From positions 62,001 through 126,000 of the forward strand of contig JAFQLQ010000002.1 of NCBI GenBank assembly GCA_017414505.1: a stretch of 64,000 nucleotides of DNA, given 5' to 3'. The notes beneath the pieces were generated by a model, which ran no database searches, had not been told where the DNA came from, and saw nothing but the letters and a program-made list of their open reading frames with translations. Origin of the DNA: Clostridia bacterium. GTDB taxonomy: Bacteria; Bacillota; Clostridia; UMGS1840; HGM11507. Shown piece after piece: positions 1 to 64,000 of the stretch. Position 1 is the stretch's first letter. The number at the start of each line of letters is the position of its first letter. A program made the position numbers and the translations under genes.

Positions 1-192
1 CATTACACATAAATTTGCAACATCGCTGCCGGGCGCAAGACCTTCATACACTGTTCTCATCATTCCAACAGTACCGTATTTTGCAAGCTTATCAATGTTG
101 GGTTTTAACGCTGCTTCCAGCGGAGTTTTATTGTTTATTGCTTCTATTGGTAAATCAGCCATACCATCGCCAAGTATTACTGCATATTTCAA
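1..192 (-). CDS. Cofactor-independent phosphoglycerate mutase family protein (ApgM/putative homoserine kinase), N-terminal part
   Basis: Only the first 64 codons are inside the window; the gene runs off the left edge. The reading begins at a TTG (complement of 190-192) placed about 10 bases after a GAGG ribosome site. The N-terminus shows the metal-binding GDGMADLP motif, KTPLEAA, and PGSDVANL with the serine nucleophile of the alkaline-phosphatase-fold ApgM family (COG3635). Members of this family have been proposed to act as the homoserine kinase in genomes that lack a GHMP-type ThrB. The gene lies divergent from hom-lysC here, so a threonine role is plausible, but a glycolytic mutase role cannot be excluded from the fragment. 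Confidence 0.85.
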   Translation of the reverse strand, partial: MKYAVILGDGMADLPIEAINNKTPLEAALKPNIDKLAKYGTVGMMRTVYEGLAPGSDVANLCVM

Positions 193-230
193 ATTGATCG
201 CATCCTCTTTTTTTATTTTTTGTTGCTTTT

Positions 231-259
231 ATTATAACAATTTTTTTCCAAGAGTTCAA
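231..259 (-). promoter_or_regulatory. Promoter for the ApgM-type gene
   Basis: On the minus strand TTGAAC (254-259) and TATAAT (231-236) are separated by 17 bases, a near-consensus vegetative promoter. It lies about 39 bases upstream of the TTG start. The stretch between this promoter and the hom promoter (260-361) is AT-rich and I see nothing else in it. Confidence 0.75.
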
Positions 260-361
260 TACTTTTATTAATATTTTTACAATAAATTAATAAATTGACG
301 AAAATCAAAGAAAACAAAAGAAATTTAAAGCATACCATTTGTTTTAGAAAAAATTAAGAAC

Positions 362-390
362 TTGAACAAAAATGTGTTATATGATACAAT
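362..390 (+). promoter_or_regulatory. Promoter for hom-lysC
   Basis: TTGAAC (362-367) and TACAAT (385-390) with a 17-base spacer, ending about 43 bases upstream of the hom start. No T-box, threonine leader peptide or other attenuator is visible between it and hom. Confidence 0.7.
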
Positions 391-432
391 AATGTGATTA
401 AATTACTCATTATACTTGAGAGGATGAAAAAA

Positions 433-1644
433 ATGGGAAAAGTTGCAGTTATGGGATATGGTGTTGTCGGATCAGGTGTTGTTGAAATTTTACACGACAA
501 CAAAGATACAATAACAAAAACTCTCAATGAAGAAATAGATGTAAAATACATTCTTGATATCAGAGATTTCAGTAACGATCCGTATGCAGACCTTGTAACC
601 AACGATTTTAATAAGATTTTAAATGATGATGAAATAGATGTTGTTGCAGAAGCTATGGGCGGGCTTAATCCTGCTTATAATTTTACAAAGCAATTGCTTT
701 TAAGCGGTAAAAGTGTCGTTACATCAAATAAAGAGCTTGTTGCAACTCATGGAGCTGAGCTTTTAAAAATAGCTCAGGAAAAAAATGTTAACTATATGTT
801 CGAAGCAAGTGTTGGAGGCGGTATTCCGATTATCCGTCCTTTAATGAATTGTATTGCGGGTAATGTTGTTACTGAAATTGACGGAATAGTTAACGGAACC
901 ACCAATTACATCCTTTCTCAAATGTTCAAAAACGGAAAATCCTTTGACGATGCTCTTAAAGACGCACAGGAAAAAGGCTATGCCGAAAAAGATCCTACTG
1001 CCGATGTTGAAGGATATGATGCATGCAGAAAAATTGCAATTCTGGCTTCCCTTTCAAGTGGACAAACTGTAGATTACAATCAGATAAAAACAATAGGAAT
1101 TTCAAAAATTACTTCTGATGATGTAAAATATGCAGAAAAAATCAATTCAGTTATTAAACTTATTGCTACATTCAAAATAGAAAACAACAAATTATACTCA
1201 TCTGTTCAGCCTGCAATTGTAGGAAACGATTGTCCTATCGCCGTTATTGATGATGTTTACAATGGAATAATGGTTAAGGGTAATATGGTTCAGGACTTAA
1301 TGTTCTACGGCAGAGGTGCCGGAAAGCTTCCAACAGCAAGTGCTGTTGTTGCTGATATTATAGATTGCTTTAAACTTTCCGGAACAAACAACGGTTGCAT
1401 TTTCGAACCGCTTGAAGCAGATTTTATGAGACCGTATGAAGAAAACAAAGAAGCGTTTATGGTTATTTTAAGCGGAAATGTTGCTGAAATAAAAACAAAA
1501 ACTGAAAACTTATTTGTAAATCCCGAATATATTAGTATAAAGGATAATGAAATTGCTGTTATAACAAATGAACTTACCGTTTCGGAGCTTGAATCAAAAC
1601 TTTCCGATTTACCGGTTGTCAAAAAAATTAAAATATTAAGATAG
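433..1644 (+). CDS. hom: Homoserine dehydrogenase
   Basis: NAD(P)-dependent reduction of aspartate semialdehyde to homoserine, the branch step to threonine and methionine. The N-terminal Rossmann motif GYGVVGSGVVEIL, the substrate-domain motif NGTTNYIL and KDPTADVEGYDACRK are diagnostic. I place the start at ATG 433 because GAGAGG (418-423) is correctly spaced for it; the upstream in-frame ATGs at 394 and 424 are not well placed. This gives 403 residues, shorter than the usual 430 or so: the C-terminal part (from about residue 340) is a shortened, diverged ACT-like region, so threonine feedback may differ. First gene of a hom-lysC-DUF5131 operon; lysC starts 15 bases after its stop. Confidence 0.95.
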   Translation: MGKVAVMGYGVVGSGVVEILHDNKDTITKTLNEEIDVKYILDIRDFSNDPYADLVTNDFNKILNDDEIDVVAEAMGGLNPAYNFTKQLLLSGKSVVTSNKELVATHGAELLKIAQEKNVNYMFEASVGGGIPIIRPLMNCIAGNVVTEIDGIVNGTTNYILSQMFKNGKSFDDALKDAQEKGYAEKDPTADVEGYDACRKIAILASLSSGQTVDYNQIKTIGISKITSDDVKYAEKINSVIKLIATFKIENNKLYSSVQPAIVGNDCPIAVIDDVYNGIMVKGNMVQDLMFYGRGAGKLPTASAVVADIIDCFKLSGTNNGCIFEPLEADFMRPYEENKEAFMVILSGNVAEIKTKTENLFVNPEYISIKDNEIAVITNELTVSELESKLSDLPVVKKIKILR

Positions 1645-1659
1645 AAAGGAGCAATAAAT

Positions 1660-2868
1660 ATGGGTGTTATTGTTCAAAAATTCGGAGGAAGCTCCGTTGC
1701 AGATGCAGATAAAATATTTAATGTTGCAGGAAGGATAATTGATGCTTATAAAAAAACCGATCAGGTTGTTGTAGTTGTTTCTGCTCAGGGAGATACAACT
1801 GATGATTTAATAGAAAAAGCAAAAGAAATCAATACAAATCCTTCAAAAAGAGAAATGGATGTATTACTATCCACCGGTGAGCAGATTACTATTTCCCTGC
1901 TTTCCATGGCTCTTGAAAAGCTTGGATATCCTGTTATTTCCTTAACCGGATGGCAGGTAGGAATTCAGACCGACAGCAACAATATGGCTGCAAGAATCAA
2001 AAAAATTGATACTCAGAGAATCAATTCTGAACTTGACAAAAAGAAAATAGTAATAGTTGCCGGTTTCCAGGGTATTAACAGATACAATGATATTACTACT
2101 CTTGGCAGAGGTGGTTCTGATACCACAGCAGTTGCTCTTGCCGCTGCTCTTCACGCAGATATATGTGAAATTTATACAGATGTTGACGGTGTTTATACCG
2201 CTGACCCAAGAATTATAAAAAATGCTTTAAAGCTTAAAGATGTTTCATATGACGAAATGCTTGAGCTTGCATCGCTTGGTGCAAATGTATTACATAACCG
2301 TTCAGTTGAACTTGCAAAAAAATATAATGTTGATTTAGAAGTTAAATCAAGCTTTGAAAAAATAGAAGGAACCAAAGTTAAGGAGGTTGGTCTTGTGGAA
2401 AAGATGTTAGTTAGAGGTGTAGCAAGAGATAATAATGTTGCAAGAATTTCAGTAGTAGGTATTGCTGATAAACCAGGAAAAGCATACAAACTATTCGCAT
2501 TGCTTGCAAAAGGTCAGATAAATGTTGATGTTATTCTTCAATCAATCGGAAGAGAAAACACAAAGGATATTTCCTTCACTGTTCCTGCTGATCATCTGGA
2601 TGATACACTTAAGATTCTGAATGATAATCTGGAAGTACTTGAAGCAACAGAAATCAAATACAGCGATAAAGTTTCAAAAGTTTCAATTGTTGGTGCAGGT
2701 ATGGCTTCCAATCCCGGAGTTGCTGCTAAAATGTTTGAAGCACTTTATGAAGCTCAGATTAACATAAATATGATTTCTACATCAGAAATTAAAGTAAGCG
2801 TACTTATTGATGAAGAAAATGCTGAACGTGCTGTTAAAGCAATTCACGCAAAATTCTTTGACGAATAA
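1660..2868 (+). CDS. lysC: Aspartate kinase
   Basis: Phosphorylates aspartate, the first step of the lysine, threonine and methionine pathway. The N-terminal KFGGSSVAD motif, the STGEQITISLL region and GRGGSDTTAVALA belong to the amino-acid kinase domain (roughly residues 1-240). Two ACT repeats follow (about 260-400), with VSIVGAGMASNPGVAAKMF in the second, as in LysC enzymes with allosteric control. Length 402 is normal. AAAGGAG lies correctly upstream of ATG 1660. Its stop is followed after two bases by the start of the DUF5131 gene, so the two are translationally close-coupled. Confidence 0.96.
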   Translation: MGVIVQKFGGSSVADADKIFNVAGRIIDAYKKTDQVVVVVSAQGDTTDDLIEKAKEINTNPSKREMDVLLSTGEQITISLLSMALEKLGYPVISLTGWQVGIQTDSNNMAARIKKIDTQRINSELDKKKIVIVAGFQGINRYNDITTLGRGGSDTTAVALAAALHADICEIYTDVDGVYTADPRIIKNALKLKDVSYDEMLELASLGANVLHNRSVELAKKYNVDLEVKSSFEKIEGTKVKEVGLVEKMLVRGVARDNNVARISVVGIADKPGKAYKLFALLAKGQINVDVILQSIGRENTKDISFTVPADHLDDTLKILNDNLEVLEATEIKYSDKVSKVSIVGAGMASNPGVAAKMFEALYEAQININMISTSEIKVSVLIDEENAERAVKAIHAKFFDE

Positions 2869-2870
2869 TA

Positions 2871-3584
2871 ATGTCAGTTTCATGGAATCCGTGGCACGGA
2901 TGCTTTAAAATCAGTCCCGGTTGTGAAAACTGCTATGTGTACAGACGTGATTCTCTTTATGAAATAGACAGCAGAATTATATCAAAAACATCAAATTTTG
3001 ATTTACCTGTCAAGAAAAACAGAAAAAAAGAATATAAAATTCCGTCAGGTGAAACAGTTTCAACCTGTTTCACCTCGGATTTTTTGCTTAAAGAAGCGGA
3101 TAACTGGCGTGAGGAATGTTGGAAAATGATTTCCGAAAGACAGGACTTACGTTTCTTTTTTATTACCAAGAGAATTGACAGATTTATGGATATTATTCCG
3201 CCCGACTGGAATGATAACTTTAATCACGTTGCCGTTGGATGTACTGTTGAAAACCAAAAAATGGCAGATTACAGACTTCCCTATTTTTGCAATACTCCAA
3301 TAAAAAATAAAATAATAATTATTGCACCAATGCTTGAAAAAATCAATATAGAAAAATATTTATCTAATGACATTTCTGAAGTCAGTGTTGGTGGAGAATC
3401 CGGCATCAACGCCCGTCCGTGCAATTATGATTGGGTTCTTGATATAAGAAATCAGTGTGTAAAAAAAGGCGTACCTTTCACTTATCACCAAACCGGTGCA
3501 AAGCTTATAAAAGACGGTAAAATGTATAGAATTAAAAGAAAACATCAGCATTCACAAGCTCACAAGGCAGGAATAGATACCTAA
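2871..3584 (+). CDS. DUF5131 family (phage Gp37/Gp68-like, radical-SAM-like) protein
   Basis: 237 residues. The N-terminus has SWNPWHGC followed by a cysteine cluster C11-x6-C18-x2-C21-Y, and the C-terminal half has GGESGINARP and the IRNQCVKKGVPFTYHQTG block, both hallmarks of the DUF5131 family. Members are suspected radical-SAM-like enzymes because of the cysteine triad, but no reaction is established to my knowledge. The start ATG lies two bases beyond the lysC stop and has no strong ribosome site of its own, so it is probably translated by coupling. uvrC follows 10 bases after its stop. The function of a phage-associated family member inside an amino-acid operon is unknown. Confidence 0.85.
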   Translation: MSVSWNPWHGCFKISPGCENCYVYRRDSLYEIDSRIISKTSNFDLPVKKNRKKEYKIPSGETVSTCFTSDFLLKEADNWREECWKMISERQDLRFFFITKRIDRFMDIIPPDWNDNFNHVAVGCTVENQKMADYRLPYFCNTPIKNKIIIIAPMLEKINIEKYLSNDISEVSVGGESGINARPCNYDWVLDIRNQCVKKGVPFTYHQTGAKLIKDGKMYRIKRKHQHSQAHKAGIDT

Positions 3585-3594
3585 GGAGGGTATA

Positions 3595-5433
3595 ATGAAT
3601 AAAGTAATAGATGAAAAATTAAAAATGCTCCCCTCCAAGCCCGGAGTTTATCTTATGAAGGATAATCTGGGTAATATTATCTATGTAGGAAAAGCAAAAA
3701 TTCTTAAAAACAGAGTGCGTCAGTATTTTATGAAAAGCAAAAACCACAGCAACAAGGTTCTTAAAATGGTTGAAAATATTGACGATTTAAACTGGATTGT
3801 TACCGACAGCGAAGTGGAAGCGCTGATTTTGGAATGCAATCTTATAAAAAAATATTCGCCAAAATACAACATTCTTTTAAAGGATGATAAAACTTACCCG
3901 TATATCAAGATAACTGTTAACGAAGATTTTCCAAGGATTTTACTTTCCAGAAAAACAGACGACAAATCCGCAAAATATTTCGGGCCATATACCAGCTCAT
4001 ATTCAGTAAAGCAAACAATAGATTTATTGAGAAAAATCTTTGAAATAAGAAGCTGTAACAAGGACTTGAGCAAAAAAGCAAACAGAGAATGCCTTAATTA
4101 TCATATAAAACAGTGTTCCGCACCTTGTGTAAGATATATTTCTCAGTTTGAATACAGAGAAAAAATTAATGATGTAATAGAATTTCTTGAGGGCAAATCA
4201 AAAAAAATCATTTCGGAGCTTACAAAAAAAATGTATGAATATTCCGACAAGCTGGAATTTGAAAAAGCCGGAGAGATAAAAAACAAGCTTGACCACATTG
4301 ACCATATTCTTGAAAAACAGAAAATTTCCGTTCCCGGAGATGCAAGCTATGATGTAATTGGCTTGTATGAGGGAGAAAAATATTATTCAGTTAATATTAT
4401 GTTTATACGAAACGGAAAACTGCTTGGAAGCAAAAATTTATATTTTGATTTAAGCGAATCGAAAGAAACAACGTTAAATCAGGTTTTAAAGCAGTTTTAT
4501 CATTCTATGGATTTAATTCCAAAGGAAATACTTCTTCCCTTTTATACCGAAGAATCAGAGTTGTTGGAAGAATTTCTGCTGAAGGTAAGAGGAAGTAAGG
4601 TTGAGCTTTCTGTTCCAAAAATAGGCAGAAAAAAAGAACTTGTTGATTTGGCATGGAAAAATGCTCAGGAAGGATTAAAGCAGAAAATTTCAAATAAATA
4701 TGCCAATGCACTGGAAGAAATGAAAAATCTGCTTAATCTTGAACGTACTCCGGAAAGAATTGAAGTTTACGATATATCCAACACTTCCGGAGCTGATATT
4801 GTAGGTTTTATGACTGTTTTTATTGATGGAAAACCCGCCAAAAGCGAATACCGTAAATTTAAAATTAAGTACACCGAAGGTCAGGACGACTACGAATGTA
4901 TGTATGAGGTAATTTTACGGCGCTTGCTTCGTCATCTTGAAGAAAAGGAAAAACTGGAGAATGACGAAATTGATGAAGACAAGCTTAGATTCTATAATTT
5001 GCCTGATTTGATTTTTGTAGACGGCGGAATGAACCATGTTAAGTCCGGATTAAGAGCCTGTGAAGCAGCTGATATCCATTCCATTGCTGTTTTCGGACTT
5101 GTAAAAGACAATAAACACCGCACAAGAGATATTACATCGGATTTCCGCGAATACGGTGCTTTTAAACACAGAGCTTTGTTTAATCTTGTTTCTTCAATGC
5201 AGGACGAAACCCATAACGAAGCAGTAAATTATCATCATTCTGTGCGAACAAAAACAACTGTTCAGTCTGATTTGTTAAACATTCCCGGTGTTGGTCCTTC
5301 TACAAGAAACAAACTGCTTAAAGTTTTCAAAACATATGAAGATATAAAAAATGCAGATAAAAATCAGCTGGCAACGTATGTAAATTTAAAAACAGCAGAA
5401 AATATATATAATTACTACCACAGGAATAAATAA
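3595..5433 (+). CDS. uvrC: Excinuclease ABC subunit C
   Basis: Endonuclease subunit of UvrABC nucleotide excision repair, making both incisions around a lesion. The GIY-YIG nuclease domain lies at about residues 12-95 (PGVYLMKD, IYVGKAK), a cysteine-containing segment at about 155-185, the UVR motif (KLEFEKAGEIKNKLDHI) near 218-235, the RNase H-like nuclease at about 380-540 (YDISNTSG, FVDGG, QDETHNEAV) and a helix-hairpin-helix at the end (LNIPGVGPSTRNKLL). Length 612 is typical. AAGGAGGG precedes ATG 3595. It probably continues the hom-lysC-DUF5131 transcript. Confidence 0.97.
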   Translation: MNKVIDEKLKMLPSKPGVYLMKDNLGNIIYVGKAKILKNRVRQYFMKSKNHSNKVLKMVENIDDLNWIVTDSEVEALILECNLIKKYSPKYNILLKDDKTYPYIKITVNEDFPRILLSRKTDDKSAKYFGPYTSSYSVKQTIDLLRKIFEIRSCNKDLSKKANRECLNYHIKQCSAPCVRYISQFEYREKINDVIEFLEGKSKKIISELTKKMYEYSDKLEFEKAGEIKNKLDHIDHILEKQKISVPGDASYDVIGLYEGEKYYSVNIMFIRNGKLLGSKNLYFDLSESKETTLNQVLKQFYHSMDLIPKEILLPFYTEESELLEEFLLKVRGSKVELSVPKIGRKKELVDLAWKNAQEGLKQKISNKYANALEEMKNLLNLERTPERIEVYDISNTSGADIVGFMTVFIDGKPAKSEYRKFKIKYTEGQDDYECMYEVILRRLLRHLEEKEKLENDEIDEDKLRFYNLPDLIFVDGGMNHVKSGLRACEAADIHSIAVFGLVKDNKHRTRDITSDFREYGAFKHRALFNLVSSMQDETHNEAVNYHHSVRTKTTVQSDLLNIPGVGPSTRNKLLKVFKTYEDIKNADKNQLATYVNLKTAENIYNYYHRNK

Positions 5434-5463
5434 ATAATTGTTATAATTTTTTTAAAAAAAGTA

Positions 5464-5492
5464 TGGACAATTATTGTAAAAAATTGTATAAT
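5464..5492 (+). promoter_or_regulatory. Strong promoter for the NifU-like/GGGtGRT pair
   Basis: TGGACA (5464-5469) and TATAAT (5487-5492) with a 17-base spacer, located between uvrC and the NifU-like gene. It fits the impression that the following pair is a separate, highly expressed unit. Confidence 0.7.
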
Positions 5493-5541
5493 AAATGTAT
5501 TGGCAAAAAATTTTATTTATAAACCTTTAAGGAGGATTAAA

Positions 5542-6234
5542 ATGAATTACACACATGAAGTAGAAAATATGACATGCGTTGCCAAAGGCGCATATCATGG
5601 TCCCGCTCCCATTCCGGAAGAAGGCAAATGGGTTCAGGCGATGGAAATTAAAGATATTTCCGGTTTAACACACGGTATTGGCTGGTGTGCTCCTCAGCAG
5701 GGTGCTTGTAAGCTTACTCTTAACGTTAAAGACGGTATTATCGAAGAAGCTTTGGTTGAAACAATCGGTTGTTCCGGTATGACTCACTCAGCTGCTATGG
5801 CTGCTGAAATTCTTTCCGGAAAAACTTTACTTGAAGCTGTTAACACAGACCTTGTTTGTGATGCTATCAACACAGCTATGAGAGAATTATTCCTTCAGAT
5901 CATCTACGGAAGAACTCAGACTGCTTTCTCTGAAGGCGGACTTCCCGTTGGCGCAGGTATGGAAGACCTTGGTAAAGGCTTAAGAAGCCAGGTTGGTACA
6001 ATGTATTCAACAAAAGCTAAAGGCCCCAGATACCTTGAAATGGCAGAAGGTTATGTTACAAGAATTGCTCTTGACGACAAAGATTTAATCATTGGTTATG
6101 AATTCATTCACTTCGGTAAAATGATGGATATGATTAAAAAAGGTATGTCCGCAGAAGAAGCAATGCAGAAAGCTACGGGTTGCTACGGCAGATTTGAAAA
6201 TGCTGCTAAATATATTGACCCGAGAGTTGAATAG
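5542..6234 (+). CDS. NifU-like iron-sulfur scaffold-type protein, partner of the GGGtGRT protein
   Basis: 230 residues from ATG 5542, chosen because AAGGAGGA precedes it. The region WCAPQQGAC (C49, C56) followed by ETIGCSGMTHSAAMAAEILSGK (given here as its key points: C77, then an alanine-rich helix) and C106 resembles the three-cysteine layout of NifU/IscU scaffolds, so a bound Fe-S cluster is likely. The C-terminal half (about 130-230) is unlike IscU and carries C214. It is a different protein from the true IscU near 55.5 kb. Codon use is strongly biased toward GCT/GGT, suggesting high expression. It is followed after 12 bases by the GGGtGRT gene; the pair is conserved in Clostridia by my recollection, with no known function. 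Confidence 0.8.
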   Translation: MNYTHEVENMTCVAKGAYHGPAPIPEEGKWVQAMEIKDISGLTHGIGWCAPQQGACKLTLNVKDGIIEEALVETIGCSGMTHSAAMAAEILSGKTLLEAVNTDLVCDAINTAMRELFLQIIYGRTQTAFSEGGLPVGAGMEDLGKGLRSQVGTMYSTKAKGPRYLEMAEGYVTRIALDDKDLIIGYEFIHFGKMMDMIKKGMSAEEAMQKATGCYGRFENAAKYIDPRVE

Positions 6235-6246
6235 GAGGTGTTTTGA

Positions 6247-7245
6247 ATGGCTTTATTTGAAGGTTACGAAAGAAGAATTAACAAAATCAACGAAGTTCTT
6301 GCTTCTTATGGAATTGCCAATCTTGAAGAAGCTAAGAAAATCTGTGATGATAAAGGTATAAACGTTATTGAATTAGTAAAAGGCATTCAGCCTATCTGTT
6401 TTGAAAATGCATGCTGGGCTTACGTTGTAGGTGCTGCTATTGCTATTAAAAAAGGCTGCAAAGTTGCTGCTGATGCTGCTGAAGCTTTGGGTGAAGGTCT
6501 TCAGGCTTTCTGTATCCCCGGTTCTGTTGCTGACGACAGAAAAGTTGGTCTTGGTCACGGTAATCTTGCTGCTATGCTTCTTAGAGAAGAAACAAAATGC
6601 TTTGCATTCGTTGCAGGTCACGAATCCTTTGCTGCTGCAGAAGGTGCTATCGGTATAGCTAAATCTGCAAACAAAGTTAGAAAAGAACCCTTAAAGGTTA
6701 TTCTTAACGGTCTTGGAAAAGACGCTGCTCAGATTATTTCCAGAATCAACGGCTTCACATATGTAAAAACCAAATTTGATTATTACACAGGTGAATTAAC
6801 AGTCGTTGAAGAAATCCCCTATTCTGACGGAGAAAGAGCTAAAGTTAAATGCTACGGCGCTGACGATGTTAGAGAAGGTGTTGCAATTATGCATCGTGAA
6901 GATGTTGGCGTTGGTATCACAGGTAACTCCACCAACCCCACAAGATTCCAGCATCCTGTTTCCGCAACATATAAGAAAGAAAGAATTCTTGAAGGAAACA
7001 AATACTTCTCAGTTGCTTCCGGCGGTGGTACAGGAAGAACACTTCACCCCGACAATATGGCTGCAGGCCCTGCTTCTTACGGCTTGACAGACACAATGGG
7101 AAGAATGCACTCTGATGCACAGTTCGCAGGTTCCTCTTCCGTTCCCGCTCACGTTGAAATGATGGGACTTATCGGAATGGGTAACAACCCGATGGTTGGT
7201 GCTTCTGTTGCAGTTGCAGTTGCTATTGAAGAAGCAATGAAATAA
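6247..7245 (+). CDS. GGGtGRT protein (family of unknown function)
   Basis: 332 residues. The signature ASGGGTGRTLHPDN is at about 258-270, followed by a glycine/methionine-rich conserved C-terminus (MGLIGMGNNPMVGAS). Cysteines at 33, 51, 56, 71, 89, 118 and 202 and histidines at 104, 125, 216, 236, 267, 288 and 302 could bind metal or a cluster passed on by the NifU-like partner, but this is inference. There is no signal peptide or membrane segment, so it is cytoplasmic. AGGAGGTG precedes ATG 6247. Codon use is highly biased, as in abundant proteins. Ends just before a strong terminator. Confidence 0.85.
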   Translation: MALFEGYERRINKINEVLASYGIANLEEAKKICDDKGINVIELVKGIQPICFENACWAYVVGAAIAIKKGCKVAADAAEALGEGLQAFCIPGSVADDRKVGLGHGNLAAMLLREETKCFAFVAGHESFAAAEGAIGIAKSANKVRKEPLKVILNGLGKDAAQIISRINGFTYVKTKFDYYTGELTVVEEIPYSDGERAKVKCYGADDVREGVAIMHREDVGVGITGNSTNPTRFQHPVSATYKKERILEGNKYFSVASGGGTGRTLHPDNMAAGPASYGLTDTMGRMHSDAQFAGSSSVPAHVEMMGLIGMGNNPMVGASVAVAVAIEEAMK

Positions 7246-7280
7246 GCCGATTTTAAGGTTTAATATTATAAAAAATAATT

Positions 7281-7327
7281 AGCCCTGTCATATTGATTTT
7301 AGTCAAAATGACAGGGCTGAATTTTTA
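7281..7327 (+). terminator. Rho-independent terminator after the GGGtGRT gene
   Basis: A perfect 11-base-pair stem, AGCCCTGTCAT (7281-7291) with ATGACAGGGCT (7308-7318), is followed by GAATTTTT. It separates the rightward cluster from the leftward transporter gene. Confidence 0.9.
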
Positions 7328-7399
7328 AGAACCTGCAAAAGTATAAGAAATGAGCCGTACAATCGTCTATTAATATGTTTCTCTTTTGGAAAAATATTT

Positions 7400-8572
7400 T
7401 CAGTTTTTTTTCAAAAGTCTTGACATAATAATAACGGAAATTCCGGAAATAACAATCCACGAGACAAACATAGGAGTGTAACCAAAATATTTTATAACTG
7501 TTCCATAAGCAATTGAGCCTATTCCTGCACCAAAATATGTAAGAAAATCCATTATACCGCTTACTGAAGCTACATTTCCACTTTTAGAATACTGTAACGG
7601 CATCATAGAAAGCATAGATGTATTAATCATAGATACCATTGTATAAATTAAACTTAAGCACAAGCTTGCAATTATCGGAGAAATTCCGGCAAAGCACAGC
7701 GGAACAGATAATACCGCACAGATAATAAAAGATAAAAACGAAATCTTGTGTTCTTTTTCGTTAAGCAATTTATAACATCCGGGATACAAAACTCTTCCAA
7801 TAAACCCAACTATCGGAATAAACAAAGAAAAATATGCCGATTGCTTTAAATCTATTCCAAAATTGTTTACAAAATAGACAGCCATCCATAAACTTATATT
7901 ATCCTTTATTACCCCGTGAAACACAGCAGGTAAAACACAAATTTTAATTTCTTTTTCTTTAAAAAGTTTTAAAACCGAAATGTGTTTTTTTGTAGCGGTA
8001 ACACCGATATTTTTTATACTGTGAGTTGCAGCAAATATCAGCGTACTCATAACAAGAGTTAGTCCGCCGGGAATGATGAATGCAAAGCGCACGCCGAATT
8101 TTGTTATTATCCAGGTATTAAAAACAATTCCAATAATATTACCAACGGCAACAGACGTAACAATATACGAGGTTTTCTTTTTAGCAGTTTTTTCATCATA
8201 TATTGCAGAAACAATACACAGAACAGAACTCCACAACATAGACTGTGCATATGCATTTGCTCCCCATAACAGTAAAATTCCTATAAAAGGAGGAAAAACT
8301 CCTATTAACAAGTTACTCACTCCGGCAATAATCAATCCGGTGCAAATCATAATCCAAGGTGCATATTTATCGCTTAATGTTCCGTTTAACAACCTTCCTA
8401 TTGCATAAACAACAGAAAACATACTTCCAAGCATACCAATCTGCGCGGCATCCATAACTTTTTCATCAATTAATCCTACAGATGACATAGAAAGATTAAG
8501 TCTTGCAATATAAATAGATGTATATGCCAGATAACATATAATAAATATTAATTGCTTTCTTTTTGTATTCAT
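7400..8572 (-). CDS. MFS transporter, organophosphate/sugar-phosphate antiporter-like
   Basis: 390 residues with about 12 hydrophobic segments and no signal peptide. The motif GRLLNGTLSDKYAPW after TM2 matches the cytoplasmic loop of the GlpT/UhpT-type (OPA) branch of the major facilitator superfamily, as does the TM4-5 region around AYAQSMLWSS. The substrate cannot be read from sequence; a phosphorylated sugar or amino sugar is plausible because the gene overlaps by four bases (ATGA) with the end of an RpiR-type regulator whose SIS domain normally senses such compounds. The lumen-side charges and exact substrate remain unknown. Confidence 0.8.
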   Translation of the reverse strand: MNTKRKQLIFIICYLAYTSIYIARLNLSMSSVGLIDEKVMDAAQIGMLGSMFSVVYAIGRLLNGTLSDKYAPWIMICTGLIIAGVSNLLIGVFPPFIGILLLWGANAYAQSMLWSSVLCIVSAIYDEKTAKKKTSYIVTSVAVGNIIGIVFNTWIITKFGVRFAFIIPGGLTLVMSTLIFAATHSIKNIGVTATKKHISVLKLFKEKEIKICVLPAVFHGVIKDNISLWMAVYFVNNFGIDLKQSAYFSLFIPIVGFIGRVLYPGCYKLLNEKEHKISFLSFIICAVLSVPLCFAGISPIIASLCLSLIYTMVSMINTSMLSMMPLQYSKSGNVASVSGIMDFLTYFGAGIGSIAYGTVIKYFGYTPMFVSWIVISGISVIIMSRLLKKN

Positions 8573-9432
8573 TTTTTTCTCTCCTTATATCGTATTGTAT
8601 TCAGCAGATTACGAGTTTCCTTTGAACGTTTCTCGGTTTCTTTATAATTTTTTGCCGACATAGAAACAGTAATAACATCAATCATCGCAAGATGTGCTAT
8701 CCTTGCCGAAACAGCTTCAACAGGATATTGAATTTCGTCCGAAAATATTTCCAGAACAAAATCACTTTCTTTGGTTATAAGGCTATCCGGATAGCTTGTA
8801 ATACATATTGTATCTGCGCCCTGAATTTTTGCCAGTTTTAAAGCTTCAATAGTAGCAACAGTTCTACCGCTGTGAGATATTCCTACTGCTATATCCCCTG
8901 CTTTTATATTCATTGTGGATACCTTCATAGCTGCAACATCCGTATAGCAAAACGCAGAATATCCCAGTTGCATCAGTCTGTATTGAAAATCATTTACCGC
9001 CCCAGAAGAAGTACCGACTCCGTAAATATAAATTGTATTTGCACCAAGTAATTTATCAACTGCTTTTTCCAGAGTTTTTCGGTTTATTCCGCTTGCAGTA
9101 TCATGAAGTGTTTTTATATCTGCAGCAAAAATTTTATCTAATATTTCACTTGCATTTTCATCAGGATAAATATACGGAACGTAATTTAACTGTTTATTTT
9201 GAGACACTTCAGAAGCAAGAGAAATTTTCATTTCTGAATAGCTTTTAAAACCAAGAGAATTACAGCATCTTATAATGGCAGAATTAGCAACAGAAGCTGA
9301 TTTTGCCAGTTCTGCAACTGTCATTTTTAAAACAGTCTCTCTGTTGTTTAAAATATAATCTGCAATTTTCTTTTCAGCTGCTGTTAAAAGTTCATATTTG
9401 TTTTTTATAGACATAATACACGAATTTTGCAT
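8569..9432 (-). CDS. RpiR/MurR-family transcriptional regulator
   Basis: 287 residues: an N-terminal HTH_6 DNA-binding domain (about 8-80, with TAAEKKIADYILNN and a helix-turn-helix around ELAKSASVANSAIIRCC) and a C-terminal SIS domain (about 120-240, IYGVGTSSG and GISHSGRTVATIEA) that in this family binds a phosphosugar. ATG 9432 is supported by AAAGGTGG just upstream; an in-frame ATG at 9414 is less likely. It is co-transcribed with, and probably controls, the overlapping transporter gene. The inverted repeat over its own promoter suggests autoregulation. Confidence 0.88.
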   Translation of the reverse strand: MQNSCIMSIKNKYELLTAAEKKIADYILNNRETVLKMTVAELAKSASVANSAIIRCCNSLGFKSYSEMKISLASEVSQNKQLNYVPYIYPDENASEILDKIFAADIKTLHDTASGINRKTLEKAVDKLLGANTIYIYGVGTSSGAVNDFQYRLMQLGYSAFCYTDVAAMKVSTMNIKAGDIAVGISHSGRTVATIEALKLAKIQGADTICITSYPDSLITKESDFVLEIFSDEIQYPVEAVSARIAHLAMIDVITVSMSAKNYKETEKRSKETRNLLNTIRYKERKK

Positions 9433-9451
9433 TTTGTCACCACCTTTCAGA

Positions 9452-9512
9452 AAAATATTCTATTTTTTAAATAAACTTAGAATATTTTATCACAAACAAT
9501 ATCATTTGTCAA
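9452..9512 (-). promoter_or_regulatory. Promoter and operator-like inverted repeat of the RpiR gene
   Basis: On the minus strand TTGACA (507-512 of the 9-kb block, i.e. 9507-9512) and TAAAAT (9484-9489) have a 17-base spacer. A perfect 11-base inverted repeat, TAGAATATTTT/AAAATATTCTA (9452-9462 and 9478-9488, 15-base gap), covers the -10 element and the start of transcription. This is where a repressor operator is expected. Confidence 0.65.
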
Positions 9513-9543
9513 TAAAAAAAGAGACTGATTATAAATCAATCTC
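9513..9543 (-). terminator. Terminator of xth
   Basis: On the minus strand GAGATTGATT and AATCAGTCTC-type arms (plus positions 9521-9543) form a stem followed by a run of seven T. The xth stop codon lies inside the stem, and the T run abuts the RpiR -35 element. Confidence 0.75.
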
Positions 9544-10284
9544 TAAATATACAGGGCAATGATCACTGCCTAAAATATTTGTATGGATTTCTGCAGCCTT
9601 AATTTTCTCTTTTATATCATCTGATACAATAAAATAATCAATTCTCCATCCGGCATTTTTTTCACGTGCCTTGAAACGGTATGACCACCAGGAATAAATT
9701 TCTGTTTTATCAGGATACAAATATCTGAAGCTGTCTGTAAATCCGGAATTTAAAAGTTCTGTCATTTTTGCACGTTCTTCGTCTGAAAAACCTGCATTAC
9801 CTCTGTTTGTTTTGGGATTTTTCAAGTCGATTTCTTCGTGCGCAACATTCATATCGCCACAAATAACAACAGGCTTGGATTGTTTTAAATTATTAACATA
9901 ATTTCTTAAATCGTCTTCCCAGGTCATTCTGTAATCCAAGCGTTTAAGCTCATTCTGAGCATTGGGAACATATAAATTTACCAGATAATAATTTTCAAAT
10001 TCCAGCGTTATAGCTCTGCCTTCGTGACTGTGCTCTTCTTTATCTATGCCATATTTTACACTTAACGGTTTATCTTTTGAAAATACAGCTGTTCCGGAAT
10101 AACCTTTTTTCTCGGCACTATTCCAGTACTGATAGTATCCATCACAAGCAACTTCAGCTTGTCCTTCCTGCATTTTAGTTTCCTGTATGCAGAAAATATC
10201 TGCATCTGAATTGTGAAAATATTCTTCAAAACCTTTTTGTAAACAAGCTCTTATCCCGTTGACATTCCATGAAATAAGTTTCAT
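9529..10284 (-). CDS. xth: Exodeoxyribonuclease III (AP endonuclease)
   Basis: 251 residues of the ExoIII/APE1 endonuclease-exonuclease-phosphatase fold; cuts at abasic sites in base excision repair and degrades 3' ends. Visible motifs are SWNVNGIRA at the N-terminus, IQETKMQ with the metal-binding glutamate, CGDMNVAHEEID, and the catalytic SDHCPV near the C-terminus. Its start overlaps the end of the upstream exonuclease gene by four bases, so the two nuclease genes are translationally coupled. Confidence 0.96.
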   Translation of the reverse strand: MKLISWNVNGIRACLQKGFEEYFHNSDADIFCIQETKMQEGQAEVACDGYYQYWNSAEKKGYSGTAVFSKDKPLSVKYGIDKEEHSHEGRAITLEFENYYLVNLYVPNAQNELKRLDYRMTWEDDLRNYVNNLKQSKPVVICGDMNVAHEEIDLKNPKTNRGNAGFSDEERAKMTELLNSGFTDSFRYLYPDKTEIYSWWSYRFKAREKNAGWRIDYFIVSDDIKEKIKAAEIHTNILGSDHCPVYLEIDL

Positions 10285-11228
10285 ATATTTCCTCCTGCAG
10301 ATTTTTTTCTTTTATGTCTTTTGTTAGTTCTTTTTTTGTAATTTTTTAATTTTTCCGTTATTTCTTTTTCGGAGTTTTCTTCGCCTTTTACAATAATCCT
10401 GTTAACTTTGTAGCCGGTATTTTCTATTTTTTTGATTCTTAATTTTACAATGAATTTTCCGTGTTCCTTGCATATAACCAGCGAAATATACTTTTCTGTA
10501 TTTGATTTAGCATATTTTAATACAGTTTTTGTAGGTTTGTGGCACACAGGACATTTGATTTTGCAAATTTTTTCATTTTGCAATGCTTCGGCACGGGATT
10601 TGAAACTTCCGTAATTGAGCAGCTGGTAATCATCCTCTGAAACTCTTGGTGTGCATAATTTTTTGTAATTTTCAATACCTTTCTTCAAGTCAAGCTTAGA
10701 TGCAACCAATGCTGTATAATATGCATCGTTAAGCGCATTATGAAGATTTTGTTCAACATTTATATTCAAAATTTCAAGTACGGTTTTAAGAGAATTCTGC
10801 ATATTTTTCAAATTAAGTTCATTTGCTGCCAAAAACTGCAAATTATAAAATTTATTAATCCATTCTGTGTTAAGTTTCATGAATTTGAGGTTTTCATTAA
10901 GAACAGATATATCATCATTTCCCCAGATGATAAATACAAAATTCTCTCCGCACCATTTTTTGAATTTATCAATAGCACATTCAAAGCAAATACCATCTAC
11001 TTTGTTAAAATCAATTCCGGTTAATTTTTTTACCTTTGAATGCATTTTCCGATAATATTTAGGTTTAACAAACACATTGAATTCGTCAATTATCTCACAT
11101 TGTTCGTTCATTTTAACAGCACCAATCTGAATAATTTCACATTTCAGACGGTCACCTATTTTTTTGTAAACCGAAATATTTTTGGATACCGGTTGATTCC
11201 ATTCCAGATCCATAACAATATAATTCAT
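10281..11228 (-). CDS. DEDDh-type 3'-5' exonuclease domain protein
   Basis: 315 residues. The N-terminal 180 residues are an RNase T/DnaQ-type exonuclease: Exo I VMDLEWNQP (D and E), Exo II around FIIWGNDD, and Exo III HNALNDAYYTALVA with the conserved H and D. A C-terminal zinc-finger-like part follows, with CPVC and a CKEHG near 225-270, then a lysine-rich tail. Whether it acts on DNA or RNA is not readable. It lies between the beta-galactosidase gene (8 bases upstream) and xth (4-base overlap), so all three may share a transcript although the sugar enzyme has no obvious link to nucleic acids. Confidence 0.85.
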   Translation of the reverse strand: MNYIVMDLEWNQPVSKNISVYKKIGDRLKCEIIQIGAVKMNEQCEIIDEFNVFVKPKYYRKMHSKVKKLTGIDFNKVDGICFECAIDKFKKWCGENFVFIIWGNDDISVLNENLKFMKLNTEWINKFYNLQFLAANELNLKNMQNSLKTVLEILNINVEQNLHNALNDAYYTALVASKLDLKKGIENYKKLCTPRVSEDDYQLLNYGSFKSRAEALQNEKICKIKCPVCHKPTKTVLKYAKSNTEKYISLVICKEHGKFIVKLRIKKIENTGYKVNRIIVKGEENSEKEITEKLKNYKKRTNKRHKRKKSAGGNI

Positions 11229-11236
11229 TAAACAAC

Positions 11237-14089
<2,853 letters not shown>

Positions 14090-14103
14090 TTATATTTTAT
14101 TAC

Positions 14104-14132
14104 AGTATAACATCTTTTTGTTATATTTGCAA
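14104..14132 (-). promoter_or_regulatory. Promoter of the beta-galactosidase gene, with inverted repeat
   Basis: On the minus strand TTGCAA (14127-14132) and TATACT (14104-14109) with 17-base spacer. A 6-base inverted repeat TATAAC/GTTATA (14106-14111 and 14120-14125) lies in the spacer and overlaps the -10 element, a possible but short operator. Confidence 0.55.
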
Positions 14133-14176
14133 TATGAATTTGTTGTTGAAGTATATAATTTTATTGCAAAAAAATA

Positions 14177-14205
14177 TTGAAATATTCATATCAAAGTAGT
14201 ATAAT
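14177..14205 (+). promoter_or_regulatory. Promoter of coaX
   Basis: TTGAAA (14177-14182) and TATAAT (14200-14205) with a 17-base spacer, 31 bases upstream of the coaX start. Confidence 0.75.
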
Positions 14206-14236
14206 AAATTTAAGAATTGTCCGGAGGGAATTTTAA

Positions 14237-15001
14237 ATGATACTGACACTTGATATAGGAAATACCAATATTGTAATCGGCGGATTCTTAAATGACGAAC
14301 TGCAATTTGTATCCCGCATTTCAACCAATTCAAAAAAAACAGAAGATGAATATGCCGCACTTATTAAAAGTATTGTTCATCTTAATGATATAAGAAGTGC
14401 AGAAGTAAAAGGGGCAATAATTTCATCAGTTGTTCCGCCACTTAATAAAACTATGCAGAAAGCACTAAAAAAAGTTTTCAACATTTCATCTATGATTGTT
14501 GGCCCCGGCATAAAAACAGGTGTAAACCTGCTTGTGGACAACCCTTCTCAGGTTGGTGCTGATTTAGTATGTTCAGCAGCTGCTGCATATAAATACTACG
14601 ATTCTCCTGCTTTGATTTTGGATATGGGTACTGCAACAAAACTATCTGTTATAGATGAAAAAGGTGCATTTCTTGGTGTTTCTATTATTCCCGGTATCGA
14701 AATCGGAATAAACGCCCTCGCCGGAGGAACTGCACAGTTACCTCAGATTAGTCTTGAAGCACCTAAATCAGTTATTGGAAAAAACACAGTAGATGCAATG
14801 CAATCAGGTGTTGTATTCGGTAATGCAAGCCTGATTGACGGTATGATAGAAAGAATAAAAAAAGAATTTGGCGAAAATATCAACATTATTGCTACCGGTG
14901 GTCTGGCAAGCTTTATTATTCCCTACTGCAAAGAAAAAATGACGCTTGATGATAATCTGATTTTAAAAGGCTTATATGCTATTTACCAAAAGAATATATA
15001 A
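14237..15001 (+). CDS. coaX: Type III pantothenate kinase
   Basis: 254 residues; phosphorylates pantothenate, the first committed step of coenzyme A synthesis. The ASKHA-fold phosphate motif DIGNTNIVIGGF at the N-terminus, the DMGTATKLSVID block (about 131-142) and the IATGGLA segment near the C-terminus are typical of CoaX rather than CoaA. GGAGGG precedes ATG 14237. The next gene is an ECF S-component, most simply a pantothenate transporter, giving an import-plus-phosphorylation pair. coaE, the last enzyme of the pathway, is elsewhere in the window (27.9 kb). Confidence 0.95.
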   Translation: MILTLDIGNTNIVIGGFLNDELQFVSRISTNSKKTEDEYAALIKSIVHLNDIRSAEVKGAIISSVVPPLNKTMQKALKKVFNISSMIVGPGIKTGVNLLVDNPSQVGADLVCSAAAAYKYYDSPALILDMGTATKLSVIDEKGAFLGVSIIPGIEIGINALAGGTAQLPQISLEAPKSVIGKNTVDAMQSGVVFGNASLIDGMIERIKKEFGENINIIATGGLASFIIPYCKEKMTLDDNLILKGLYAIYQKNI

Positions 15002-15070
15002 AAATTAGATACATATAAAATTTTAATGCGTTGTATCGCAATTTGCGAACGACAGCAAGGAGGAATTTTA

Positions 15071-15676
15071 ATGAACACGACAAACAAAATGTCAACAAAA
15101 AATCTGGTATTGGGTGCAATACTGACGGCTCTCGTAATTCTACTTCAGTTTATGGGAAGCTTTATTAAGCTGGGGCCATTCTCAATTTCTTTGGTGCTGA
15201 TTCCGATAGTTATCGGTGCGGCAACCTGTGGAACCGGAGTTGGCGCATGGCTGGGATTTGTTTTTGGAATAGTTGTTCTTATAAGCGGTGATGCTGCTGC
15301 ATTTTTAGCTGTAAATGTTCCCGGAACAGTTATTACTGTTCTTGTAAAAGGAACAGCCTGCGGATTTTTAGCTTCCTTGGCTTATAAAGCGGCACTTAAA
15401 TTATGTAACAAATTCGCACCGAAAAACGGTCGGTATTTTGCAGTAATCGCTTCTGCTATTGTATGTCCGGTGGTTAATACCGGAATATTCCTTATCGGTT
15501 GTTTGTTATTCTTTATGGGAACAATAACAGAATGGGCAATAGAAATGGGATTGGGAGACAACATCGGTCAATATATGATTTTGTTTCTTGTAGGAACCAA
15601 TTTTCTTGTAGAGCTGGCAACAAATATCATTTTAAGTCCGGTTGTTTCGAGATTACTTGATATAAAACTAAAATAA
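15071..15676 (+). CDS. ECF transporter S component, probably for pantothenate
   Basis: 201 residues with about six hydrophobic helices and the N-terminal TKNLVLGAILTAL segment that is typical of ECF S-components (substrate-binding membrane subunits that share a common energising module). I place the start at ATG 15071 because CAAGGAGG precedes it; the open frame extends upstream to 15026 without a ribosome site. Position directly behind coaX points to pantothenate (PanT-like), an inference from context. Between the genes a small TCGCA/TGCGA hairpin lies just before the ribosome site; no recognised riboswitch is visible. Confidence 0.82.
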   Translation: MNTTNKMSTKNLVLGAILTALVILLQFMGSFIKLGPFSISLVLIPIVIGAATCGTGVGAWLGFVFGIVVLISGDAAAFLAVNVPGTVITVLVKGTACGFLASLAYKAALKLCNKFAPKNGRYFAVIASAIVCPVVNTGIFLIGCLLFFMGTITEWAIEMGLGDNIGQYMILFLVGTNFLVELATNIILSPVVSRLLDIKLK

Positions 15677-15683
15677 ATAAAAA

Positions 15684-15718
15684 AATTCTGAGATGATTAT
15701 TTCTCAGAATTTTTTTTA
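15684..15718. terminator. Bidirectional terminator between the ECF gene and trmD
   Basis: ATTCTGAGA and TCTCAGAAT arms (15685-15710) are flanked by A and T runs on both sides, so it can end both convergent transcripts. The trmD stop codon lies in the loop. Confidence 0.9.
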
Positions 15719-16389
15719 AGCAAATCCGGTCTTTTTTCTTCTGTTATTTTAACAGATTGCTCGTAACGCCATTTAGCAATATTTTTATGATGTCCTGACA
15801 GCAATACATCCGGTACTTTTCTACCCATAAATTCTTCTGGACGAGTGTACTGAGGGTATTCAAGCAGATTATTTTCAAAGGATTCTTCAACCGCAGAATT
15901 TTCATTGCCAAGCACGCCGGGTATGAGCCTTAAAATACTGTCACATACAGGCAAAACAGCAAGTTCCCCACCTGTAAGAATAAAATCTCCCAACGAAACC
16001 TCAATAGGTTCTATAATATCAATTACACGTTGGTCAATACCCTCATAGTGACCGCATAAAAAAATCAGATGTTCTTCTTTTGAAAGCTCTTTTGCCATTT
16101 GCTGGTTAAATGTCTTTCCATGCGGTGTAAGGTAAATTGTTTTCGGCTTACTTTTTGTATCTTTTATAAGACTCATATAACAGTCATACACCGGTTGTGC
16201 CGCCATAACCATTCCACTTCCGCCACCATAAGGTGCATCGTCAACCCTGTTATGTTTATCAAGTGTAAAATCTCTTATATTTACTGCATTAAGCTCAAAA
16301 AGATTTTTTTGCAACGCTCTGCCGGTTACAGACTCGCCTAAAACAGCATTTATCAAATCGGGAAAAAGCGTCATAATATCTATTCTCAT
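15697..16389 (-). CDS. trmD: tRNA (guanine-N1)-methyltransferase
   Basis: 230 residues from ATG 16389, which overlaps the rimM stop (ATGA). TrmD makes m1G37 next to the anticodon using S-adenosylmethionine and prevents +1 frameshifting. The MRIDIMTLFPDL start, PYGGGSGMVM, and the knotted SAM site segment FLCGHYEGIDQRV with LGDFILTGGE are diagnostic. Last gene of the ylxM-ffh-rpsP-khpA-rimM-trmD operon. Confidence 0.97.
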   Translation of the reverse strand: MRIDIMTLFPDLINAVLGESVTGRALQKNLFELNAVNIRDFTLDKHNRVDDAPYGGGSGMVMAAQPVYDCYMSLIKDTKSKPKTIYLTPHGKTFNQQMAKELSKEEHLIFLCGHYEGIDQRVIDIIEPIEVSLGDFILTGGELAVLPVCDSILRLIPGVLGNENSAVEESFENNLLEYPQYTRPEEFMGRKVPDVLLSGHHKNIAKWRYEQSVKITEEKRPDLLKKNSEK

Positions 16390-16880
16390 CAATCTATCAG
16401 GCCTTCCATAAGTTCTACGGTTATAATTTTATTTTCAATATCAATATTTTTTACAACATCTTTTATTGCAGGTAAATAAATATTTTTTCCATCTTTTTTC
16501 ACCGTATATACATCGTTGCTTCCCGTTTTAAAAACATCAATAATTTCTCCAAGATTTTCACCGGATTCGGTAACAACATTTGCTCCAAGCAAATCTTTTA
16601 CATAAAATTCATTTTCTTCAAGCTCCGGCAAATCCTCTTCCGGAAGCATAATAATTTTATTTCTGTAAAGCTCTGCTTTTTCAATACTGTCGACACCGTC
16701 TAAAAGCAACATTACATTATTTTTAAAATATTTAACGCTTTTTATTTCATAATATTTTTTATCTATATAAACACCGTCAAGGTCAGAAAAAAGCTCAATA
16801 TCATCCACCCAAGGAACTACTTTTACCTCACCTTTTATTCCCCTGACATTTACTATTTTTCCAATTTCAATCATAGACAT
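16389..16880 (-). CDS. rimM: Ribosome maturation factor RimM
   Basis: 163 residues; assists maturation of the 30S head together with S19. The IGKIVNVRGIKGEVKV beginning is the RimM barrel and the C-terminal PRC-barrel lies at about 90-160 (EFYVKDLLGANV, DVYTVKKDGKNIYLPAI). ATG 16880 follows AGGAGG at a good distance; ATG 16874 is an alternative. Sits between khpA and trmD as in most Firmicutes. Confidence 0.95.
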   Translation of the reverse strand: MSMIEIGKIVNVRGIKGEVKVVPWVDDIELFSDLDGVYIDKKYYEIKSVKYFKNNVMLLLDGVDSIEKAELYRNKIIMLPEEDLPELEENEFYVKDLLGANVVTESGENLGEIIDVFKTGSNDVYTVKKDGKNIYLPAIKDVVKNIDIENKIITVELMEGLID

Positions 16881-16905
16881 AAAAAGTCCTCCTTATAAAC
16901 ACAAT

Positions 16906-16956
16906 AAGCCACGCGTATGTACCATATTTGGAAATACTGCGTGACTTAATTGGCTT
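16906..16956 (-). other. Hairpin in the khpA-rimM gap
   Basis: In the transcript, AAGC pairs with GCTT, CACGC with GCGTG, and GTAT with ATAC, stacked with one internal bulge, in the 78-base gap between khpA and rimM. It has no T run, so it is not a simple terminator; it could be an mRNA processing or stability element that sets different levels of khpA and rimM. Inference only. Confidence 0.4.
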
Positions 16957-16958
16957 TC

Positions 16959-17186
16959 TTAAACAATTTCAACAATTACACGCTTGTTTTCTTTAGAAGA
17001 AGCAGCTTTCATAATTGTTCTTATTGCCTGTGCATTTTTGCCTTGTTTACCTATAATTTTACCCATGTCATCTGCTGCAACCTTAACTTCAAATACAGTG
17101 GAATTTTCACTTTCTTTTTCGCTGATAACAACAGCTGACGGGTCATCAACAAGAGACTGCGCAAGATACATTAATAAATCTTTCAT
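16959..17186 (-). CDS. khpA: KH-domain RNA-binding protein KhpA
   Basis: 75 residues, a single KH domain with the GxxG loop in GKIIGKQGKNAQAIRTI. In Firmicutes KhpA pairs with KhpB/Jag to bind many transcripts and affect cell elongation. AGGGAGGG precedes ATG 17186. It lies between rpsP and rimM, the conserved location. Confidence 0.93.
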   Translation of the reverse strand: MKDLLMYLAQSLVDDPSAVVISEKESENSTVFEVKVAADDMGKIIGKQGKNAQAIRTIMKAASSKENKRVIVEIV

Positions 17187-17199
17187 ATCTTACCCTCCC

Positions 17200-17442
17200 T
17201 TAGATAATTTTATTGTTTTTAAGAAGACTCTTAACTGTGTCTGTAGGCTGAGCACCGTTTTTAATCCAAGTCTGAACTTTTTCAGCATCAACTTTGAATT
17301 CAGCGGGGTTTTTAAGAGGATTATATGTTCCGATTTCTTCGATAAATCTACCATCTCTGGGATATCTTGAATCAGCAACAACTACTCTGTAAAAAGGAGC
17401 TTTTTTAGCACCCATTCTTCTTAATCTGATTTTAACTGCCAT
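17200..17442 (-). CDS. rpsP: 30S ribosomal protein bS16
   Basis: 80 residues beginning [19 protein letters not shown], the highly conserved bS16 N-terminus, with [20 protein letters not shown] following. A primary binder in 30S assembly. Preceded by GGAGGTG and followed after 13 bases by khpA. Confidence 0.98.
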
Positions 17443-17493
17443 TGTAAATTCACCTCCGGTTTTAATGAATATATTATAAATATTTTTGTAAAC

Positions 17494-18837
17494 TTATCTG
17501 AAAATTCCCATACCTTTTATTTTTCTCGCCATTTTTTTGCTTCCGATTCCGGAAAACTGTTTCATCATTTTTCGCATGGATTCAAACTGTTTTAAGAGTG
17601 CATTTACATCGTGAATCTGCATTCCGCAGCCGTTTGCAATCCTCTGTTTTCGCGAGAATGTTATAATAGATGGGTTTTGTCTTTCCTTAGGAGTCATCGA
17701 AAGAATTATTGCTTTTGTTCTGTCAAACTGTCTTTCATCTATATTTACACTGTTTAGAGCTTTTTTATCAACTCCAGGTAACATTGAAATCATATTTTCT
17801 ATTGGTCCCATTTTCTGAATCTGATCAAGCTGTTCGAGAAAATCCTCCAAAGTGAAGGTCTGGGTACGCATCTTTTCTTCTAGCTCTTTGGCCTTTTTTT
17901 CATCGTAAACCTGTTCCGCCTTTTCAATAAGACTGAGAACGTCACCCATTCCAAGAATTCTGCTTGCCATTCTGTCCGGATGGAAAGGTTCAAGCTCATT
18001 AAGCTTTTCTCCCATACCGACATATTTAATGGGTTTCTGAGTTACAGCTCTTACGGAAAGAACACTACCGCCTCTTGCATCACCGTCAAGCTTTGTAACA
18101 ATAACACCTGTTAAATCAAGTTTATCATTAAATGCAGTGGCAAAATTAAGTGCATCCTGACCTGTCATTGCATCTATTACAAGAAGAATTTCAGTTGGAT
18201 TAACAGCCTCTTTTATATTGCCAAGTTCATCCATCAGTTCTTCATCAATATGCAAACGACCGGCTGTATCAATAATCAATATATTACATAATTCTTTTTC
18301 TGCCTGTTTTAAAGCGTTTTTTGCTATATCAACGGGATTTTTTGAATTTTCTTCATAATAAACAGGAACATCAAAGGAAGCTCCAACGGTTCTCAACTGT
18401 TTTACAGCTGCAGGACGGTAAACATCACATGCCGCAAGCATAGGCTTTTTACTTTGTTTTTTCAAAATACCTGCAAGCTTCGCACAGGTTGTTGTTTTAC
18501 CTGTACCCTGAAGTCCGACAAGCATAATTACTGTTATAGGACCATCAGACATCTGGATTTTTTCGTTTGAGCCACCCATAAGCTCTGTTAATTCGTCATT
18601 AACAATCTTTATAACCTGCTGACCGGGCGTTAAGCTTTCCAAAACTTCTCCGCCGATAGCTTTTTCGGTGACATTTTTTACAAAATCTTTGGCAACTTTA
18701 TAGTTAACATCAGCCTCTAAAAGTGCCATTCTGATTTCTCTCATAGCAACTTTAACATCTGCCTCTGTCAACTTACCTTTTTTCTTAAGATTTTTAAATA
18801 TATCACCAAGCTTATCTTTTAAATTATCAAAAGCCAT
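17494..18837 (-). CDS. ffh: Signal recognition particle protein Ffh
   Basis: 447 residues; GTPase that binds signal sequences of nascent membrane proteins together with 4.5S RNA. N domain (1-90), G domain (about 100-295) with P-loop GLQGTGKTTTCAKLA, DTAGRLHID and TKLDGDARGG, and a methionine-rich M domain (about 300-440) including NPSIITFSRKQRIANGCG. Its start overlaps the ylxM stop by one base. The SRP RNA gene is not in this window. Confidence 0.98.
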   Translation of the reverse strand: MAFDNLKDKLGDIFKNLKKKGKLTEADVKVAMREIRMALLEADVNYKVAKDFVKNVTEKAIGGEVLESLTPGQQVIKIVNDELTELMGGSNEKIQMSDGPITVIMLVGLQGTGKTTTCAKLAGILKKQSKKPMLAACDVYRPAAVKQLRTVGASFDVPVYYEENSKNPVDIAKNALKQAEKELCNILIIDTAGRLHIDEELMDELGNIKEAVNPTEILLVIDAMTGQDALNFATAFNDKLDLTGVIVTKLDGDARGGSVLSVRAVTQKPIKYVGMGEKLNELEPFHPDRMASRILGMGDVLSLIEKAEQVYDEKKAKELEEKMRTQTFTLEDFLEQLDQIQKMGPIENMISMLPGVDKKALNSVNIDERQFDRTKAIILSMTPKERQNPSIITFSRKQRIANGCGMQIHDVNALLKQFESMRKMMKQFSGIGSKKMARKIKGMGIFR

Positions 18838-19202
18838 CAGTTATTATCTTCCTCTCTGATAGTATCATAAATTTCAACTATCCATTTCTGAAGCTGTTCA
18901 TCTCTCAATTTATAAGTATTAAGATCAACTATTTTTTTGATTAACTCTTCAAGCTTTGCTTTTTTAGCCTCTTCTTTTCTGTATTTAACAGAAAGACCAA
19001 GTTTTTCTTCAAAACCGTTAAGTGCAATTTCTGAATGTTTGATTGCATCTCTTACGCCCTGACGGCTGATACCAAGAAGTTCACTGATTTCTGCAAGAGA
19101 ATAATCGTTATTATAATAGTAATCCATTATTTCATTTTGTTTTTCGGTAAGCATATGTCCGTATACATCCAAAAGCATACCGATTTCCATATTTTTACTC
19201 AT
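18837..19202 (-). CDS. ylxM: YlxM family putative DNA-binding protein (UPF0122)
   Basis: 121 residues with a sigma-factor-region-4-like helix-turn-helix (YSLAEISELLGISRQGVRDAI, about residues 33-53). The family sits immediately upstream of ffh in Firmicutes and is thought to take part in the SRP system; no precise activity is established. First gene of the operon; ATG 19202 is preceded by AAAGGAA. Confidence 0.93.
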   Translation of the reverse strand: MSKNMEIGMLLDVYGHMLTEKQNEIMDYYYNNDYSLAEISELLGISRQGVRDAIKHSEIALNGFEEKLGLSVKYRKEEAKKAKLEELIKKIVDLNTYKLRDEQLQKWIVEIYDTIREEDNN

Positions 19203-19255
19203 AAAAATAAATTCCTTTCATCATCTGTAAAGGAAAAATACTTTACACAACGTAT

Positions 19256-19284
19256 ATAATAATACATTTTGTAAGATTTGTCAA
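19256..19284 (-). promoter_or_regulatory. Promoter of the ylxM-ffh-rpsP-khpA-rimM-trmD operon
   Basis: On the minus strand TTGACA (19279-19284) and TATTAT (19256-19261) with 17-base spacer, about 54 bases upstream of ylxM. Confidence 0.75.
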
Positions 19285-19293
19285 GTATTTTTA

Positions 19294-19875
19294 TCAAATT
19301 TTATTTAATTTTTTTAAAAAAACTTCTTTTCCGTAAATTTTATCTCCATACATAACCTTATAAATGGTATCCAACTCATTATACAAGATGTTTTCATCAG
19401 AATTTTCAGAAATTGGAAGCAGAAAAATCGTTAAGTCTATTTTGTTTAATATACAGGTTAATTTTTTCTCAACAAGACCATTATTCAAGTAAAATTTAAT
19501 TCTTTTTTTACAAATTTCAAGCTCTTTTTCTGAATTTGCATTTTTTCCGCTTTCAACCTCAAAGATTATACCGTTTAATTCTGTAAGCTCATTTTGTAAC
19601 AGTTCAAGAAATTTACTTCCATATCCTTTTGAACGCCTTTCCTTACACACTGCAAAATAATCAAGAAGCATATATTTACTGTTTTTTATTTTAAACATCA
19701 TTGCATACGCTACAAGATTATTGTTTTCATACAAGCCATACGGATAATAAATGCTGTTATCGTAAAAATCCAAAAGAAGCTCCAGACTTTTTAGTTCTTC
19801 CTGAGGGAAATCTGCAATCATATACTTATTATATATATCACTTAATTCCTTTTTATCTATAAGCTTAATTTCCAT
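19294..19875 (-). CDS. GNAT-family N-acetyltransferase
   Basis: 193 residues from ATG 19875 (AAAGAG lies 10 bases upstream; the upstream GTG at 19884 is too close to it). The acetyl-CoA site is visible as VCKERRSKGYGSKFL (R-x-x-G-x-G/A pattern, about residues 76-90) after the YMLLDYFAV strand. The acceptor is unknown. Adjacent to, and downstream of, rbgA with a 34-base gap; possibly the same transcript. Confidence 0.8.
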   Translation of the reverse strand: MEIKLIDKKELSDIYNKYMIADFPQEELKSLELLLDFYDNSIYYPYGLYENNNLVAYAMMFKIKNSKYMLLDYFAVCKERRSKGYGSKFLELLQNELTELNGIIFEVESGKNANSEKELEICKKRIKFYLNNGLVEKKLTCILNKIDLTIFLLPISENSDENILYNELDTIYKVMYGDKIYGKEVFLKKLNKI

Positions 19876-19909
19876 TAAAAACACTCTTTCTTTGTTTTAA
19901 AATGCTTTT

Positions 19910-20776
19910 TTAAGATTCTTCATTCTGACTTTGATAAGGTTTTTCAAAGGATATTTTTCCTAATTTTAAACCTCTTGTTTCATCAAGAAGCATTTTTGCA
20001 GTTCTTTCATCATCAATTTCTCCGCCGGAAATTATAAAACCACGTTTTTTTCCAATCATCAACAATAAATCATAATCCGGAATATCTTTATCAAATTCTA
20101 CTTTATAGCGTTCTTTCAAATTATCGGGGTATTCTCTCTTAAGATAATTAAGAAGCATACAGGAAAGCTCTAATGTATCAAGAATTTCATCCTTTATTGC
20201 ACCTGTTAAAGCAAGATTTTTTCCAACTTCGGGATCTTCAAATTTTGGCCATAAAATACCAGGTGTATCCAGTAGTTCCAATCCTTTTTGAATTCTTACC
20301 CACTGTTTGCCTTTTGTTACACCGGGCTTATCACCTGTTTTTGCGCTGGATTTTTTTGCAAGTTTATTTATAAGTGATGATTTACCAACGTTAGGAATAC
20401 CTACAATCATCATTTTGATGTTGTAATTCATACCTTTTTCAGTATATTTATTGATTTTTTCACTTAAAATTTTATTTATTTCGGTTGAAATTTTCTCCGT
20501 ACCTTTTCCATCCCTTGCATTAATACAAACTACATTGATATTTTTTTCTTTATAGTATTTAATCCATTCCTCTGTTACTTTATCATCTGCAAGGTCAACT
20601 TTATTAAAAACGGCGAGACGAGGTTTGTTGTTAACTATATTATCTATATCAGGATTTTTTGATGAATGTGGAATTCTCGCATCAAGTAATTCCACAACAA
20701 TATCTACAAGCTTTAAATTTTCGGTTATAAGCCTTCTTGTTTTAGCCATATGGCCCGGATACCAATTTATATTCAT
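19910..20776 (-). CDS. rbgA: Ribosome biogenesis GTPase RbgA/YlqF
   Basis: 288 residues from ATG 20776, preceded by AGGAG. Circularly permuted GTPase needed for late 50S assembly: the G4 motif NKVDLAD (about 57-63) comes before G1 GIPNVGKSSLIN (about 125-136) and G3 DTPGILWP, the order typical of this family. The N-terminal NINWYPGHMAKTRR motif is diagnostic. A C-terminal helical domain follows (about 200-288). Confidence 0.95.
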   Translation of the reverse strand: MNINWYPGHMAKTRRLITENLKLVDIVVELLDARIPHSSKNPDIDNIVNNKPRLAVFNKVDLADDKVTEEWIKYYKEKNINVVCINARDGKGTEKISTEINKILSEKINKYTEKGMNYNIKMMIVGIPNVGKSSLINKLAKKSSAKTGDKPGVTKGKQWVRIQKGLELLDTPGILWPKFEDPEVGKNLALTGAIKDEILDTLELSCMLLNYLKREYPDNLKERYKVEFDKDIPDYDLLLMIGKKRGFIISGGEIDDERTAKMLLDETRGLKLGKISFEKPYQSQNEES

Positions 20777-20793
20777 ATCTTTTCTCCTATACA

Positions 20794-20819
20794 AAAAAGG
20801 ACAGTAAACCGTCCTTTTT
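20794..20819 (-). terminator. Terminator after lepB
   Basis: AAAAAGGAC and GTCCTTTTT arms around an 8-base loop in the lepB-rbgA gap; on the minus strand the second arm runs into T residues. It separates lepB from rbgA. Confidence 0.8.
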
Positions 20820-20827
20820 ATTTCTCA

Positions 20828-21478
20828 TTATTTTACTATACCAATAGTGTTAAACGGAAACAGTCTGAAAGTTGCTTTTCCGACAACCTGATCGTTTCTG
20901 AGAATTCCAACAGTAGCATCTCTCGAATCTCTTGAATGTTCTCTGTTATCACCCATAACAAAAACGCAATCTTCGGGAACTGTAACAGGCAATGAAAGTG
21001 TGCCGGGTTTTGTTTTTACTGATTCGGCAATATACGGTTCATCAAAAAGTTCGCCGTCAACATACACTTTGTCGTCTTTTATATCTACAGTCTGACCTTC
21101 TGTTGCAATAACACGTTTTATATAAAGAGTTCTTCCAAACATAAGTTTTCCATCAACGGTTCCCTCTTTTAAGAACGGTTCAACAACAACTATATCCTGC
21201 GATTCTGGCTCATAAAGAAATCTGTAGGCAAAAAGTCTGTCCCCATCCTGCAAAGTGGGAACCATAGACTGACCGTCTACCATAACCTGTACAAACAAAA
21301 ACTGATTTATAAGCATTACGGCAACAACGGCAACAGCAATGGAAATAATCCAGTCAAGAATTTCTTTTCCAATGGATTTCTTTTTCGGTTTCTCTTCTTC
21401 TATTGTTATAACGGTCTTTTGTTCTATATTAACTTCCTTGGTTTTATCGGAATTGTTATTTTCTAAATTATCTGACAT
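20828..21478 (-). CDS. lepB: Signal peptidase I
   Basis: 216 residues; removes signal peptides from exported proteins. A cytoplasmic, lysine/glutamate-rich N-terminus (1-40), one transmembrane helix (about 41-62), the catalytic serine S71 in DGQSMVPTL, the general-base lysine K121 in YIKRVIA, and box E GDNREHSRDSR near the C-terminus are all present. Located between rplS and rbgA as in other Clostridia. Confidence 0.96.
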   Translation of the reverse strand: MSDNLENNNSDKTKEVNIEQKTVITIEEEKPKKKSIGKEILDWIISIAVAVVAVMLINQFLFVQVMVDGQSMVPTLQDGDRLFAYRFLYEPESQDIVVVEPFLKEGTVDGKLMFGRTLYIKRVIATEGQTVDIKDDKVYVDGELFDEPYIAESVKTKPGTLSLPVTVPEDCVFVMGDNREHSRDSRDATVGILRNDQVVGKATFRLFPFNTIGIVK

Positions 21479-21500
21479 TTTAACTATCCTTTCAGGGTAT

Positions 21501-21530
21501 AAAAGGGAGACTTTTTATCGTCTCCCCTTT
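21501..21530 (-). terminator. Terminator after rplS
   Basis: GGGGAGAC and GTCTCCC arms with flanking A/T pairs; on the minus strand it follows the rplS stop by a few bases and ends in TTTT. Confidence 0.85.
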
Positions 21531-21534
21531 AGCA

Positions 21535-21876
21535 CTAAATTTTTTCTTTAACTTTAGCCGCTTTACCTACTCTGTCTCTTAAGTAGTAAAGTTTAGCTCT
21601 TCTTACTTTACCTTTTCTGATAATTTCAATTTTACCGATGTTCGGTGAATTAACAGGGAAAGTTCTTTCAACACCTACACCGTAAGAAATACGTCTTACA
21701 GTAAATGTTTCGGAAATACCGCCGTTTTTCTTTCTGATGATAGTTCCTTCGAAAGCCTGAAGTCTTTCTCTGTTTCCTTCCTTAACCTTAACAAATACTC
21801 TTACAGTATCTCCAATTAAAAGTTCAGGTAAGTCTGTTCTGATTTGGTCTGCAGTGATAGATTTAATAATATCCAT
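21535..21876 (-). CDS. rplS: 50S ribosomal protein bL19
   Basis: 113 residues from ATG 21876, which follows GGAGG; the frame is open further upstream but that part is not L19. The sequence [18 protein letters not shown] and [12 protein letters not shown] are conserved bL19 segments, and the [19 protein letters not shown] end is complete. At the 30S-50S interface of the ribosome. Confidence 0.98.
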
Positions 21877-21884
21877 TTTATAAT

Positions 21885-21975
21885 CCTCCCTTCTTGCCTG
21901 GAAATTCATAAACAGTAATAACAACCTTAGGCATAATGCGCTTTACTCGGTCTTCTATCAGAGGAATTCCCGTAA
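21885..21975 (-). promoter_or_regulatory. Possible structured rplS leader
   Basis: The bases just upstream of the rplS ribosome site contain several short self-complementary stretches on the minus strand (GGAATTCC, and GCGCATTATGCC which folds on itself). Low-GC Gram-positives often have an autoregulatory L19 leader RNA at this place. I cannot confirm the fold by eye. Confidence 0.3.
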
Positions 21976-22111
21976 TAACTATAATATAATATCACATAAT
22001 TTTAAAATAATCAAGTCTTTTTTTGCATTTTTTGTTAATTTTTTTTAGATTATAATTTTTTTATTAATAAATACTATATAACAAACAAAAAATCAGCAAA
22101 GGATGAGCATT

Positions 22112-22195
22112 TTGTCTAAAAAAAATTACTACTGGAATTTATTTATAACAACCGGAAACATTGATTATTATTTAATGTACAAAGAAGAAAAATAA
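22112..22195 (+). CDS. YqzL-like mini-protein
   Basis: 27 residues from TTG 22112 (AAAGGATGAG lies just upstream; ATG 22103 in the same frame is an alternative but sits on that ribosome site). The peptide has the pattern W-x2-F-x2-TG-x-ID-x-YL-x-YKE, which I recognise as the YqzL-like family found as tiny genes beside era/recO in Bacilli and Clostridia; era is 4 kb away here. Function unknown. The rest of the 22.0-22.2 kb gap is AT-rich without another signal. Confidence 0.65.
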   Translation: MSKKNYYWNLFITTGNIDYYLMYKEEK

Positions 22196-22247
22196 TTTTC
22201 TTTACACATTTATAATTTTATTGTATAATATTTATGAGGTGCTTATA

Positions 22248-22718
22248 ATGATATATAACTTAAGTTGCAGTTTCACAGGTCACAGAAAACTTCCTTCGGC
22301 AGAATACGGTACTCTAAAAAAACAGCTATTTGAAATATGTGAAAAGCTTATTGTTTCGAATAGTGTTAATTATTTTTACTGTGGCGGTGCGCTGGGGTTT
22401 GATACCCTTGCTGCAAATGTTATCCTTTCTTTAAAAGAAAAACATCCTGAAATCAGTTTAATTCTGGTTCTCCCCTGTAAGGATCAAGCGGTCAAGTGGA
22501 ATTACGACAACAAAAGAGAATACGAATACATTTTAAGTTATGCCGACGATGTGATATACACCTCGGAATTTTACGACGACAAATGTATGCAAAAAAGAAA
22601 CAAATATCTCGTGGACAGTTCCCTTTATATGATTACATATTTAAGAAAAGATATGAGTGGCACTAAAGCCACCCGTAATTATGCAGTAAAACAAAATTCA
22701 ATTATTATCGATTTATGA
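22248..22718 (+). CDS. DUF1273 / YpsA-like SLOG domain protein
   Basis: 156 residues from ATG 22248, preceded by GAGGTG. The SCSFTGHRKLP start, the CGGALGFDTLAANVIL segment and the VLPCKDQAVKWNYDNKREY stretch match the YpsA/DUF1273 group of the SLOG (nucleotide-binding Rossmann-like) superfamily. In Bacillus YpsA affects cell division, but the ligand is not firmly known; this member is slightly short. Convergent with the next gene, the 3' ends overlapping by six bases with no terminator. Confidence 0.8.
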   Translation: MIYNLSCSFTGHRKLPSAEYGTLKKQLFEICEKLIVSNSVNYFYCGGALGFDTLAANVILSLKEKHPEISLILVLPCKDQAVKWNYDNKREYEYILSYADDVIYTSEFYDDKCMQKRNKYLVDSSLYMITYLRKDMSGTKATRNYAVKQNSIIIDL

Positions 22719-23588
22719 CCCACTCATATACATTGCTTTCATTGCACTCTTTTTAGAAACATATGTACTGTACATTTCATCGGCAATTGAGGTTGAACGG
22801 CCGTTTGCCGCAAGATAGCTTCTTAATTCGCCTATAATTGCCGAAACCTGCGAATCAACACTGCTTTCTATTGACAGTGCCTGCCCCATATATTTTGAAA
22901 TAATTGATGCTTTAAGCGCAGCTCTTTGTTCTTTTGGGGTTGACTTTGCAGCGGCAATATATTCAGATTTTGCAGCGCTTATCAGCCCGGATGCCTGAGA
23001 TGCAACCTGACCTTCAAGAGCATATAGTCTTCCTATATACTGAGATACCACACTGTCTACTGCCGCAGAATTATTGCCGGCAGTCTGATTACTTGCCTGA
23101 GTTTCATTTTTTTGTGAATTATTTTTAGTCTGATTGTTATCTGATTTTTTATTATCTGCTTTTGCAGTATTTTTCTTATTATCTGAAGTGTTTGAGGTAT
23201 CTTTTGTATCCTTATTTAAATTTGAATTTACTTCATTATTTTTCGCATCTTTGGTAACGTTTTCTTTTTCTGCAGTTTCTGAAGAACCATTTCCTTCTGT
23301 TTCTTTATATATTTCACCTACAACTTCATATAAAGATACTTCTCCGCTGTCCACCTTACGGCGTTCCTCCTCGGTTAATTCTCTTGGAAGTACATGAAGG
23401 TATTTTTCAAGGATTTCATCAACTTTCTTTTCGCTGATTACTATTTCTTCCTTAATTTCATCCTGAGTCATATTCTGTGACATAATAACAGCTTCTATTG
23501 TAGATTTATTTTTCCATGCCAAAATACCAACAACTGTTAAAATTGCAACAATAACCACAAGAACAACAATTAAAATTTTCTTTTTCAT
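22713..23588 (-). CDS. Membrane-anchored protein of unknown function with a low-complexity linker
   Basis: 291 residues. One N-terminal transmembrane helix after MKKK (about 4-25), an acidic helical part (30-85, with the segment DEILEKYLHVLPRELTEEE), a linker rich in Asn, Lys, Asp, Ser and Thr (about 98-170), and a C-terminal helical part of about 110 residues (VSQYIGRLYALEGQVASQASG onward) with several alanine- and serine-rich amphipathic helices. I do not recognise the family. The layout suggests an extracytoplasmic domain tethered to the membrane. Starts two bases after the recG stop, preceded by GAGGTG inside recG, so it is the last gene of the era-recG transcript. Confidence 0.7.
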   Translation of the reverse strand: MKKKILIVVLVVIVAILTVVGILAWKNKSTIEAVIMSQNMTQDEIKEEIVISEKKVDEILEKYLHVLPRELTEEERRKVDSGEVSLYEVVGEIYKETEGNGSSETAEKENVTKDAKNNEVNSNLNKDTKDTSNTSDNKKNTAKADNKKSDNNQTKNNSQKNETQASNQTAGNNSAAVDSVVSQYIGRLYALEGQVASQASGLISAAKSEYIAAAKSTPKEQRAALKASIISKYMGQALSIESSVDSQVSAIIGELRSYLAANGRSTSIADEMYSTYVSKKSAMKAMYMSGS

Positions 23589-23590
23589 AA

Positions 23591-25636
23591 TTAATTAAAC
23601 ACCTCAATACCGTTAGTTTTAAATTTATTTATTACACCTTTTTTTATGAGTTTGTTTTTCTCTTTTGTAAGTTCCGGATCATCTGCCAAAATCTCTTTAG
23701 CTTCCATATTGGCGGCTTCAAGACTTTTTATATCTGTAAGTAAATTTGCAATTTTCATATCTACAAATCCGGATTGCTCTGTTCCGAAAAAATCACCGGG
23801 GCCTCGCAGCTCCAAATCTTTTTTACTTATTATAAAACCATCTGAAGTAGAAGCCATGGTTTTCATTCTTTCAGAAGTATTTTTTGATTTGTTATCAGTT
23901 ACTAAAAATGCATATGATTTTTTACTGCCTCTTCCTACTCTGCCTCTTAACTGATGTAACTGCGAAAGTCCGAATCGTTCGGCATTTTCTACCAGCATAA
24001 CTGTAGCCGACGGTACATTAACACCAACTTCTATAACTGTAGTTGAAACAATTATATCTGTTTCGTGCTTTTTAAAACGCATCATTACTTCTTCTTTTTC
24101 TGCCGGTTTCATTTTGCCGTGCAGAAGTTCTACTTTATAGTCAGGAAATTTTTTCTGCAAAACTTCACTGTATTCTGTCGCATTTTTCACATCCGGATCT
24201 ATATTTTCGCTTTCCTCAACCAAAGGACACACGACATAAATCTGATTCCCCTGTTTAAGTTCTTCTAAAAGCCTCTCGTCTATTTCCGAGCGCATTTTAT
24301 CAGAATAAACCATTGTATCCACAACCTGTCTTCCGGGCGGAAGTTCATCAATAACAGATAAATCCAGGTCGGTATATAAAATCAGCGCAAGTGTTCTCGG
24401 AATAGGAGTAGCAGTCATTACAAGAACATGAGGAGCGGTTCCTTTGGAAAGAAGAGAATTGCGCTGATTAACACCAAATCTATGTTGCTCATCTGTTATA
24501 CACAAAGCAAGATTTTTCATTTTTACACGTTCTTCAATTACTGCGTGAGTGCCTATAAGCACGCTTATACTACCGTTTTCTGTTCCTTCGAGAATAATAT
24601 CACGTTCTTTTTTTGAAGTTGTACCGGTAAGCAATGCAGTTTTAATATTAAAATGAGAAAAATATTCACTTATTTCTTCATAATGCTGAACAGCCAGAAT
24701 CTCAGTAGGAGCCATCATAATTGCCTGATAACCGTTTGCGGCACATACAAGCATTGCCATACAGGCAACAATTGTTTTTCCCGAACCAACGTCACCCTGC
24801 ACAAGGCGGTTAAGCTGTTTTCCGCTTTTCATATCTCTTAAAATATCATTGGTAACCCGTTTCTGAGCAGAAGTCAGCTCATAAGGTAACAATTTTACAA
24901 ACTCTTTTATGATACTGAAATCCGATATCTTAATTCCTGCACTTGAAATATGCGATTTTTTAAGATACATCAAGCCAAGCTGAAAATAAAGCAATTCTTC
25001 AAAAACCAAGCGTTTTTTTGCTATATTTACCGAATTGTAGTCGGACGGAAAATGAATATTCTGATATGCAAAAAGAACATCGCATAATTTATGTTTATTC
25101 TTTAAATATTCCGGCAAAGTTTCTTCCAACTGAAGCTCAACACTTTGCAAAGCGTTTTTTACTGTTGTATTAAAAATATTCTGAGTAAGCCCTTTTGTAA
25201 GCGGATATATAGGCATAATTCCGCCTGTACGGTTCATCTCAACTTCCATAACAGGGTTAGTCATTTCTACTTTTCCGTACCCACGTTTTACTTTTCCGAA
25301 AAAAAGATAGCTTTCACCTTGTTTAATCTTTGATCTCAGATACGCCTGATTAAAAAAAGTTATGTTGATTTTACCCGAGTTATCTACTGCAGTAAATTTT
25401 ATGTAATTAAGATTCTTTCTAATACTGTGATAAGAAATCGCAGAAGAAACAGTAGCTCTTACAAGAGCTTTTTCTCCGTCTGCAAGCTCAATTATACTTT
25501 TAATCCGGCTTCTGTCCTCATAAGCACGCGGAAAAAAATTAATAAGGTCATTTACTGTATAAATTCCCATTTTATTAAATTTTGCCGCACGTTCTTTTTT
25601 TATACCGTAAATTTTGGTAATATCATAGTTAAGCAT
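23591..25636 (-). CDS. recG: ATP-dependent DNA helicase RecG
   Basis: 681 residues; remodels stalled forks and branched DNA. N-terminal wedge/OB domain (about 1-160), helicase domain 1 with Walker A GDVGSGKTIVA (about 277-287) and the DEQH box in ITDEQHRFG, helicase domain 2 with LHGKMKPAEKEEVM and QLRGRVGRGSKKS, and the TRG-type C-terminal part. Length and order are normal. It follows era after 14 bases. Confidence 0.97.
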   Translation of the reverse strand: MLNYDITKIYGIKKERAAKFNKMGIYTVNDLINFFPRAYEDRSRIKSIIELADGEKALVRATVSSAISYHSIRKNLNYIKFTAVDNSGKINITFFNQAYLRSKIKQGESYLFFGKVKRGYGKVEMTNPVMEVEMNRTGGIMPIYPLTKGLTQNIFNTTVKNALQSVELQLEETLPEYLKNKHKLCDVLFAYQNIHFPSDYNSVNIAKKRLVFEELLYFQLGLMYLKKSHISSAGIKISDFSIIKEFVKLLPYELTSAQKRVTNDILRDMKSGKQLNRLVQGDVGSGKTIVACMAMLVCAANGYQAIMMAPTEILAVQHYEEISEYFSHFNIKTALLTGTTSKKERDIILEGTENGSISVLIGTHAVIEERVKMKNLALCITDEQHRFGVNQRNSLLSKGTAPHVLVMTATPIPRTLALILYTDLDLSVIDELPPGRQVVDTMVYSDKMRSEIDERLLEELKQGNQIYVVCPLVEESENIDPDVKNATEYSEVLQKKFPDYKVELLHGKMKPAEKEEVMMRFKKHETDIIVSTTVIEVGVNVPSATVMLVENAERFGLSQLHQLRGRVGRGSKKSYAFLVTDNKSKNTSERMKTMASTSDGFIISKKDLELRGPGDFFGTEQSGFVDMKIANLLTDIKSLEAANMEAKEILADDPELTKEKNKLIKKGVINKFKTNGIEVFN

Positions 25637-25650
25637 ATTTGTTTCCTGTT

Positions 25651-26529
25651 TTATTCAGAAAAACCAAAGTTTTTCAATAAAAAGTTATTATCTCTCCAGC
25701 CTTCTTTCACTTTTACCCAAAGTTCAAGATAAACCTGCTTTCCAACAATATTTTCTATATCTGTACGAGCCTCACTGCCTATTTTCTTAAGCAGTTTGCC
25801 GCCCTTGCCTATAATAATCCCTTTGTGAGATTCTTTTTCACAATAAATTGTAGCGTCAAGCTTTATAATCTTTTCATTTTCCTCTCGGATAGCAACTTCT
25901 ATAGCAATTCCGTGAGGAACCTCTTTATCAAGTACATAAAGCATTTTTTCCCTTACTGTTTCTGCTATTCTTTGTTTAAGAGGCAGATCAGTCACCATAT
26001 CATCCGGAAAATACTGCGGGCCTTCATGAAGATATTTTTTTATTTCCTCAAGCAATAACGGAACACCGTCGCCGTTTTTTGCACTTATCGGGAAAACAGC
26101 ATCAAATTCGTAAATATCTTTATATTTATCTATTATACTGAAAAGCTTTTCTTTTTTTATAGTATCAATTTTGTTTACTACAAGTATAGCAGGAATTTTA
26201 AGCTTGTTCATAGATTTTGCAATTTTTTCTTCTGCCGCACCAACATTATCAACCGGTTCAATAACAAGCAGAACAAGATCGGTATCAACAAGTGATTCAT
26301 TAGCCTGCGCTATCATAAAATCTCCCAGCCTTGTCTGCGGTTTATGCAAACCGGGAGTATCTGTAAAAACAATCTGACATTCAGAGTCATTAAGTACTCC
26401 CATTATTCTGAATCTTGTAGTCTGCGGTTTATTGGAAACAATGGCTATTTTTTCGCCGCAAAGTGCGTTTACCAAAGTCGATTTTCCTGCATTTGTTCTG
26501 CCAACTATACTGACAAATCCACTTTTCAT
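25651..26529 (-). CDS. era: GTPase Era
   Basis: 292 residues; binds the 3' end of 16S rRNA during 30S maturation. P-loop GRTNAGKSTLVNAL, switch II DTPGLHKP, NKID (G4), and a C-terminal KH domain at about 205-290 (GIIIGKGGKLLKKIG). Complete. Follows the M18 peptidase gene after 33 bases. Confidence 0.97.
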   Translation of the reverse strand: MKSGFVSIVGRTNAGKSTLVNALCGEKIAIVSNKPQTTRFRIMGVLNDSECQIVFTDTPGLHKPQTRLGDFMIAQANESLVDTDLVLLVIEPVDNVGAAEEKIAKSMNKLKIPAILVVNKIDTIKKEKLFSIIDKYKDIYEFDAVFPISAKNGDGVPLLLEEIKKYLHEGPQYFPDDMVTDLPLKQRIAETVREKMLYVLDKEVPHGIAIEVAIREENEKIIKLDATIYCEKESHKGIIIGKGGKLLKKIGSEARTDIENIVGKQVYLELWVKVKEGWRDNNFLLKNFGFSE

Positions 26530-26562
26530 TTGTTTTTCCTCACTTTATATGATTCTTAATTG

Positions 26563-27945
26563 TTATGCTCCAAAGAATACTTTATAGGCTTTATATGCCA
26601 TATAAACATCATACTTTGAAGAAATTTCGAAAGGTGAATGCATAGACCAAAGCGGTACACCGCAGTCAATTACATCCGCACCAAGATTAGCAACCATCTG
26701 TGCAATTGTACCTCCGCCGCCTTCGTCAACCTTTCCAAGTTCACCAATCTGCCATTTAACATCATTGTCATCAAGCATTGCTCTTATTTTAGAAACAAGT
26801 TCTGCACTTGCTTCAGAAGAACCGGATTTTCCGCGTGCGCCGGTGTATTTCATAAACGCAACGCCGCCGTTTAAAAACGGAGTGTTGTTTTTTTCAAAAA
26901 CTTCTGCATAATTAGGATCATATGCTGCACAAACATCGGAAGACAAGCATACTGTATTGGTTAAAATATCACGTAATTTAACGCCAAAACAATCTGCAAG
27001 TTCCTCCAATGTATTTTCCAGAAATTTAGATTCCATTCCGGTGTTGCCCATAGAACCAACCTCTTCTCGGTCAGAAAACAACACAACCTTGGTTTTATCG
27101 GAAGGCTTACTGTCAAGCAAAGCTTTTAAGGAAGTGTAAGCACATACTCTGTCATCCTGACCGTATCCGCCAAGCAGGCTTCTGTCCAGTCCGACATCCT
27201 TCAATTTAAAAGCAGGAACTAAACACAAATCAGCAGATATCAAATCCGCTTCTGTTATATTGTATTTTTCATTTAAAAGATATATAAAATTCAATTTTAT
27301 TTTTTCTTTTGCATCTTCATCGTCAAACGGAATTGTTGCACCAACCGCATTTAACTGTTCTCCGGTTATCCCTTCCGACATTTTTTTCTGCATTTGTTTT
27401 GAGGCAAGATGAGGAAGCAAATCGCTTATTGTAAATACAGTATCCTGTTCATCAAGACCTATCGAAACATCAACTGTCTCCCCTGTTTTTAATGCAACTG
27501 TGCCTATAAGCGCCAATGGAATTGCTGTCCAGTTGTATTTTTTGATTCCGCCGTAATAATGTGTTTTTATAAGCATGCAACCGTCAGCTTCCATAAGCGG
27601 AACAGGTTTTAAATCCAGTTTCGGTGAATCTACATGAGAACCAACAAGATTAACGCCACTACCGAGGCTTTCTGTACCAATTTCAACCGCAATAAGAGCC
27701 CTTCCGCGATTGGGGAAATAGATTTTATCCCCTGAATTCAGGCTCATACCTCTTTCGTATTTTTTATAGCCGTTTTCTTCAAGCAACTGAACAGACTTTG
27801 CAACAAAAGTTCTTTCGGTAAAAGTATTAACCATAAAATCTTTGTATAATTCTGCAAAATCCATTACATTTTTAGTTAAATCCGAATCAAAAGAATCATA
27901 ACCCAATTCTTTTTTCATTAACAATTCCTGTTCTTTAGCTGACAT
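26563..27945 (-). CDS. M18 family aminopeptidase
   Basis: 460 residues; zinc aminopeptidase of the ApeA/LAP4 type, cytoplasmic, cleaving N-terminal residues from peptides. Metal ligands and active site appear as GSHVDSPKLDLKP, DREEVGSMGNTG, SSDVCAAYDPNY and the final MHSPFEISSKYD. The start is uncertain: ATG 27945 overlaps coaE by 28 bases and has a weak ribosome site, while ATG 27918 (TAATG overlap with the coaE stop, AGGA upstream) would shorten the protein by nine residues. Confidence 0.92.
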   Translation of the reverse strand: MSAKEQELLMKKELGYDSFDSDLTKNVMDFAELYKDFMVNTFTERTFVAKSVQLLEENGYKKYERGMSLNSGDKIYFPNRGRALIAVEIGTESLGSGVNLVGSHVDSPKLDLKPVPLMEADGCMLIKTHYYGGIKKYNWTAIPLALIGTVALKTGETVDVSIGLDEQDTVFTISDLLPHLASKQMQKKMSEGITGEQLNAVGATIPFDDEDAKEKIKLNFIYLLNEKYNITEADLISADLCLVPAFKLKDVGLDRSLLGGYGQDDRVCAYTSLKALLDSKPSDKTKVVLFSDREEVGSMGNTGMESKFLENTLEELADCFGVKLRDILTNTVCLSSDVCAAYDPNYAEVFEKNNTPFLNGGVAFMKYTGARGKSGSSEASAELVSKIRAMLDDNDVKWQIGELGKVDEGGGGTIAQMVANLGADVIDCGVPLWSMHSPFEISSKYDVYMAYKAYKVFFGA

Positions 27946-28514
27946 AATAACTTACCTGCTTTCTCAATTAAATCATTTTTTCCGTTATTGTTTTCTATAA
28001 TTATTGTTGCATATTTTCTGAAATATTCATCATCACGCTGAGAATTGATTCTGTCTTCCGCAACTTTTCTTGAAATACCGTCTCTCTTAATAATTCTTTC
28101 TATAATTTTTTCCCGTTCTGCATATACATAAATAATTTCATCACAAATGTCTTTTAGCTCGCAGTCAAGCAATAAAGGTGCATCCATAAGAATATATTCA
28201 GAACAAGAAGAATCAACTTCTTCAAGCATTGTTTTTATAATGAGAGGAAGTGTTATTGCGTTCAGTTTCTCAAGCTTGTTTTTATCCGAAAATACTGTTG
28301 CTCCCAGTTTTTTTCTGTTTATGGTTTTATCATGATTGATATATTCATTTCCAAACTCTTCCAAAACACGAAAATACCCCTCCGAACCGTAACAAAGAAC
28401 ATCACGGGCAATTTTATCTGCATCAATAAGATGAAATCCGTTTTTACACAAGAAATCAGACACCGTTGATTTTCCGGCTCCCGAAAGACCTGTAACACCT
28501 ACTGTAAGTTTCAT
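27918..28514 (-). CDS. coaE: Dephospho-CoA kinase
   Basis: 198 residues; last step of coenzyme A synthesis. P-loop GLSGAGKSTVSDFL at the N-terminus, DADKIARDVL, and the DAPLLLDC segment are typical. Its start overlaps the lipid-kinase stop by four bases. Confidence 0.95.
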   Translation of the reverse strand: MKLTVGVTGLSGAGKSTVSDFLCKNGFHLIDADKIARDVLCYGSEGYFRVLEEFGNEYINHDKTINRKKLGATVFSDKNKLEKLNAITLPLIIKTMLEEVDSSCSEYILMDAPLLLDCELKDICDEIIYVYAEREKIIERIIKRDGISRKVAEDRINSQRDDEYFRKYATIIIENNNGKNDLIEKAGKLLCQLKNRNC

Positions 28515-29413
28515 TTATTTCTCACCCTGATATCTATTGCTTCTTTTATATTTTCGATTACAACTCTCTTTGTCGTACCGCCGTATTCTCCATCCAAAGT
28601 CCAGCTGATGCTTTCTTTTGAATTGAATTTAATTTTTGAAGTTTTAAAATTATAAATATATTTGCTATCCAGCTTTTTCTGTAATAAATCCGACAACATA
28701 AACTGAACGGATAGCGGATTTTCAGGATTTCTGATAAGAGTAACTTCAAATAATCCGTCATTCAGCGAAACATTCTTATTACTGATTGTTTTCATACCTG
28801 CAATACTGTTGGAATTTGATACAAGACCTAAAAGGAATTCCCCTTCTATAACTTTTTCATCAGCCTCAACTCTGATAAAGGACGGGGAAATCTGAGGAAG
28901 GCGTTTTATACCTTCACCTATATAAGCCAAGTTTCCCCATATATTTTTACTTTGCTGAGGTGTTTCGTAAGGAACATCAGTAAATGCTCCGAATGCCGCA
29001 ACATACGCAAAATACCGCTTTTTAAATCTCCCGACATCGAAACTGAACGGTTCGCCGGAAATTATATCATTTGCAGCAACTCCACACTTTTTTGAAATAT
29101 TAAGACTTGTTGCAAAATCGTTAACTGTACCGGTTGGAATATAACCAAATTTTGGTCTTTTATCTATATCAATACTCATAAGCCCGTTTACAGCTTCGTT
29201 TAAAGTACCGTCACCACCGCTTACAACAACAGTATCAAATCTTAATCCATTTTCGCTGATATAATAAAACGCATCGTTTTTTTTCTGTGTTGGATGGACA
29301 GAAACTTCATATCCACCTTTTACAAAAATATCTATAATATTCATAAGCTCATTTTTTATCTGAGCCTTACCTGATGCAGGATTGAATACAAACAGGAGTT
29401 TTTGCCCCGTCAT
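28511..29413 (-). CDS. Diacylglycerol/lipid kinase family protein (YegS/DgkB type)
   Basis: 300 residues. Soluble lipid kinase fold: FNPASGKAQ at the N-terminus, the nucleotide-binding VSGGDGTLNEAVNGL (about 58-72), PTGTVNDFATSL, and the LWTLDGEYG-type C-terminal motif seen as SWTLDGEYGG. Likely recycles diacylglycerol to phosphatidate at the membrane, although some members phosphorylate other lipids. AAAGGTGA precedes ATG 29413. Confidence 0.88.
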   Translation of the reverse strand: MTGQKLLFVFNPASGKAQIKNELMNIIDIFVKGGYEVSVHPTQKKNDAFYYISENGLRFDTVVVSGGDGTLNEAVNGLMSIDIDKRPKFGYIPTGTVNDFATSLNISKKCGVAANDIISGEPFSFDVGRFKKRYFAYVAAFGAFTDVPYETPQQSKNIWGNLAYIGEGIKRLPQISPSFIRVEADEKVIEGEFLLGLVSNSNSIAGMKTISNKNVSLNDGLFEVTLIRNPENPLSVQFMLSDLLQKKLDSKYIYNFKTSKIKFNSKESISWTLDGEYGGTTKRVVIENIKEAIDIRVRNK

Positions 29414-29438
29414 GTTATCACCTTTCTTAAATTACAAA

Positions 29439-30356
29439 TCAGAACGGTTCAACACAGGATATAATATCACTGATGTTATTTAGTTTGTTGTCCTCAACGT
29501 ATTTTTCAAGTCCATCTACAATTTTAACAGCTGAATAAGGATCTGCAAAATTTGCACTTCCCACAGAAACAAGAGTTGCTCCAGCCATCATAAATTCAAC
29601 AGCATCCTCCCATGTGGAAATACCGCCCATACCCATAATAGGAATATTTACAGCATTTGCAACCTGCCATACCATTCTTACTGCAACCGGTTTTACGCAG
29701 GGGCCGGAAAGTCCGCCAACGTTATTTTTCAAACGCGGACGTTTGGTTTTTATATCAATGCTCATTCCAAGTAATGTATTTATAAGTGACAAACCGTCTG
29801 CTCCGCCGGCTTCTGCCGCTCTTGCAATTTCAGCAATATCGGTTACATTGGGAGTTAATTTAACAACAAGAGGAATTTGGCAGTATTTTTTTACCTGTGA
29901 TGTTATTTCGTTAACAACCTTTGCATCTGTACCAAAGCTTGCTCCGCCTTTTTTTACATTCGGACAGGATATATTCATTTCAATAATATCAGAACCGCTT
30001 TCGGAAATTATTTCTGCCATTTTACAGTAATCCTCTACTGTATTTCCCGAAATATTAACGATAATTTTAGAACCGAACTTTTTAACATCAGGTAAAATAT
30101 CCTTACAAAAAGCTTCTACGCCGGGATTTTGCAATCCAACACTGTTAAGCATACCGCTTGGGGTTTCGTAAACTCTCGGAGGAGGGTTTCCGGTTCTTGG
30201 CTTTAAGGTAAGACCTTTCATTCCAAGTCCGCCAAGTCTGCCAACATCATAAAACATATTATATTCATGACCGAATCCGTAAGTACCGGAAGATGTAACT
30301 ACCGGATTTTTAAATTCCACTCCGCAAAAATTTACTTTTAATTTATCATTAATCAT
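29439..30356 (-). CDS. pyrD: Dihydroorotate dehydrogenase, class 1B catalytic subunit
   Basis: 305 residues from the ATG at 30356; the frame is open for a further 59 codons upstream, but that part lies antisense-free inside pyrK and is not part of the family. Oxidises dihydroorotate to orotate with FMN. SSGTYGFGHEY, the catalytic cysteine in NISCPNVKKGG, and the C-terminal GMGGISTWEDAVEF FMN-phosphate region are present. The Cys base marks class 1B, which needs PyrK for electron transfer to NAD. Overlaps the pyrK end by eight bases. Confidence 0.95.
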   Translation of the reverse strand: MINDKLKVNFCGVEFKNPVVTSSGTYGFGHEYNMFYDVGRLGGLGMKGLTLKPRTGNPPPRVYETPSGMLNSVGLQNPGVEAFCKDILPDVKKFGSKIIVNISGNTVEDYCKMAEIISESGSDIIEMNISCPNVKKGGASFGTDAKVVNEITSQVKKYCQIPLVVKLTPNVTDIAEIARAAEAGGADGLSLINTLLGMSIDIKTKRPRLKNNVGGLSGPCVKPVAVRMVWQVANAVNIPIMGMGGISTWEDAVEFMMAGATLVSVGSANFADPYSAVKIVDGLEKYVEDNKLNNISDIISCVEPF

Positions 30357-31127
30357 TGAATAACACCTCTTTTGCATTAAATACAGGGCCGTGCTTACAA
30401 ACATGGGCAAAGTTATATCCTTCTTCCATTTCCTTATCGGAAACTTTTGTAGCACAGCACAGGCAAGCTCCGATTCCGCAAGCCATACGTTCTTCAAGAG
30501 AAACTTCAAGATAAATTCCGTTATTGGCAGCAATTGGCTTTAAAGCTTTTAACATTGGCATCGGACCGCAGGCAAAAATTGCATCAATATCTTCAGTAAG
30601 CAAAAGTTCTGCAAGAACATCAGTAACTCTGCCGCTTCTTTTGTAGCTGCCGTCATCAGTTGTTATATAAACTCTCTTACTGTACTTGTTAAAGTCTTCT
30701 TCCAAAGTTACAAGGTCTTTGTTTCTGAATCCTAAAATGGCCGTTGCGTTAAGCTGTTTTGCAGTTTCAAGCATTGGATAAACACCTATACCACCACCGA
30801 TAACAACCGGATTTTTATAGTTTTTGTTAACAGAAAATCCATTACCCAACGGGCCAAGTAAATCTATTATATCGCCTTCGTTTTTCTCTGCAAGAAGTTT
30901 AGTACCTTTACCTCTTATTTCAAAAATAAAACGAAGCTTATTATCTGAAATTTCACAAATACTTATAGGTCTGCGAAGAAAGTATCTCCTTCACAGCTTA
31001 TATGAATAAACTGTCCCGCTTTTGCAGTATTAAGCAGATTGTCCGCATCAACAATCATTTCAAATATATTCGGGACAAGTTCTTTTTTTGACAATATTTT
31101 TGTTTTCACAACAACTCTGTCACTCAT
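30349..31127 (-). pseudogene. pyrK: pyrK, dihydroorotate dehydrogenase electron transfer subunit, split by a one-base frameshift
   Basis: The N-terminal part (ATG 31127, AGGTGTG upstream) reads MSDRVVVKTK to GDTFFADL and stops; the rest continues in another frame as LRRPISICEIS, through the NAD-site GGGIGVYPML to the Fe-S cysteines CGIGACLCC and HVCKHGPVF. The two parts join exactly if one T is restored in the TTT run at 30979-30981 (minus strand), giving about 259 residues, the normal length. The break falls in the conserved FAD-binding RRPISI motif. It may be a recent mutation, a sequencing error in a homopolymer, or slippage; all other parts look intact and selected. Confidence 0.88.
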
Positions 31128-31162
31128 AATCACACCTGCTTTTCTTATAATTATTCTACTAT

Positions 31163-31191
31163 ATTCTATCAAATTTTTATTGTGTTGTCAA
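31163..31191 (-). promoter_or_regulatory. Promoter of the pyrK-pyrD cluster
   Basis: TTGACA (31186-31191) and TAGAAT (31163-31168) on the minus strand with 17-base spacer, 36 bases upstream of pyrK. No PyrR-type attenuator is seen after it. Confidence 0.75.
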
Positions 31192-31243
31192 TTATTTCAG
31201 AATTTTCTTAACAAAATTTAAAAATATTTAATATCTAAGTGTA

Positions 31244-31272
31244 TTGCATTGGAGAGAAAAAAGTGTTATAAT
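31244..31272 (+). promoter_or_regulatory. Promoter of the DUF4364-MBL-hemZ genes
   Basis: TTGCAT (31244-31249) and TATAAT (31267-31272) with 17-base spacer, 19 bases before the start codon. Confidence 0.75.
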
Positions 31273-31291
31273 AAACACGAGGTGGAACACA

Positions 31292-31831
31292 ATGCCATAT
31301 TTAAAGCTACAAAAAGAATTTCCAATTATTAAGCTTATTATACTTTTTGTATTAAAAAATTATAATAAACCCATAACAAATCATCTGCTTTCCGAGCTTA
31401 CCTTGAAGGAAACAGATATAGACTATTTTAATATGCAAAAATGCTTATACGAGCTTCTCGGTGAAAACTGGGTACGACTTTTCAAAGGCGATCCAAACAA
31501 TCTTTATGAAATTACCGACGAAGGAAAAAAAGTTCTTGAATATTTTAAAACCAAAGTTCCGTTTATTATAAGAGATAAACTGTTTTTTGCCGTTAATGCT
31601 CAGCTTAAATCCGAAGAACCGCAAAGTAAAATTATATCTGATTTCGATGTTTCGGAAAACGGTCAGTTTAACGTTTATTTAAAAATAATTGAAAAAGATG
31701 ATTTACTGTTTGAATTAAACATAAACGTTGGCTCACGAGAGCTTGCATTAAAAACAAAAGAGTATTTTGAAAATAATGCTATGGAAATTTATCTTAATAC
31801 AACGCAAAATGTTATGAAAGATATAAAATAG
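31292..31831 (+). CDS. DUF4364 family protein
   Basis: 179 residues from ATG 31292, preceded by GAGGTGG. The N-terminal part (about 1-75) looks like a winged-helix (IIKLIILFVLKNYNKPITNHLL, YEITDEGKKVLEYF), the C-terminal part is alpha/beta with SRELALKTKEYF. The family DUF4364 is widespread in Clostridia and has no established function; a DNA-binding role is suggested by the N-terminus. The next gene starts 10 bases after its stop. Confidence 0.8.
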   Translation: MPYLKLQKEFPIIKLIILFVLKNYNKPITNHLLSELTLKETDIDYFNMQKCLYELLGENWVRLFKGDPNNLYEITDEGKKVLEYFKTKVPFIIRDKLFFAVNAQLKSEEPQSKIISDFDVSENGQFNVYLKIIEKDDLLFELNINVGSRELALKTKEYFENNAMEIYLNTTQNVMKDIK

Positions 31832-31841
31832 GAGAAACCAT

Positions 31842-32468
31842 ATGAAGATTGTATGTATCTCTGTAGGAGAATTACAAAGCAACAGTTATATTCTGTACGA
31901 TGAAGTTTACAAAGAAGCAATAATTTTTGATTGCGGAGATGAGCCTGAAAAAATATCGGATTATATTGAAAAACATAATCTTAATTTAAAATATATTATA
32001 CTTACTCACGGTCACTTCGACCATATAATGGCTGCAAGCGAGCTTAAATTAAAATATCCGGATGCAAAACTCGGAATACATGCTGATGAAGAAAAATTTT
32101 TATCTGATAAAACTCTTAGCTTGTCTGATTTTGTGCCTTACAGCGTAAAAATACCTGCTGCGGATTTTACCTTTGAAAACAACGATAAAATAACTACAGG
32201 AACAAATACTTTTACTGTTATTCATACTCCCGGGCACACGTTGGGAAGCTGTTGTTTCCTTTGTGAGGATATTTTGATATCCGGTGATACTCTGTTTAAG
32301 CAAAGCATCGGAAGATGCGACTTTCCTACCGGAAGTATGCCGAAAATAGAAAACTCAATTGTAAATATTCTGTACAAATTAAACGATAATACAAAAGTTT
32401 ATCCGGGACACGGTGAACCAACTACAATAGGTTACGAAAAGAAAAATAATTGTTTTTTCAGGATTTAA
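31842..32468 (+). CDS. MBL-fold metallo-hydrolase (glyoxalase II-like)
   Basis: 208 residues. The metal motif THGHFDH (about 55-61), further ligands in HTPGHTLGS and SGDTLF, and the final VYPGHGEPTTIG are those of the hydroxyacylglutathione-hydrolase-like group. Substrate unknown; many clostridial members act on thioesters. Between DUF4364 and hemZ, spaced by 10 and 3 bases, so in one transcript. GGAG precedes ATG 31842. Confidence 0.88.
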   Translation: MKIVCISVGELQSNSYILYDEVYKEAIIFDCGDEPEKISDYIEKHNLNLKYIILTHGHFDHIMAASELKLKYPDAKLGIHADEEKFLSDKTLSLSDFVPYSVKIPAADFTFENNDKITTGTNTFTVIHTPGHTLGSCCFLCEDILISGDTLFKQSIGRCDFPTGSMPKIENSIVNILYKLNDNTKVYPGHGEPTTIGYEKKNNCFFRI

Positions 32469-32471
32469 AAT

Positions 32472-33926
32472 ATGGATTTTTATATTAAATTAACAGGACA
32501 CGATAAAATTTATCCTCTGGAAAATATAGTAAAAAGCGTTTTCAGAAATGCCGAATTATATTTTTCTGAAGAAAAGGATAATAAAATTATCAGCGAATTA
32601 ACCGATAATAAGGTATTAACCACTATTATTCTTGACGGAAAGACTTACTACGGTGAATGTAGTTTTGACAGCGGTCATCCCCTGCTTAAAAAAATAGAAT
32701 CGGTACTTAAACTTTCGTTTATAAATGCAGCAGAGCAAATAACCAAAATTAATCTGCCCTGGGGTATTCTCACCGGGATTCGTCCTTCTAAAATGGTTTG
32801 CGATTTAAGGAAAGAAAATTATTCCGATGAATATATAAGAAAAATTTTCAAGGAAGATTTAAAAGTTTCCGAAAGTAAAACTGAGCTTATGTTCCAGGCT
32901 GCAGAATACGAAGAAGCGACTGCAAAAAACACTAAATCTACAGATATTTCGGTCTATATAGGTATTCCGTTTTGTCCATCACGCTGTGCCTATTGCAGTT
33001 TTATTTCCAAAACATACAAAAACGATTCTATCATCAACGATTATCTTGATGCCTTGATAAAAGAAATTGAAACAGTGTCTGAAATACTAAAAAATAAAGC
33101 ATTGAACGTTAAAACAATTTATGTCGGCGGAGGCACTCCAACCACTCTCAATGCTGTTCAGCTTGAAAAAATGCTTTTCCACATTAATTCCAAGCTTGAC
33201 TTATCACACCTTGAAGAATTTACAGTAGAATGCGGAAGACCTGACACAATTACAGAAGAAAAGCTTTCCGTTCTTAGTAAATACAAGGTTGACCGAATCA
33301 GCATTAACCCTCAAACACTTAACAATGACACTTTAAAAGCTATAGGTCGCTCACATAGCGTGGAAGACTTCTTTACAGCTTACAATTCAGCAAAAAAATT
33401 CGGTTTTAAAGCTATAAACACCGATCTTATTGCAGGTTTACCCGGTGAATCACTGGAAGATTTCAAATTTACACTTGATAAAATTACAGAACTCTCTCCC
33501 GAAAACATCACAGTTCACACTCTATCGGTTAAACGTGCCGCAAAAATGATTGACAGTAAATTTGACATTATAACAGAAAAAACAGAAGCGGATAAAATGC
33601 TCGATTATGCTAACACTAAACTAAAAGACAATAACTACGAGCCCTATTACTTATACCGTCAGAAGAACACGCTCAACAACCTTGAAAATACAGGCTATAC
33701 AAAAAAAGGTTCGGCCTGTGCTTACAACATAATTATAATGCAGGAAATAGGTTCCATAATTTCTTTAGGCGGCGGAGGTGTAAACAAAATTATATTTCCA
33801 AAAACCAATGAAATTAAACGGCTGAGGAACCCAAAAGACGGAGACGAATATATTAAAAATATAGAAAATATTATTAAGAAAAAATATGATTTTTTTGAAC
33901 AGGCAGGTGAAATTTTTGACAATTGA
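32472..33926 (+). CDS. hemZ: Oxygen-independent coproporphyrinogen dehydrogenase HemZ
   Basis: 484 residues. Radical SAM protein with the C-x3-C-x2-C motif in FCPSRCAYCSF (about 166-176) after an N-terminal domain of about 160 residues that distinguishes HemZ from HemN/HemW. GGGTPTTLNA and the glutamate-containing VECGRPDTIT are further HemN-family motifs. Assigned to heme synthesis by family name; no other heme pathway gene is in the window, so the actual role here is uncertain. Confidence 0.92.
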   Translation: MDFYIKLTGHDKIYPLENIVKSVFRNAELYFSEEKDNKIISELTDNKVLTTIILDGKTYYGECSFDSGHPLLKKIESVLKLSFINAAEQITKINLPWGILTGIRPSKMVCDLRKENYSDEYIRKIFKEDLKVSESKTELMFQAAEYEEATAKNTKSTDISVYIGIPFCPSRCAYCSFISKTYKNDSIINDYLDALIKEIETVSEILKNKALNVKTIYVGGGTPTTLNAVQLEKMLFHINSKLDLSHLEEFTVECGRPDTITEEKLSVLSKYKVDRISINPQTLNNDTLKAIGRSHSVEDFFTAYNSAKKFGFKAINTDLIAGLPGESLEDFKFTLDKITELSPENITVHTLSVKRAAKMIDSKFDIITEKTEADKMLDYANTKLKDNNYEPYYLYRQKNTLNNLENTGYTKKGSACAYNIIIMQEIGSIISLGGGGVNKIIFPKTNEIKRLRNPKDGDEYIKNIENIIKKKYDFFEQAGEIFDN

Positions 33927-35235
33927 AACCATCAACAAAAGAGCTGTTAATTCTCCTGAAAAATTCATAGCAGACTGTGAAGCAAAATTCTATGAAAAAA
34001 TAAAAAAAGTTGCAGAGCGCATACTTGAAGAAAATATTAAATTTGTTTTTGTTTCAGGTCCTACTTCATCAGGAAAAACTACATTTTCAAAAATGCTTTC
34101 CAATATGCTTGATAAAGTTCATCCAACTGTTATTTCGCTTGATAATTTTTACAAAACAATGGATGAAATGCCAAAGAAAAACGATGGAGAAATGAATTTT
34201 GAATCCATAAATTCATTAAAAACAGATGAAATCCACGAAACACTTTCTGCAATACAGGAAAACAGAAATTATTTCGTTCCTGCTCTTAATTTTGAGAACC
34301 GAACTTTCGGAGAAAAAAATGAATACACAACAAAAGAAAATGCAGTATATATAATAGAAGGTCTGCACGCACTCAACTCTAAAATCTGCAATTATTTAAG
34401 CAACGTGAAAGCTCTTAAAATTTACATTTATCCGGAATTCGAACCAATAAGCAAATACGATATACGTTTTATAAGAAGAATGGTCAGAGATAATTTTTTC
34501 CGGAATTCAGACGTATTCAACAGTCTGGAAATGTGGAACACCGTTCGTGACGGTGAGAAAATCTACAGTTCAAAATACGAAAAAAATTCAGATATAACCA
34601 TCAACACCTTTCTGCCTTATGAAATGTGTGTATTTAAACATTTTGCTTTAGAAGAATTAAATAAAGTTGACAATACCAGTAAGCATTACAATAAAGTTGT
34701 CCGCCTAAAAAAGATTTTAACCGGATTTTCGGATATAGACTACAAATTAATTCCCGAAGATTCGTTACTTAACGAATTTATCAAACAAGATTCACCCGAT
34801 GAAGAAAATAACAAAAACACTATTGAAATTTTCGCAAATTATGATATAATAAAAGAAAAAAGGAGTAAAAACATTATGGAATGGTTTGAAAATGTAAAAG
34901 ATACAGTTAAAGAAACTGCCGGCAAAGCAGTTGAAAAATCAAATCAGCTTATTGATATTACAAAACTCAATTTTAAAGTTTCAGATTTAAAAAGCGATAT
35001 TGAAAAAACATACAAGGCAATTGGATTGAAAATTTTCGAAGATTACAAAAGCGGTGAAGCAACTCCTGATGAAATTGCCGAATTATGTAAGCTTATAGAA
35101 GAAAATTACGAAAAAATAGAAGCATTAAAGAGCGAAATTGCCGATATTAAAAATATGAAAAAATGCCCTGAATGCGGAAAATATATTTCTGCTGACTCAA
35201 GTTTCTGCTCAGATTGCGGAGCAAAAGCCGACTAA
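33916..35235 (+). CDS. Uridine kinase-like nucleoside kinase, read through in frame into a zinc-ribbon protein
   Basis: 439 residues from TTG 33916 (AGGTGA five bases upstream; overlaps the hemZ end by 11 bases). Residues 1 to about 290 are a nucleoside kinase of the uridine-kinase/phosphoribulokinase group: P-loop SGPTSSGKTTFSKML, SLDNFYKT, IIEGLHALN, RRMVRDNFFR, and a C-terminal IPEDSLLNEFI that normally ends the protein. Here no stop follows; the frame runs through a spacer of about 27 residues into a second protein (MEWFENVKDT onward). The spacer DNA holds a perfect promoter and ribosome site, so the fusion looks like a lost stop codon. Confidence 0.82.
   Translation: MTIETINKRAVNSPEKFIADCEAKFYEKIKKVAERILEENIKFVFVSGPTSSGKTTFSKMLSNMLDKVHPTVISLDNFYKTMDEMPKKNDGEMNFESINSLKTDEIHETLSAIQENRNYFVPALNFENRTFGEKNEYTTKENAVYIIEGLHALNSKICNYLSNVKALKIYIYPEFEPISKYDIRFIRRMVRDNFFRNSDVFNSLEMWNTVRDGEKIYSSKYEKNSDITINTFLPYEMCVFKHFALEELNKVDNTSKHYNKVVRLKKILTGFSDIDYKLIPEDSLLNEFIKQDSPDEENNKNTIEIFANYDIIKEKRSKNIMEWFENVKDTVKETAGKAVEKSNQLIDITKLNFKVSDLKSDIEKTYKAIGLKIFEDYKSGEATPDEIAELCKLIEENYEKIEALKSEIADIKNMKKCPECGKYISADSSFCSDCGAKAD
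34823..34850 (+). promoter_or_regulatory. Promoter inside the kinase-zinc ribbon reading frame
   Basis: TTGAAA (34823-34828), 16-base spacer, TATAAT (34845-34850), then AAAAAAGGAG (34856-34865) and ATG 34876. All lie within the continuous reading frame and would drive the zinc-ribbon protein on its own. Confidence 0.75.
34876..35235 (+). CDS. Zinc-ribbon coiled-coil protein, probably also made from its own start
   Basis: 119 residues, same frame as the preceding kinase. An amphipathic N-terminal helix (MEWFENVKDTVKETAG), a long helical region (about 30-90) and a C-terminal zinc ribbon CPECGKYISADSSFCSDCG (C-x2-C, C-x2-C). Short proteins of exactly this layout occur as independent genes in Clostridia. 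The AAAGGAG and promoter upstream support independent expression. Function unknown. Confidence 0.75.
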   Translation: MEWFENVKDTVKETAGKAVEKSNQLIDITKLNFKVSDLKSDIEKTYKAIGLKIFEDYKSGEATPDEIAELCKLIEENYEKIEALKSEIADIKNMKKCPECGKYISADSSFCSDCGAKAD

Positions 35236-35238
35236 CAT

Positions 35239-35272
35239 TAAGAGGGCTGCAAAAATTGCAGTTCTCTTTTTC
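35239..35272 (+). terminator. Terminator after the zinc-ribbon gene
   Basis: AAGAGGGCTGCAA and TTGCAGTTCTCTT arms with a 3-base loop, followed by TTTTTC, four bases after the stop codon. Confidence 0.85.
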
Positions 35273-35298
35273 ATTTTTTCAGAAAGGGGTTGACGCCA

Positions 35299-36654
35299 TT
35301 GGATATCCGGACTTATTCTATTGAACAAACTCTTGAAGCACTTTTTGACGAAAAAAAACTTTCTGCCCTTAAAGATGTTTTAACAACATTAAATCCCTAT
35401 GACATTGCTAATATTTTTGATGAAATTCACAAAGAAAAGCTCCCTATGTTTTTCAGATTACTTCCAAAAGAGCTGGCAGCAGAAACTTTTGTTGAAATGG
35501 GAGAAGAAGCACAGGAATACTTAATTCACGCTTTTTCCGACCGAGAACTTAAAGAAGTTGTTGACGAGCTTTACGTTGACGATGCTGTTGATATTATCGA
35601 AGAAATGCCGGCAAATGTTGTTAAAAGAATTTTAAGACAGGCGGATCCGGAAATCAGAAAATCAATCAACGAAATACTAAAATACCCCGAAGACAGCGCA
35701 GGAAGCATTATGACGGTCGAATATGTAAGCCTGCGGCCTAAAATGACAGTTGAAGAAGCAATAAAAAGAATACGAAGAACCGGCGTTGATAAGGAAACAA
35801 TATATACCTGTTATGTAACAAACAATCAGAATATGCTTGTGGGTATGATTACCGCAAAAACGTTGCTCCTTGCCAATGAAGATGATATCATTTCCGACAT
35901 AATGGAAACAAACGTTATATCTGTAAATACGTTGGATGACCAGGAGGATGTTGCTCTTACATTCAGCAAATACAACCTTCTTGCTCTGCCGGTTGTGGAT
36001 CGTGAAAGCCGATTGGTTGGAATTGTTACCATTGACGATGCTATGGACGTTATGGAAGACGAGGCAACCGAAGATATTGAAAAAATGGCAGCTATCACAC
36101 CTTCTGACAAACCGTATCTTCGAACCTCCGTTATGGAACTTTTTAAAGCAAGAATTCCATGGCTTCTGTTACTTATGATTTCTGCAACCTTTACCGGACT
36201 GATAATCAGTTCTTTTGAAAAAGCTTTGGCATCACAGCTTGCGTTAAATACATTCATACCTATGCTTATGGATACCGGCGGTAATTCGGGAAGTCAGGCA
36301 TCTGTTACCATTGTCCGCGGATTATCATTAGGAGAAATTGAATTTAAAAATATTTTTAAAGTTTTATGGAAAGAAATCCGGGTTTCAGTTCTTTGCGGCA
36401 TAACACTGGCACTGGCAAGCTTTGTAAAAATTCTTATAGTTGACAAGGTATCGTTAAGCATTGCTTTGGTTGTATGTTTAACTCTTGCCTGCACTGTATT
36501 ATTTGCCAAGATTGTAGGCTGTACCCTGCCTATGATAGCAAAAAAAGTCGGTTTCGACCCTGCTGTTATGGCAAGTCCTTTTATTACAACTATTGTAGAT
36601 GCACTGTCTCTTATGGTTTATTTCAAATTCGCAAGTTCAATACTTGGCTTATAA
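35299..36654 (+). CDS. mgtE: Magnesium transporter MgtE
   Basis: 451 residues from TTG 35299 (AAAGGGG nine bases upstream; TTG 35290 in the same frame is too close). N domain of helical repeats (about 1-130), two CBS domains (about 130-255, TVEEAIKRIRRTG, VVDRESRLVGIVT) that sense Mg2+, a connecting helix, and five transmembrane helices (about 285-450) with the pore motif PMLMDTGGNSGSQAS. No Mg-sensing riboswitch is recognisable in the short leader, which holds the previous gene's terminator. Confidence 0.96.
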   Translation: MDIRTYSIEQTLEALFDEKKLSALKDVLTTLNPYDIANIFDEIHKEKLPMFFRLLPKELAAETFVEMGEEAQEYLIHAFSDRELKEVVDELYVDDAVDIIEEMPANVVKRILRQADPEIRKSINEILKYPEDSAGSIMTVEYVSLRPKMTVEEAIKRIRRTGVDKETIYTCYVTNNQNMLVGMITAKTLLLANEDDIISDIMETNVISVNTLDDQEDVALTFSKYNLLALPVVDRESRLVGIVTIDDAMDVMEDEATEDIEKMAAITPSDKPYLRTSVMELFKARIPWLLLLMISATFTGLIISSFEKALASQLALNTFIPMLMDTGGNSGSQASVTIVRGLSLGEIEFKNIFKVLWKEIRVSVLCGITLALASFVKILIVDKVSLSIALVVCLTLACTVLFAKIVGCTLPMIAKKVGFDPAVMASPFITTIVDALSLMVYFKFASSILGL

Positions 36655-36689
36655 AAATATAAATTTATATTAAATTAACATTACAAGTA

Positions 36690-36718
36690 TTGACTTTATA
36701 TTTACATTGGTATATAAT
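36690..36718 (+). promoter_or_regulatory. Promoter of the Gfo/Idh/MocA gene
   Basis: TTGACT (36690-36695) and TATAAT (36713-36718) with a 17-base spacer. Confidence 0.8.
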
Positions 36719-36721
36719 TCG

Positions 36722-36749
36722 TTATGGCAATATAAAAATATTGCCATAA
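36722..36749 (+). promoter_or_regulatory. Perfect 12-base inverted repeat at the transcription start (operator or 5' hairpin)
   Basis: TTATGGCAATAT (36722-36733) and ATATTGCCATAA (36738-36749) are exact inverse complements around AAAA. The repeat begins four bases after the -10 element and so covers +1. There is no T run, so it is not a terminator. A repressor operator is the simplest reading; a protective 5' mRNA hairpin is the alternative. Confidence 0.75.
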
Positions 36750-36770
36750 TTTTATGGAGTGTGAAAGAAA

Positions 36771-37820
36771 ATGAGCAAACAATTTAATTTAGCTATTGTC
36801 GGTTTAGGCGGAATGGGAAACTGGCATCGTGAAACAATTGGAAGAATTGACAACCTTAATGTATGCGGTTCTTTTGATATAAAAGAGGAAAGACAACAGT
36901 TTGCAATAGACCACGGCATTACACCTTATAACAGTCTTGAAGAGCTTTTAGCGGACGAAAAAGTAGATATAGTTTTGTGTTCTACTCCTAATCACCTACA
37001 TAAAGAAATCGTAATTAAAGCTTTGAGAGCAGGAAAAAATGTGGTTTGCGAAAAACCTGTAACTTTATCATCAAAAGATTTACAGGAAATGATAGATGTT
37101 GCCGAAGAAACAAAAAAAGTTTTTGTTGTTCATCAAAACAGAAGATGGGATGAAGATTTTCTTACAATGAAGAAAATTTACGATGACAATCTTCTTGGCG
37201 ACGTATTTAAAATTGAATCAAGAGTTCACGGTTCCCGTGGTATTCCCGGAGACTGGAGACAGGAGCCCGAATTTGGTGGCGGTATGGTTCTTGACTGGGG
37301 TGTTCACATACTTGACCAGGCTTTGCTTATGATTGACAGCAAAGTAAAAACTGTTTATGCAAACTTTACTCATGTAACTAATGAGCTTGTTGATGATGGT
37401 TTTACCGTGGTTCTTACATTCGAAAACGGTATTGTTTACACACTTGAAGTTGGTACAAGCAATTTCATAAATTTACCAAGATGGTATATGCTTGGAAGAG
37501 ACGGTACAGCTATTATATACGACTGGCAGAAAAATGGTAAAGTTACAAGAATTACCGACTGGAGCAAAAACGATGCAGTGCCGATAAGAACTGCAGCCGG
37601 ATTAACAAAAACAATGGCTCCCAGAACTGCTGACACTATAAAAGACGAAGAGCTTCCCATAGTTAAAAGCGATATAAGAGACTTTTACAGAAATGTTATG
37701 GCTACAATTGAAGGTAAAGAAGAAATTATCGTTAAAAACACTCAGGTAATGCGTGTTATGAAATTAATGGAAGCAATCTTCGATTCAGCTGCCAAAAATC
37801 AGGTAATAGATTTTGAATAA
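36771..37820 (+). CDS. Gfo/Idh/MocA family NAD(P)-dependent oxidoreductase
   Basis: 349 residues. Rossmann domain (1-125) with GLGGMGNWH and the conserved EKPVTLS motif holding the catalytic lysine; C-terminal substrate domain (about 130-330) including GGGMVLDWGVHILDQ, whose D and H match the active-site pair. Family members oxidise or reduce sugars, inositol or sugar derivatives; the substrate cannot be told. An AraC regulator follows 50 bases downstream, suggesting an inducible sugar function. A weak AAAGGA/TCCTTTTTT hairpin lies between them and may attenuate. Confidence 0.9.
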   Translation: MSKQFNLAIVGLGGMGNWHRETIGRIDNLNVCGSFDIKEERQQFAIDHGITPYNSLEELLADEKVDIVLCSTPNHLHKEIVIKALRAGKNVVCEKPVTLSSKDLQEMIDVAEETKKVFVVHQNRRWDEDFLTMKKIYDDNLLGDVFKIESRVHGSRGIPGDWRQEPEFGGGMVLDWGVHILDQALLMIDSKVKTVYANFTHVTNELVDDGFTVVLTFENGIVYTLEVGTSNFINLPRWYMLGRDGTAIIYDWQKNGKVTRITDWSKNDAVPIRTAAGLTKTMAPRTADTIKDEELPIVKSDIRDFYRNVMATIEGKEEIIVKNTQVMRVMKLMEAIFDSAAKNQVIDFE

Positions 37821-37870
37821 TAACTAAAAGGACTGTTGAATCATTCCTTTTTTAATAAGGACGAATTTTT

Positions 37871-38701
37871 ATGGATAAAAGATTAGCCTATAATATTTCT
37901 GTACAATTTTGTGATTCTCAAACCTCTGCTGTTCATCATCATGATTTTCTTGAGTTGGCATATGTAACCAACGGCAGTGCTCATCACACCATAAACGGAA
38001 AAAATATGATAATAAAAAAAGGTGATTATTTTATTATAGATTACAAAACTGTACACGGGTATCAGACAACAGGAAAAGATAAATTTGAAGTAATCAACTG
38101 TCTTTTTATGCCGGAATTTATAGACAGAACTCTTAAAAATTGCGAAGATTTCAATCAGGTTATAAACAGCTACATGCTGAAGTTCAGCTACGAAATAAAC
38201 AAAAATCCGGCAGACAGAATTTTTCATGATAAGGATAATAAAATATACAACCTTCTTATATCTATGCACAATGAATTTGAACGAAAATCACCGGGATTTG
38301 CAGAAATAATGCGTTGTAATCTTATAGAGATTTTTATACATACAATGCGAAAAGTAAGTCAGAAGAATGATAAATGCGATTACAGTTCTATAAGCAAGCA
38401 TATTATAAGTTATATCAACGAAAATTACATGAAAAAAATTACATTAACCGAAATTTGCAAAACAATGAATTTCAGTCTCCCCTACGCCAGCCGCAATTTT
38501 AAGCAAAACACCGGGATGACTTTTGAAAATTATTTACAAAAAGTCCGGGTGGAACAAAGCTGCAGACTGCTTGCCAACACCGATAAAAAGATTATAGAAA
38601 TTTCTCAGCTTGTAGGATACTCTGATGTTAAATTTTTCAATAAAATCTTTAAGAAAAACATTAATCTTACGCCTGCAGAATTCAGAAAAGTTCATAAATA
38701 A
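37871..38701 (+). CDS. AraC-family transcriptional regulator
   Basis: 276 residues: an N-terminal cupin (about 15-95, VHHHDFLELAYVTNG, HTINGKNMIIKKGDYFII) for a small ligand, and two C-terminal helix-turn-helix motifs (about 180-275) ending with the classic VGYSDVKFFNKIFKK-x-LTPAEFRK pattern. AAGGA precedes ATG 37871. It probably controls the upstream oxidoreductase or the sugar genes nearby; AraC proteins normally bind direct repeats, so the palindrome at 36722 may belong to another regulator. Confidence 0.9.
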   Translation: MDKRLAYNISVQFCDSQTSAVHHHDFLELAYVTNGSAHHTINGKNMIIKKGDYFIIDYKTVHGYQTTGKDKFEVINCLFMPEFIDRTLKNCEDFNQVINSYMLKFSYEINKNPADRIFHDKDNKIYNLLISMHNEFERKSPGFAEIMRCNLIEIFIHTMRKVSQKNDKCDYSSISKHIISYINENYMKKITLTEICKTMNFSLPYASRNFKQNTGMTFENYLQKVRVEQSCRLLANTDKKIIEISQLVGYSDVKFFNKIFKKNINLTPAEFRKVHK

Positions 38702-38705
38702 AAAC

Positions 38706-38956
38706 AAGGGCGTATCTCAATAAGCGATTTTTGATATGACACGCTGGCAGATGCCGAAAAAGGAAGGTATATTTCGTCAAAATGAATGCAGACAGTACTA
38801 AGGTACGGCAAGGCTCATTTTGGCGGAAAGCAGTGGACGTGTGTCTTTCACCCTCTCCGTCACTTCGTGACACCTCTCCCGGAGTGAGAGGCTTTTCACC
38901 GGCACTTTTTCATTGATAAATAATTTTTCTGCGGTAGACCGACTTTTTCGACAGTC
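38706..38956. repeat. Composite palindromic intergenic element
   Basis: About 250 bases without a gene, with base composition richer in G+C than its surroundings. It holds a long imperfect hairpin TTTCGTCAAAATGA / TCATTTTGGCGGAAA (38772-38785 and 38815-38829), then GTCACTTCGTGAC (38859-38871) and CCTCTC/GAGAGG (38873-38891), preceded by an imperfect inverted pair at 38710-38744 and followed by a short GACTTTTTCGACAGTC motif. The CCTCTCCGTCACTTCGTGAC block looks like dispersed repeats I associate with gut Clostridia. No transposase or coding potential is seen. Confidence 0.55.
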
Positions 38957-38957
38957 T

Positions 38958-38987
38958 GAAAGGGGCAGGAATTTTCCTGCCCCTTTC
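38958..38987. terminator. Strong hairpin between the repeat and the isomerase gene
   Basis: GAAAGGGGCAGGA and TCCTGCCCCTTTC form a perfect 13-base-pair stem with a 4-base loop four bases after the isomerase stop. A T run is lacking, but its position just after the leftward gene suggests termination or 3'-end protection. Confidence 0.65.
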
Positions 38988-38990
38988 AAT

Positions 38991-39854
38991 TTATGCATTT
39001 TCAAACATATCTGCCAATTTTTTTGCTGATGAAGCAAGATTTTTAATACCTTCAAATACATTTTCGCTTGTATAGTCACGAAGGTAACAATCTGCCTCCA
39101 AAGTAAAATATCCTTTATAATCTATTTCCTTTAATGCTTTTACAATACCGTCAAAGTCAATATCCATCGAAAACGGAATCTGATGAGAATCGTGCCATTT
39201 ATCATTATCGTGAAGATGAAGTGCCTGAAGTCTGCTGCCAAGCGCTTTTATCATCTGAACAGCAGATGTGCCTATTCCTTTCATTTCTGCGTGGCCTATA
39301 TCAAGGCAGGCTACGAAATAATCGTCGTTAACTGCATCAAGATGTCCGTTAAAGCTTTCTGGAGTAGCACACGCCGCAAAGGAAGCCTCGTCTTTATCTT
39401 TATCCCAGAACCACATATTTTCTGTTGCAATTTTAACATTACAGCCTTTTGCAAATTCCAGAAGCTCCATATACATTTCTGCATTTTTTTCAGGCCCGTC
39501 GGCATTGCAGGGATGAATTACACAAATCTCCCCTCCTGCTTCTGCAGTACATTCTATAGCTCTTTTAAGATAAGAACGGACAGTTGGATCACTGCTTGGA
39601 AACGGAGCGTGAGACTGATTACATTTAATACCGTTATCAAGTCCGATTTGTTTTAACTTTCTTGCAAATTTCAGATATTCACTACTGTTTAAAGGATGCG
39701 GCTTTTCAATGGGAGCTCTTTTTGTATGGTCGTATCTGCACATATCAAACATTGAGAAATCCCATGCATCAAAGCCTGCTTTTGCATAATATTCTATTGC
39801 TTTTTCCTCTCCTGTTATTCTTGATGCCGAAGCAATTTCTGTTGAAATTTTCAT
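38991..39854 (-). CDS. Sugar phosphate isomerase/epimerase (xylose isomerase-like TIM barrel)
   Basis: 287 residues from ATG 39854; AGAAAGG fits this start better than the upstream ATG at 39863. AP_endonuc_2/TIM-barrel family: GFDAWDFSMF, HPCNADGPEKN, ATENMWFWD with metal-binding Glu, CLDIGHAEMKG with Asp/His, LHLHDN and the final FTLEADCYL with Glu. These are the metal ligands of inosose/sugar epimerases. Substrate unknown; the Gfo/Idh/MocA gene nearby is a frequent partner of this family, though it is on the other strand. Confidence 0.87.
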   Translation of the reverse strand: MKISTEIASASRITGEEKAIEYYAKAGFDAWDFSMFDMCRYDHTKRAPIEKPHPLNSSEYLKFARKLKQIGLDNGIKCNQSHAPFPSSDPTVRSYLKRAIECTAEAGGEICVIHPCNADGPEKNAEMYMELLEFAKGCNVKIATENMWFWDKDKDEASFAACATPESFNGHLDAVNDDYFVACLDIGHAEMKGIGTSAVQMIKALGSRLQALHLHDNDKWHDSHQIPFSMDIDFDGIVKALKEIDYKGYFTLEADCYLRDYTSENVFEGIKNLASSAKKLADMFENA

Positions 39855-39869
39855 TTGTAACATACCTTT

Positions 39870-40655
39870 CTAATATTCTTCCCAGGGGATTGGTTTTCCA
39901 AGAATTTTTTTAATGTATCTTTTAAGCATATATACTCTTCTGCCGGATACAAGATTTTCAAAGTCGCTAAAGCTCTGACTTCTGTAAACACCTATACGGT
40001 GAATATTGCTTAATTTTTTGTTATCCTTAAAGCTTGCTGTGGTATATTGATAATCATAATATTTCGATGCTGTTTTCCGTATTTTTTCGTTGGCAAAGCC
40101 GTAGGGATAGGAAATGGCATTTACTTCTTTGCCTGTAATTTCCTTAAGAATTTTTTTCGGCATAAAAAGCTCTGCATCAGCCTGAGTATCCGGAATTTTT
40201 GTTAAATCCACATGGGAATACCCGTGACTTCCGAAGCTAACAAGTCCGCTTTCCGACATTTCCTTAATCTGCTTAGCAGTAAGAAATCCTTCGTTGCCTA
40301 TATTTTCCGCAATCATAAAAATTGTGGCTTTAACATTATATTTTTTAAGCACAGGGAAAACATTGTAGTAATTATCCTCATAACCGTCGTCAAAAGTGAT
40401 TATTATATTATTTTCGTCCCGTTCAAACTCATCTGCAAAAAGAGTTTTATATCCGTTTTCGGCAATGTATTTTATCTGCTTTTCAAACTCCCCGGGCTTT
40501 ATGCTGAGTTCAGGATAGGCTTTATCAAAAAGTGCCTCGTCGCTTACGCTGTGATACATAAAGCACGGAGTTACGGTATCCTCAAAAAAAACCGTTAAAA
40601 CGCTGAATACAAAAAGCAGAAGCACTGCAATTGCCGCAATGATTTTTATCTTCAT
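39870..40655 (-). CDS. Polysaccharide deacetylase family protein
   Basis: 261 residues. One N-terminal hydrophobic helix (about 3-24) anchors or exports it. NodB-fold motifs: catalytic ITFDDGYEDNY (DD), the metal histidines in SHGYSHVDL, and SYPYGFANEKI. Likely removes N-acetyl groups from peptidoglycan or an extracellular polysaccharide. Located between the isomerase and spoIIP genes; a spore-cortex or envelope role is possible but not shown. Confidence 0.88.
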   Translation of the reverse strand: MKIKIIAAIAVLLLFVFSVLTVFFEDTVTPCFMYHSVSDEALFDKAYPELSIKPGEFEKQIKYIAENGYKTLFADEFERDENNIIITFDDGYEDNYYNVFPVLKKYNVKATIFMIAENIGNEGFLTAKQIKEMSESGLVSFGSHGYSHVDLTKIPDTQADAELFMPKKILKEITGKEVNAISYPYGFANEKIRKTASKYYDYQYTTASFKDNKKLSNIHRIGVYRSQSFSDFENLVSGRRVYMLKRYIKKILGKPIPWEEY

Positions 40656-40710
40656 ATATGTCTCCGTTTTTTTATTTTATTCTATCATATCACATATTAA
40701 ATTGCAATAT

Positions 40711-41841
40711 TTAATTTAAAGAATTAATAACATTACTTATTGCCTGAGCTGAATATTTTCCTGCAAGAATTGCTTCCTCAAGGCTGTTTCCGTGTGTGCC
40801 CACTTCCAGAATAAGAGAGCCGTAGCTTTTATGCTGATTAAAACGCTCCGTTCTTAAATTTATGGGGCGTGCAAGCTTGGGATAAACGCCGTTGATTGCC
40901 TGCTGGCATTTTACGGCAAGCTTTAAATTTTCCCTCCAGTTATCGTGGGAAAGTCCGCTTTCATTTGTTCCCACAACAAACATAACCTGAGCTGTTTCCT
41001 GATTATTGATATCAGCCGAAACCTTAACCGGAGTTCCGTCATCTTTCGTTATGGCATCACGGTGAACATCAAGAACTATATTAATGCTCGGATTTTCGTT
41101 AAGCACCTGAGTTATCGTTTCGAGGGCTTTGCCGTAGGAATTATTATATTTGGGAATATCGTGCATTATTTCAGAATGTATTACAGAAATTCCGTTTTGC
41201 TCAAAAACTGCCTTCATTTCCCTTCCCACCCGCACAATATTGTTGTTTATATCAACATTTCTTGCAGTTGGGTTAAAGGCTTCGCTTCCGTGAGTATGAA
41301 TAATAAGAATCTGCGGTACATCTGTTCTTTTTGTTATTTTAAGAGGTTCATTATAAAGGGCGTTTACATCAACCTGATAGCTTGTTTCGTTTTTTACAGT
41401 TACGCCCATTTGCTCCAGCGCTCCGCCGTTTTGGTTAACGGGATTTACGGTGGTTTGCGCTACCGGCGGCGGTTCTGCCGAAACGGGTTCTTCATGTACA
41501 GTTTTTTGGGGTGCAGTTTCTTTTTTTTCAGGCTGTTGTTTTACTGCAATCGCAGTAAAATTTTCCTTCATAATTTCAACGGGATTTTCTATATCAATCA
41601 TTGCAAATGCAGAAATTACTTTAATAATACTGTCATATGTCTTGTCCTTTTCGGATGAAAGCAGTGGTATTACTGTAAAAAGAGCTGTTTTATCATTGAA
41701 ATATCCCATATAAAGCTTCTGAAAAAAATTTATGAAAGCACCGGAAGATATTATATTTACTATAACCAGCGAACTTAGCGCAACAAGAGAAACTGCGGTG
41801 AATTTTCTGAGATTGAAAAAATATGTTTTTACAGGCTTCAT
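40711..41841 (-). CDS. spoIIP: Stage II sporulation protein P
   Basis: 376 residues. N-terminal transmembrane helix (about 12-35), a proline/glutamate-rich linker (about 95-140), and the SpoIIP amidase/endopeptidase domain (about 170-370) with ILIIHTHGSEAFNP, VLDVHRDAI and SLILEVGTHGNSLEEA. In sporulating cells it degrades septal peptidoglycan with SpoIID and SpoIIM to drive engulfment. This is the clearest sign that the organism forms endospores. Upstream bases are AT-rich and include a CATAAATT that could be part of a sigma-E promoter, unproven. Confidence 0.95.
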   Translation of the reverse strand: MKPVKTYFFNLRKFTAVSLVALSSLVIVNIISSGAFINFFQKLYMGYFNDKTALFTVIPLLSSEKDKTYDSIIKVISAFAMIDIENPVEIMKENFTAIAVKQQPEKKETAPQKTVHEEPVSAEPPPVAQTTVNPVNQNGGALEQMGVTVKNETSYQVDVNALYNEPLKITKRTDVPQILIIHTHGSEAFNPTARNVDINNNIVRVGREMKAVFEQNGISVIHSEIMHDIPKYNNSYGKALETITQVLNENPSINIVLDVHRDAITKDDGTPVKVSADINNQETAQVMFVVGTNESGLSHDNWRENLKLAVKCQQAINGVYPKLARPINLRTERFNQHKSYGSLILEVGTHGNSLEEAILAGKYSAQAISNVINSLN

Positions 41842-41907
41842 TGTCTTATGTTCCTTTCGCTTTATTTATACAATTTATGAAATTAAAATATATTTTATTC
41901 GGGTTAA

Positions 41908-41936
41908 TTGACAAGAATAAAATAAAGTGATAAAAT
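41908..41936 (+). promoter_or_regulatory. Promoter of the HD-domain gene
   Basis: TTGACA (41908-41913) and TAAAAT (41931-41936) with 17-base spacer, 28 bases upstream of the start. Confidence 0.75.
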
Positions 41937-41964
41937 TAAATAAACAAAGTTTAAGGAGAGAAAT

Positions 41965-42624
41965 ATGCTTACATACAACGATATAAAAAACAACGAAGCA
42001 ATAAAAACCTATATATCAAAAGCAGATGAAACTCTTATTGCGCTTGGTTACACCGAGCATTCCTTTGCACATGTAACAAAGGTTGCAGAAGCAGTTAAAT
42101 ACATTCTTGAAACGCTTGGATACGATGAACACACAATTGAGCTTGCACAGATTGCGGCACATATGCACGATATAGGAAATTTAATTAACCGTGACGAACA
42201 CGCTCAGAGCGGTGCTGTCATGGCATTTCGAATACTTGACAAGCTTGGAATGGATGCCGAAGATACTGCGGTAATTATTTCTGCAATAGGCAATCACGAT
42301 GAAGGAACAGGTGTGCCGGTAAACACCGTTGCAGCGGCACTTATTCTCGGGGATAAAAGCGACGTAAGAAGAACAAGGGTAAGAAACAGCGATATTGCAT
42401 CCTTTGATATTCACGACAGAGTTAATTACTCGGTTGAAAGCTCCGAAATAAAAATCAGCGATGATAAAAAATCCATAACGCTTAATCTTGTAATTGATGC
42501 AAGATACAGTTCCGTTATGGACTACTTTGAAATATTCATGCAGAGAATGATTATGTGCAGAAAGGCTGCCGAAAAGCTTTGTTTAAGCTTTAAGCTTGTT
42601 ATGAATGGTCAGCAGTTACTCTAA
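41965..42624 (+). CDS. HD-domain phosphohydrolase
   Basis: 219 residues. Metal-binding HD motif in AAHMHDIGNLINRDEHAQSG-type segment (HMHDIG about 71-76, with later H and D in GNHDEGTG and DKSDVRRT). Substrate unknown; nucleotides or phosphorylated sugars are usual. GGAGAG precedes ATG 41965. It converges on hemW with a four-base 3' overlap and no terminator between them. Confidence 0.87.
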   Translation: MLTYNDIKNNEAIKTYISKADETLIALGYTEHSFAHVTKVAEAVKYILETLGYDEHTIELAQIAAHMHDIGNLINRDEHAQSGAVMAFRILDKLGMDAEDTAVIISAIGNHDEGTGVPVNTVAAALILGDKSDVRRTRVRNSDIASFDIHDRVNYSVESSEIKISDDKKSITLNLVIDARYSSVMDYFEIFMQRMIMCRKAAEKLCLSFKLVMNGQQLL

Positions 42625-43730
42625 ACAAAATCACTCAAAATATAATTGGAAACCTCAATTCCCTTTTCCGAAAGTCTGAAGCCTTTATCTGTTTTTTCAA
42701 TCAGATGAAGGCTTATATATTTATCTAAAACGGGTTTAAAATAATTGTAAAAGTCGATTCCGAGACGTTTTTTTACGTTATTTATATCAATTCCTTCGGT
42801 TAACCGAAATCCGGTTATGGCATAATCCTTAATGAGCTCCTCAGGAGTTTCTGCTTGATAGCTTTCAAGGGGAAGCTCGTTATTTTCAAGCATAGAAATA
42901 TATTTTTTCATATCCGATGTATTGAAAAATCTTGAATTTTCAAAAAATGAATGTGAATTAAGCCCCAGACCTATATAATTTTCAAGCTTCCAGTATTTAA
43001 TATTATGCCTGCACTCCATTCCTTCTTTTGCGTAATTTGATATTTCGTACTGACGGTAGCCGTTTTCAGAAAGGACTTTTTTTGCAAGATTATACATTTC
43101 TCTTTCCGTTTCTTCATCCGGAAATTCACTTTCAGAAAGCTTTGCAATGGGAGTGTTTTCCTCAACGATAAGCGAATATGCGGAAATATGCAAAGGATTT
43201 AAAAAAACGGCTGATTTTAAAGTGTTTTCAAAGCTTTTTAACGTTTGTCCGGGAAGCCCGAACATAAGGTCAAGATTGAAGTTTAAAAAGCCCAGTTTTT
43301 TTATCATTTCAACACTTTTAAAAACCTCATCCGACGAATGTATTCTGCCTATTTTTTCAAGCTCAGCATCGTTTAATGACTGAACTCCGAGACTTATTCT
43401 GTTAACACCGCTTTTTTTATAAATTTCAAGCTTTTTTTCGGTTAAAGTTCCGGGATTTGCTTCCAGAGTAATTTCTGCAAAAGAAGATAACGGAAGCATT
43501 TTTAAAATTTCCGAAATATACTCTGCATCAACACTGCTTGGTGTTCCTCCACCTATAAAAACGGTGTCGCATTCACAGTTTTTAAGCATCATTTTTCTTA
43601 AACTTATTTCTTTATAAAGTGCGTCAAAATATTCCCTCTTGCAATTAACACTATCAAAGGAAACAAAGTCACAGTATGCACATTTTTTCACACAAAAAGG
43701 TATATGAATATAAATTCCCGTTTTTTTCAT
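42621..43730 (-). CDS. hemW: Radical SAM heme chaperone HemW
   Basis: 369 residues from ATG 43730 (GGTGA upstream, overlapping the comF end). Radical SAM motif C-x3-C-x2-C in HIPFCVKKCAYCDF at the N-terminus, GGGTPSSVDAEYI, and EANPGTLT; the C-terminal HemN-like extension is present (about 290-369). Family members bind heme and insert it into proteins; it is often misnamed HemN. Last gene of a recD2-comF-hemW transcript. Confidence 0.92.
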   Translation of the reverse strand: MKKTGIYIHIPFCVKKCAYCDFVSFDSVNCKREYFDALYKEISLRKMMLKNCECDTVFIGGGTPSSVDAEYISEILKMLPLSSFAEITLEANPGTLTEKKLEIYKKSGVNRISLGVQSLNDAELEKIGRIHSSDEVFKSVEMIKKLGFLNFNLDLMFGLPGQTLKSFENTLKSAVFLNPLHISAYSLIVEENTPIAKLSESEFPDEETEREMYNLAKKVLSENGYRQYEISNYAKEGMECRHNIKYWKLENYIGLGLNSHSFFENSRFFNTSDMKKYISMLENNELPLESYQAETPEELIKDYAITGFRLTEGIDINNVKKRLGIDFYNYFKPVLDKYISLHLIEKTDKGFRLSEKGIEVSNYILSDFV

Positions 43731-43731
43731 G

Positions 43732-44472
43732 TTATTCACCCGAAACTGCAAATACAGCTACATAAACCGATAACGCACCGTTCTTTTTAAGCTCGCCTGC
43801 AATTTCGCTCGCTGTTGCACCGGTAGTCATAACGTCATCAACTATAAGTATATTTTTGCCCTTTATCAACTTTCTGAATTTTCTTTTTACTTTAAACACA
43901 CCTTTTACATTTATAAAACGCATTCCCTTTGTCATCAGGCTTTGTTTGGGATTCTGGCGTGTTTTTACAATTGCACCTTTTAAAACCTTCTTTTTGTAAT
44001 GCTTGCCGATTCTCACAGCAACAAGCCTTGTCTGATTATATCCTCTTTCAAAAAATGTGGATAAATTCACAGGAGGATATACCAGAAAATCGTATTCAGG
44101 AACTCCGGCTCTGTCCATCGCTTCTATCATATAATCTGAAACGTATTTATTCAGAAACATCTGTTTTCTGAATTTAAATTTATGTATAAGATTTCTTACC
44201 CCCTCCGAATATTCAAAACAGGGATAAGAAGCATCAAAATGTATATTATTTTTTGCGCAATTGGTACATACTTTGTTATTGCCGTAGCCACCGATTTTTC
44301 TGCCGCATATCAGACATTTGCTTTCGTTTTCTTTAGTTTTAAAAATTTTTTCTCTGCATTTATCGCAACAGTATTCATTTCCGAAAAAACTAAGCTTCCT
44401 GTCGCAGAAAATACAGTTATGCGGAAACAAAATATTAATAATCATATTAAAAAACGGGATATTTCTGTTCAT
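43732..44472 (-). CDS. comFC: ComF family phosphoribosyltransferase-like protein
   Basis: 246 residues. An N-terminal double zinc ribbon (CIFC, CCDKC, CLICGR, CTNC; residues about 20-75) followed by a phosphoribosyltransferase fold with GYNQTRLVA and the PRPP loop ILIVDDVMTTGATASE (about 208-223). ComFC-type proteins aid DNA uptake and transformation in competent bacteria. Its start lies within the end of recD2 (26 bases) without a clear ribosome site; ATG 44445 is an alternative. Confidence 0.9.
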   Translation of the reverse strand: MNRNIPFFNMIINILFPHNCIFCDRKLSFFGNEYCCDKCREKIFKTKENESKCLICGRKIGGYGNNKVCTNCAKNNIHFDASYPCFEYSEGVRNLIHKFKFRKQMFLNKYVSDYMIEAMDRAGVPEYDFLVYPPVNLSTFFERGYNQTRLVAVRIGKHYKKKVLKGAIVKTRQNPKQSLMTKGMRFINVKGVFKVKRKFRKLIKGKNILIVDDVMTTGATASEIAGELKKNGALSVYVAVFAVSGE

Positions 44473-46663
44473 TTTTAAGTTTTTCCTTTAACCCCGAAAA
44501 TCTTTCGGTTTCTTTATCGTTATCTATCATTTTTCTTATACAGTCATCGCTTCCGACGATAACCACAAGACTTTTTGCTCTTGTTACCGCAGTATATAAA
44601 AGATTGTTATACAAAAGTGTTTCCGGCCCGTATAAAAGAGGAAGAATAACTGCATCAAATTCCGAGCCCTGACTTTTATGAACAGTTATTGCATAGGCAA
44701 GCTCCATATCCTCAAGCTTGGAAAAATCGCACTCTGCCACTCGTCCGTCATAAAATTTAACAGTATAAGTCTCTCTGTCAAAATCAATTTTCTGAATAAC
44801 ACCCGTATCGCCGTTATAAACTCCCATACCTTTTTCGCCGTCTTCCGCTTCCCATTCAAGCTCGTAGTTGTTCTTGGTCTGAATAATGCGGTCACCCTCA
44901 CGGTAAATATAATTGCCGTATTTCCTTTCGTTTTTACCCGTCATTTTAGGATTAACAACTGCCTGAATTGTGTTGTTTAGATTAATTGTTCCAAGAACCG
45001 ATTTTTTCATAGGCGCAAGAATCTGAATAGAGGCATCCGCTTTATTTCCGAGAAATCCGCTTATTCTGCCCCTGTATAGCGACAACACCTCGGCAATAAC
45101 ATCATTTGAAGTGTTTTTTCTCACCATAAAGAAATCCATATCCTTTTTATTTACTGTGGGGTATTCTTTTTTCAGCATTTTATGGGCATTTACAACAATC
45201 AGACTTTCTTTTTCCTGACGGAAAATTTCGTTAAGATAAACACAGGGCACTACTCCCGAAGCAATTATATCCTTAAGCACATTACCCGCCCCGACTGACG
45301 GAAGCTGATTGATATCACCCACAAGAACAAGTCTTGTTCCGGATTTTATGGCTTTTAAAAGCGCGTTGAAAAGAATAATATCTACCATACTCATCTCGTC
45401 AACAATTATAATATCGGCTTTTATGGGATTTTCTTCGTTTTTGGCAAATTTATCTCCCGAACCCGAAAAGGTTACTTCAAGCAAGCGGTGAATTGTTTTT
45501 GCTTCTCTTTTACAAACCTCGCTCATTCTCTTTGCAGCTCTGCCGGTAGGTGCAGTTAAAACAACCTTTTTACCCATTGCTTCCAGAATGGAAATAATAC
45601 TGTTTATTACAGTGGTTTTTCCTGTGCCGGGCCCGCCGGTTATTACAGCCATATTGTTTTCAAGCACGGTTTTTACCGCCTGTTTCTGATTTTCTGCAAG
45701 AACAATGTTATCAAGCTTTTCTATATCTTCAAAAACCGATGCATAATAAAGCTTTTTCTTTGTATGATTATTAAGCATATAAATTTTATTTGCCGTATTC
45801 ATTTCGGCATAATAATATACGGGAAGATAATATTTTACCTCTTCTCCGCTTGTTTCCTTTATAAGCTCAGCATCTGTTGCAAGAGAAATTATTGCATTGG
45901 AAACCTCTGTAAGACTTACTCCTAAAATTTCCGAAGCAAAGCTTTCCAGATATTCTTCATTAAGATAAGTGTGACCGTTAAGTGCCGCACGGGCAAGCGA
46001 ATATTTTATTCCTGCACGTATTCTCCGGGGAGAATTTTTTGTTACTCCCATATTCTCCGCCATTGTATCGGCAGTTTTAAAACCGATGCCTTCCACACTG
46101 TCACATAAAATATAGGGATTGTTTTCTATTTTCGCAACCGCACCAATCCCCAGCGAACGGTTTATTTTAACTGCAAGATTTATGGAAAGTCCGTATTTCT
46201 GCAAAAACACAACAAGATCCTGAACACCTTTTTTCTCCCGGTAGCTTTCACCCATTTCAATCGCCTTAAGATAGGAAATTCCCTTTATTTCCGATAATCT
46301 TTCTGCTTCATTTTCAAGTATATCCAAGCTACGTTCACCAAAACGGTCGACTATTTTTTTTGCTGTTACTGCTCTTATACCTTTAATCAACCCCGAAGAT
46401 AAGAAATTTAAAATTGCCTGACGGCTTTTAGGCTGAGTTCTCTCCACAAGCTCCGCACGAAACTGCTCGCCGTATTCGCTGTGAACTGTGTGTTTTCCGA
46501 TTACCTTAAGACTTTCCCCTTCGTACAAATAAGGAAGTATGCCAACAACGGTTATGTTTTTTTCCAGAGTCAGAAAATCCATAACCGTATAGCCGGTATC
46601 TTCGTTTGCGTATATTATTTCTTCAACAATACCTTCAATGCTTTCGTAATTTTCTTCGGGCAT
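44447..46663 (-). CDS. recD2: ATP-dependent RecD2-type DNA helicase
   Basis: 738 residues. N-terminal OB/HhH region (about 1-190), Walker A GGPGTGKTTVINSI (about 346-359), DEMSMVD (motif II), and the C-terminal UvrD-like part with AITVHKSQGSEFDAVILP. This is the long RecD2 form that acts without RecBC, a 5'-3' helicase in DNA repair. Six bases downstream of the small membrane protein gene. Confidence 0.95.
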   Translation of the reverse strand: MPEENYESIEGIVEEIIYANEDTGYTVMDFLTLEKNITVVGILPYLYEGESLKVIGKHTVHSEYGEQFRAELVERTQPKSRQAILNFLSSGLIKGIRAVTAKKIVDRFGERSLDILENEAERLSEIKGISYLKAIEMGESYREKKGVQDLVVFLQKYGLSINLAVKINRSLGIGAVAKIENNPYILCDSVEGIGFKTADTMAENMGVTKNSPRRIRAGIKYSLARAALNGHTYLNEEYLESFASEILGVSLTEVSNAIISLATDAELIKETSGEEVKYYLPVYYYAEMNTANKIYMLNNHTKKKLYYASVFEDIEKLDNIVLAENQKQAVKTVLENNMAVITGGPGTGKTTVINSIISILEAMGKKVVLTAPTGRAAKRMSEVCKREAKTIHRLLEVTFSGSGDKFAKNEENPIKADIIIVDEMSMVDIILFNALLKAIKSGTRLVLVGDINQLPSVGAGNVLKDIIASGVVPCVYLNEIFRQEKESLIVVNAHKMLKKEYPTVNKKDMDFFMVRKNTSNDVIAEVLSLYRGRISGFLGNKADASIQILAPMKKSVLGTINLNNTIQAVVNPKMTGKNERKYGNYIYREGDRIIQTKNNYELEWEAEDGEKGMGVYNGDTGVIQKIDFDRETYTVKFYDGRVAECDFSKLEDMELAYAITVHKSQGSEFDAVILPLLYGPETLLYNNLLYTAVTRAKSLVVIVGSDDCIRKMIDNDKETERFSGLKEKLKNEQKYPVF

Positions 46664-46669
46664 ATTTTT

Positions 46670-47026
46670 TTACAAATTGCTCTCCATATCTTTAAGCAAT
46701 TCTTTCCTTTCCATAATCTTTATTCCCCCGTCTTCACGGGCGATTCTTTTTGCTATTTCTTTAGTTTTATCCGTCGAATCAAAATCAAGGATTATAAGCC
46801 GTCTGTCCGCAATTCCCGTATCATTTTTAAGCGCCTTCCACATCAGCGCCCGTGCAATTGCCTCAATACGGTCTTCCTCGTTTTTCACACCTACAATAGT
46901 GTAAATAACCTTATCCCTTAAAATGTTAAGGTCGTAGGAAAAATCCCACACATAGCAGATAAACTGCACAAGTCCGTAAACAGCAAAAAAGCTTATAATT
47001 GTGTAACCAATAATCTGCAAAACCAT
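46670..47026 (-). CDS. Small membrane protein of unknown function
   Basis: 118 residues. One transmembrane helix at about 4-26, then a short alpha/beta part with RRLIILDFDSTDKTKEIAKRI (about 74-94). The D-x-D-S-T-D-x-T pattern is reminiscent of the nucleotide-sugar loop of family-2 glycosyltransferases, but the protein is far too short for that enzyme. I do not recognise the family. GGAGGTG precedes ATG 47026; first gene of the recD2 operon. Confidence 0.65.
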   Translation of the reverse strand: MVLQIIGYTIISFFAVYGLVQFICYVWDFSYDLNILRDKVIYTIVGVKNEEDRIEAIARALMWKALKNDTGIADRRLIILDFDSTDKTKEIAKRIAREDGGIKIMERKELLKDMESNL

Positions 47027-47045
47027 ATGTAAATAACACCTCCAT

Positions 47046-47074
47046 ATTATATTATAGTTAAAAGCTTATGTAAA
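47046..47074 (-). promoter_or_regulatory. Promoter of the small membrane protein-recD2-comFC-hemW operon
   Basis: TTTACA (47069-47074) and TATAAT (47046-47051) on the minus strand with 17-base spacer; a second overlapping TATAAT occupies 47051-47056. Confidence 0.65.
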
Positions 47075-47152
47075 GGTGTTATTTAAAATTTAAAATCATT
47101 CTTAATTATTTTGTTTCAAACGATTTCCTTACGAAAGTCCTGCAGCTTTATA

Positions 47153-47761
47153 TTAGTACAAGGATACAGGTTCCCAACCGTAATGCTTAATATAATTAAT
47201 ATTTAAACCATTATACTCTGCGTACATACGCATAAATTCTATCTCGGACTGCTCGTTATTATGGGTTTCCATAAATTTATTGTAAAGTCCTGTGTCATCT
47301 TTTGTAAATTCTTTAATACTTTCGGCGTAGTGTGCCCCATCATCTGCTTTATCTACAGACACAACACTATAACCGTTTTCGGTTTCTTTTAAATGGAAAC
47401 AGGCAGGCATCTCTCCGCCGCCACCCTGCACCATGGTATCCCCCTCCAACCGGTAGCCCGCCGACCAGAAATTACCAAACACAAGATGTTCACCGTTACT
47501 GTCGGTCTCCTTTAAAATTATAAATGAGGGAATCCAAACATCACCATAGCTGGCATGCCGCTCAGCCTCTTCCTCAAACCAGTCACAAATAGCTGCAATG
47601 GCAGGATTATCGCCAACATATGTAAAAGATGGCATTTGTGTTCCATCCTTCTGGGTAATGTTAAATTTAGGCCCTCCCGAAGCAAGCGGTGGTATATCTT
47701 TGTTTTTACCGCAACTGCATAAAAGAAGGACAGTAAACATAATTATCATTAATTTTTTCAT
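47153..47761 (-). CDS. Lipoprotein of unknown function
   Basis: 202 residues. A lipoprotein signal peptide MKKLMIIMFTVLLLCSCG with the lipobox cysteine at about residue 17, so the protein is anchored to the outer face of the membrane. The mature part contains aromatic- and glycine-containing strands (SAGYRLEGDTMVQGGGGEM) and no motif I know. AAAAGGATG precedes ATG 47761. Stands alone between recD2 and the HAD gene. Confidence 0.72.
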   Translation of the reverse strand: MKKLMIIMFTVLLLCSCGKNKDIPPLASGGPKFNITQKDGTQMPSFTYVGDNPAIAAICDWFEEEAERHASYGDVWIPSFIILKETDSNGEHLVFGNFWSAGYRLEGDTMVQGGGGEMPACFHLKETENGYSVVSVDKADDGAHYAESIKEFTKDDTGLYNKFMETHNNEQSEIEFMRMYAEYNGLNINYIKHYGWEPVSLY

Positions 47762-47788
47762 ATAAACACATCCTTTTAAACACTGCAG

Positions 47789-48607
47789 TTATTTATACTT
47801 ATTATTCTCCAGATCATAAATCACCTGTGCAATTGCATGTTCTTCGTTGCTCACCGTTATGTAATCAGCCTCGCTAAGAGCCTCTTCACACGCATTGGAA
47901 ACCGCAATTCCCGTTCCTGCCGCTTTAAACATAGAAATATCATTATTGTAATCGCCTATGGCAATTGTCTTATTATTATCAATATTCAAAATACGGCAAA
48001 GATTGGTAACGGCTGTACCTTTTCCTATTCCGCCCGGTAAAATTTCATACAAGGTTTTTTCCGAACGTATAAAATCAAATTTTTCAGCCAAAGGATGAGA
48101 TTTTAAGACATTTTCTATCATTGTAATTTCTTCGTCTTCTTCAGTTCCGAATATTATTTTTGCAATTGGTTCTTTAATTTCAGTATAATGACAAACATAA
48201 TTTTTCGCATTTGTTATTTCTCTGAATTTCTGCATTGTAATGTTATCCTTACTGAAATAGGATTTTTCAAATGTACAAACCTGAATCCCCACCTCAGGAA
48301 AACTTTCATCAATACATTTAATCAGTTCTGAAACATTATCCGGCATAACGCTTGTCCAGAGGTACTTCTTTAATATACAATCGTACAATCCTCCGCCGTT
48401 AACACATCCAACAGGGGCATTTGGCTTAACCTGATTTGCAATATCAGCAACAAATTCCGGCATTCTTCCCGTAACAAAGGTGAAATATCCGCCTTCACGT
48501 TTAAAATATTCTATTGCTTCAAGATTCTCCTTTGATATGGTTTTATCATTTCTAAATAACGTTCCGTCAAGATCTGTACAAATCAAAAGTCCTTCAAATT
48601 TCCCCAT
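47789..48607 (-). CDS. HAD-superfamily (Cof-type) phosphatase
   Basis: 272 residues from ATG 48607 (AAAGGA nine bases upstream); the open frame continues upstream without a ribosome site. Motif I CTDLDGTLF, motif II in FVTGRMPEF, motif III lysine region near GIGKGTAV and motif IV GDYNNDISMF, with a C2-type cap in the middle, place it in the Cof/IIB group acting on phosphorylated sugars or flavins. Substrate unknown. Follows the PRTase-like gene after 74 bases. Confidence 0.9.
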   Translation of the reverse strand: MGKFEGLLICTDLDGTLFRNDKTISKENLEAIEYFKREGGYFTFVTGRMPEFVADIANQVKPNAPVGCVNGGGLYDCILKKYLWTSVMPDNVSELIKCIDESFPEVGIQVCTFEKSYFSKDNITMQKFREITNAKNYVCHYTEIKEPIAKIIFGTEEDEEITMIENVLKSHPLAEKFDFIRSEKTLYEILPGGIGKGTAVTNLCRILNIDNNKTIAIGDYNNDISMFKAAGTGIAVSNACEEALSEADYITVSNEEHAIAQVIYDLENNKYK

Positions 48608-48681
48608 ATTCCGATTCCTTTCAGTATTATTTATGATAACTACAACCGACAATAGCAAAAAGCTATTGCCGGCCGATAAAA

Positions 48682-49329
48682 TTATTTCAAAGCTGAATAT
48701 CCGTGACAATTTATAAGTGCATCAATTTTCTGTCCTGCTTTGCAAAGCGGGCATTCGTGAGCAGGATAACTGTTATAATCACCCAAAAACTGAGGATCAA
48801 AACAGGAATACACAGGAAGACCGCTTCTGCTGTTTTCCACTGTTGAGAAAATAGCTGAAACACCGGTAGGCAATCCTCCGTAATAATTGATTGCATCTAT
48901 TGCCGATTCAACGGTTTTACCGGATGAGTAGGATACTGCCAGAACCATAACGTGCTTTCCTTCAATCATAGGAACAATATTATCACGGAAAAGAAGCTGA
49001 CTTGAATTTGTTATTTCCGGTGTAACCACATATATTGTTTTATGTGCATTCATATTAACAAAATCAGCCTTCGTAAGCTGGTCGGCAAGACAAGCGCCGA
49101 TAACCTCTGTTCCATCCAGACATAAAATTGTATCTACTATTGTAGTATGGCCAAAATATGAACTCAGCTCCTCAGCAACAGCTTTTGCTTCTGAAAGTCT
49201 TGCTTTCTGAGCCACAACATCAATATAATAATTACTGTGGCGGTCATTTGTTGCAAAATGGCCTTTCGCCACACGCAGGAATAGATTTTTTCTTTTGGTT
49301 GTATGTTTCACACTGTTTAAATTTGACAT
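48682..49329 (-). CDS. Orotate phosphoribosyltransferase-like protein with an altered PRPP loop
   Basis: 215 residues. The fold markers of type I phosphoribosyltransferases are present: VDTILCLDGTEVIGACLAD and a PRPP-loop-like strand-loop-helix VMVLAVSYSSGKTVESAI (about 124-141), but the two acidic residues that normally open this loop are missing (AVS replaces the DD). The C-terminal HECPLCKAGQKIDAL has a CxxC. I recall close relatives annotated as orotate phosphoribosyltransferase in Clostridia, so it may be an altered enzyme or a binding/regulatory relative. GGAGG-like sequence precedes ATG 49329. Confidence 0.75.
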   Translation of the reverse strand: MSNLNSVKHTTKRKNLFLRVAKGHFATNDRHSNYYIDVVAQKARLSEAKAVAEELSSYFGHTTIVDTILCLDGTEVIGACLADQLTKADFVNMNAHKTIYVVTPEITNSSQLLFRDNIVPMIEGKHVMVLAVSYSSGKTVESAIDAINYYGGLPTGVSAIFSTVENSRSGLPVYSCFDPQFLGDYNSYPAHECPLCKAGQKIDALINCHGYSALK

Positions 49330-49414
49330 AAGGTTTTCCTCCCTTTTTATTTTATAATACTATATTAAGTGAATTTTTTCAAGAGTATTAAAAAAATTCG
49401 TAAAATTTTTTGTC

Positions 49415-49443
49415 TTGAATAAAACCTTATATTATGTTAAAAT
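49415..49443 (+). promoter_or_regulatory. Promoter of the DNA glycosylase gene
   Basis: TTGAAT (49415-49420) and TAAAAT (49438-49443) with a 17-base spacer, directly before the AAGGAG ribosome site. Confidence 0.7.
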
Positions 49444-49462
49444 ACAAAAAAGGAGCGATTCT

Positions 49463-49939
49463 ATGATTATTCACCCATTTCCGCCGTTATACGACGAAAA
49501 TTCAAAAATTCTTATTCTCGGAAGTTTTCCGTCAGTTAAATCCCGAGAACAGTTATTCTTTTACGGGCATCCGCAAAACCGTTTCTGGAAAGTTATTGCA
49601 GGTATTTTCAATTCACCTGTTCCCGTAACTATTGAAGAAAAACGTTCTCTTCTTATTTCAAACAACATTGCTTTATGGGATGTTATCGCTTCCTGCGATA
49701 TAACAGGAAGTTCCGACAGTTCCATAAAGAATGTAAAGGTTAACGACTTGTCAGTTATTCTTGATAATTCAAAGGTGGAAAAAATTTTTGTAAACGGAAA
49801 AACCGCTGAAAAATATTTTAACAAATATACAAAAAACATTATAAAAAAAGACGCCGTAGTTCTCCCCTCCACCTCACCAGCAAATGCGGCATGGTCGGTA
49901 GAAAAACTTACAGACGCCTGGAAAGTTATAAAATTTTAA
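49463..49939 (+). CDS. DNA-deoxyinosine (hypoxanthine) glycosylase, UDG superfamily
   Basis: 158 residues from ATG 49463 (AAGGAG upstream). ILGSFPSVKSRE and HPQNRFWKVI are the motifs of the clostridial hypoxanthine-DNA glycosylase group of the uracil-DNA-glycosylase superfamily; LPSTSPANAAW is the C-terminal motif. Removes deaminated bases as the first step of base excision repair. It ends four bases inside the tail of the opposite M56 gene. Confidence 0.88.
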   Translation: MIIHPFPPLYDENSKILILGSFPSVKSREQLFFYGHPQNRFWKVIAGIFNSPVPVTIEEKRSLLISNNIALWDVIASCDITGSSDSSIKNVKVNDLSVILDNSKVEKIFVNGKTAEKYFNKYTKNIIKKDAVVLPSTSPANAAWSVEKLTDAWKVIKF

Positions 49940-52284
49940 TATTTTCTTCTTATAAGTTTAAATTCTTCTTCCGCTTTTTCTCCTGAATATTCCTTATTTA
50001 CAAAAGTTGTTTCAGAACAGGAGGTATAAAGAATTTCACCGTTGATAACTTTAAACATTATATCGTAATTCCACTGCTGTGCGTAAGGTGAAAACCTTTC
50101 AAATCTTCCTTGTATATTATGAGAAATATTTTCCGCTACAACAGGAAAAACAAGTGTATTGCCATCGGTTTCTTTTGTTTTCCATTCAAACATATTTCCA
50201 TACGGAGATGTTCCGTAATCAGCGGCGGCAACATCCCAGTAATCAAAGCTTTCTTTTACGGTTACTTCAATATATTTTCTGTCTGAGGATAAACTGATTT
50301 CAAATGGCAAGTGTTCAAGCTTTACAGCACGAACTTTCTGCTCTCCGCTGTTAAACATTTCAGATCCGGAGTTGGATGACCAGATTAAGCGTATATCGTC
50401 AACCTTTTCAGTTATTTTGCTTATCGTAAATGCACCATAAAAATCATCTCCGAAATCAAAAACAACCGTTTCTCCCACCTGTCCGAAAAGTCCGCGTATT
50501 TCACCTTTAAATTCATCTGTGGTTTTGCTTTGACGGGTAAGCTTAGTATAAACAATTTTATTATCTTCGGTATACTCAACATTCGAACTGTCGGTACCTA
50601 AATAACCAATATCTTCCAGATGAAGAAATACATTTATCAAAGATAACTTTCTGTTTACTGATACACTGTATTCATAATTTTCTTTCGGAATTTCCAGTTC
50701 TTCACCTTTATACATCAACTTTTGCGGTTCAAGCCAGATATCATCTGTGCCATCGCTTTCATACAATGAAGCTCTCAATTGATCGGTTTCATATATGCTG
50801 TTGATTATATCCTCACTTTTTAACCCAAAATTAAGATTTTCAATATAAAAACCATCTTCAAGTATAAGGTCGGAAAATCCTCTGCTATTTCCGTCAGGAA
50901 CATTGGTGATATTTCCGTAGCTGTTTTCTATAATCGGACTTCCGTTTCGGTAAACCGAAAAATATCCGCACCACACATTACCGTCACAAATACTTTTTTC
51001 AAATTTTTCCATTCTTACATCAAGAAGCTGTAACCCTTCTACTTCTTTTGCAGAATTATTTTCCCGAGCTTTAATAAGCCTCATTGGCTTAATACATATT
51101 CCATCGGATTTAATAATGCAATAAAAGTTTTTATAAAACGGCGAATTAATAAGTATTGTTTCACGAACTGTTTCTCCTACAGGACCTTCAAAAGTATCTG
51201 CTTCCCCGTTTACCGTTTTAATATCCAGCGAATACCCACCGTTATCCGTAACTTTATTTATTATATAAGCTGATTCAACGGGATTTATTTCATTCACGGC
51301 AGATGCACCTGCTAAATTGGCAACTAACAATATCATCGCAAGAATTATACAGGGAATTTTAAACATTTTTCTCTTATTCATAATTGCCTCCATTCTGTTT
51401 TTAACCTTTTTGGCATCCTCCGATAAAAATGCTCCGCAGCGTATTCCTGAAATATTGTTTTTTACAGAATGAAGAATTGCTGCAGAATAATTTTTTCTCT
51501 CGTTATCTCCAAGAATTTTCACAGTTTTTTCATCGCAGGAATATTCCATTTCTTTTCGTATAATGTGTTCCATAATACAGACAGCAGGATTAAACCAATG
51601 TAATATTCTTACAACAGACACCGCAAGCATATACAGTAAATCCTTTCTTTTTATATGAACAAGCTCGTGACAAAGAATATATTGTAAATCTTCGGTATTT
51701 ACATTGGACGGAATTATAACAACAGGTTTTATTATTCCTGTAACAAACGGCGATAAATCCGCGTTTACCGTTTTCAGCTCAACATTCCGATAAAGCTTGA
51801 TTTTCTCCGCTGTTATTTCAAGAATTTTTTTCATTTCGTTATCAGGCTCATTTGTAATTCTTTTAAGCTTTGTGTAAAATTTTATCCTGACATATAATTG
51901 TCTTAATAATAAAATTCCGCTTATAACAAACCATATCAAAAAAAGTGTAAAAATTAAATCAATATTCCGCCTTTCCGACTTAACCGGTATTTCTCTTGTT
52001 TCATGTATTGTTTCCACTTCGCTCTGAGTCTGCTCCGATAAATTGTTGGTTATAATTTCCGGTAGAAATTCATTCTGAGGAATTTGAAATTCATTAACAT
52101 TAACAATATTCAATCTGACAGGAACAACAAACATTATAAGCGTTATTATCCATATATAATACTTAAAAGTATGATTAATTTTCCTGCCAAACAGCCCACA
52201 GCAAAGCAAAGAAATAAGAAAAGATATTGTTCCGGCTATGCTTAAAAACAAAATACTGTACAATAAAAATTTTACCAAAGACAT
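49936..52284 (-). CDS. BlaR1-type M56 membrane metallopeptidase sensor
   Basis: About 782 residues. Four transmembrane helices (about 5-30, 40-60, 110-130, 310-330) and the zinc site HELVH (about 206-210) with a downstream ECDE-like segment. In the family the cytoplasmic protease domain destroys a BlaI-type repressor upon ligand binding. The extracellular C-terminal part (about 340-782) has no penicillin-binding SxxK site and I do not recognise it. Starts near the BlaI stop; AGGAG favours TTG 52278 by spacing (9 bases), while ATG 52284 is only three bases from it. Confidence 0.88.
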   Translation of the reverse strand: MSLVKFLLYSILFLSIAGTISFLISLLCCGLFGRKINHTFKYYIWIITLIMFVVPVRLNIVNVNEFQIPQNEFLPEIITNNLSEQTQSEVETIHETREIPVKSERRNIDLIFTLFLIWFVISGILLLRQLYVRIKFYTKLKRITNEPDNEMKKILEITAEKIKLYRNVELKTVNADLSPFVTGIIKPVVIIPSNVNTEDLQYILCHELVHIKRKDLLYMLAVSVVRILHWFNPAVCIMEHIIRKEMEYSCDEKTVKILGDNERKNYSAAILHSVKNNISGIRCGAFLSEDAKKVKNRMEAIMNKRKMFKIPCIILAMILLVANLAGASAVNEINPVESAYIINKVTDNGGYSLDIKTVNGEADTFEGPVGETVRETILINSPFYKNFYCIIKSDGICIKPMRLIKARENNSAKEVEGLQLLDVRMEKFEKSICDGNVWCGYFSVYRNGSPIIENSYGNITNVPDGNSRGFSDLILEDGFYIENLNFGLKSEDIINSIYETDQLRASLYESDGTDDIWLEPQKLMYKGEELEIPKENYEYSVSVNRKLSLINVFLHLEDIGYLGTDSSNVEYTEDNKIVYTKLTRQSKTTDEFKGEIRGLFGQVGETVVFDFGDDFYGAFTISKITEKVDDIRLIWSSNSGSEMFNSGEQKVRAVKLEHLPFEISLSSDRKYIEVTVKESFDYWDVAAADYGTSPYGNMFEWKTKETDGNTLVFPVVAENISHNIQGRFERFSPYAQQWNYDIMFKVINGEILYTSCSETTFVNKEYSGEKAEEEFKLIRRKY

Positions 52285-52290
52285 CAACTC

Positions 52291-52656
52291 CTATTCAAGC
52301 TTATCCAGCCAGTTAAGAAGAGAATTATAATCATCGTCGTTGATTTTTTTTGCAAACAGCGAAGCTACAAGGCTTTTTGCTGAACCGTTATGAACAGTAT
52401 TTAAAAACTCCTCCGTTTCTTCAGTTTTGTACTGTTCTTTTGTGATTGCGGCACTATATACATTTATTCCGTTTTTCTTAGTCATATTAAGAAATCCTTT
52501 GTTTTTCAATCTTGTAACAAAAGTTGAAACTGTAGTATATTTTTTTTGCACCTTCATTCGCTCCGATATTTCAGGGATTGAAACTTCTTCCTCTAGCGAC
52601 CAGATTATTTCCATAATCTCCATTTCCGACTGTGATATTTTTCCGTTTTCTGACAT
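52291..52656 (-). CDS. BlaI/MecI-family transcriptional repressor
   Basis: 121 residues from ATG 52656, preceded by GGAGG. The winged-helix DNA-binding domain (about 5-75, EMEIMEIIWSLEEEVSI, KKYTTVSTFVTRLKNKGFL) and a C-terminal dimer/cleavage helix region (about 75-121) fit the family. Proteolysis by the co-transcribed M56 protein would release the operators upstream. Confidence 0.92.
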   Translation of the reverse strand: MSENGKISQSEMEIMEIIWSLEEEVSIPEISERMKVQKKYTTVSTFVTRLKNKGFLNMTKKNGINVYSAAITKEQYKTEETEEFLNTVHNGSAKSLVASLFAKKINDDDYNSLLNWLDKLE

Positions 52657-52690
52657 TTTAATTACCTCCAAAGATAAATTGCTGCAACAA

Positions 52691-52742
52691 TACTACACCT
52701 TGTAGTAATTACATTCTACATTATGTAGTAGTGTTTTGTCAA
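52691..52742 (-). promoter_or_regulatory. BlaI-type promoter with two TACTACA dyads
   Basis: On the minus strand TTGACA (52737-52742) and TAGAAT (about 18-base spacer). Two dyads lie over it: TACTACA-3-TGTAGTA (52691-52707) and TTCTACA-3-TGTAGTA (52714-52730), 23 bases apart. The TACA/TGTA form is the established recognition sequence of BlaI/MecI repressors, so this is autoregulation. Confidence 0.88.
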
Positions 52743-52759
52743 GAGTTTTTTTAAAAAAA

Positions 52760-52791
52760 ATATCACATTTTCATAAATGTGATATTTTTAC
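52760..52791. terminator. Bidirectional terminator between the BlaI promoter and the phosphoesterase gene
   Basis: ATATCACATTT and AAATGTGATAT arms, with A and T runs on either side; ends the leftward phosphoesterase transcript. Confidence 0.8.
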
Positions 52792-53489
52792 ATTATTTTA
52801 TACGGCATAAAATCTATATAATCGCTTGCTATAAGCTTAAATTCAGTACCATTTATGGTTTCGTTTATGGAAATATCCGTTTTGAGATTATGGAGATGAC
52901 CGTAAAAGCATTTTTTTATCTGATGCTTTTCAAGAATTTCCATGACAGGATTTATATTGTATTTTCCATATTTTATAATTGGCGGATAGTGAAGAAAAAC
53001 ATAAATTTCTTCAAATCCTTCTTTTTCCGCCTGAATTATGGAATTTTCAAGTCTTAAACATTCTCTGTTTTCTATTTTAAGCTCTTGTTCCGATTCGGGA
53101 GGTTTTGTTATATCATAGCTTTTTGTTCCGCAGATTGCCACATTTCCGCATTTTTTGAAGCTGTTATGAAGAATTTCAACGGTATCAAATCCGTTTTCTT
53201 CCAGGAATTTATTTATTTTGTTATGAGTGGCAAACCAGTAATCGTGATTACCTTTTAAAATAATTTTTCTGCCTTTTAATTCATTTATAAATTTAAAATC
53301 TTCATAGCTGTTCTCAAGATAAGTTGCCCACGAAATATCGCCCGGAACAACAACTGTATCCTCATCGGCAACAACACTGTTCCAGTTATTTTCAAGTTTT
53401 TTCACATAATTATCCCAGCCTTTGAAAATATCCATCGGCTTATCCTTTGAAAGAGGCAGATGCAAATCTGCAATGGTAAATAATGACAT
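52788..53489 (-). CDS. Metallophosphoesterase
   Basis: 233 residues with the calcineurin-type motifs DLHLPLS (DxH), VVPGDISWA (GDxx), LKGNHDYW (GNHD/E), and the final YGHLHN (GHxH). Short UPF-type clostridial phosphoesterase, cytoplasmic; substrate unknown. Confidence 0.9.
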   Translation of the reverse strand: MSLFTIADLHLPLSKDKPMDIFKGWDNYVKKLENNWNSVVADEDTVVVPGDISWATYLENSYEDFKFINELKGRKIILKGNHDYWFATHNKINKFLEENGFDTVEILHNSFKKCGNVAICGTKSYDITKPPESEQELKIENRECLRLENSIIQAEKEGFEEIYVFLHYPPIIKYGKYNINPVMEILEKHQIKKCFYGHLHNLKTDISINETINGTEFKLIASDYIDFMPYKIM

Positions 53490-53564
53490 TTATATTTTCT
53501 CCTTTTTGAGAAACAATATTAACACGCAAAAAGCGTAAATTTATCAACGAAAGGGTGTTTTAAC

Positions 53565-53717
53565 ATGGCTGATTGTAATAACAAAATATCTTGTTCAGCA
53601 GTAAACTGCATATACAACGATAAAAACGACCGCTGTACAGCTGAAAGCATCACAGTAACCCCCAGAGATGCAAAAAAAGCCTGCGATACAGAATGCGATA
53701 CTTTTAAATGCGAGTAA
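53565..53717 (+). CDS. DUF1540 mini-protein
   Basis: 50 residues with the spaced cysteine pattern SCSAVNCIYNDKNDRCTAES and CDTECDTFKCE, as in the DUF1540 family of small clostridial/bacillar cysteine proteins, usually metal- or sporulation-linked but without a proven function. AAAGGGTG lies nine bases before ATG 53565. Convergent with thrC. Confidence 0.85.
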   Translation: MADCNNKISCSAVNCIYNDKNDRCTAESITVTPRDAKKACDTECDTFKCE

Positions 53718-53726
53718 TGCTCAAAA

Positions 53727-53754
53727 AATAAAGGACGGGAAACCGTCCCTTATT
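53727..53754. terminator. Bidirectional terminator between the DUF1540 gene and thrC
   Basis: AATAAAGGACGG and CCGTCCCTTATT arms with a GAAA loop and one mismatch, flanked by A and T runs. Confidence 0.85.
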
Positions 53755-53757
53755 TTT

Positions 53758-55257
53758 TTATTTTACTTTTAAAAATTCTGAAACTGCGTTCTGCATATCT
53801 TCTTTTTTGCAGGAATCTGTAAATCTTACTGCTTTATTTTTAAGATTTGCCAAAGGAGCAGGAATTTTAGCACCGGTTACGGCTTCAAGCTCATCAATAA
53901 GCGAAAATTCATCGGATGCTTTATTGTAATCTTCCTTAACAGATGAAAGAACGCTTGCAACAAATTTATAAGGATTTGCAGTTGATGCAATAACAGAAAC
54001 GGTTTCATCCCCTGTTTCTTCCTTATACTTGTCATAAACCTTTTTAGCAACTGCGGTATGTGTATCAATAAGATAATTTTTCTCTTCAAAAACTTTCTTA
54101 ATGGTTTCTTTGGTAGCGTTATCGTCACAGAAACCGCCGTAGAAATTATCAGCAATTATTGCTTTTAAATCATCGGAAATTTCATATTTTCCGTTTGCGG
54201 AAAGCTCGCTCATATATTTTGAAGTTTTTTCTGCATCCTTACCCGAAATTTCATATAAAAATCTTTCAAGGTTACTGGAAATAAGTATATCCATAGAGGG
54301 TGAAATTGTAAGATAAAAATCTCTTGTTTTATCATACACACCTGTTTTTATAAAGTCTGTAAGTACATTATTGCTGTTGGATGCGCAAATCAGCTTATTA
54401 ACGGGAAGTCCCATTCTTTTTGCGTAGTATGCTGCAAGAATATTACCGAAATTACCGGTAGGAACTACAACGTTTATTTTGTCGCCAAGCTTGATTTTAT
54501 TATTTTTAATTAAATCACAGTAAGCTGAAAAATAGTAAACTACCTGAGGAACAAGTCTTCCGAAATTTATGGAGTTTGCAGAAGATAAAACAACTCCGTT
54601 TTCTGCAAGAAGCTTTTTATATTCTTCATCGGTGAAAATTTTCTTAACACCGTTCTGAGCATCGTCAAAGTTACCGAAAACGCCAGAAACACAAACATTG
54701 TTTCCTTCCTGAGAGTTCATCTGTCTTTGCTGAACCTGAGAAACACCGCTTTCGGGATAGAAAACCATAATTTTAGTTCCATCTACATCCTTAAAGCCTT
54801 CAAGTGCGGCTTTTCCGGTATCTCCGGAGGTTGCAACAAGAATTGTAACTGTTTTTGTTTCGCCGGTTTTCTTTATGGAAACTGTTAAAAGATGAGGAAG
54901 AATCTGAAGAGCCATATCCTTAAATGCACTTGTAGGGCCATGCCACAGCTCTAAGAAATATTCCTTATCGTTATACTCTTTTAACGGAGCAATAGCATCA
55001 GATTCAAATTTTTCTTTTGTATATGCGTTGTTAATGCAATTCCAGAGCTCGTCTTCGGTGAAATCTGTAAGGTATTTGGAAAGAACAAAAAAGGCTCTTT
55101 CTTTATAGCTTTTTTGAGATAACTCTGCAATTTCCTCCAAAGTTACAGACGGAAATGATTCGGGAACAAACAGTCCGCCCTCTTCGGACAAGCCCTGCTT
55201 GATAGCCTGCGCAGAAGTTATTTTTATATCATTATTTCTTGTACTGGAAAAATTCAT
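53758..55257 (-). CDS. thrC: Threonine synthase
   Basis: 499 residues from ATG 55257 (AAAGGA nine bases upstream). PLP-dependent conversion of O-phosphohomoserine to threonine. The lysine-containing GPTSAFKDMALQ is the PLP attachment site, ATSGDTGKAALEG the phosphate loop, and the long C-terminal region (beyond 350) places it in the longer ThrC type. Follows iscU after 20 bases, an unusual place for it; hom and the putative homoserine kinase are at the far left of the window. Confidence 0.96.
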   Translation of the reverse strand: MNFSSTRNNDIKITSAQAIKQGLSEEGGLFVPESFPSVTLEEIAELSQKSYKERAFFVLSKYLTDFTEDELWNCINNAYTKEKFESDAIAPLKEYNDKEYFLELWHGPTSAFKDMALQILPHLLTVSIKKTGETKTVTILVATSGDTGKAALEGFKDVDGTKIMVFYPESGVSQVQQRQMNSQEGNNVCVSGVFGNFDDAQNGVKKIFTDEEYKKLLAENGVVLSSANSINFGRLVPQVVYYFSAYCDLIKNNKIKLGDKINVVVPTGNFGNILAAYYAKRMGLPVNKLICASNSNNVLTDFIKTGVYDKTRDFYLTISPSMDILISSNLERFLYEISGKDAEKTSKYMSELSANGKYEISDDLKAIIADNFYGGFCDDNATKETIKKVFEEKNYLIDTHTAVAKKVYDKYKEETGDETVSVIASTANPYKFVASVLSSVKEDYNKASDEFSLIDELEAVTGAKIPAPLANLKNKAVRFTDSCKKEDMQNAVSEFLKVK

Positions 55258-55277
55258 AATTATATTTCCTTTCAAAT

Positions 55278-55709
55278 TTATTCGTGATGACAGTCACAAC
55301 CTGAGCAGCATCCATTGCAACCGCTAAGTTCCGGTGCTTCAATTCCGTTTTGTGTATAATAATCAAGAATTGCAGCTTTTACTGCCTCTTCTGCAAGAAC
55401 AGAACAGTGAATTTTCGCAGGAGGAAGTCCGTCTAACGCTTCAACTACGGCTTTATTGGTAATCTCCAAAGCTTCGCTTATGCTTTTTCCTTTTATCATT
55501 TCGGTAGCCATACTGCTTGTTGCAATAGCGGCTCCGCAACCAAAGGTTTTGAATTTAACGTCTTTAATTATATCATTTTCTATATCAAGATATATTTTCA
55601 TTATATCTCCGCATTTTGCGTTTCCAACTTCTCCTACTCCGCTTGCGTTTTCAATTTCGCCAACGTTTCTGGGATTGGAGAAATGATCCATAACTTTTTC
55701 GCTGTACAT
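55278..55709 (-). CDS. iscU: Iron-sulfur cluster scaffold protein IscU/NifU with a cysteine-histidine tail
   Basis: 143 residues. The three scaffold cysteines C33 (AKCGD, with D35), C58 (FGCGAAIATSSM) and C102 (KIHCSVLAEEA) are present, as in IscU/NifU. Beyond the usual end (about 122) there is an extra tail with SGCNGCCSGCDCHHE (C131, C134, C135, C138, C140, H141, H142), which could bind metal. Start codon overlaps the iscS stop by one base. No hscA/hscB or fdx is near. Confidence 0.95.
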   Translation of the reverse strand: MYSEKVMDHFSNPRNVGEIENASGVGEVGNAKCGDIMKIYLDIENDIIKDVKFKTFGCGAAIATSSMATEMIKGKSISEALEITNKAVVEALDGLPPAKIHCSVLAEEAVKAAILDYYTQNGIEAPELSGCNGCCSGCDCHHE

Positions 55710-56890
55710 TATTTACCATTCCTTTCATATGCTTCGTACAAGGGAGACATTGCGCGAAGTCTTGCAACTATCTCCTTAAGATTTTCAACTATATAATCAA
55801 CATCCTCTTCTTTATTGAAATCGCCAAAGCTTACACGAAGTGAGCCGTGAGCAATTTCGTGAGGAAGACCTATTGCAAGTAAAACGTGAGAAGGATCAAG
55901 CGAACCCGAAGTACACGCAGAACCGCTTGATGCAAGAATTCCTTTTAAATCAAGGCTTAACAAAAGTGCTTCACCCTCAATGAATCTGAATGAGAAGTTT
56001 GCATTATGACAAACTCTTTTCTCTCTGTCACCATTCAGTCTTACATGAGGAATTTCGTTAAGTACTCTTTCAATAAGCTTATCACGAAGTTTTGATAGTT
56101 TAGTCATAGTTTCGTCCAGGTTTTCGGTTGCCATTTCAATTGCCTTACCAAGCCCTACGATACCTGCTACGTTCTCTGTTCCTGCTCTTTTTCTGTTTTC
56201 CTGAGCTCCGCCGTCCATATACGGGAAAATTCTTATTCCCTTTCTTACATACATAGCGCCTACGCCCTTTGGACCGTAGAATTTATGGGCAGAAATAGAA
56301 AGCATATCTATATTCATTTCCTTAACATCAACAGGTGTATGACCTATTGCCTGAACACTGTCGGTATGGAAAATTATTCCCTTTTCCTTTGCAATTTCGC
56401 CAATTTCTTTTATTGGCTGAATTGTTCCTATTTCGTTATTTACGAAAATAACTGTAGCAAGGATAGTATTATCGGTTATAGCATTTTTAAAATCTTCAAC
56501 GCTTACAAGACCGTTTTCGTCAACATCCAGATAAGTAACCTCAAAGCCTTCTTTTTCAAGAGACTGCAAGGTGTGCAGAATAGCGTGGTGTTCTATTTTA
56601 GTTGATATTATATGGTTTCCTTTATTTTTATATGCGTGTGCAATACCTTTAACAGCCCAGTTATCAGCTTCGGTAGCACAGGACACAAATACAACCTCTT
56701 TTTCATCGGCTCCAATTGCCTTTGCAACCTGACTTCTTGCATTTTCTATTGCAATTTTAGGTTTGTTTGACAAGGAATAAATCGACGAAGGATTTCCGTA
56801 TTCTTCAGTTAAATACGGCATCATTGCTTCTAAAACCTCGGGTTTTAGTCTTGTTGTTGCCGCATTATCAACATAAATTTTTTCAGACAT
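55709..56890 (-). CDS. iscS: Cysteine desulfurase
   Basis: 393 residues from ATG 56890 (GGAGG eight bases upstream). PLP enzyme supplying sulfur for Fe-S clusters and tRNA thiolation. DNAATTRLKPEV, HKFYGPKGVGAMYVRKG with the PLP lysine, and the active-site cysteine in SGSACTSGSLDPSHVL are present. First gene of iscS-iscU-thrC; no IscR-type regulator is next to it. Confidence 0.96.
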   Translation of the reverse strand: MSEKIYVDNAATTRLKPEVLEAMMPYLTEEYGNPSSIYSLSNKPKIAIENARSQVAKAIGADEKEVVFVSCATEADNWAVKGIAHAYKNKGNHIISTKIEHHAILHTLQSLEKEGFEVTYLDVDENGLVSVEDFKNAITDNTILATVIFVNNEIGTIQPIKEIGEIAKEKGIIFHTDSVQAIGHTPVDVKEMNIDMLSISAHKFYGPKGVGAMYVRKGIRIFPYMDGGAQENRKRAGTENVAGIVGLGKAIEMATENLDETMTKLSKLRDKLIERVLNEIPHVRLNGDREKRVCHNANFSFRFIEGEALLLSLDLKGILASSGSACTSGSLDPSHVLLAIGLPHEIAHGSLRVSFGDFNKEEDVDYIVENLKEIVARLRAMSPLYEAYERNGK

Positions 56891-57036
56891 TATTTTTTCC
56901 TCCGTAATATATATTAAAAGTCTAAAATTCTCCACATATTATAATACACCATTTTGTCAAATTTTACAACCCTATTATTCAATAATTTGTTATTTTTTTA
57001 AGGAATTTTTTTATATAAAATAAACAATGTATTATA

Positions 57037-57228
57037 TTAACCGTAAAGTGTCTGGTCTGTATATTTGTCATTCAACTCCAGCTCATTATCTAATATAGCT
57101 GGGTCTGTCCCTCTGGTTCCGGCACCGTGTATCAAAAACAGAATCGGACAAATATCTCCTTTTTTGTATCCTTCGGGATATGCTAACATATATGGCATAT
57201 CTTCAAATTTATAATATATCTTTTTCAT
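57037..57228 (-). pseudogene. Truncated alpha/beta-hydrolase fragment
   Basis: 63 residues: a beta-strand start followed by PILFLIHGAGTRGTD, the oxyanion-hole region of dienelactone/acetylxylan-type hydrolases, then a stop. The catalytic serine, aspartate and histidine lie beyond the truncation and are missing. AGAGGAA precedes ATG 57228, so the remnant may still be translated. Nothing recognisable of the rest remains in the 100 bases toward iscS (56936-57036). Confidence 0.7.
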
Positions 57229-57251
57229 TTGTTATTCCTCTAGCATTTTTA

Positions 57252-57719
57252 TTAATATTTTTCCTTACGTCTGGCTTTTCGCAAATCATTTCTTCTCTTT
57301 GCATCTTCCCATTCGCGTTTTTCCTCTTCGGTTTCCAGGATAAGTCCGTCAACTTCAACGGGACGTTCGTTTTCATCAATGGCAACCATAACCACATATG
57401 CTGTATTTATTTTTGTTTTTGTGCCGCTTAATTCTTCCACATAGGTTTCAACCTTAATTTCCATTGAAGTTCTTCCGACATAAGTTATTTTTCCTGTTAA
57501 AACTATTGTATCATTGGCACGGGCAGGTCCTTCAAACTGCAGAGTATCCACCACAGCAGTTGTTACATTTCTGCCCGAATGCCTTCTTGCAACAACTGCG
57601 GCAACAACGTCTATCCATGCCATTAACATTCCGCCAAACAGACGGTTGTATCCGTTTAAACGTGATAAAGTTAAAATCTGAACCTGTTCCGTATAAGAAT
57701 CTTTTACATATTTGTCCAT
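57252..57719 (-). CDS. Acyl-CoA thioesterase (hotdog fold)
   Basis: 155 residues. NRLFGGMLMAWIDVVAAVVARRHSG is the conserved hotdog helix of the YciA/BFIT group, followed by strands and a basic C-terminal tail (about 130-155, rich in Glu, Arg and Lys). Hydrolyses acyl-CoA; chain length preference unknown. Confidence 0.87.
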   Translation of the reverse strand: MDKYVKDSYTEQVQILTLSRLNGYNRLFGGMLMAWIDVVAAVVARRHSGRNVTTAVVDTLQFEGPARANDTIVLTGKITYVGRTSMEIKVETYVEELSGTKTKINTAYVVMVAIDENERPVEVDGLILETEEEKREWEDAKRRNDLRKARRKEKY

Positions 57720-57736
57720 TTTAATTCTCCTTATAA

Positions 57737-57769
57737 ACTAACTGCACCACTTTAAGTGATGCAGTTAGT
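57737..57769 (-). terminator. Terminator after divIVA-like gene
   Basis: ACTAACTGCATCACTT and AAGTGGTGCAGTTAGT arms (57737-57769) form a 16-base-pair stem with one G-T type pair and a one-to-three base loop, between the DivIVA-like and thioesterase genes. Confidence 0.75.
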
Positions 57770-57779
57770 ATTCCCGTAT

Positions 57780-58271
57780 TTAATTATATTTTTCTAAAAT
57801 TTCATCAAACTTGGGAACTATTGATTTGATTGAATCCCTTAAACGTGTGATTTCAGTTTTATAAGAATTTAAAATTTCTTTCTGTTTGGAAATTTCAACA
57901 TTCATTTCAGCAGTTCTTATTTCCTTTTCACGGTTCATTTCGTTAAGCTGATTTTCGATATCTTCTTTGGTAATTGCAAGCAGACTTTCCGCTTCTTTTT
58001 TTGCATCGGAAATTATTTTCTGCGCACCTGCTTCTGCTTTTACAAAAGCGGCAGAAATTTTTTCTTTTTCTGCTTCCATTTCCTTAAGTTTTACTTCAAG
58101 CTCACTTATTTTACCGTTGAGCGCTTCTTTATCAGCTTTTAGTGTTGCAATTTCCCTGTCCTTAATCAGCAGTTTATCGTCTATATCCTTGGATACCTTA
58201 TCGATATACTCAGTTATATTCTTTTTGCTGACACCAAACATTGTTCTTTTAAAATTAACCGACTCGCTCAT
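57780..58271 (-). CDS. DivIVA-domain protein
   Basis: 163 residues from ATG 58271 (GGGGGA upstream). The N-terminal lipid-binding motif VNFKRTMFGVSKKNITEYID (about 4-23) is followed by a nearly continuous coiled coil (about 30-150). DivIVA/GpsB-type proteins collect at curved membranes or division sites and recruit division or sporulation proteins. Third gene after ileS and ilvE; start is 20 bases from the ilvE stop. Confidence 0.85.
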   Translation of the reverse strand: MSESVNFKRTMFGVSKKNITEYIDKVSKDIDDKLLIKDREIATLKADKEALNGKISELEVKLKEMEAEKEKISAAFVKAEAGAQKIISDAKKEAESLLAITKEDIENQLNEMNREKEIRTAEMNVEISKQKEILNSYKTEITRLRDSIKSIVPKFDEILEKYN

Positions 58272-58291
58272 ATGCAATCCCCCGTTAATTC

Positions 58292-59356
58292 TTATTTTAT
58301 TTTTGTTGTCCAACCAAAGGTGTCTTCAATTTTACCCCACTGAATTCCTGTTAAAGTATCGTAAAGCATCTGAGAAACTTCTCCGATTTCGCCATTGTTT
58401 ACGGGCATTACAAGGTCACCGTATTTAAGCTCACCGATAGGAGAAATAACTGCAGCTGTACCTGTTCCCCAAGCTTCTTCAAGCTTGCCTGCTTTGAAAG
58501 CTTCGCAAAGCTCGTCGATGGAAAGTCTGCGTTCGGAAACTTTATAGCCTTTAGACTGTAAAAGCTCAACGATAGACATTCTTGTGATACCGCCAAGAAT
58601 TGAACCGACAAGAGAAGGTGTTACGATTTCGCCGTCAATTTTGAAGAATACGTTCATTGCCCCAACTTCTTCGATATATTTTCTTTCAACACCATCCAGC
58701 CACAAGGTCTGAACATAGCCTTCTTTAGCAGCTTCTTCCTGACCTTTTAAGGAAATAGCGTAGTTTGCACCGGCTTTTGTATAACCTGTTCCGCCTACAA
58801 CTGCACGAACATATTTCTGTTCAACGTAGATTTTAACAGGAGCAAGTCCCTGGGGATAGTATGCTCCAACAGGTGATAAAATAATTGCAAAAATAAGATG
58901 TTTTGCAGGATGAACACCAACCTGAGGATCTACTGCAAAAATGTAAGGTCTGATGTAAAGTGAGGTTCCTTCTTCTGTGGGAACCCAGTCAGAATCAACG
59001 TCAACCAAAGCTTTTATAGCTTTAATGGCAAATTCTTCGTCAATCTTTGGAATACACAAACGGTCACAGGAAACATTTAATCTTGCCATATTTTTTTCAG
59101 GACGGAAAAGCTGAATTTCCCCGTCAGCTCTTCTGTATGCTTTAAGACCTTCAAAAACCTCCTGAGCATAATGAAGAACCATTGCTGCAGGATCTAACTG
59201 GAATGGTCCGTAAGGCACGATTCTTGCATCGTGCCAGCCTTCGCCTTCGTCATAGTTCATAATGAACATATGATCAGTATAGTATTTTCCAAAGCCAAGT
59301 GCTTTCTGATCGGGTTTCTGCTTCGGAGAAGTTGTTCTTGTAATTTTGATTTCCAT
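58292..59356 (-). CDS. ilvE: Branched-chain amino acid aminotransferase
   Basis: 354 residues from ATG 59356 (GGAGCGA upstream). Class IV PLP aminotransferase making or degrading Ile, Leu and Val. EVFEGLKAYRR, the PLP lysine in TKAGANYAISLKG, EVGAMNVFF and GSILGGITRMSI are present. Starts 16 bases after the ileS stop, so it shares the isoleucine T-box control with ileS. Confidence 0.95.
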   Translation of the reverse strand: MEIKITRTTSPKQKPDQKALGFGKYYTDHMFIMNYDEGEGWHDARIVPYGPFQLDPAAMVLHYAQEVFEGLKAYRRADGEIQLFRPEKNMARLNVSCDRLCIPKIDEEFAIKAIKALVDVDSDWVPTEEGTSLYIRPYIFAVDPQVGVHPAKHLIFAIILSPVGAYYPQGLAPVKIYVEQKYVRAVVGGTGYTKAGANYAISLKGQEEAAKEGYVQTLWLDGVERKYIEEVGAMNVFFKIDGEIVTPSLVGSILGGITRMSIVELLQSKGYKVSERRLSIDELCEAFKAGKLEEAWGTGTAAVISPIGELKYGDLVMPVNNGEIGEVSQMLYDTLTGIQWGKIEDTFGWTTKIK

Positions 59357-59372
59357 AATAATATCGCTCCTT

Positions 59373-62300
59373 TTATAATTTTTCAACACCAAATTTAACA
59401 TCTATTCCGTTAATGTTCCAGTCTTTTACAAAGCCTGCTGCTTCGCATAGTGAAATATCCTCTGCCAGAACATTTTCTTTGATTTCTGCGGAATTTCTTT
59501 CAATTATGCCGGCTATTTTTTCATCACCGCAAACGGTAATTTTAATTTTATCCATAACCTCAAAGCCGGCATCTTTTCTCATGGTCTGGATTTTACTTAT
59601 AATTTCTCTTACAAAGCCTTCTTCAATAAGCTCTTCAGTAAGATTTGTATCAATTACAACGGTAATTCCGTAATCGGCATTGGATTCGTAGCCCTCTACC
59701 TTAGCCGCTTCGATAAGCAAATCTTCTTTTTCAAGATAAACATCTTCGCCGCCTAAAGTAATTTTAAGCTTGCCTGTTTCGTTAAGCTCGCTCATAGCCT
59801 TTGAACCGTCAAGCTCAGTTAAAATATTTCTTATTTCACCAAGCTGTTTTCCGAATTTCGGACCTAAAGTTTTAAGCTGAGGCTTGAAGCTGTAAGTTGT
59901 AAATGCGCTTACATCTGCTGTAAATTCAACATTTTTAACATTAAGCTCTTCTTCGATGATTTCTGTATAAAAATCAGGAAGTGCATCCCCTGCGTTAACA
60001 TACATTTTGCCGATAGGCTGTCTGTTTTTGATATTTGCAGTATTTCTGCAGGCTCTGCCCAAAACAACAATATCAAGAACCTTTTCCATATTTTCTTCAA
60101 GCTCTTTATCAATAAAAGCTTCGTTTGCTTCGGGGAAGTCGCAAAGGTGAATGCTTTCGGGAGCATTTTTATCAATGCTTCTTACCAGATTCTGATAAAC
60201 CTCTTCAGCCAGGAACGGTATCATAGGTGCAGAAACCTTAGCTAAGGTTACAAGTGCGGTATAAAGCGTCATATAAGCGTTAATCTTATCCTGAACCATA
60301 TCCTTAACCCAGAAACGTTCTCTGCTTCTTCTTACATACCAGTTACTCATTTCATCTACGAAATCGTCAAGAACTCTTGATGTTTCGGTAATCTTGTAAT
60401 CTGCAAGATAGTTATCAACTGTTTTTACAAGAGTGTTAAGCTTGGATAAAAGCCATTTATCCATAACGGATAATTTATCGTATTCAAGAGTATATTTTGT
60501 TGCATCAAATTTATCTATATTTGCATAAAGAACAAAGAAAACATAGGTATTCCAGAAAGTACCCATAAATTTACGCTGTCCTTCTGTAACCGCACCCTTA
60601 TGGAAACGGTTTGGAAGCCAGGGAGCACTGTTGGAATAGAAATACCAGCGGATTGCATCTGCTCCGTGTTCTTTAAGAGCATCAAAGGGATCAACTGCGT
60701 TGCCTTTGGATTTGGACATTTTCTGTCCGTTTTCATCCTGAACGTGACCTAAAACGATAACGTTTTTATAAGGTGCTTTATCAAAAATAAGGGTTGAAAT
60801 TGCAAGAAGTGAATAGAACCATCCTCTTGTCTGGTCAACTGCTTCGCTGATAAAGTCTGCGGGAAAATTATCATCAAAAATTTCCTTGTTTTCAAAAGGA
60901 TAATGCCACTGAGCAAAGGGCATTGCACCGGAATCAAACCAACAGTCGATAACTTCTTTTACTCTGTGCATTTCACCGCCGCATTCGGGGCATTTTATTG
61001 TTACTGCATCAATATACGGTCTGTGAAGCTCAATTTCATCCGGACAGTTATCCGACATTTCTTTAAGCTCTGCAATACTACCTATAGAGTGGCGGTGACC
61101 ACAGCTACATTCCCAGATATTAAGCGGTGTTCCCCAGTAACGGTCACGGCTTACGCCCCAGTCCTGAACGTTATTAAGCCAGTCGCCAAAACGGCCTTTA
61201 CCGATACTTTCGGGAATCCAGTTAATTGTATTATTGTTTTTAATAAGATTCTGTTTAACCTCGGTCATCTTAATGAACCAGGATTCTCTTGCATAGTAGA
61301 TAAGAGGTGTATCACATCTCCAGCAGAAAGGATAATCATGCTCAAATTTAGGAGCATCAAAAAGAAGTCCTTTTTCGTCAAGGTCAACAAGAATTTTCTG
61401 GTCGGCATCCTTAACAAAAATACCTGCGTAGGGAGTTTCTTCACTCATATTACCTGCTGCATCAACAAGCTGAACAAATGGAAGGTCGTATTTTCTGCCT
61501 ACCTGAGCATCGTCTTCACCAAAAGCAGGAGCAATATGAACTATACCTGTACCGTCAGACATAGTAACATAACTGTCGCAGGTAATGTAATGAGCTTTTT
61601 TCTTCTGCTTTTCACAAATGGGTTTAACAAAGTCAAACAAAGGCTCGTATTCTTTATGTTCAAGGTCGATACCTTTGTAGGTTTCAAGAATTTCATAAGC
61701 AGGAGCATCTTCTTTGGAAAGTCCGCCAAGAACTTTATCAAGCAAAGCTTCCGCCATATAGTAGGTATATCCGTCAGCCGCTTTTACCTTACAATAGGTA
61801 TCATCGGGGTTAACGCAGAGAGCTACGTTGGAAGGAAGTGTCCAGGGAGTAGTTGTCCACGCAAGAAAATAAGCGTCTTCGCCTATTACCTTAAAACGAA
61901 CAACTGCTGAACGTTCTTTAACAGATTTATAGCCCTGAGCAACCTCGTGGCTGGAAAGCGGAGTTCCGCAACGGGGGCAGTAAGGAACAATTTTAAAGCC
62001 TTTGTATAAAAGACCTTTATCCCAGATTTGTTTTAGTGCCCACCATTCAGATTCGATAAAATTATTGTCATAAGTAACGTAGGGATCATCCATATCAGCC
62101 CAGAAACCAACTGTTCCGGAGAAATCTTCCCACATTCCTTTGTATTTCCATACACTTTCTTTACATTTTGTTATAAAAGGTTCAAGACCGTATTCTTCAA
62201 TCTGCTCCTTACCGTCAAGACCAAGAAGCTTTTCAACTTCAAGCTCAACCGGCAGACCGTGGGTATCCCATCCGGCTTTTCTTAAAACCTTGTAGCCTTT

Positions 62301-62522
62301 CATTGTTTTGTATCTCGGAATCATATCCTTGATAACTCTGGTAAGAACGTGACCGATATGCGGTTTTCCGTTAGCTGTGGGAGGCCCGTCATAAAAAGTA
62401 AAGGTTTCGCCGTCTTTACGGTACTCGATACTTTTTCTGAAAATGTCGTTATCCTTCCAGAACTGTTCGATTTTCTTTTCCCTCTCGACAAAATTAAGGT
62501 CGGTAGAAACTTTTTCGTACAT
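59373..62522 (-). CDS. ileS: Isoleucine-tRNA ligase, long eukaryote-like type
   Basis: 1049 residues from ATG 62522; AAAGG has the right spacing for it and not for the ATG nine bases upstream. Class I synthetase: HIGH motif in GKPHIGHVL (about 48-56), editing domain (about 190-400), KMSKS in KMSKSKGNAVDP (about 595-606), anticodon-binding and a C-terminal extension of about 200 residues. The length and the PPTANGKPHIGH context belong to the IleRS2 group related to eukaryotic enzymes rather than the shorter E. coli type; this group is often resistant to mupirocin. Confidence 0.94.
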   Translation of the reverse strand: MYEKVSTDLNFVEREKKIEQFWKDNDIFRKSIEYRKDGETFTFYDGPPTANGKPHIGHVLTRVIKDMIPRYKTMKGYKVLRKAGWDTHGLPVELEVEKLLGLDGKEQIEEYGLEPFITKCKESVWKYKGMWEDFSGTVGFWADMDDPYVTYDNNFIESEWWALKQIWDKGLLYKGFKIVPYCPRCGTPLSSHEVAQGYKSVKERSAVVRFKVIGEDAYFLAWTTTPWTLPSNVALCVNPDDTYCKVKAADGYTYYMAEALLDKVLGGLSKEDAPAYEILETYKGIDLEHKEYEPLFDFVKPICEKQKKKAHYITCDSYVTMSDGTGIVHIAPAFGEDDAQVGRKYDLPFVQLVDAAGNMSEETPYAGIFVKDADQKILVDLDEKGLLFDAPKFEHDYPFCWRCDTPLIYYARESWFIKMTEVKQNLIKNNNTINWIPESIGKGRFGDWLNNVQDWGVSRDRYWGTPLNIWECSCGHRHSIGSIAELKEMSDNCPDEIELHRPYIDAVTIKCPECGGEMHRVKEVIDCWFDSGAMPFAQWHYPFENKEIFDDNFPADFISEAVDQTRGWFYSLLAISTLIFDKAPYKNVIVLGHVQDENGQKMSKSKGNAVDPFDALKEHGADAIRWYFYSNSAPWLPNRFHKGAVTEGQRKFMGTFWNTYVFFVLYANIDKFDATKYTLEYDKLSVMDKWLLSKLNTLVKTVDNYLADYKITETSRVLDDFVDEMSNWYVRRSRERFWVKDMVQDKINAYMTLYTALVTLAKVSAPMIPFLAEEVYQNLVRSIDKNAPESIHLCDFPEANEAFIDKELEENMEKVLDIVVLGRACRNTANIKNRQPIGKMYVNAGDALPDFYTEIIEEELNVKNVEFTADVSAFTTYSFKPQLKTLGPKFGKQLGEIRNILTELDGSKAMSELNETGKLKITLGGEDVYLEKEDLLIEAAKVEGYESNADYGITVVIDTNLTEELIEEGFVREIISKIQTMRKDAGFEVMDKIKITVCGDEKIAGIIERNSAEIKENVLAEDISLCEAAGFVKDWNINGIDVKFGVEKL

Positions 62523-62555
62523 ATATTTCATCCTTTCACAAAATTTACCTAAAAA

Positions 62556-62790
62556 CAAAAAACGTCCTGCGTAAGATAACAGGACGAAAAATATTTTTTT
62601 CGATTATAAACCACCCATACTATCATATGTGTTTCCTTTAACGGAGAAAATCCGGCTCCACCTACTTGGCATATGCCTTTCAGATAGCAACTCCGAAGTG
62701 ATCTTCAATAAATTCCGAAACACCGCCTTACACCATCTGCGGCTCGCTTTGGACTCAGAAAATACCTACTCTCTTCATCATAGTTTTTCA
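62556..62790 (-). promoter_or_regulatory. Isoleucine T-box leader of ileS
   Basis: On the minus strand Stem I begins AGAGAGTAGG (62767-62776), the distal part has AGCGAGCCGCAGATGGTGTAAGGCGG (key words GATGG and GGCGG), and a specifier ATC (complement of 62700-62702) precedes ACTTCGGAG. The T-box bulge is GGGTGGT (62608-62616), whose TGGT pairs with ACCA of tRNA-Ile. It ends in a terminator CGTCCTG/CAGGACG (62563-62586) followed by TTTTTTG. Uncharged tRNA-Ile would favour readthrough into ileS-ilvE. Confidence 0.92.
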
Positions 62791-62797
62791 TTAGATA

Positions 62798-62826
62798 ATT
62801 ATACACAATAAAATCCCAAATGTCAA
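62798..62826 (-). promoter_or_regulatory. Consensus promoter of the ileS T-box transcript
   Basis: TTGACA (62821-62826), exactly 17 bases, TATAAT (62798-62803) on the minus strand. Confidence 0.9.
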
Positions 62827-62850
62827 TAAAAATCGAAAATAAATTATTTT

Positions 62851-63906
62851 TTATAACCCCAAAGCCTTTTTAACAACCGGTGCAATAGCTTCTGCCATTC
62901 TGTAAAAGCCTAAATCGTTTGGATGTGTTCCGTCTACGGTGCAGGCATCTCTGTCCTTATCGGTGAACAAATCTTTTCCGTTTATGAAATAAACGTTTTT
63001 ATCTCCTGCTTTAACTGCATTATTATAAGTATTTAAAATAACGTTTATTCTTTCGTCATCACACTTATCGGGGCGTGAAACAAGAATTATGGGAAGTTCG
63101 GGATGTCTTTCCCTTACATATTTAAAGAAAGGTTCGTGAGTTTCCTTTAGATGTTCTAAAGTTGGAGCGTTATGGTCGTAATCCATTACAAAACAACTCA
63201 TATCATATCCGCAAATAAGTTCTGCCATATAAAGCTCACCTCTCGCACTTCCGCTGAAGCCAAGATTATATGTATTAACATCAAGCCATCTGCCGATTAT
63301 GCTTGAATACATATTTCCCGGTCTGGAAGCGCATCCTCCCTGAGTTATGGAAGAACCGTAAAACATCACTGCTTTATCCGAATCGTAAGGCTTTGGAGCT
63401 TTTAAAACGGCATCCTCATCAAGACCAATATAAAGCTCTTTGATTCCGTTGTAAAGCGGAAAATTAATGGTTACTTCCCTTTCCTCTTTAGGAAGATTTT
63501 CAAGAGGAAGAGTATCAATCTTCGACTTATCCTCCTGCTCCCATCTGAAAGCAGAAGCTACAAATTTTTTATCCTTACCTGTTCCAAAATAGATATCGAA
63601 GCCTCCGCTTCCCGTCTGAGGCATATGCGGCATAACTTCACCGTTGAGAAGCTTTGCTTTTATAGCGATTGTTGTACTGTCTGTAACAAAACGCACCTTT
63701 CCGCCCGATGTGTGCTCGCTAAGCATTGAAACACCTTCGTTTACCTTGTCAACATCTTCTTTTTTTAGACGAACATACTTTCCGTCCTCGTAAAACCATT
63801 TAAGACCTTCAACCACCATTGGCTCGTTTATCGGATCATAAAATTTCAGACTTTTTCCATCTGTTGTTTTTATAACAAAATTTTTATCTACACTTCTTAT
63901 ATCCAC
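62851..63906 (-). CDS. SGNH/GDSL-family hydrolase
   Basis: 351 residues from GTG 63906 (AAAGGAG eight bases upstream). An N-terminal beta-sandwich (about 1-170) precedes an SGNH esterase domain: Ser in FYGSSITQGGCAS, Gly in FSGSARG, Asn in DHNAPT region, and Asp/His in DGTHPNDLGF near the C-terminus. No signal peptide. Layout resembles carbohydrate esterases acting on acetylated or acylated sugars; the substrate is unknown. Confidence 0.85.
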   Translation of the reverse strand: MDIRSVDKNFVIKTTDGKSLKFYDPINEPMVVEGLKWFYEDGKYVRLKKEDVDKVNEGVSMLSEHTSGGKVRFVTDSTTIAIKAKLLNGEVMPHMPQTGSGGFDIYFGTGKDKKFVASAFRWEQEDKSKIDTLPLENLPKEEREVTINFPLYNGIKELYIGLDEDAVLKAPKPYDSDKAVMFYGSSITQGGCASRPGNMYSSIIGRWLDVNTYNLGFSGSARGELYMAELICGYDMSCFVMDYDHNAPTLEHLKETHEPFFKYVRERHPELPIILVSRPDKCDDERINVILNTYNNAVKAGDKNVYFINGKDLFTDKDRDACTVDGTHPNDLGFYRMAEAIAPVVKKALGL

Positions 63907-63932
63907 TCTGAAAACTCCTTTGTTTTTTCTTA

Positions 63933-63960
63933 ATTATAACACACCAATTCCAAAAATCAA
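63933..63960 (-). promoter_or_regulatory. Promoter of the SGNH hydrolase gene
   Basis: TTGATT (63955-63960) and TATAAT (63933-63938) with 16-base spacer on the minus strand, about 27 bases upstream of the GTG start. The remaining 40 bases to the right edge show nothing else. Confidence 0.65.
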
Positions 63961-64000
63961 TAGACAATATATGAAATTTTCCGTCATTTTTATGTATTTT

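Follow-up and report, generated by a model that had tools for sequence, protein, structure and literature searches.

In the 64,000-nucleotide stretch of Clostridia bacterium DNA analysed here (the window), a kinase gene and the gene for a small zinc-ribbon protein share one frame (33916–35235, plus strand), which starts with TTG and is open throughout for 439 codons. It appears somewhat better than evenly likely that hemZ, kinase, and zinc-ribbon genes form a conserved set, that this lineage recently lost the stop codon dividing kinase from zinc ribbon, and that the cell continues to make the free zinc-ribbon protein, probably as its working form. The sequences themselves establish that the frame is open, that relatives have the two genes apart, that the start of the zinc-ribbon protein is conserved, and that signals for its expression are present at the sequence level. 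We infer that the loss is recent, that the promoter embedded in the frame is used, and that both products exist.

The cluster begins with hemZ (32472–33926, plus strand), a radical SAM gene of the coproporphyrinogen dehydrogenase family (TIGR03994, 506.7 bits against a cut-off of 321.4), whose 3′ end overlaps the start of the kinase. This start is most plausibly the TTG at 33916, where MTIETIN aligns with MSIETIN of the kinase in the sister genus (G001); a Shine-Dalgarno-like AGGTG lies upstream at 33905–33909 on the plus strand. The kinase part (33916–34785, plus strand; residues 1–290) extends from the TTG to ...SLLNEFIK, lacks an N-terminal extension, and belongs to the PRK/uridine-kinase type. 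PF00485 matches residues 46–229 (E 3e-13, 50.3 bits against a curated cut-off of 22), the P-loop GxxxxGK[ST] is present as GPTSSGKTTF, and the closest folds are the uridine kinases 3asz and 6n55. Identity to the kinases of G001 and of a further relative, G002, amounts to 42–43%. Since its score of 76.2 bits lies below the cut-off of the Udk equivalog TIGR00235 (220.3 bits), the kinase was not filed as Udk, and "nucleoside kinase" is best taken as an annotation-level name only. No uridine kinase activity was seen for a related three-domain protein of T. maritima (PMC10248530). With the PRK kinases of Clostridia and Thermotoga, some of which carry a TGS/ThrRS-like part at the N-terminus, the window kinase shares the kinase domain with its motifs and an (R/N)EF ending at the C-terminus; it differs from them in being a short form with a missing stop codon, and its function is predicted from sequence.

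The second part of the frame (34876–35235, plus strand; residues 321–439) starts with MEWFE and encodes a helical protein of 119 residues with a C-terminal zinc ribbon (PF13240/PF13248). PF13240 is found at residues 416–437, scoring 28.8 bits in the free protein against a cut-off of 25, and two CxxC pairs (CPEC/CSDC) are present. The initial annotation had described a kinase–zinc-ribbon frame uninterrupted by a stop, and translation to 439 residues bears this out; the motifs are intact in both halves (GPTSSGKTTF in the kinase, CPECGK..CSDCG in the zinc ribbon). In an AlphaFold model of the 439-residue product, the two modules reach pLDDT values above 90 and the linker (residues 291–320) has values of 48–58. 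Because the model combines two confident modules with a low-confidence linker, each half of the product may function as it did before. One peptide of the predicted product that spans the junction is, for example, NTIEIFANYDIIK.

The genome of the window is a draft assembly of 53 contigs, 88% complete, and is the only one to represent its genus among the genomes compared. The sister genus G001 displays the same order, hemZ–kinase–zinc ribbon; there, the kinase terminates with LNEFLKLDVM, and the ATG of the zinc-ribbon gene lies behind a gap of 411 nucleotides. A fusion in G001, at first suspected from an open frame of 561, was rejected when direct translation gave stops. In the 411-nucleotide gap itself (L033, 6790–7200), short stretches recur (AACCTCACGAACCTCTAAGGCATT / AACCTCACAAACCTCTAGAACATT), and there is a promoter-like TTGTGGTATAAT. 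In G002 the kinase ends with LLNEFIKK* and no zinc-ribbon gene is found behind it; in G003 the zinc-ribbon gene directly follows a metallo-hydrolase gene, hemZ and the kinase being missing from that place. Examination of 125 kinase frames from Clostridia revealed a zinc-ribbon gene no more than 1.2 kb downstream in 17 relatives' loci, with a stop codon in between in all 17, and the free zinc-ribbon orthologues begin at the same methionine as that encoded at 34876 (M(D/E/A)WF or a similar start, preceded by a Shine-Dalgarno sequence). The proposal that the zinc-ribbon protein is normally encoded on its own is thereby confirmed. Both domains in one frame were seen in the window alone among the 125 frames, and not in a second genome. 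Relatives with the same fusion and a conserved spacer, which the initial annotation had named as speaking against its reading, did not turn up in these 125 frames, and the linker was carried by no relative. Consistently, no further unbroken match through both halves was present among the approximately 150 matches listed from 291 genomes of the class. A contig scan with the fusion as query found no relative, and the hits of one with hemZ as query were confined to the sister genus and to Clostridia further removed. As the relatives examined keep both genes separated by a stop codon, the fusion seems peculiar to the genome of the window; and as the genes are separate in every relative checked, it most likely originated in a mutation of recent date or in an error of the sequence.

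Kinase relatives mostly end 2–19 residues past the (R/N)EF motif, with few exceptions. The frame of the window continues for 32 residues past the kinase motif to the zinc-ribbon methionine, the two parts being separated by 90 nucleotides (34786–34875) without an in-frame stop. To score codon usage in this spacer, a coding model built on 299 genes was set against a non-coding model of the same genome. Codons 1–20 of the spacer (QDSPDEENNKNTIEIFANYD; 34786–34845, plus strand) look coding: compared with real stop-free non-coding windows, codons 1–10 rank within the top 2% and codons 11–20 within the top 8%. Compared with real coding windows, codons 21–30 (IIKEKRSKNI; 34846–34875, plus strand) reach the 0.7th percentile; they resemble the non-coding leader of the zinc-ribbon gene. 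The signal is modest, an equal score being reached by 22% of non-coding windows when all 30 codons are pooled. The best position for the change from coding to non-coding lies after 34845, and three-frame translation places a TAATAA in the +1 frame (34847–34852, plus strand) precisely at the end of the coding signal. Given this coincidence, a substitution in the stop codon would explain the open junction, as would a one-base insertion or deletion, whether genuine or introduced in the consensus. Codons 1–20 are probably the species' own kinase tail, and an ancestral kinase that ended some 20 residues beyond its relatives, with a stop codon overlapping the –10 box of the following gene, would fit the pattern. 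Openness as such is unremarkable and only the missing stop stands out, since 15% of 30-codon stretches are open in simulated non-coding DNA of the same composition and 12 of 87 same-strand neighbour pairs (gap of at least 20 nucleotides, 395 kb of the genome) are in frame and open past the upstream stop. An origin of the spacer from a repeat was considered and rejected, the best candidate for a second genomic copy matching an unconvincing 74% over 68 bases.

The zinc-ribbon gene is equipped with a set of expression signals of its own, several of which lie within the open frame. A promoter-like TTGAAA-16-TATAAT occupies 34823–34850 on the plus strand (TTGAAA at 34823–34828, TATAAT at 34845–34850), with an extended –10 TG at 34842–34843. 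It agrees with the consensus at 11 of 12 positions and ranks among the three best sites between 30 and 39 kb. Two exact occurrences of TTGAAA-N15-18-TATAAT were found in the window where 0.41 would be expected, so that the match is suggestive rather than exceptional. The sequence AAAAAAGGAG at 34856–34865 includes AAGGAG (34860–34865, plus strand), the putative Shine-Dalgarno sequence for the ATG at 34876; GGAG or GGAGG is found at the same place in the orthologues. Behind the gene, a 13-pair stem (35240–35268) followed by a T tail forms a predicted intrinsic terminator (35240–35278, plus strand). Hence the motifs that the initial annotation had placed inside the frame (TTGAAA-16-TATAAT, AAGGAG, and ATG) are correctly located, and its view that the zinc-ribbon gene carries signals for independent expression agrees with the sequence. 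Because promoter-like site, Shine-Dalgarno sequence, start, and terminator are all retained, the free 119-residue protein is probably still made, and it would probably arise both from its own transcript and by internal initiation on the longer one. The further suggestion that a promoter within coding sequence is unusual did not hold: in E. coli (PMC10469882) and M. smegmatis (PMC6448022) alike, promoters of this kind, placed in an upstream coding sequence and serving the gene behind it, are common, and 1,233 internal transcription start sites of E. coli may belong to annotated genes, in many cases the downstream gene (PMC10469882). An internal promoter in the window would thus be ordinary. It would resemble these start sites at the 3′ end of upstream genes in serving the next gene from within the upstream frame; in contrast to them, the downstream gene lies in the same frame without a stop, and the products would share their C-terminal part.

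In the favoured explanation, the stop codon would have been lost by a substitution or a one-base insertion or deletion beside the –10 box of the zinc-ribbon gene. Ribosomes starting at 33916 would then read through the former leader and produce a two-module protein of 439 residues with a floppy linker, and the promoter at 34823–34850, the Shine-Dalgarno sequence, the ATG at 34876, and the terminator would continue to provide the free protein of 119 residues. C-terminal additions are known to arise through stop substitutions and, more often, through frameshifts, as documented in a survey of yeast (PMC4494051), the single apparent gene fusion of which is termed discredited in the same work. The window resembles such extensions in that two same-strand neighbours share one frame, with former leader DNA as the added stretch; it differs in that the case is known from the sequence of one draft genome alone. 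Since stop loss and internal promoters are both known (PMC4494051; PMC10469882, PMC6448022), neither would be new in kind. The observation is real and its explanation, as proposed, ordinary; the missing stop may be genuine or an error of the sequence.

An error of sequencing or assembly is possible, if well short of probable. According to this explanation the true genome has a stop codon, for instance because the kinase frame reaches the TAATAA at 34847–34852, and no fusion exists. The end of the coding signal after 34845, right at that +1-frame TAATAA, is as expected from such an error, and a precedent exists 3 kb from the junction: pyrK (30349–31172, minus strand) is split by a one-base shift near 30968–30978 into pieces that match successive parts of one family, positions 15–55 and approximately 96–257 of models for the dihydroorotate dehydrogenase electron transfer subunit. 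Whether a real defect or an error of the consensus, the break in pyrK shows that insertions/deletions or errors are present in the sequence; it thereby counts against stop loss, increases the prior probability of a junction error, and makes the latter a live option. (A weaker pyrK homologue resides on contig C52.) A frame-path scan also called more shifts in the genome of the window (28 in 395 kb) than in G001 (11 in 398 kb), but on inspection most calls were ordinary gene overlaps and pyrK was the only clear mid-gene shift among those inspected, so that the true rate of mid-gene shifts appears low. Moreover, the junction lacks a long homopolymer, and the scan called no shift there.

The translated appearance of spacer codons 1–20 would fit an older fusion as well. 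It is unlikely that a real fusion has become fixed in the genus, with the free zinc-ribbon protein supplied by the embedded promoter, Shine-Dalgarno sequence, and start, as a first step of fusion in which the second gene is still autonomous. Marginally more doubtful is an established and selected fusion, in which the cell uses both the 439-residue kinase–zinc-ribbon protein and the 119-residue protein obtained through the internal promoter and start. The open frame with the motifs of both halves intact, the coding-like first part of the spacer, and a conserved neighbourhood suggestive of a functional link are compatible with such selection. However, the fusion is absent from relatives, both in the 125 kinase frames and among the matches listed from the 291 genomes, the last 10 spacer codons do not look coding, the linker is predicted to be unstructured, and the complete transcription unit of the zinc-ribbon gene argues that it is the free form that matters. 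Programmed readthrough of a normally in-frame kinase stop, by which the family would make both forms, is very improbable. Of the 17 adjacent pairs, 8 share one frame, 4 of these 8 without a further stop in the gap, but 8 of 17 is close to the one third expected by chance; the stops vary (TAA, TAG, TGA), and the gaps, 17 to 411 nucleotides long, have no common context. A same-frame rule for such pairs, at first indicated by 7 of 7 in frame, stemmed from a biased filter and was discarded in view of the near-chance proportion among unfiltered pairs.

If the loss of the stop codon is real, the junction would be a snapshot of operon neighbours fusing, the second gene having all of its own signals and the first lacking its stop. 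It would also hint at a connection between two clostridial proteins, both poorly understood, whose genes are neighbours in many genomes. If an error is to blame, the case is a reminder that open junctions in draft genomes deserve checking. The kinase and zinc-ribbon genes recur as neighbours in distant Clostridia, often behind hemZ (17 loci, e.g., L004, L052, L063, L074, L112, L197, and L204). Two kinase architectures occur in Clostridia, as judged from L005–L019, L098, L063, and L074: a short one of approximately 300 residues, the type encoded in the window, and one of approximately 550 residues that is extended at the N-terminus, presumably by the TGS/ThrRS-like part.
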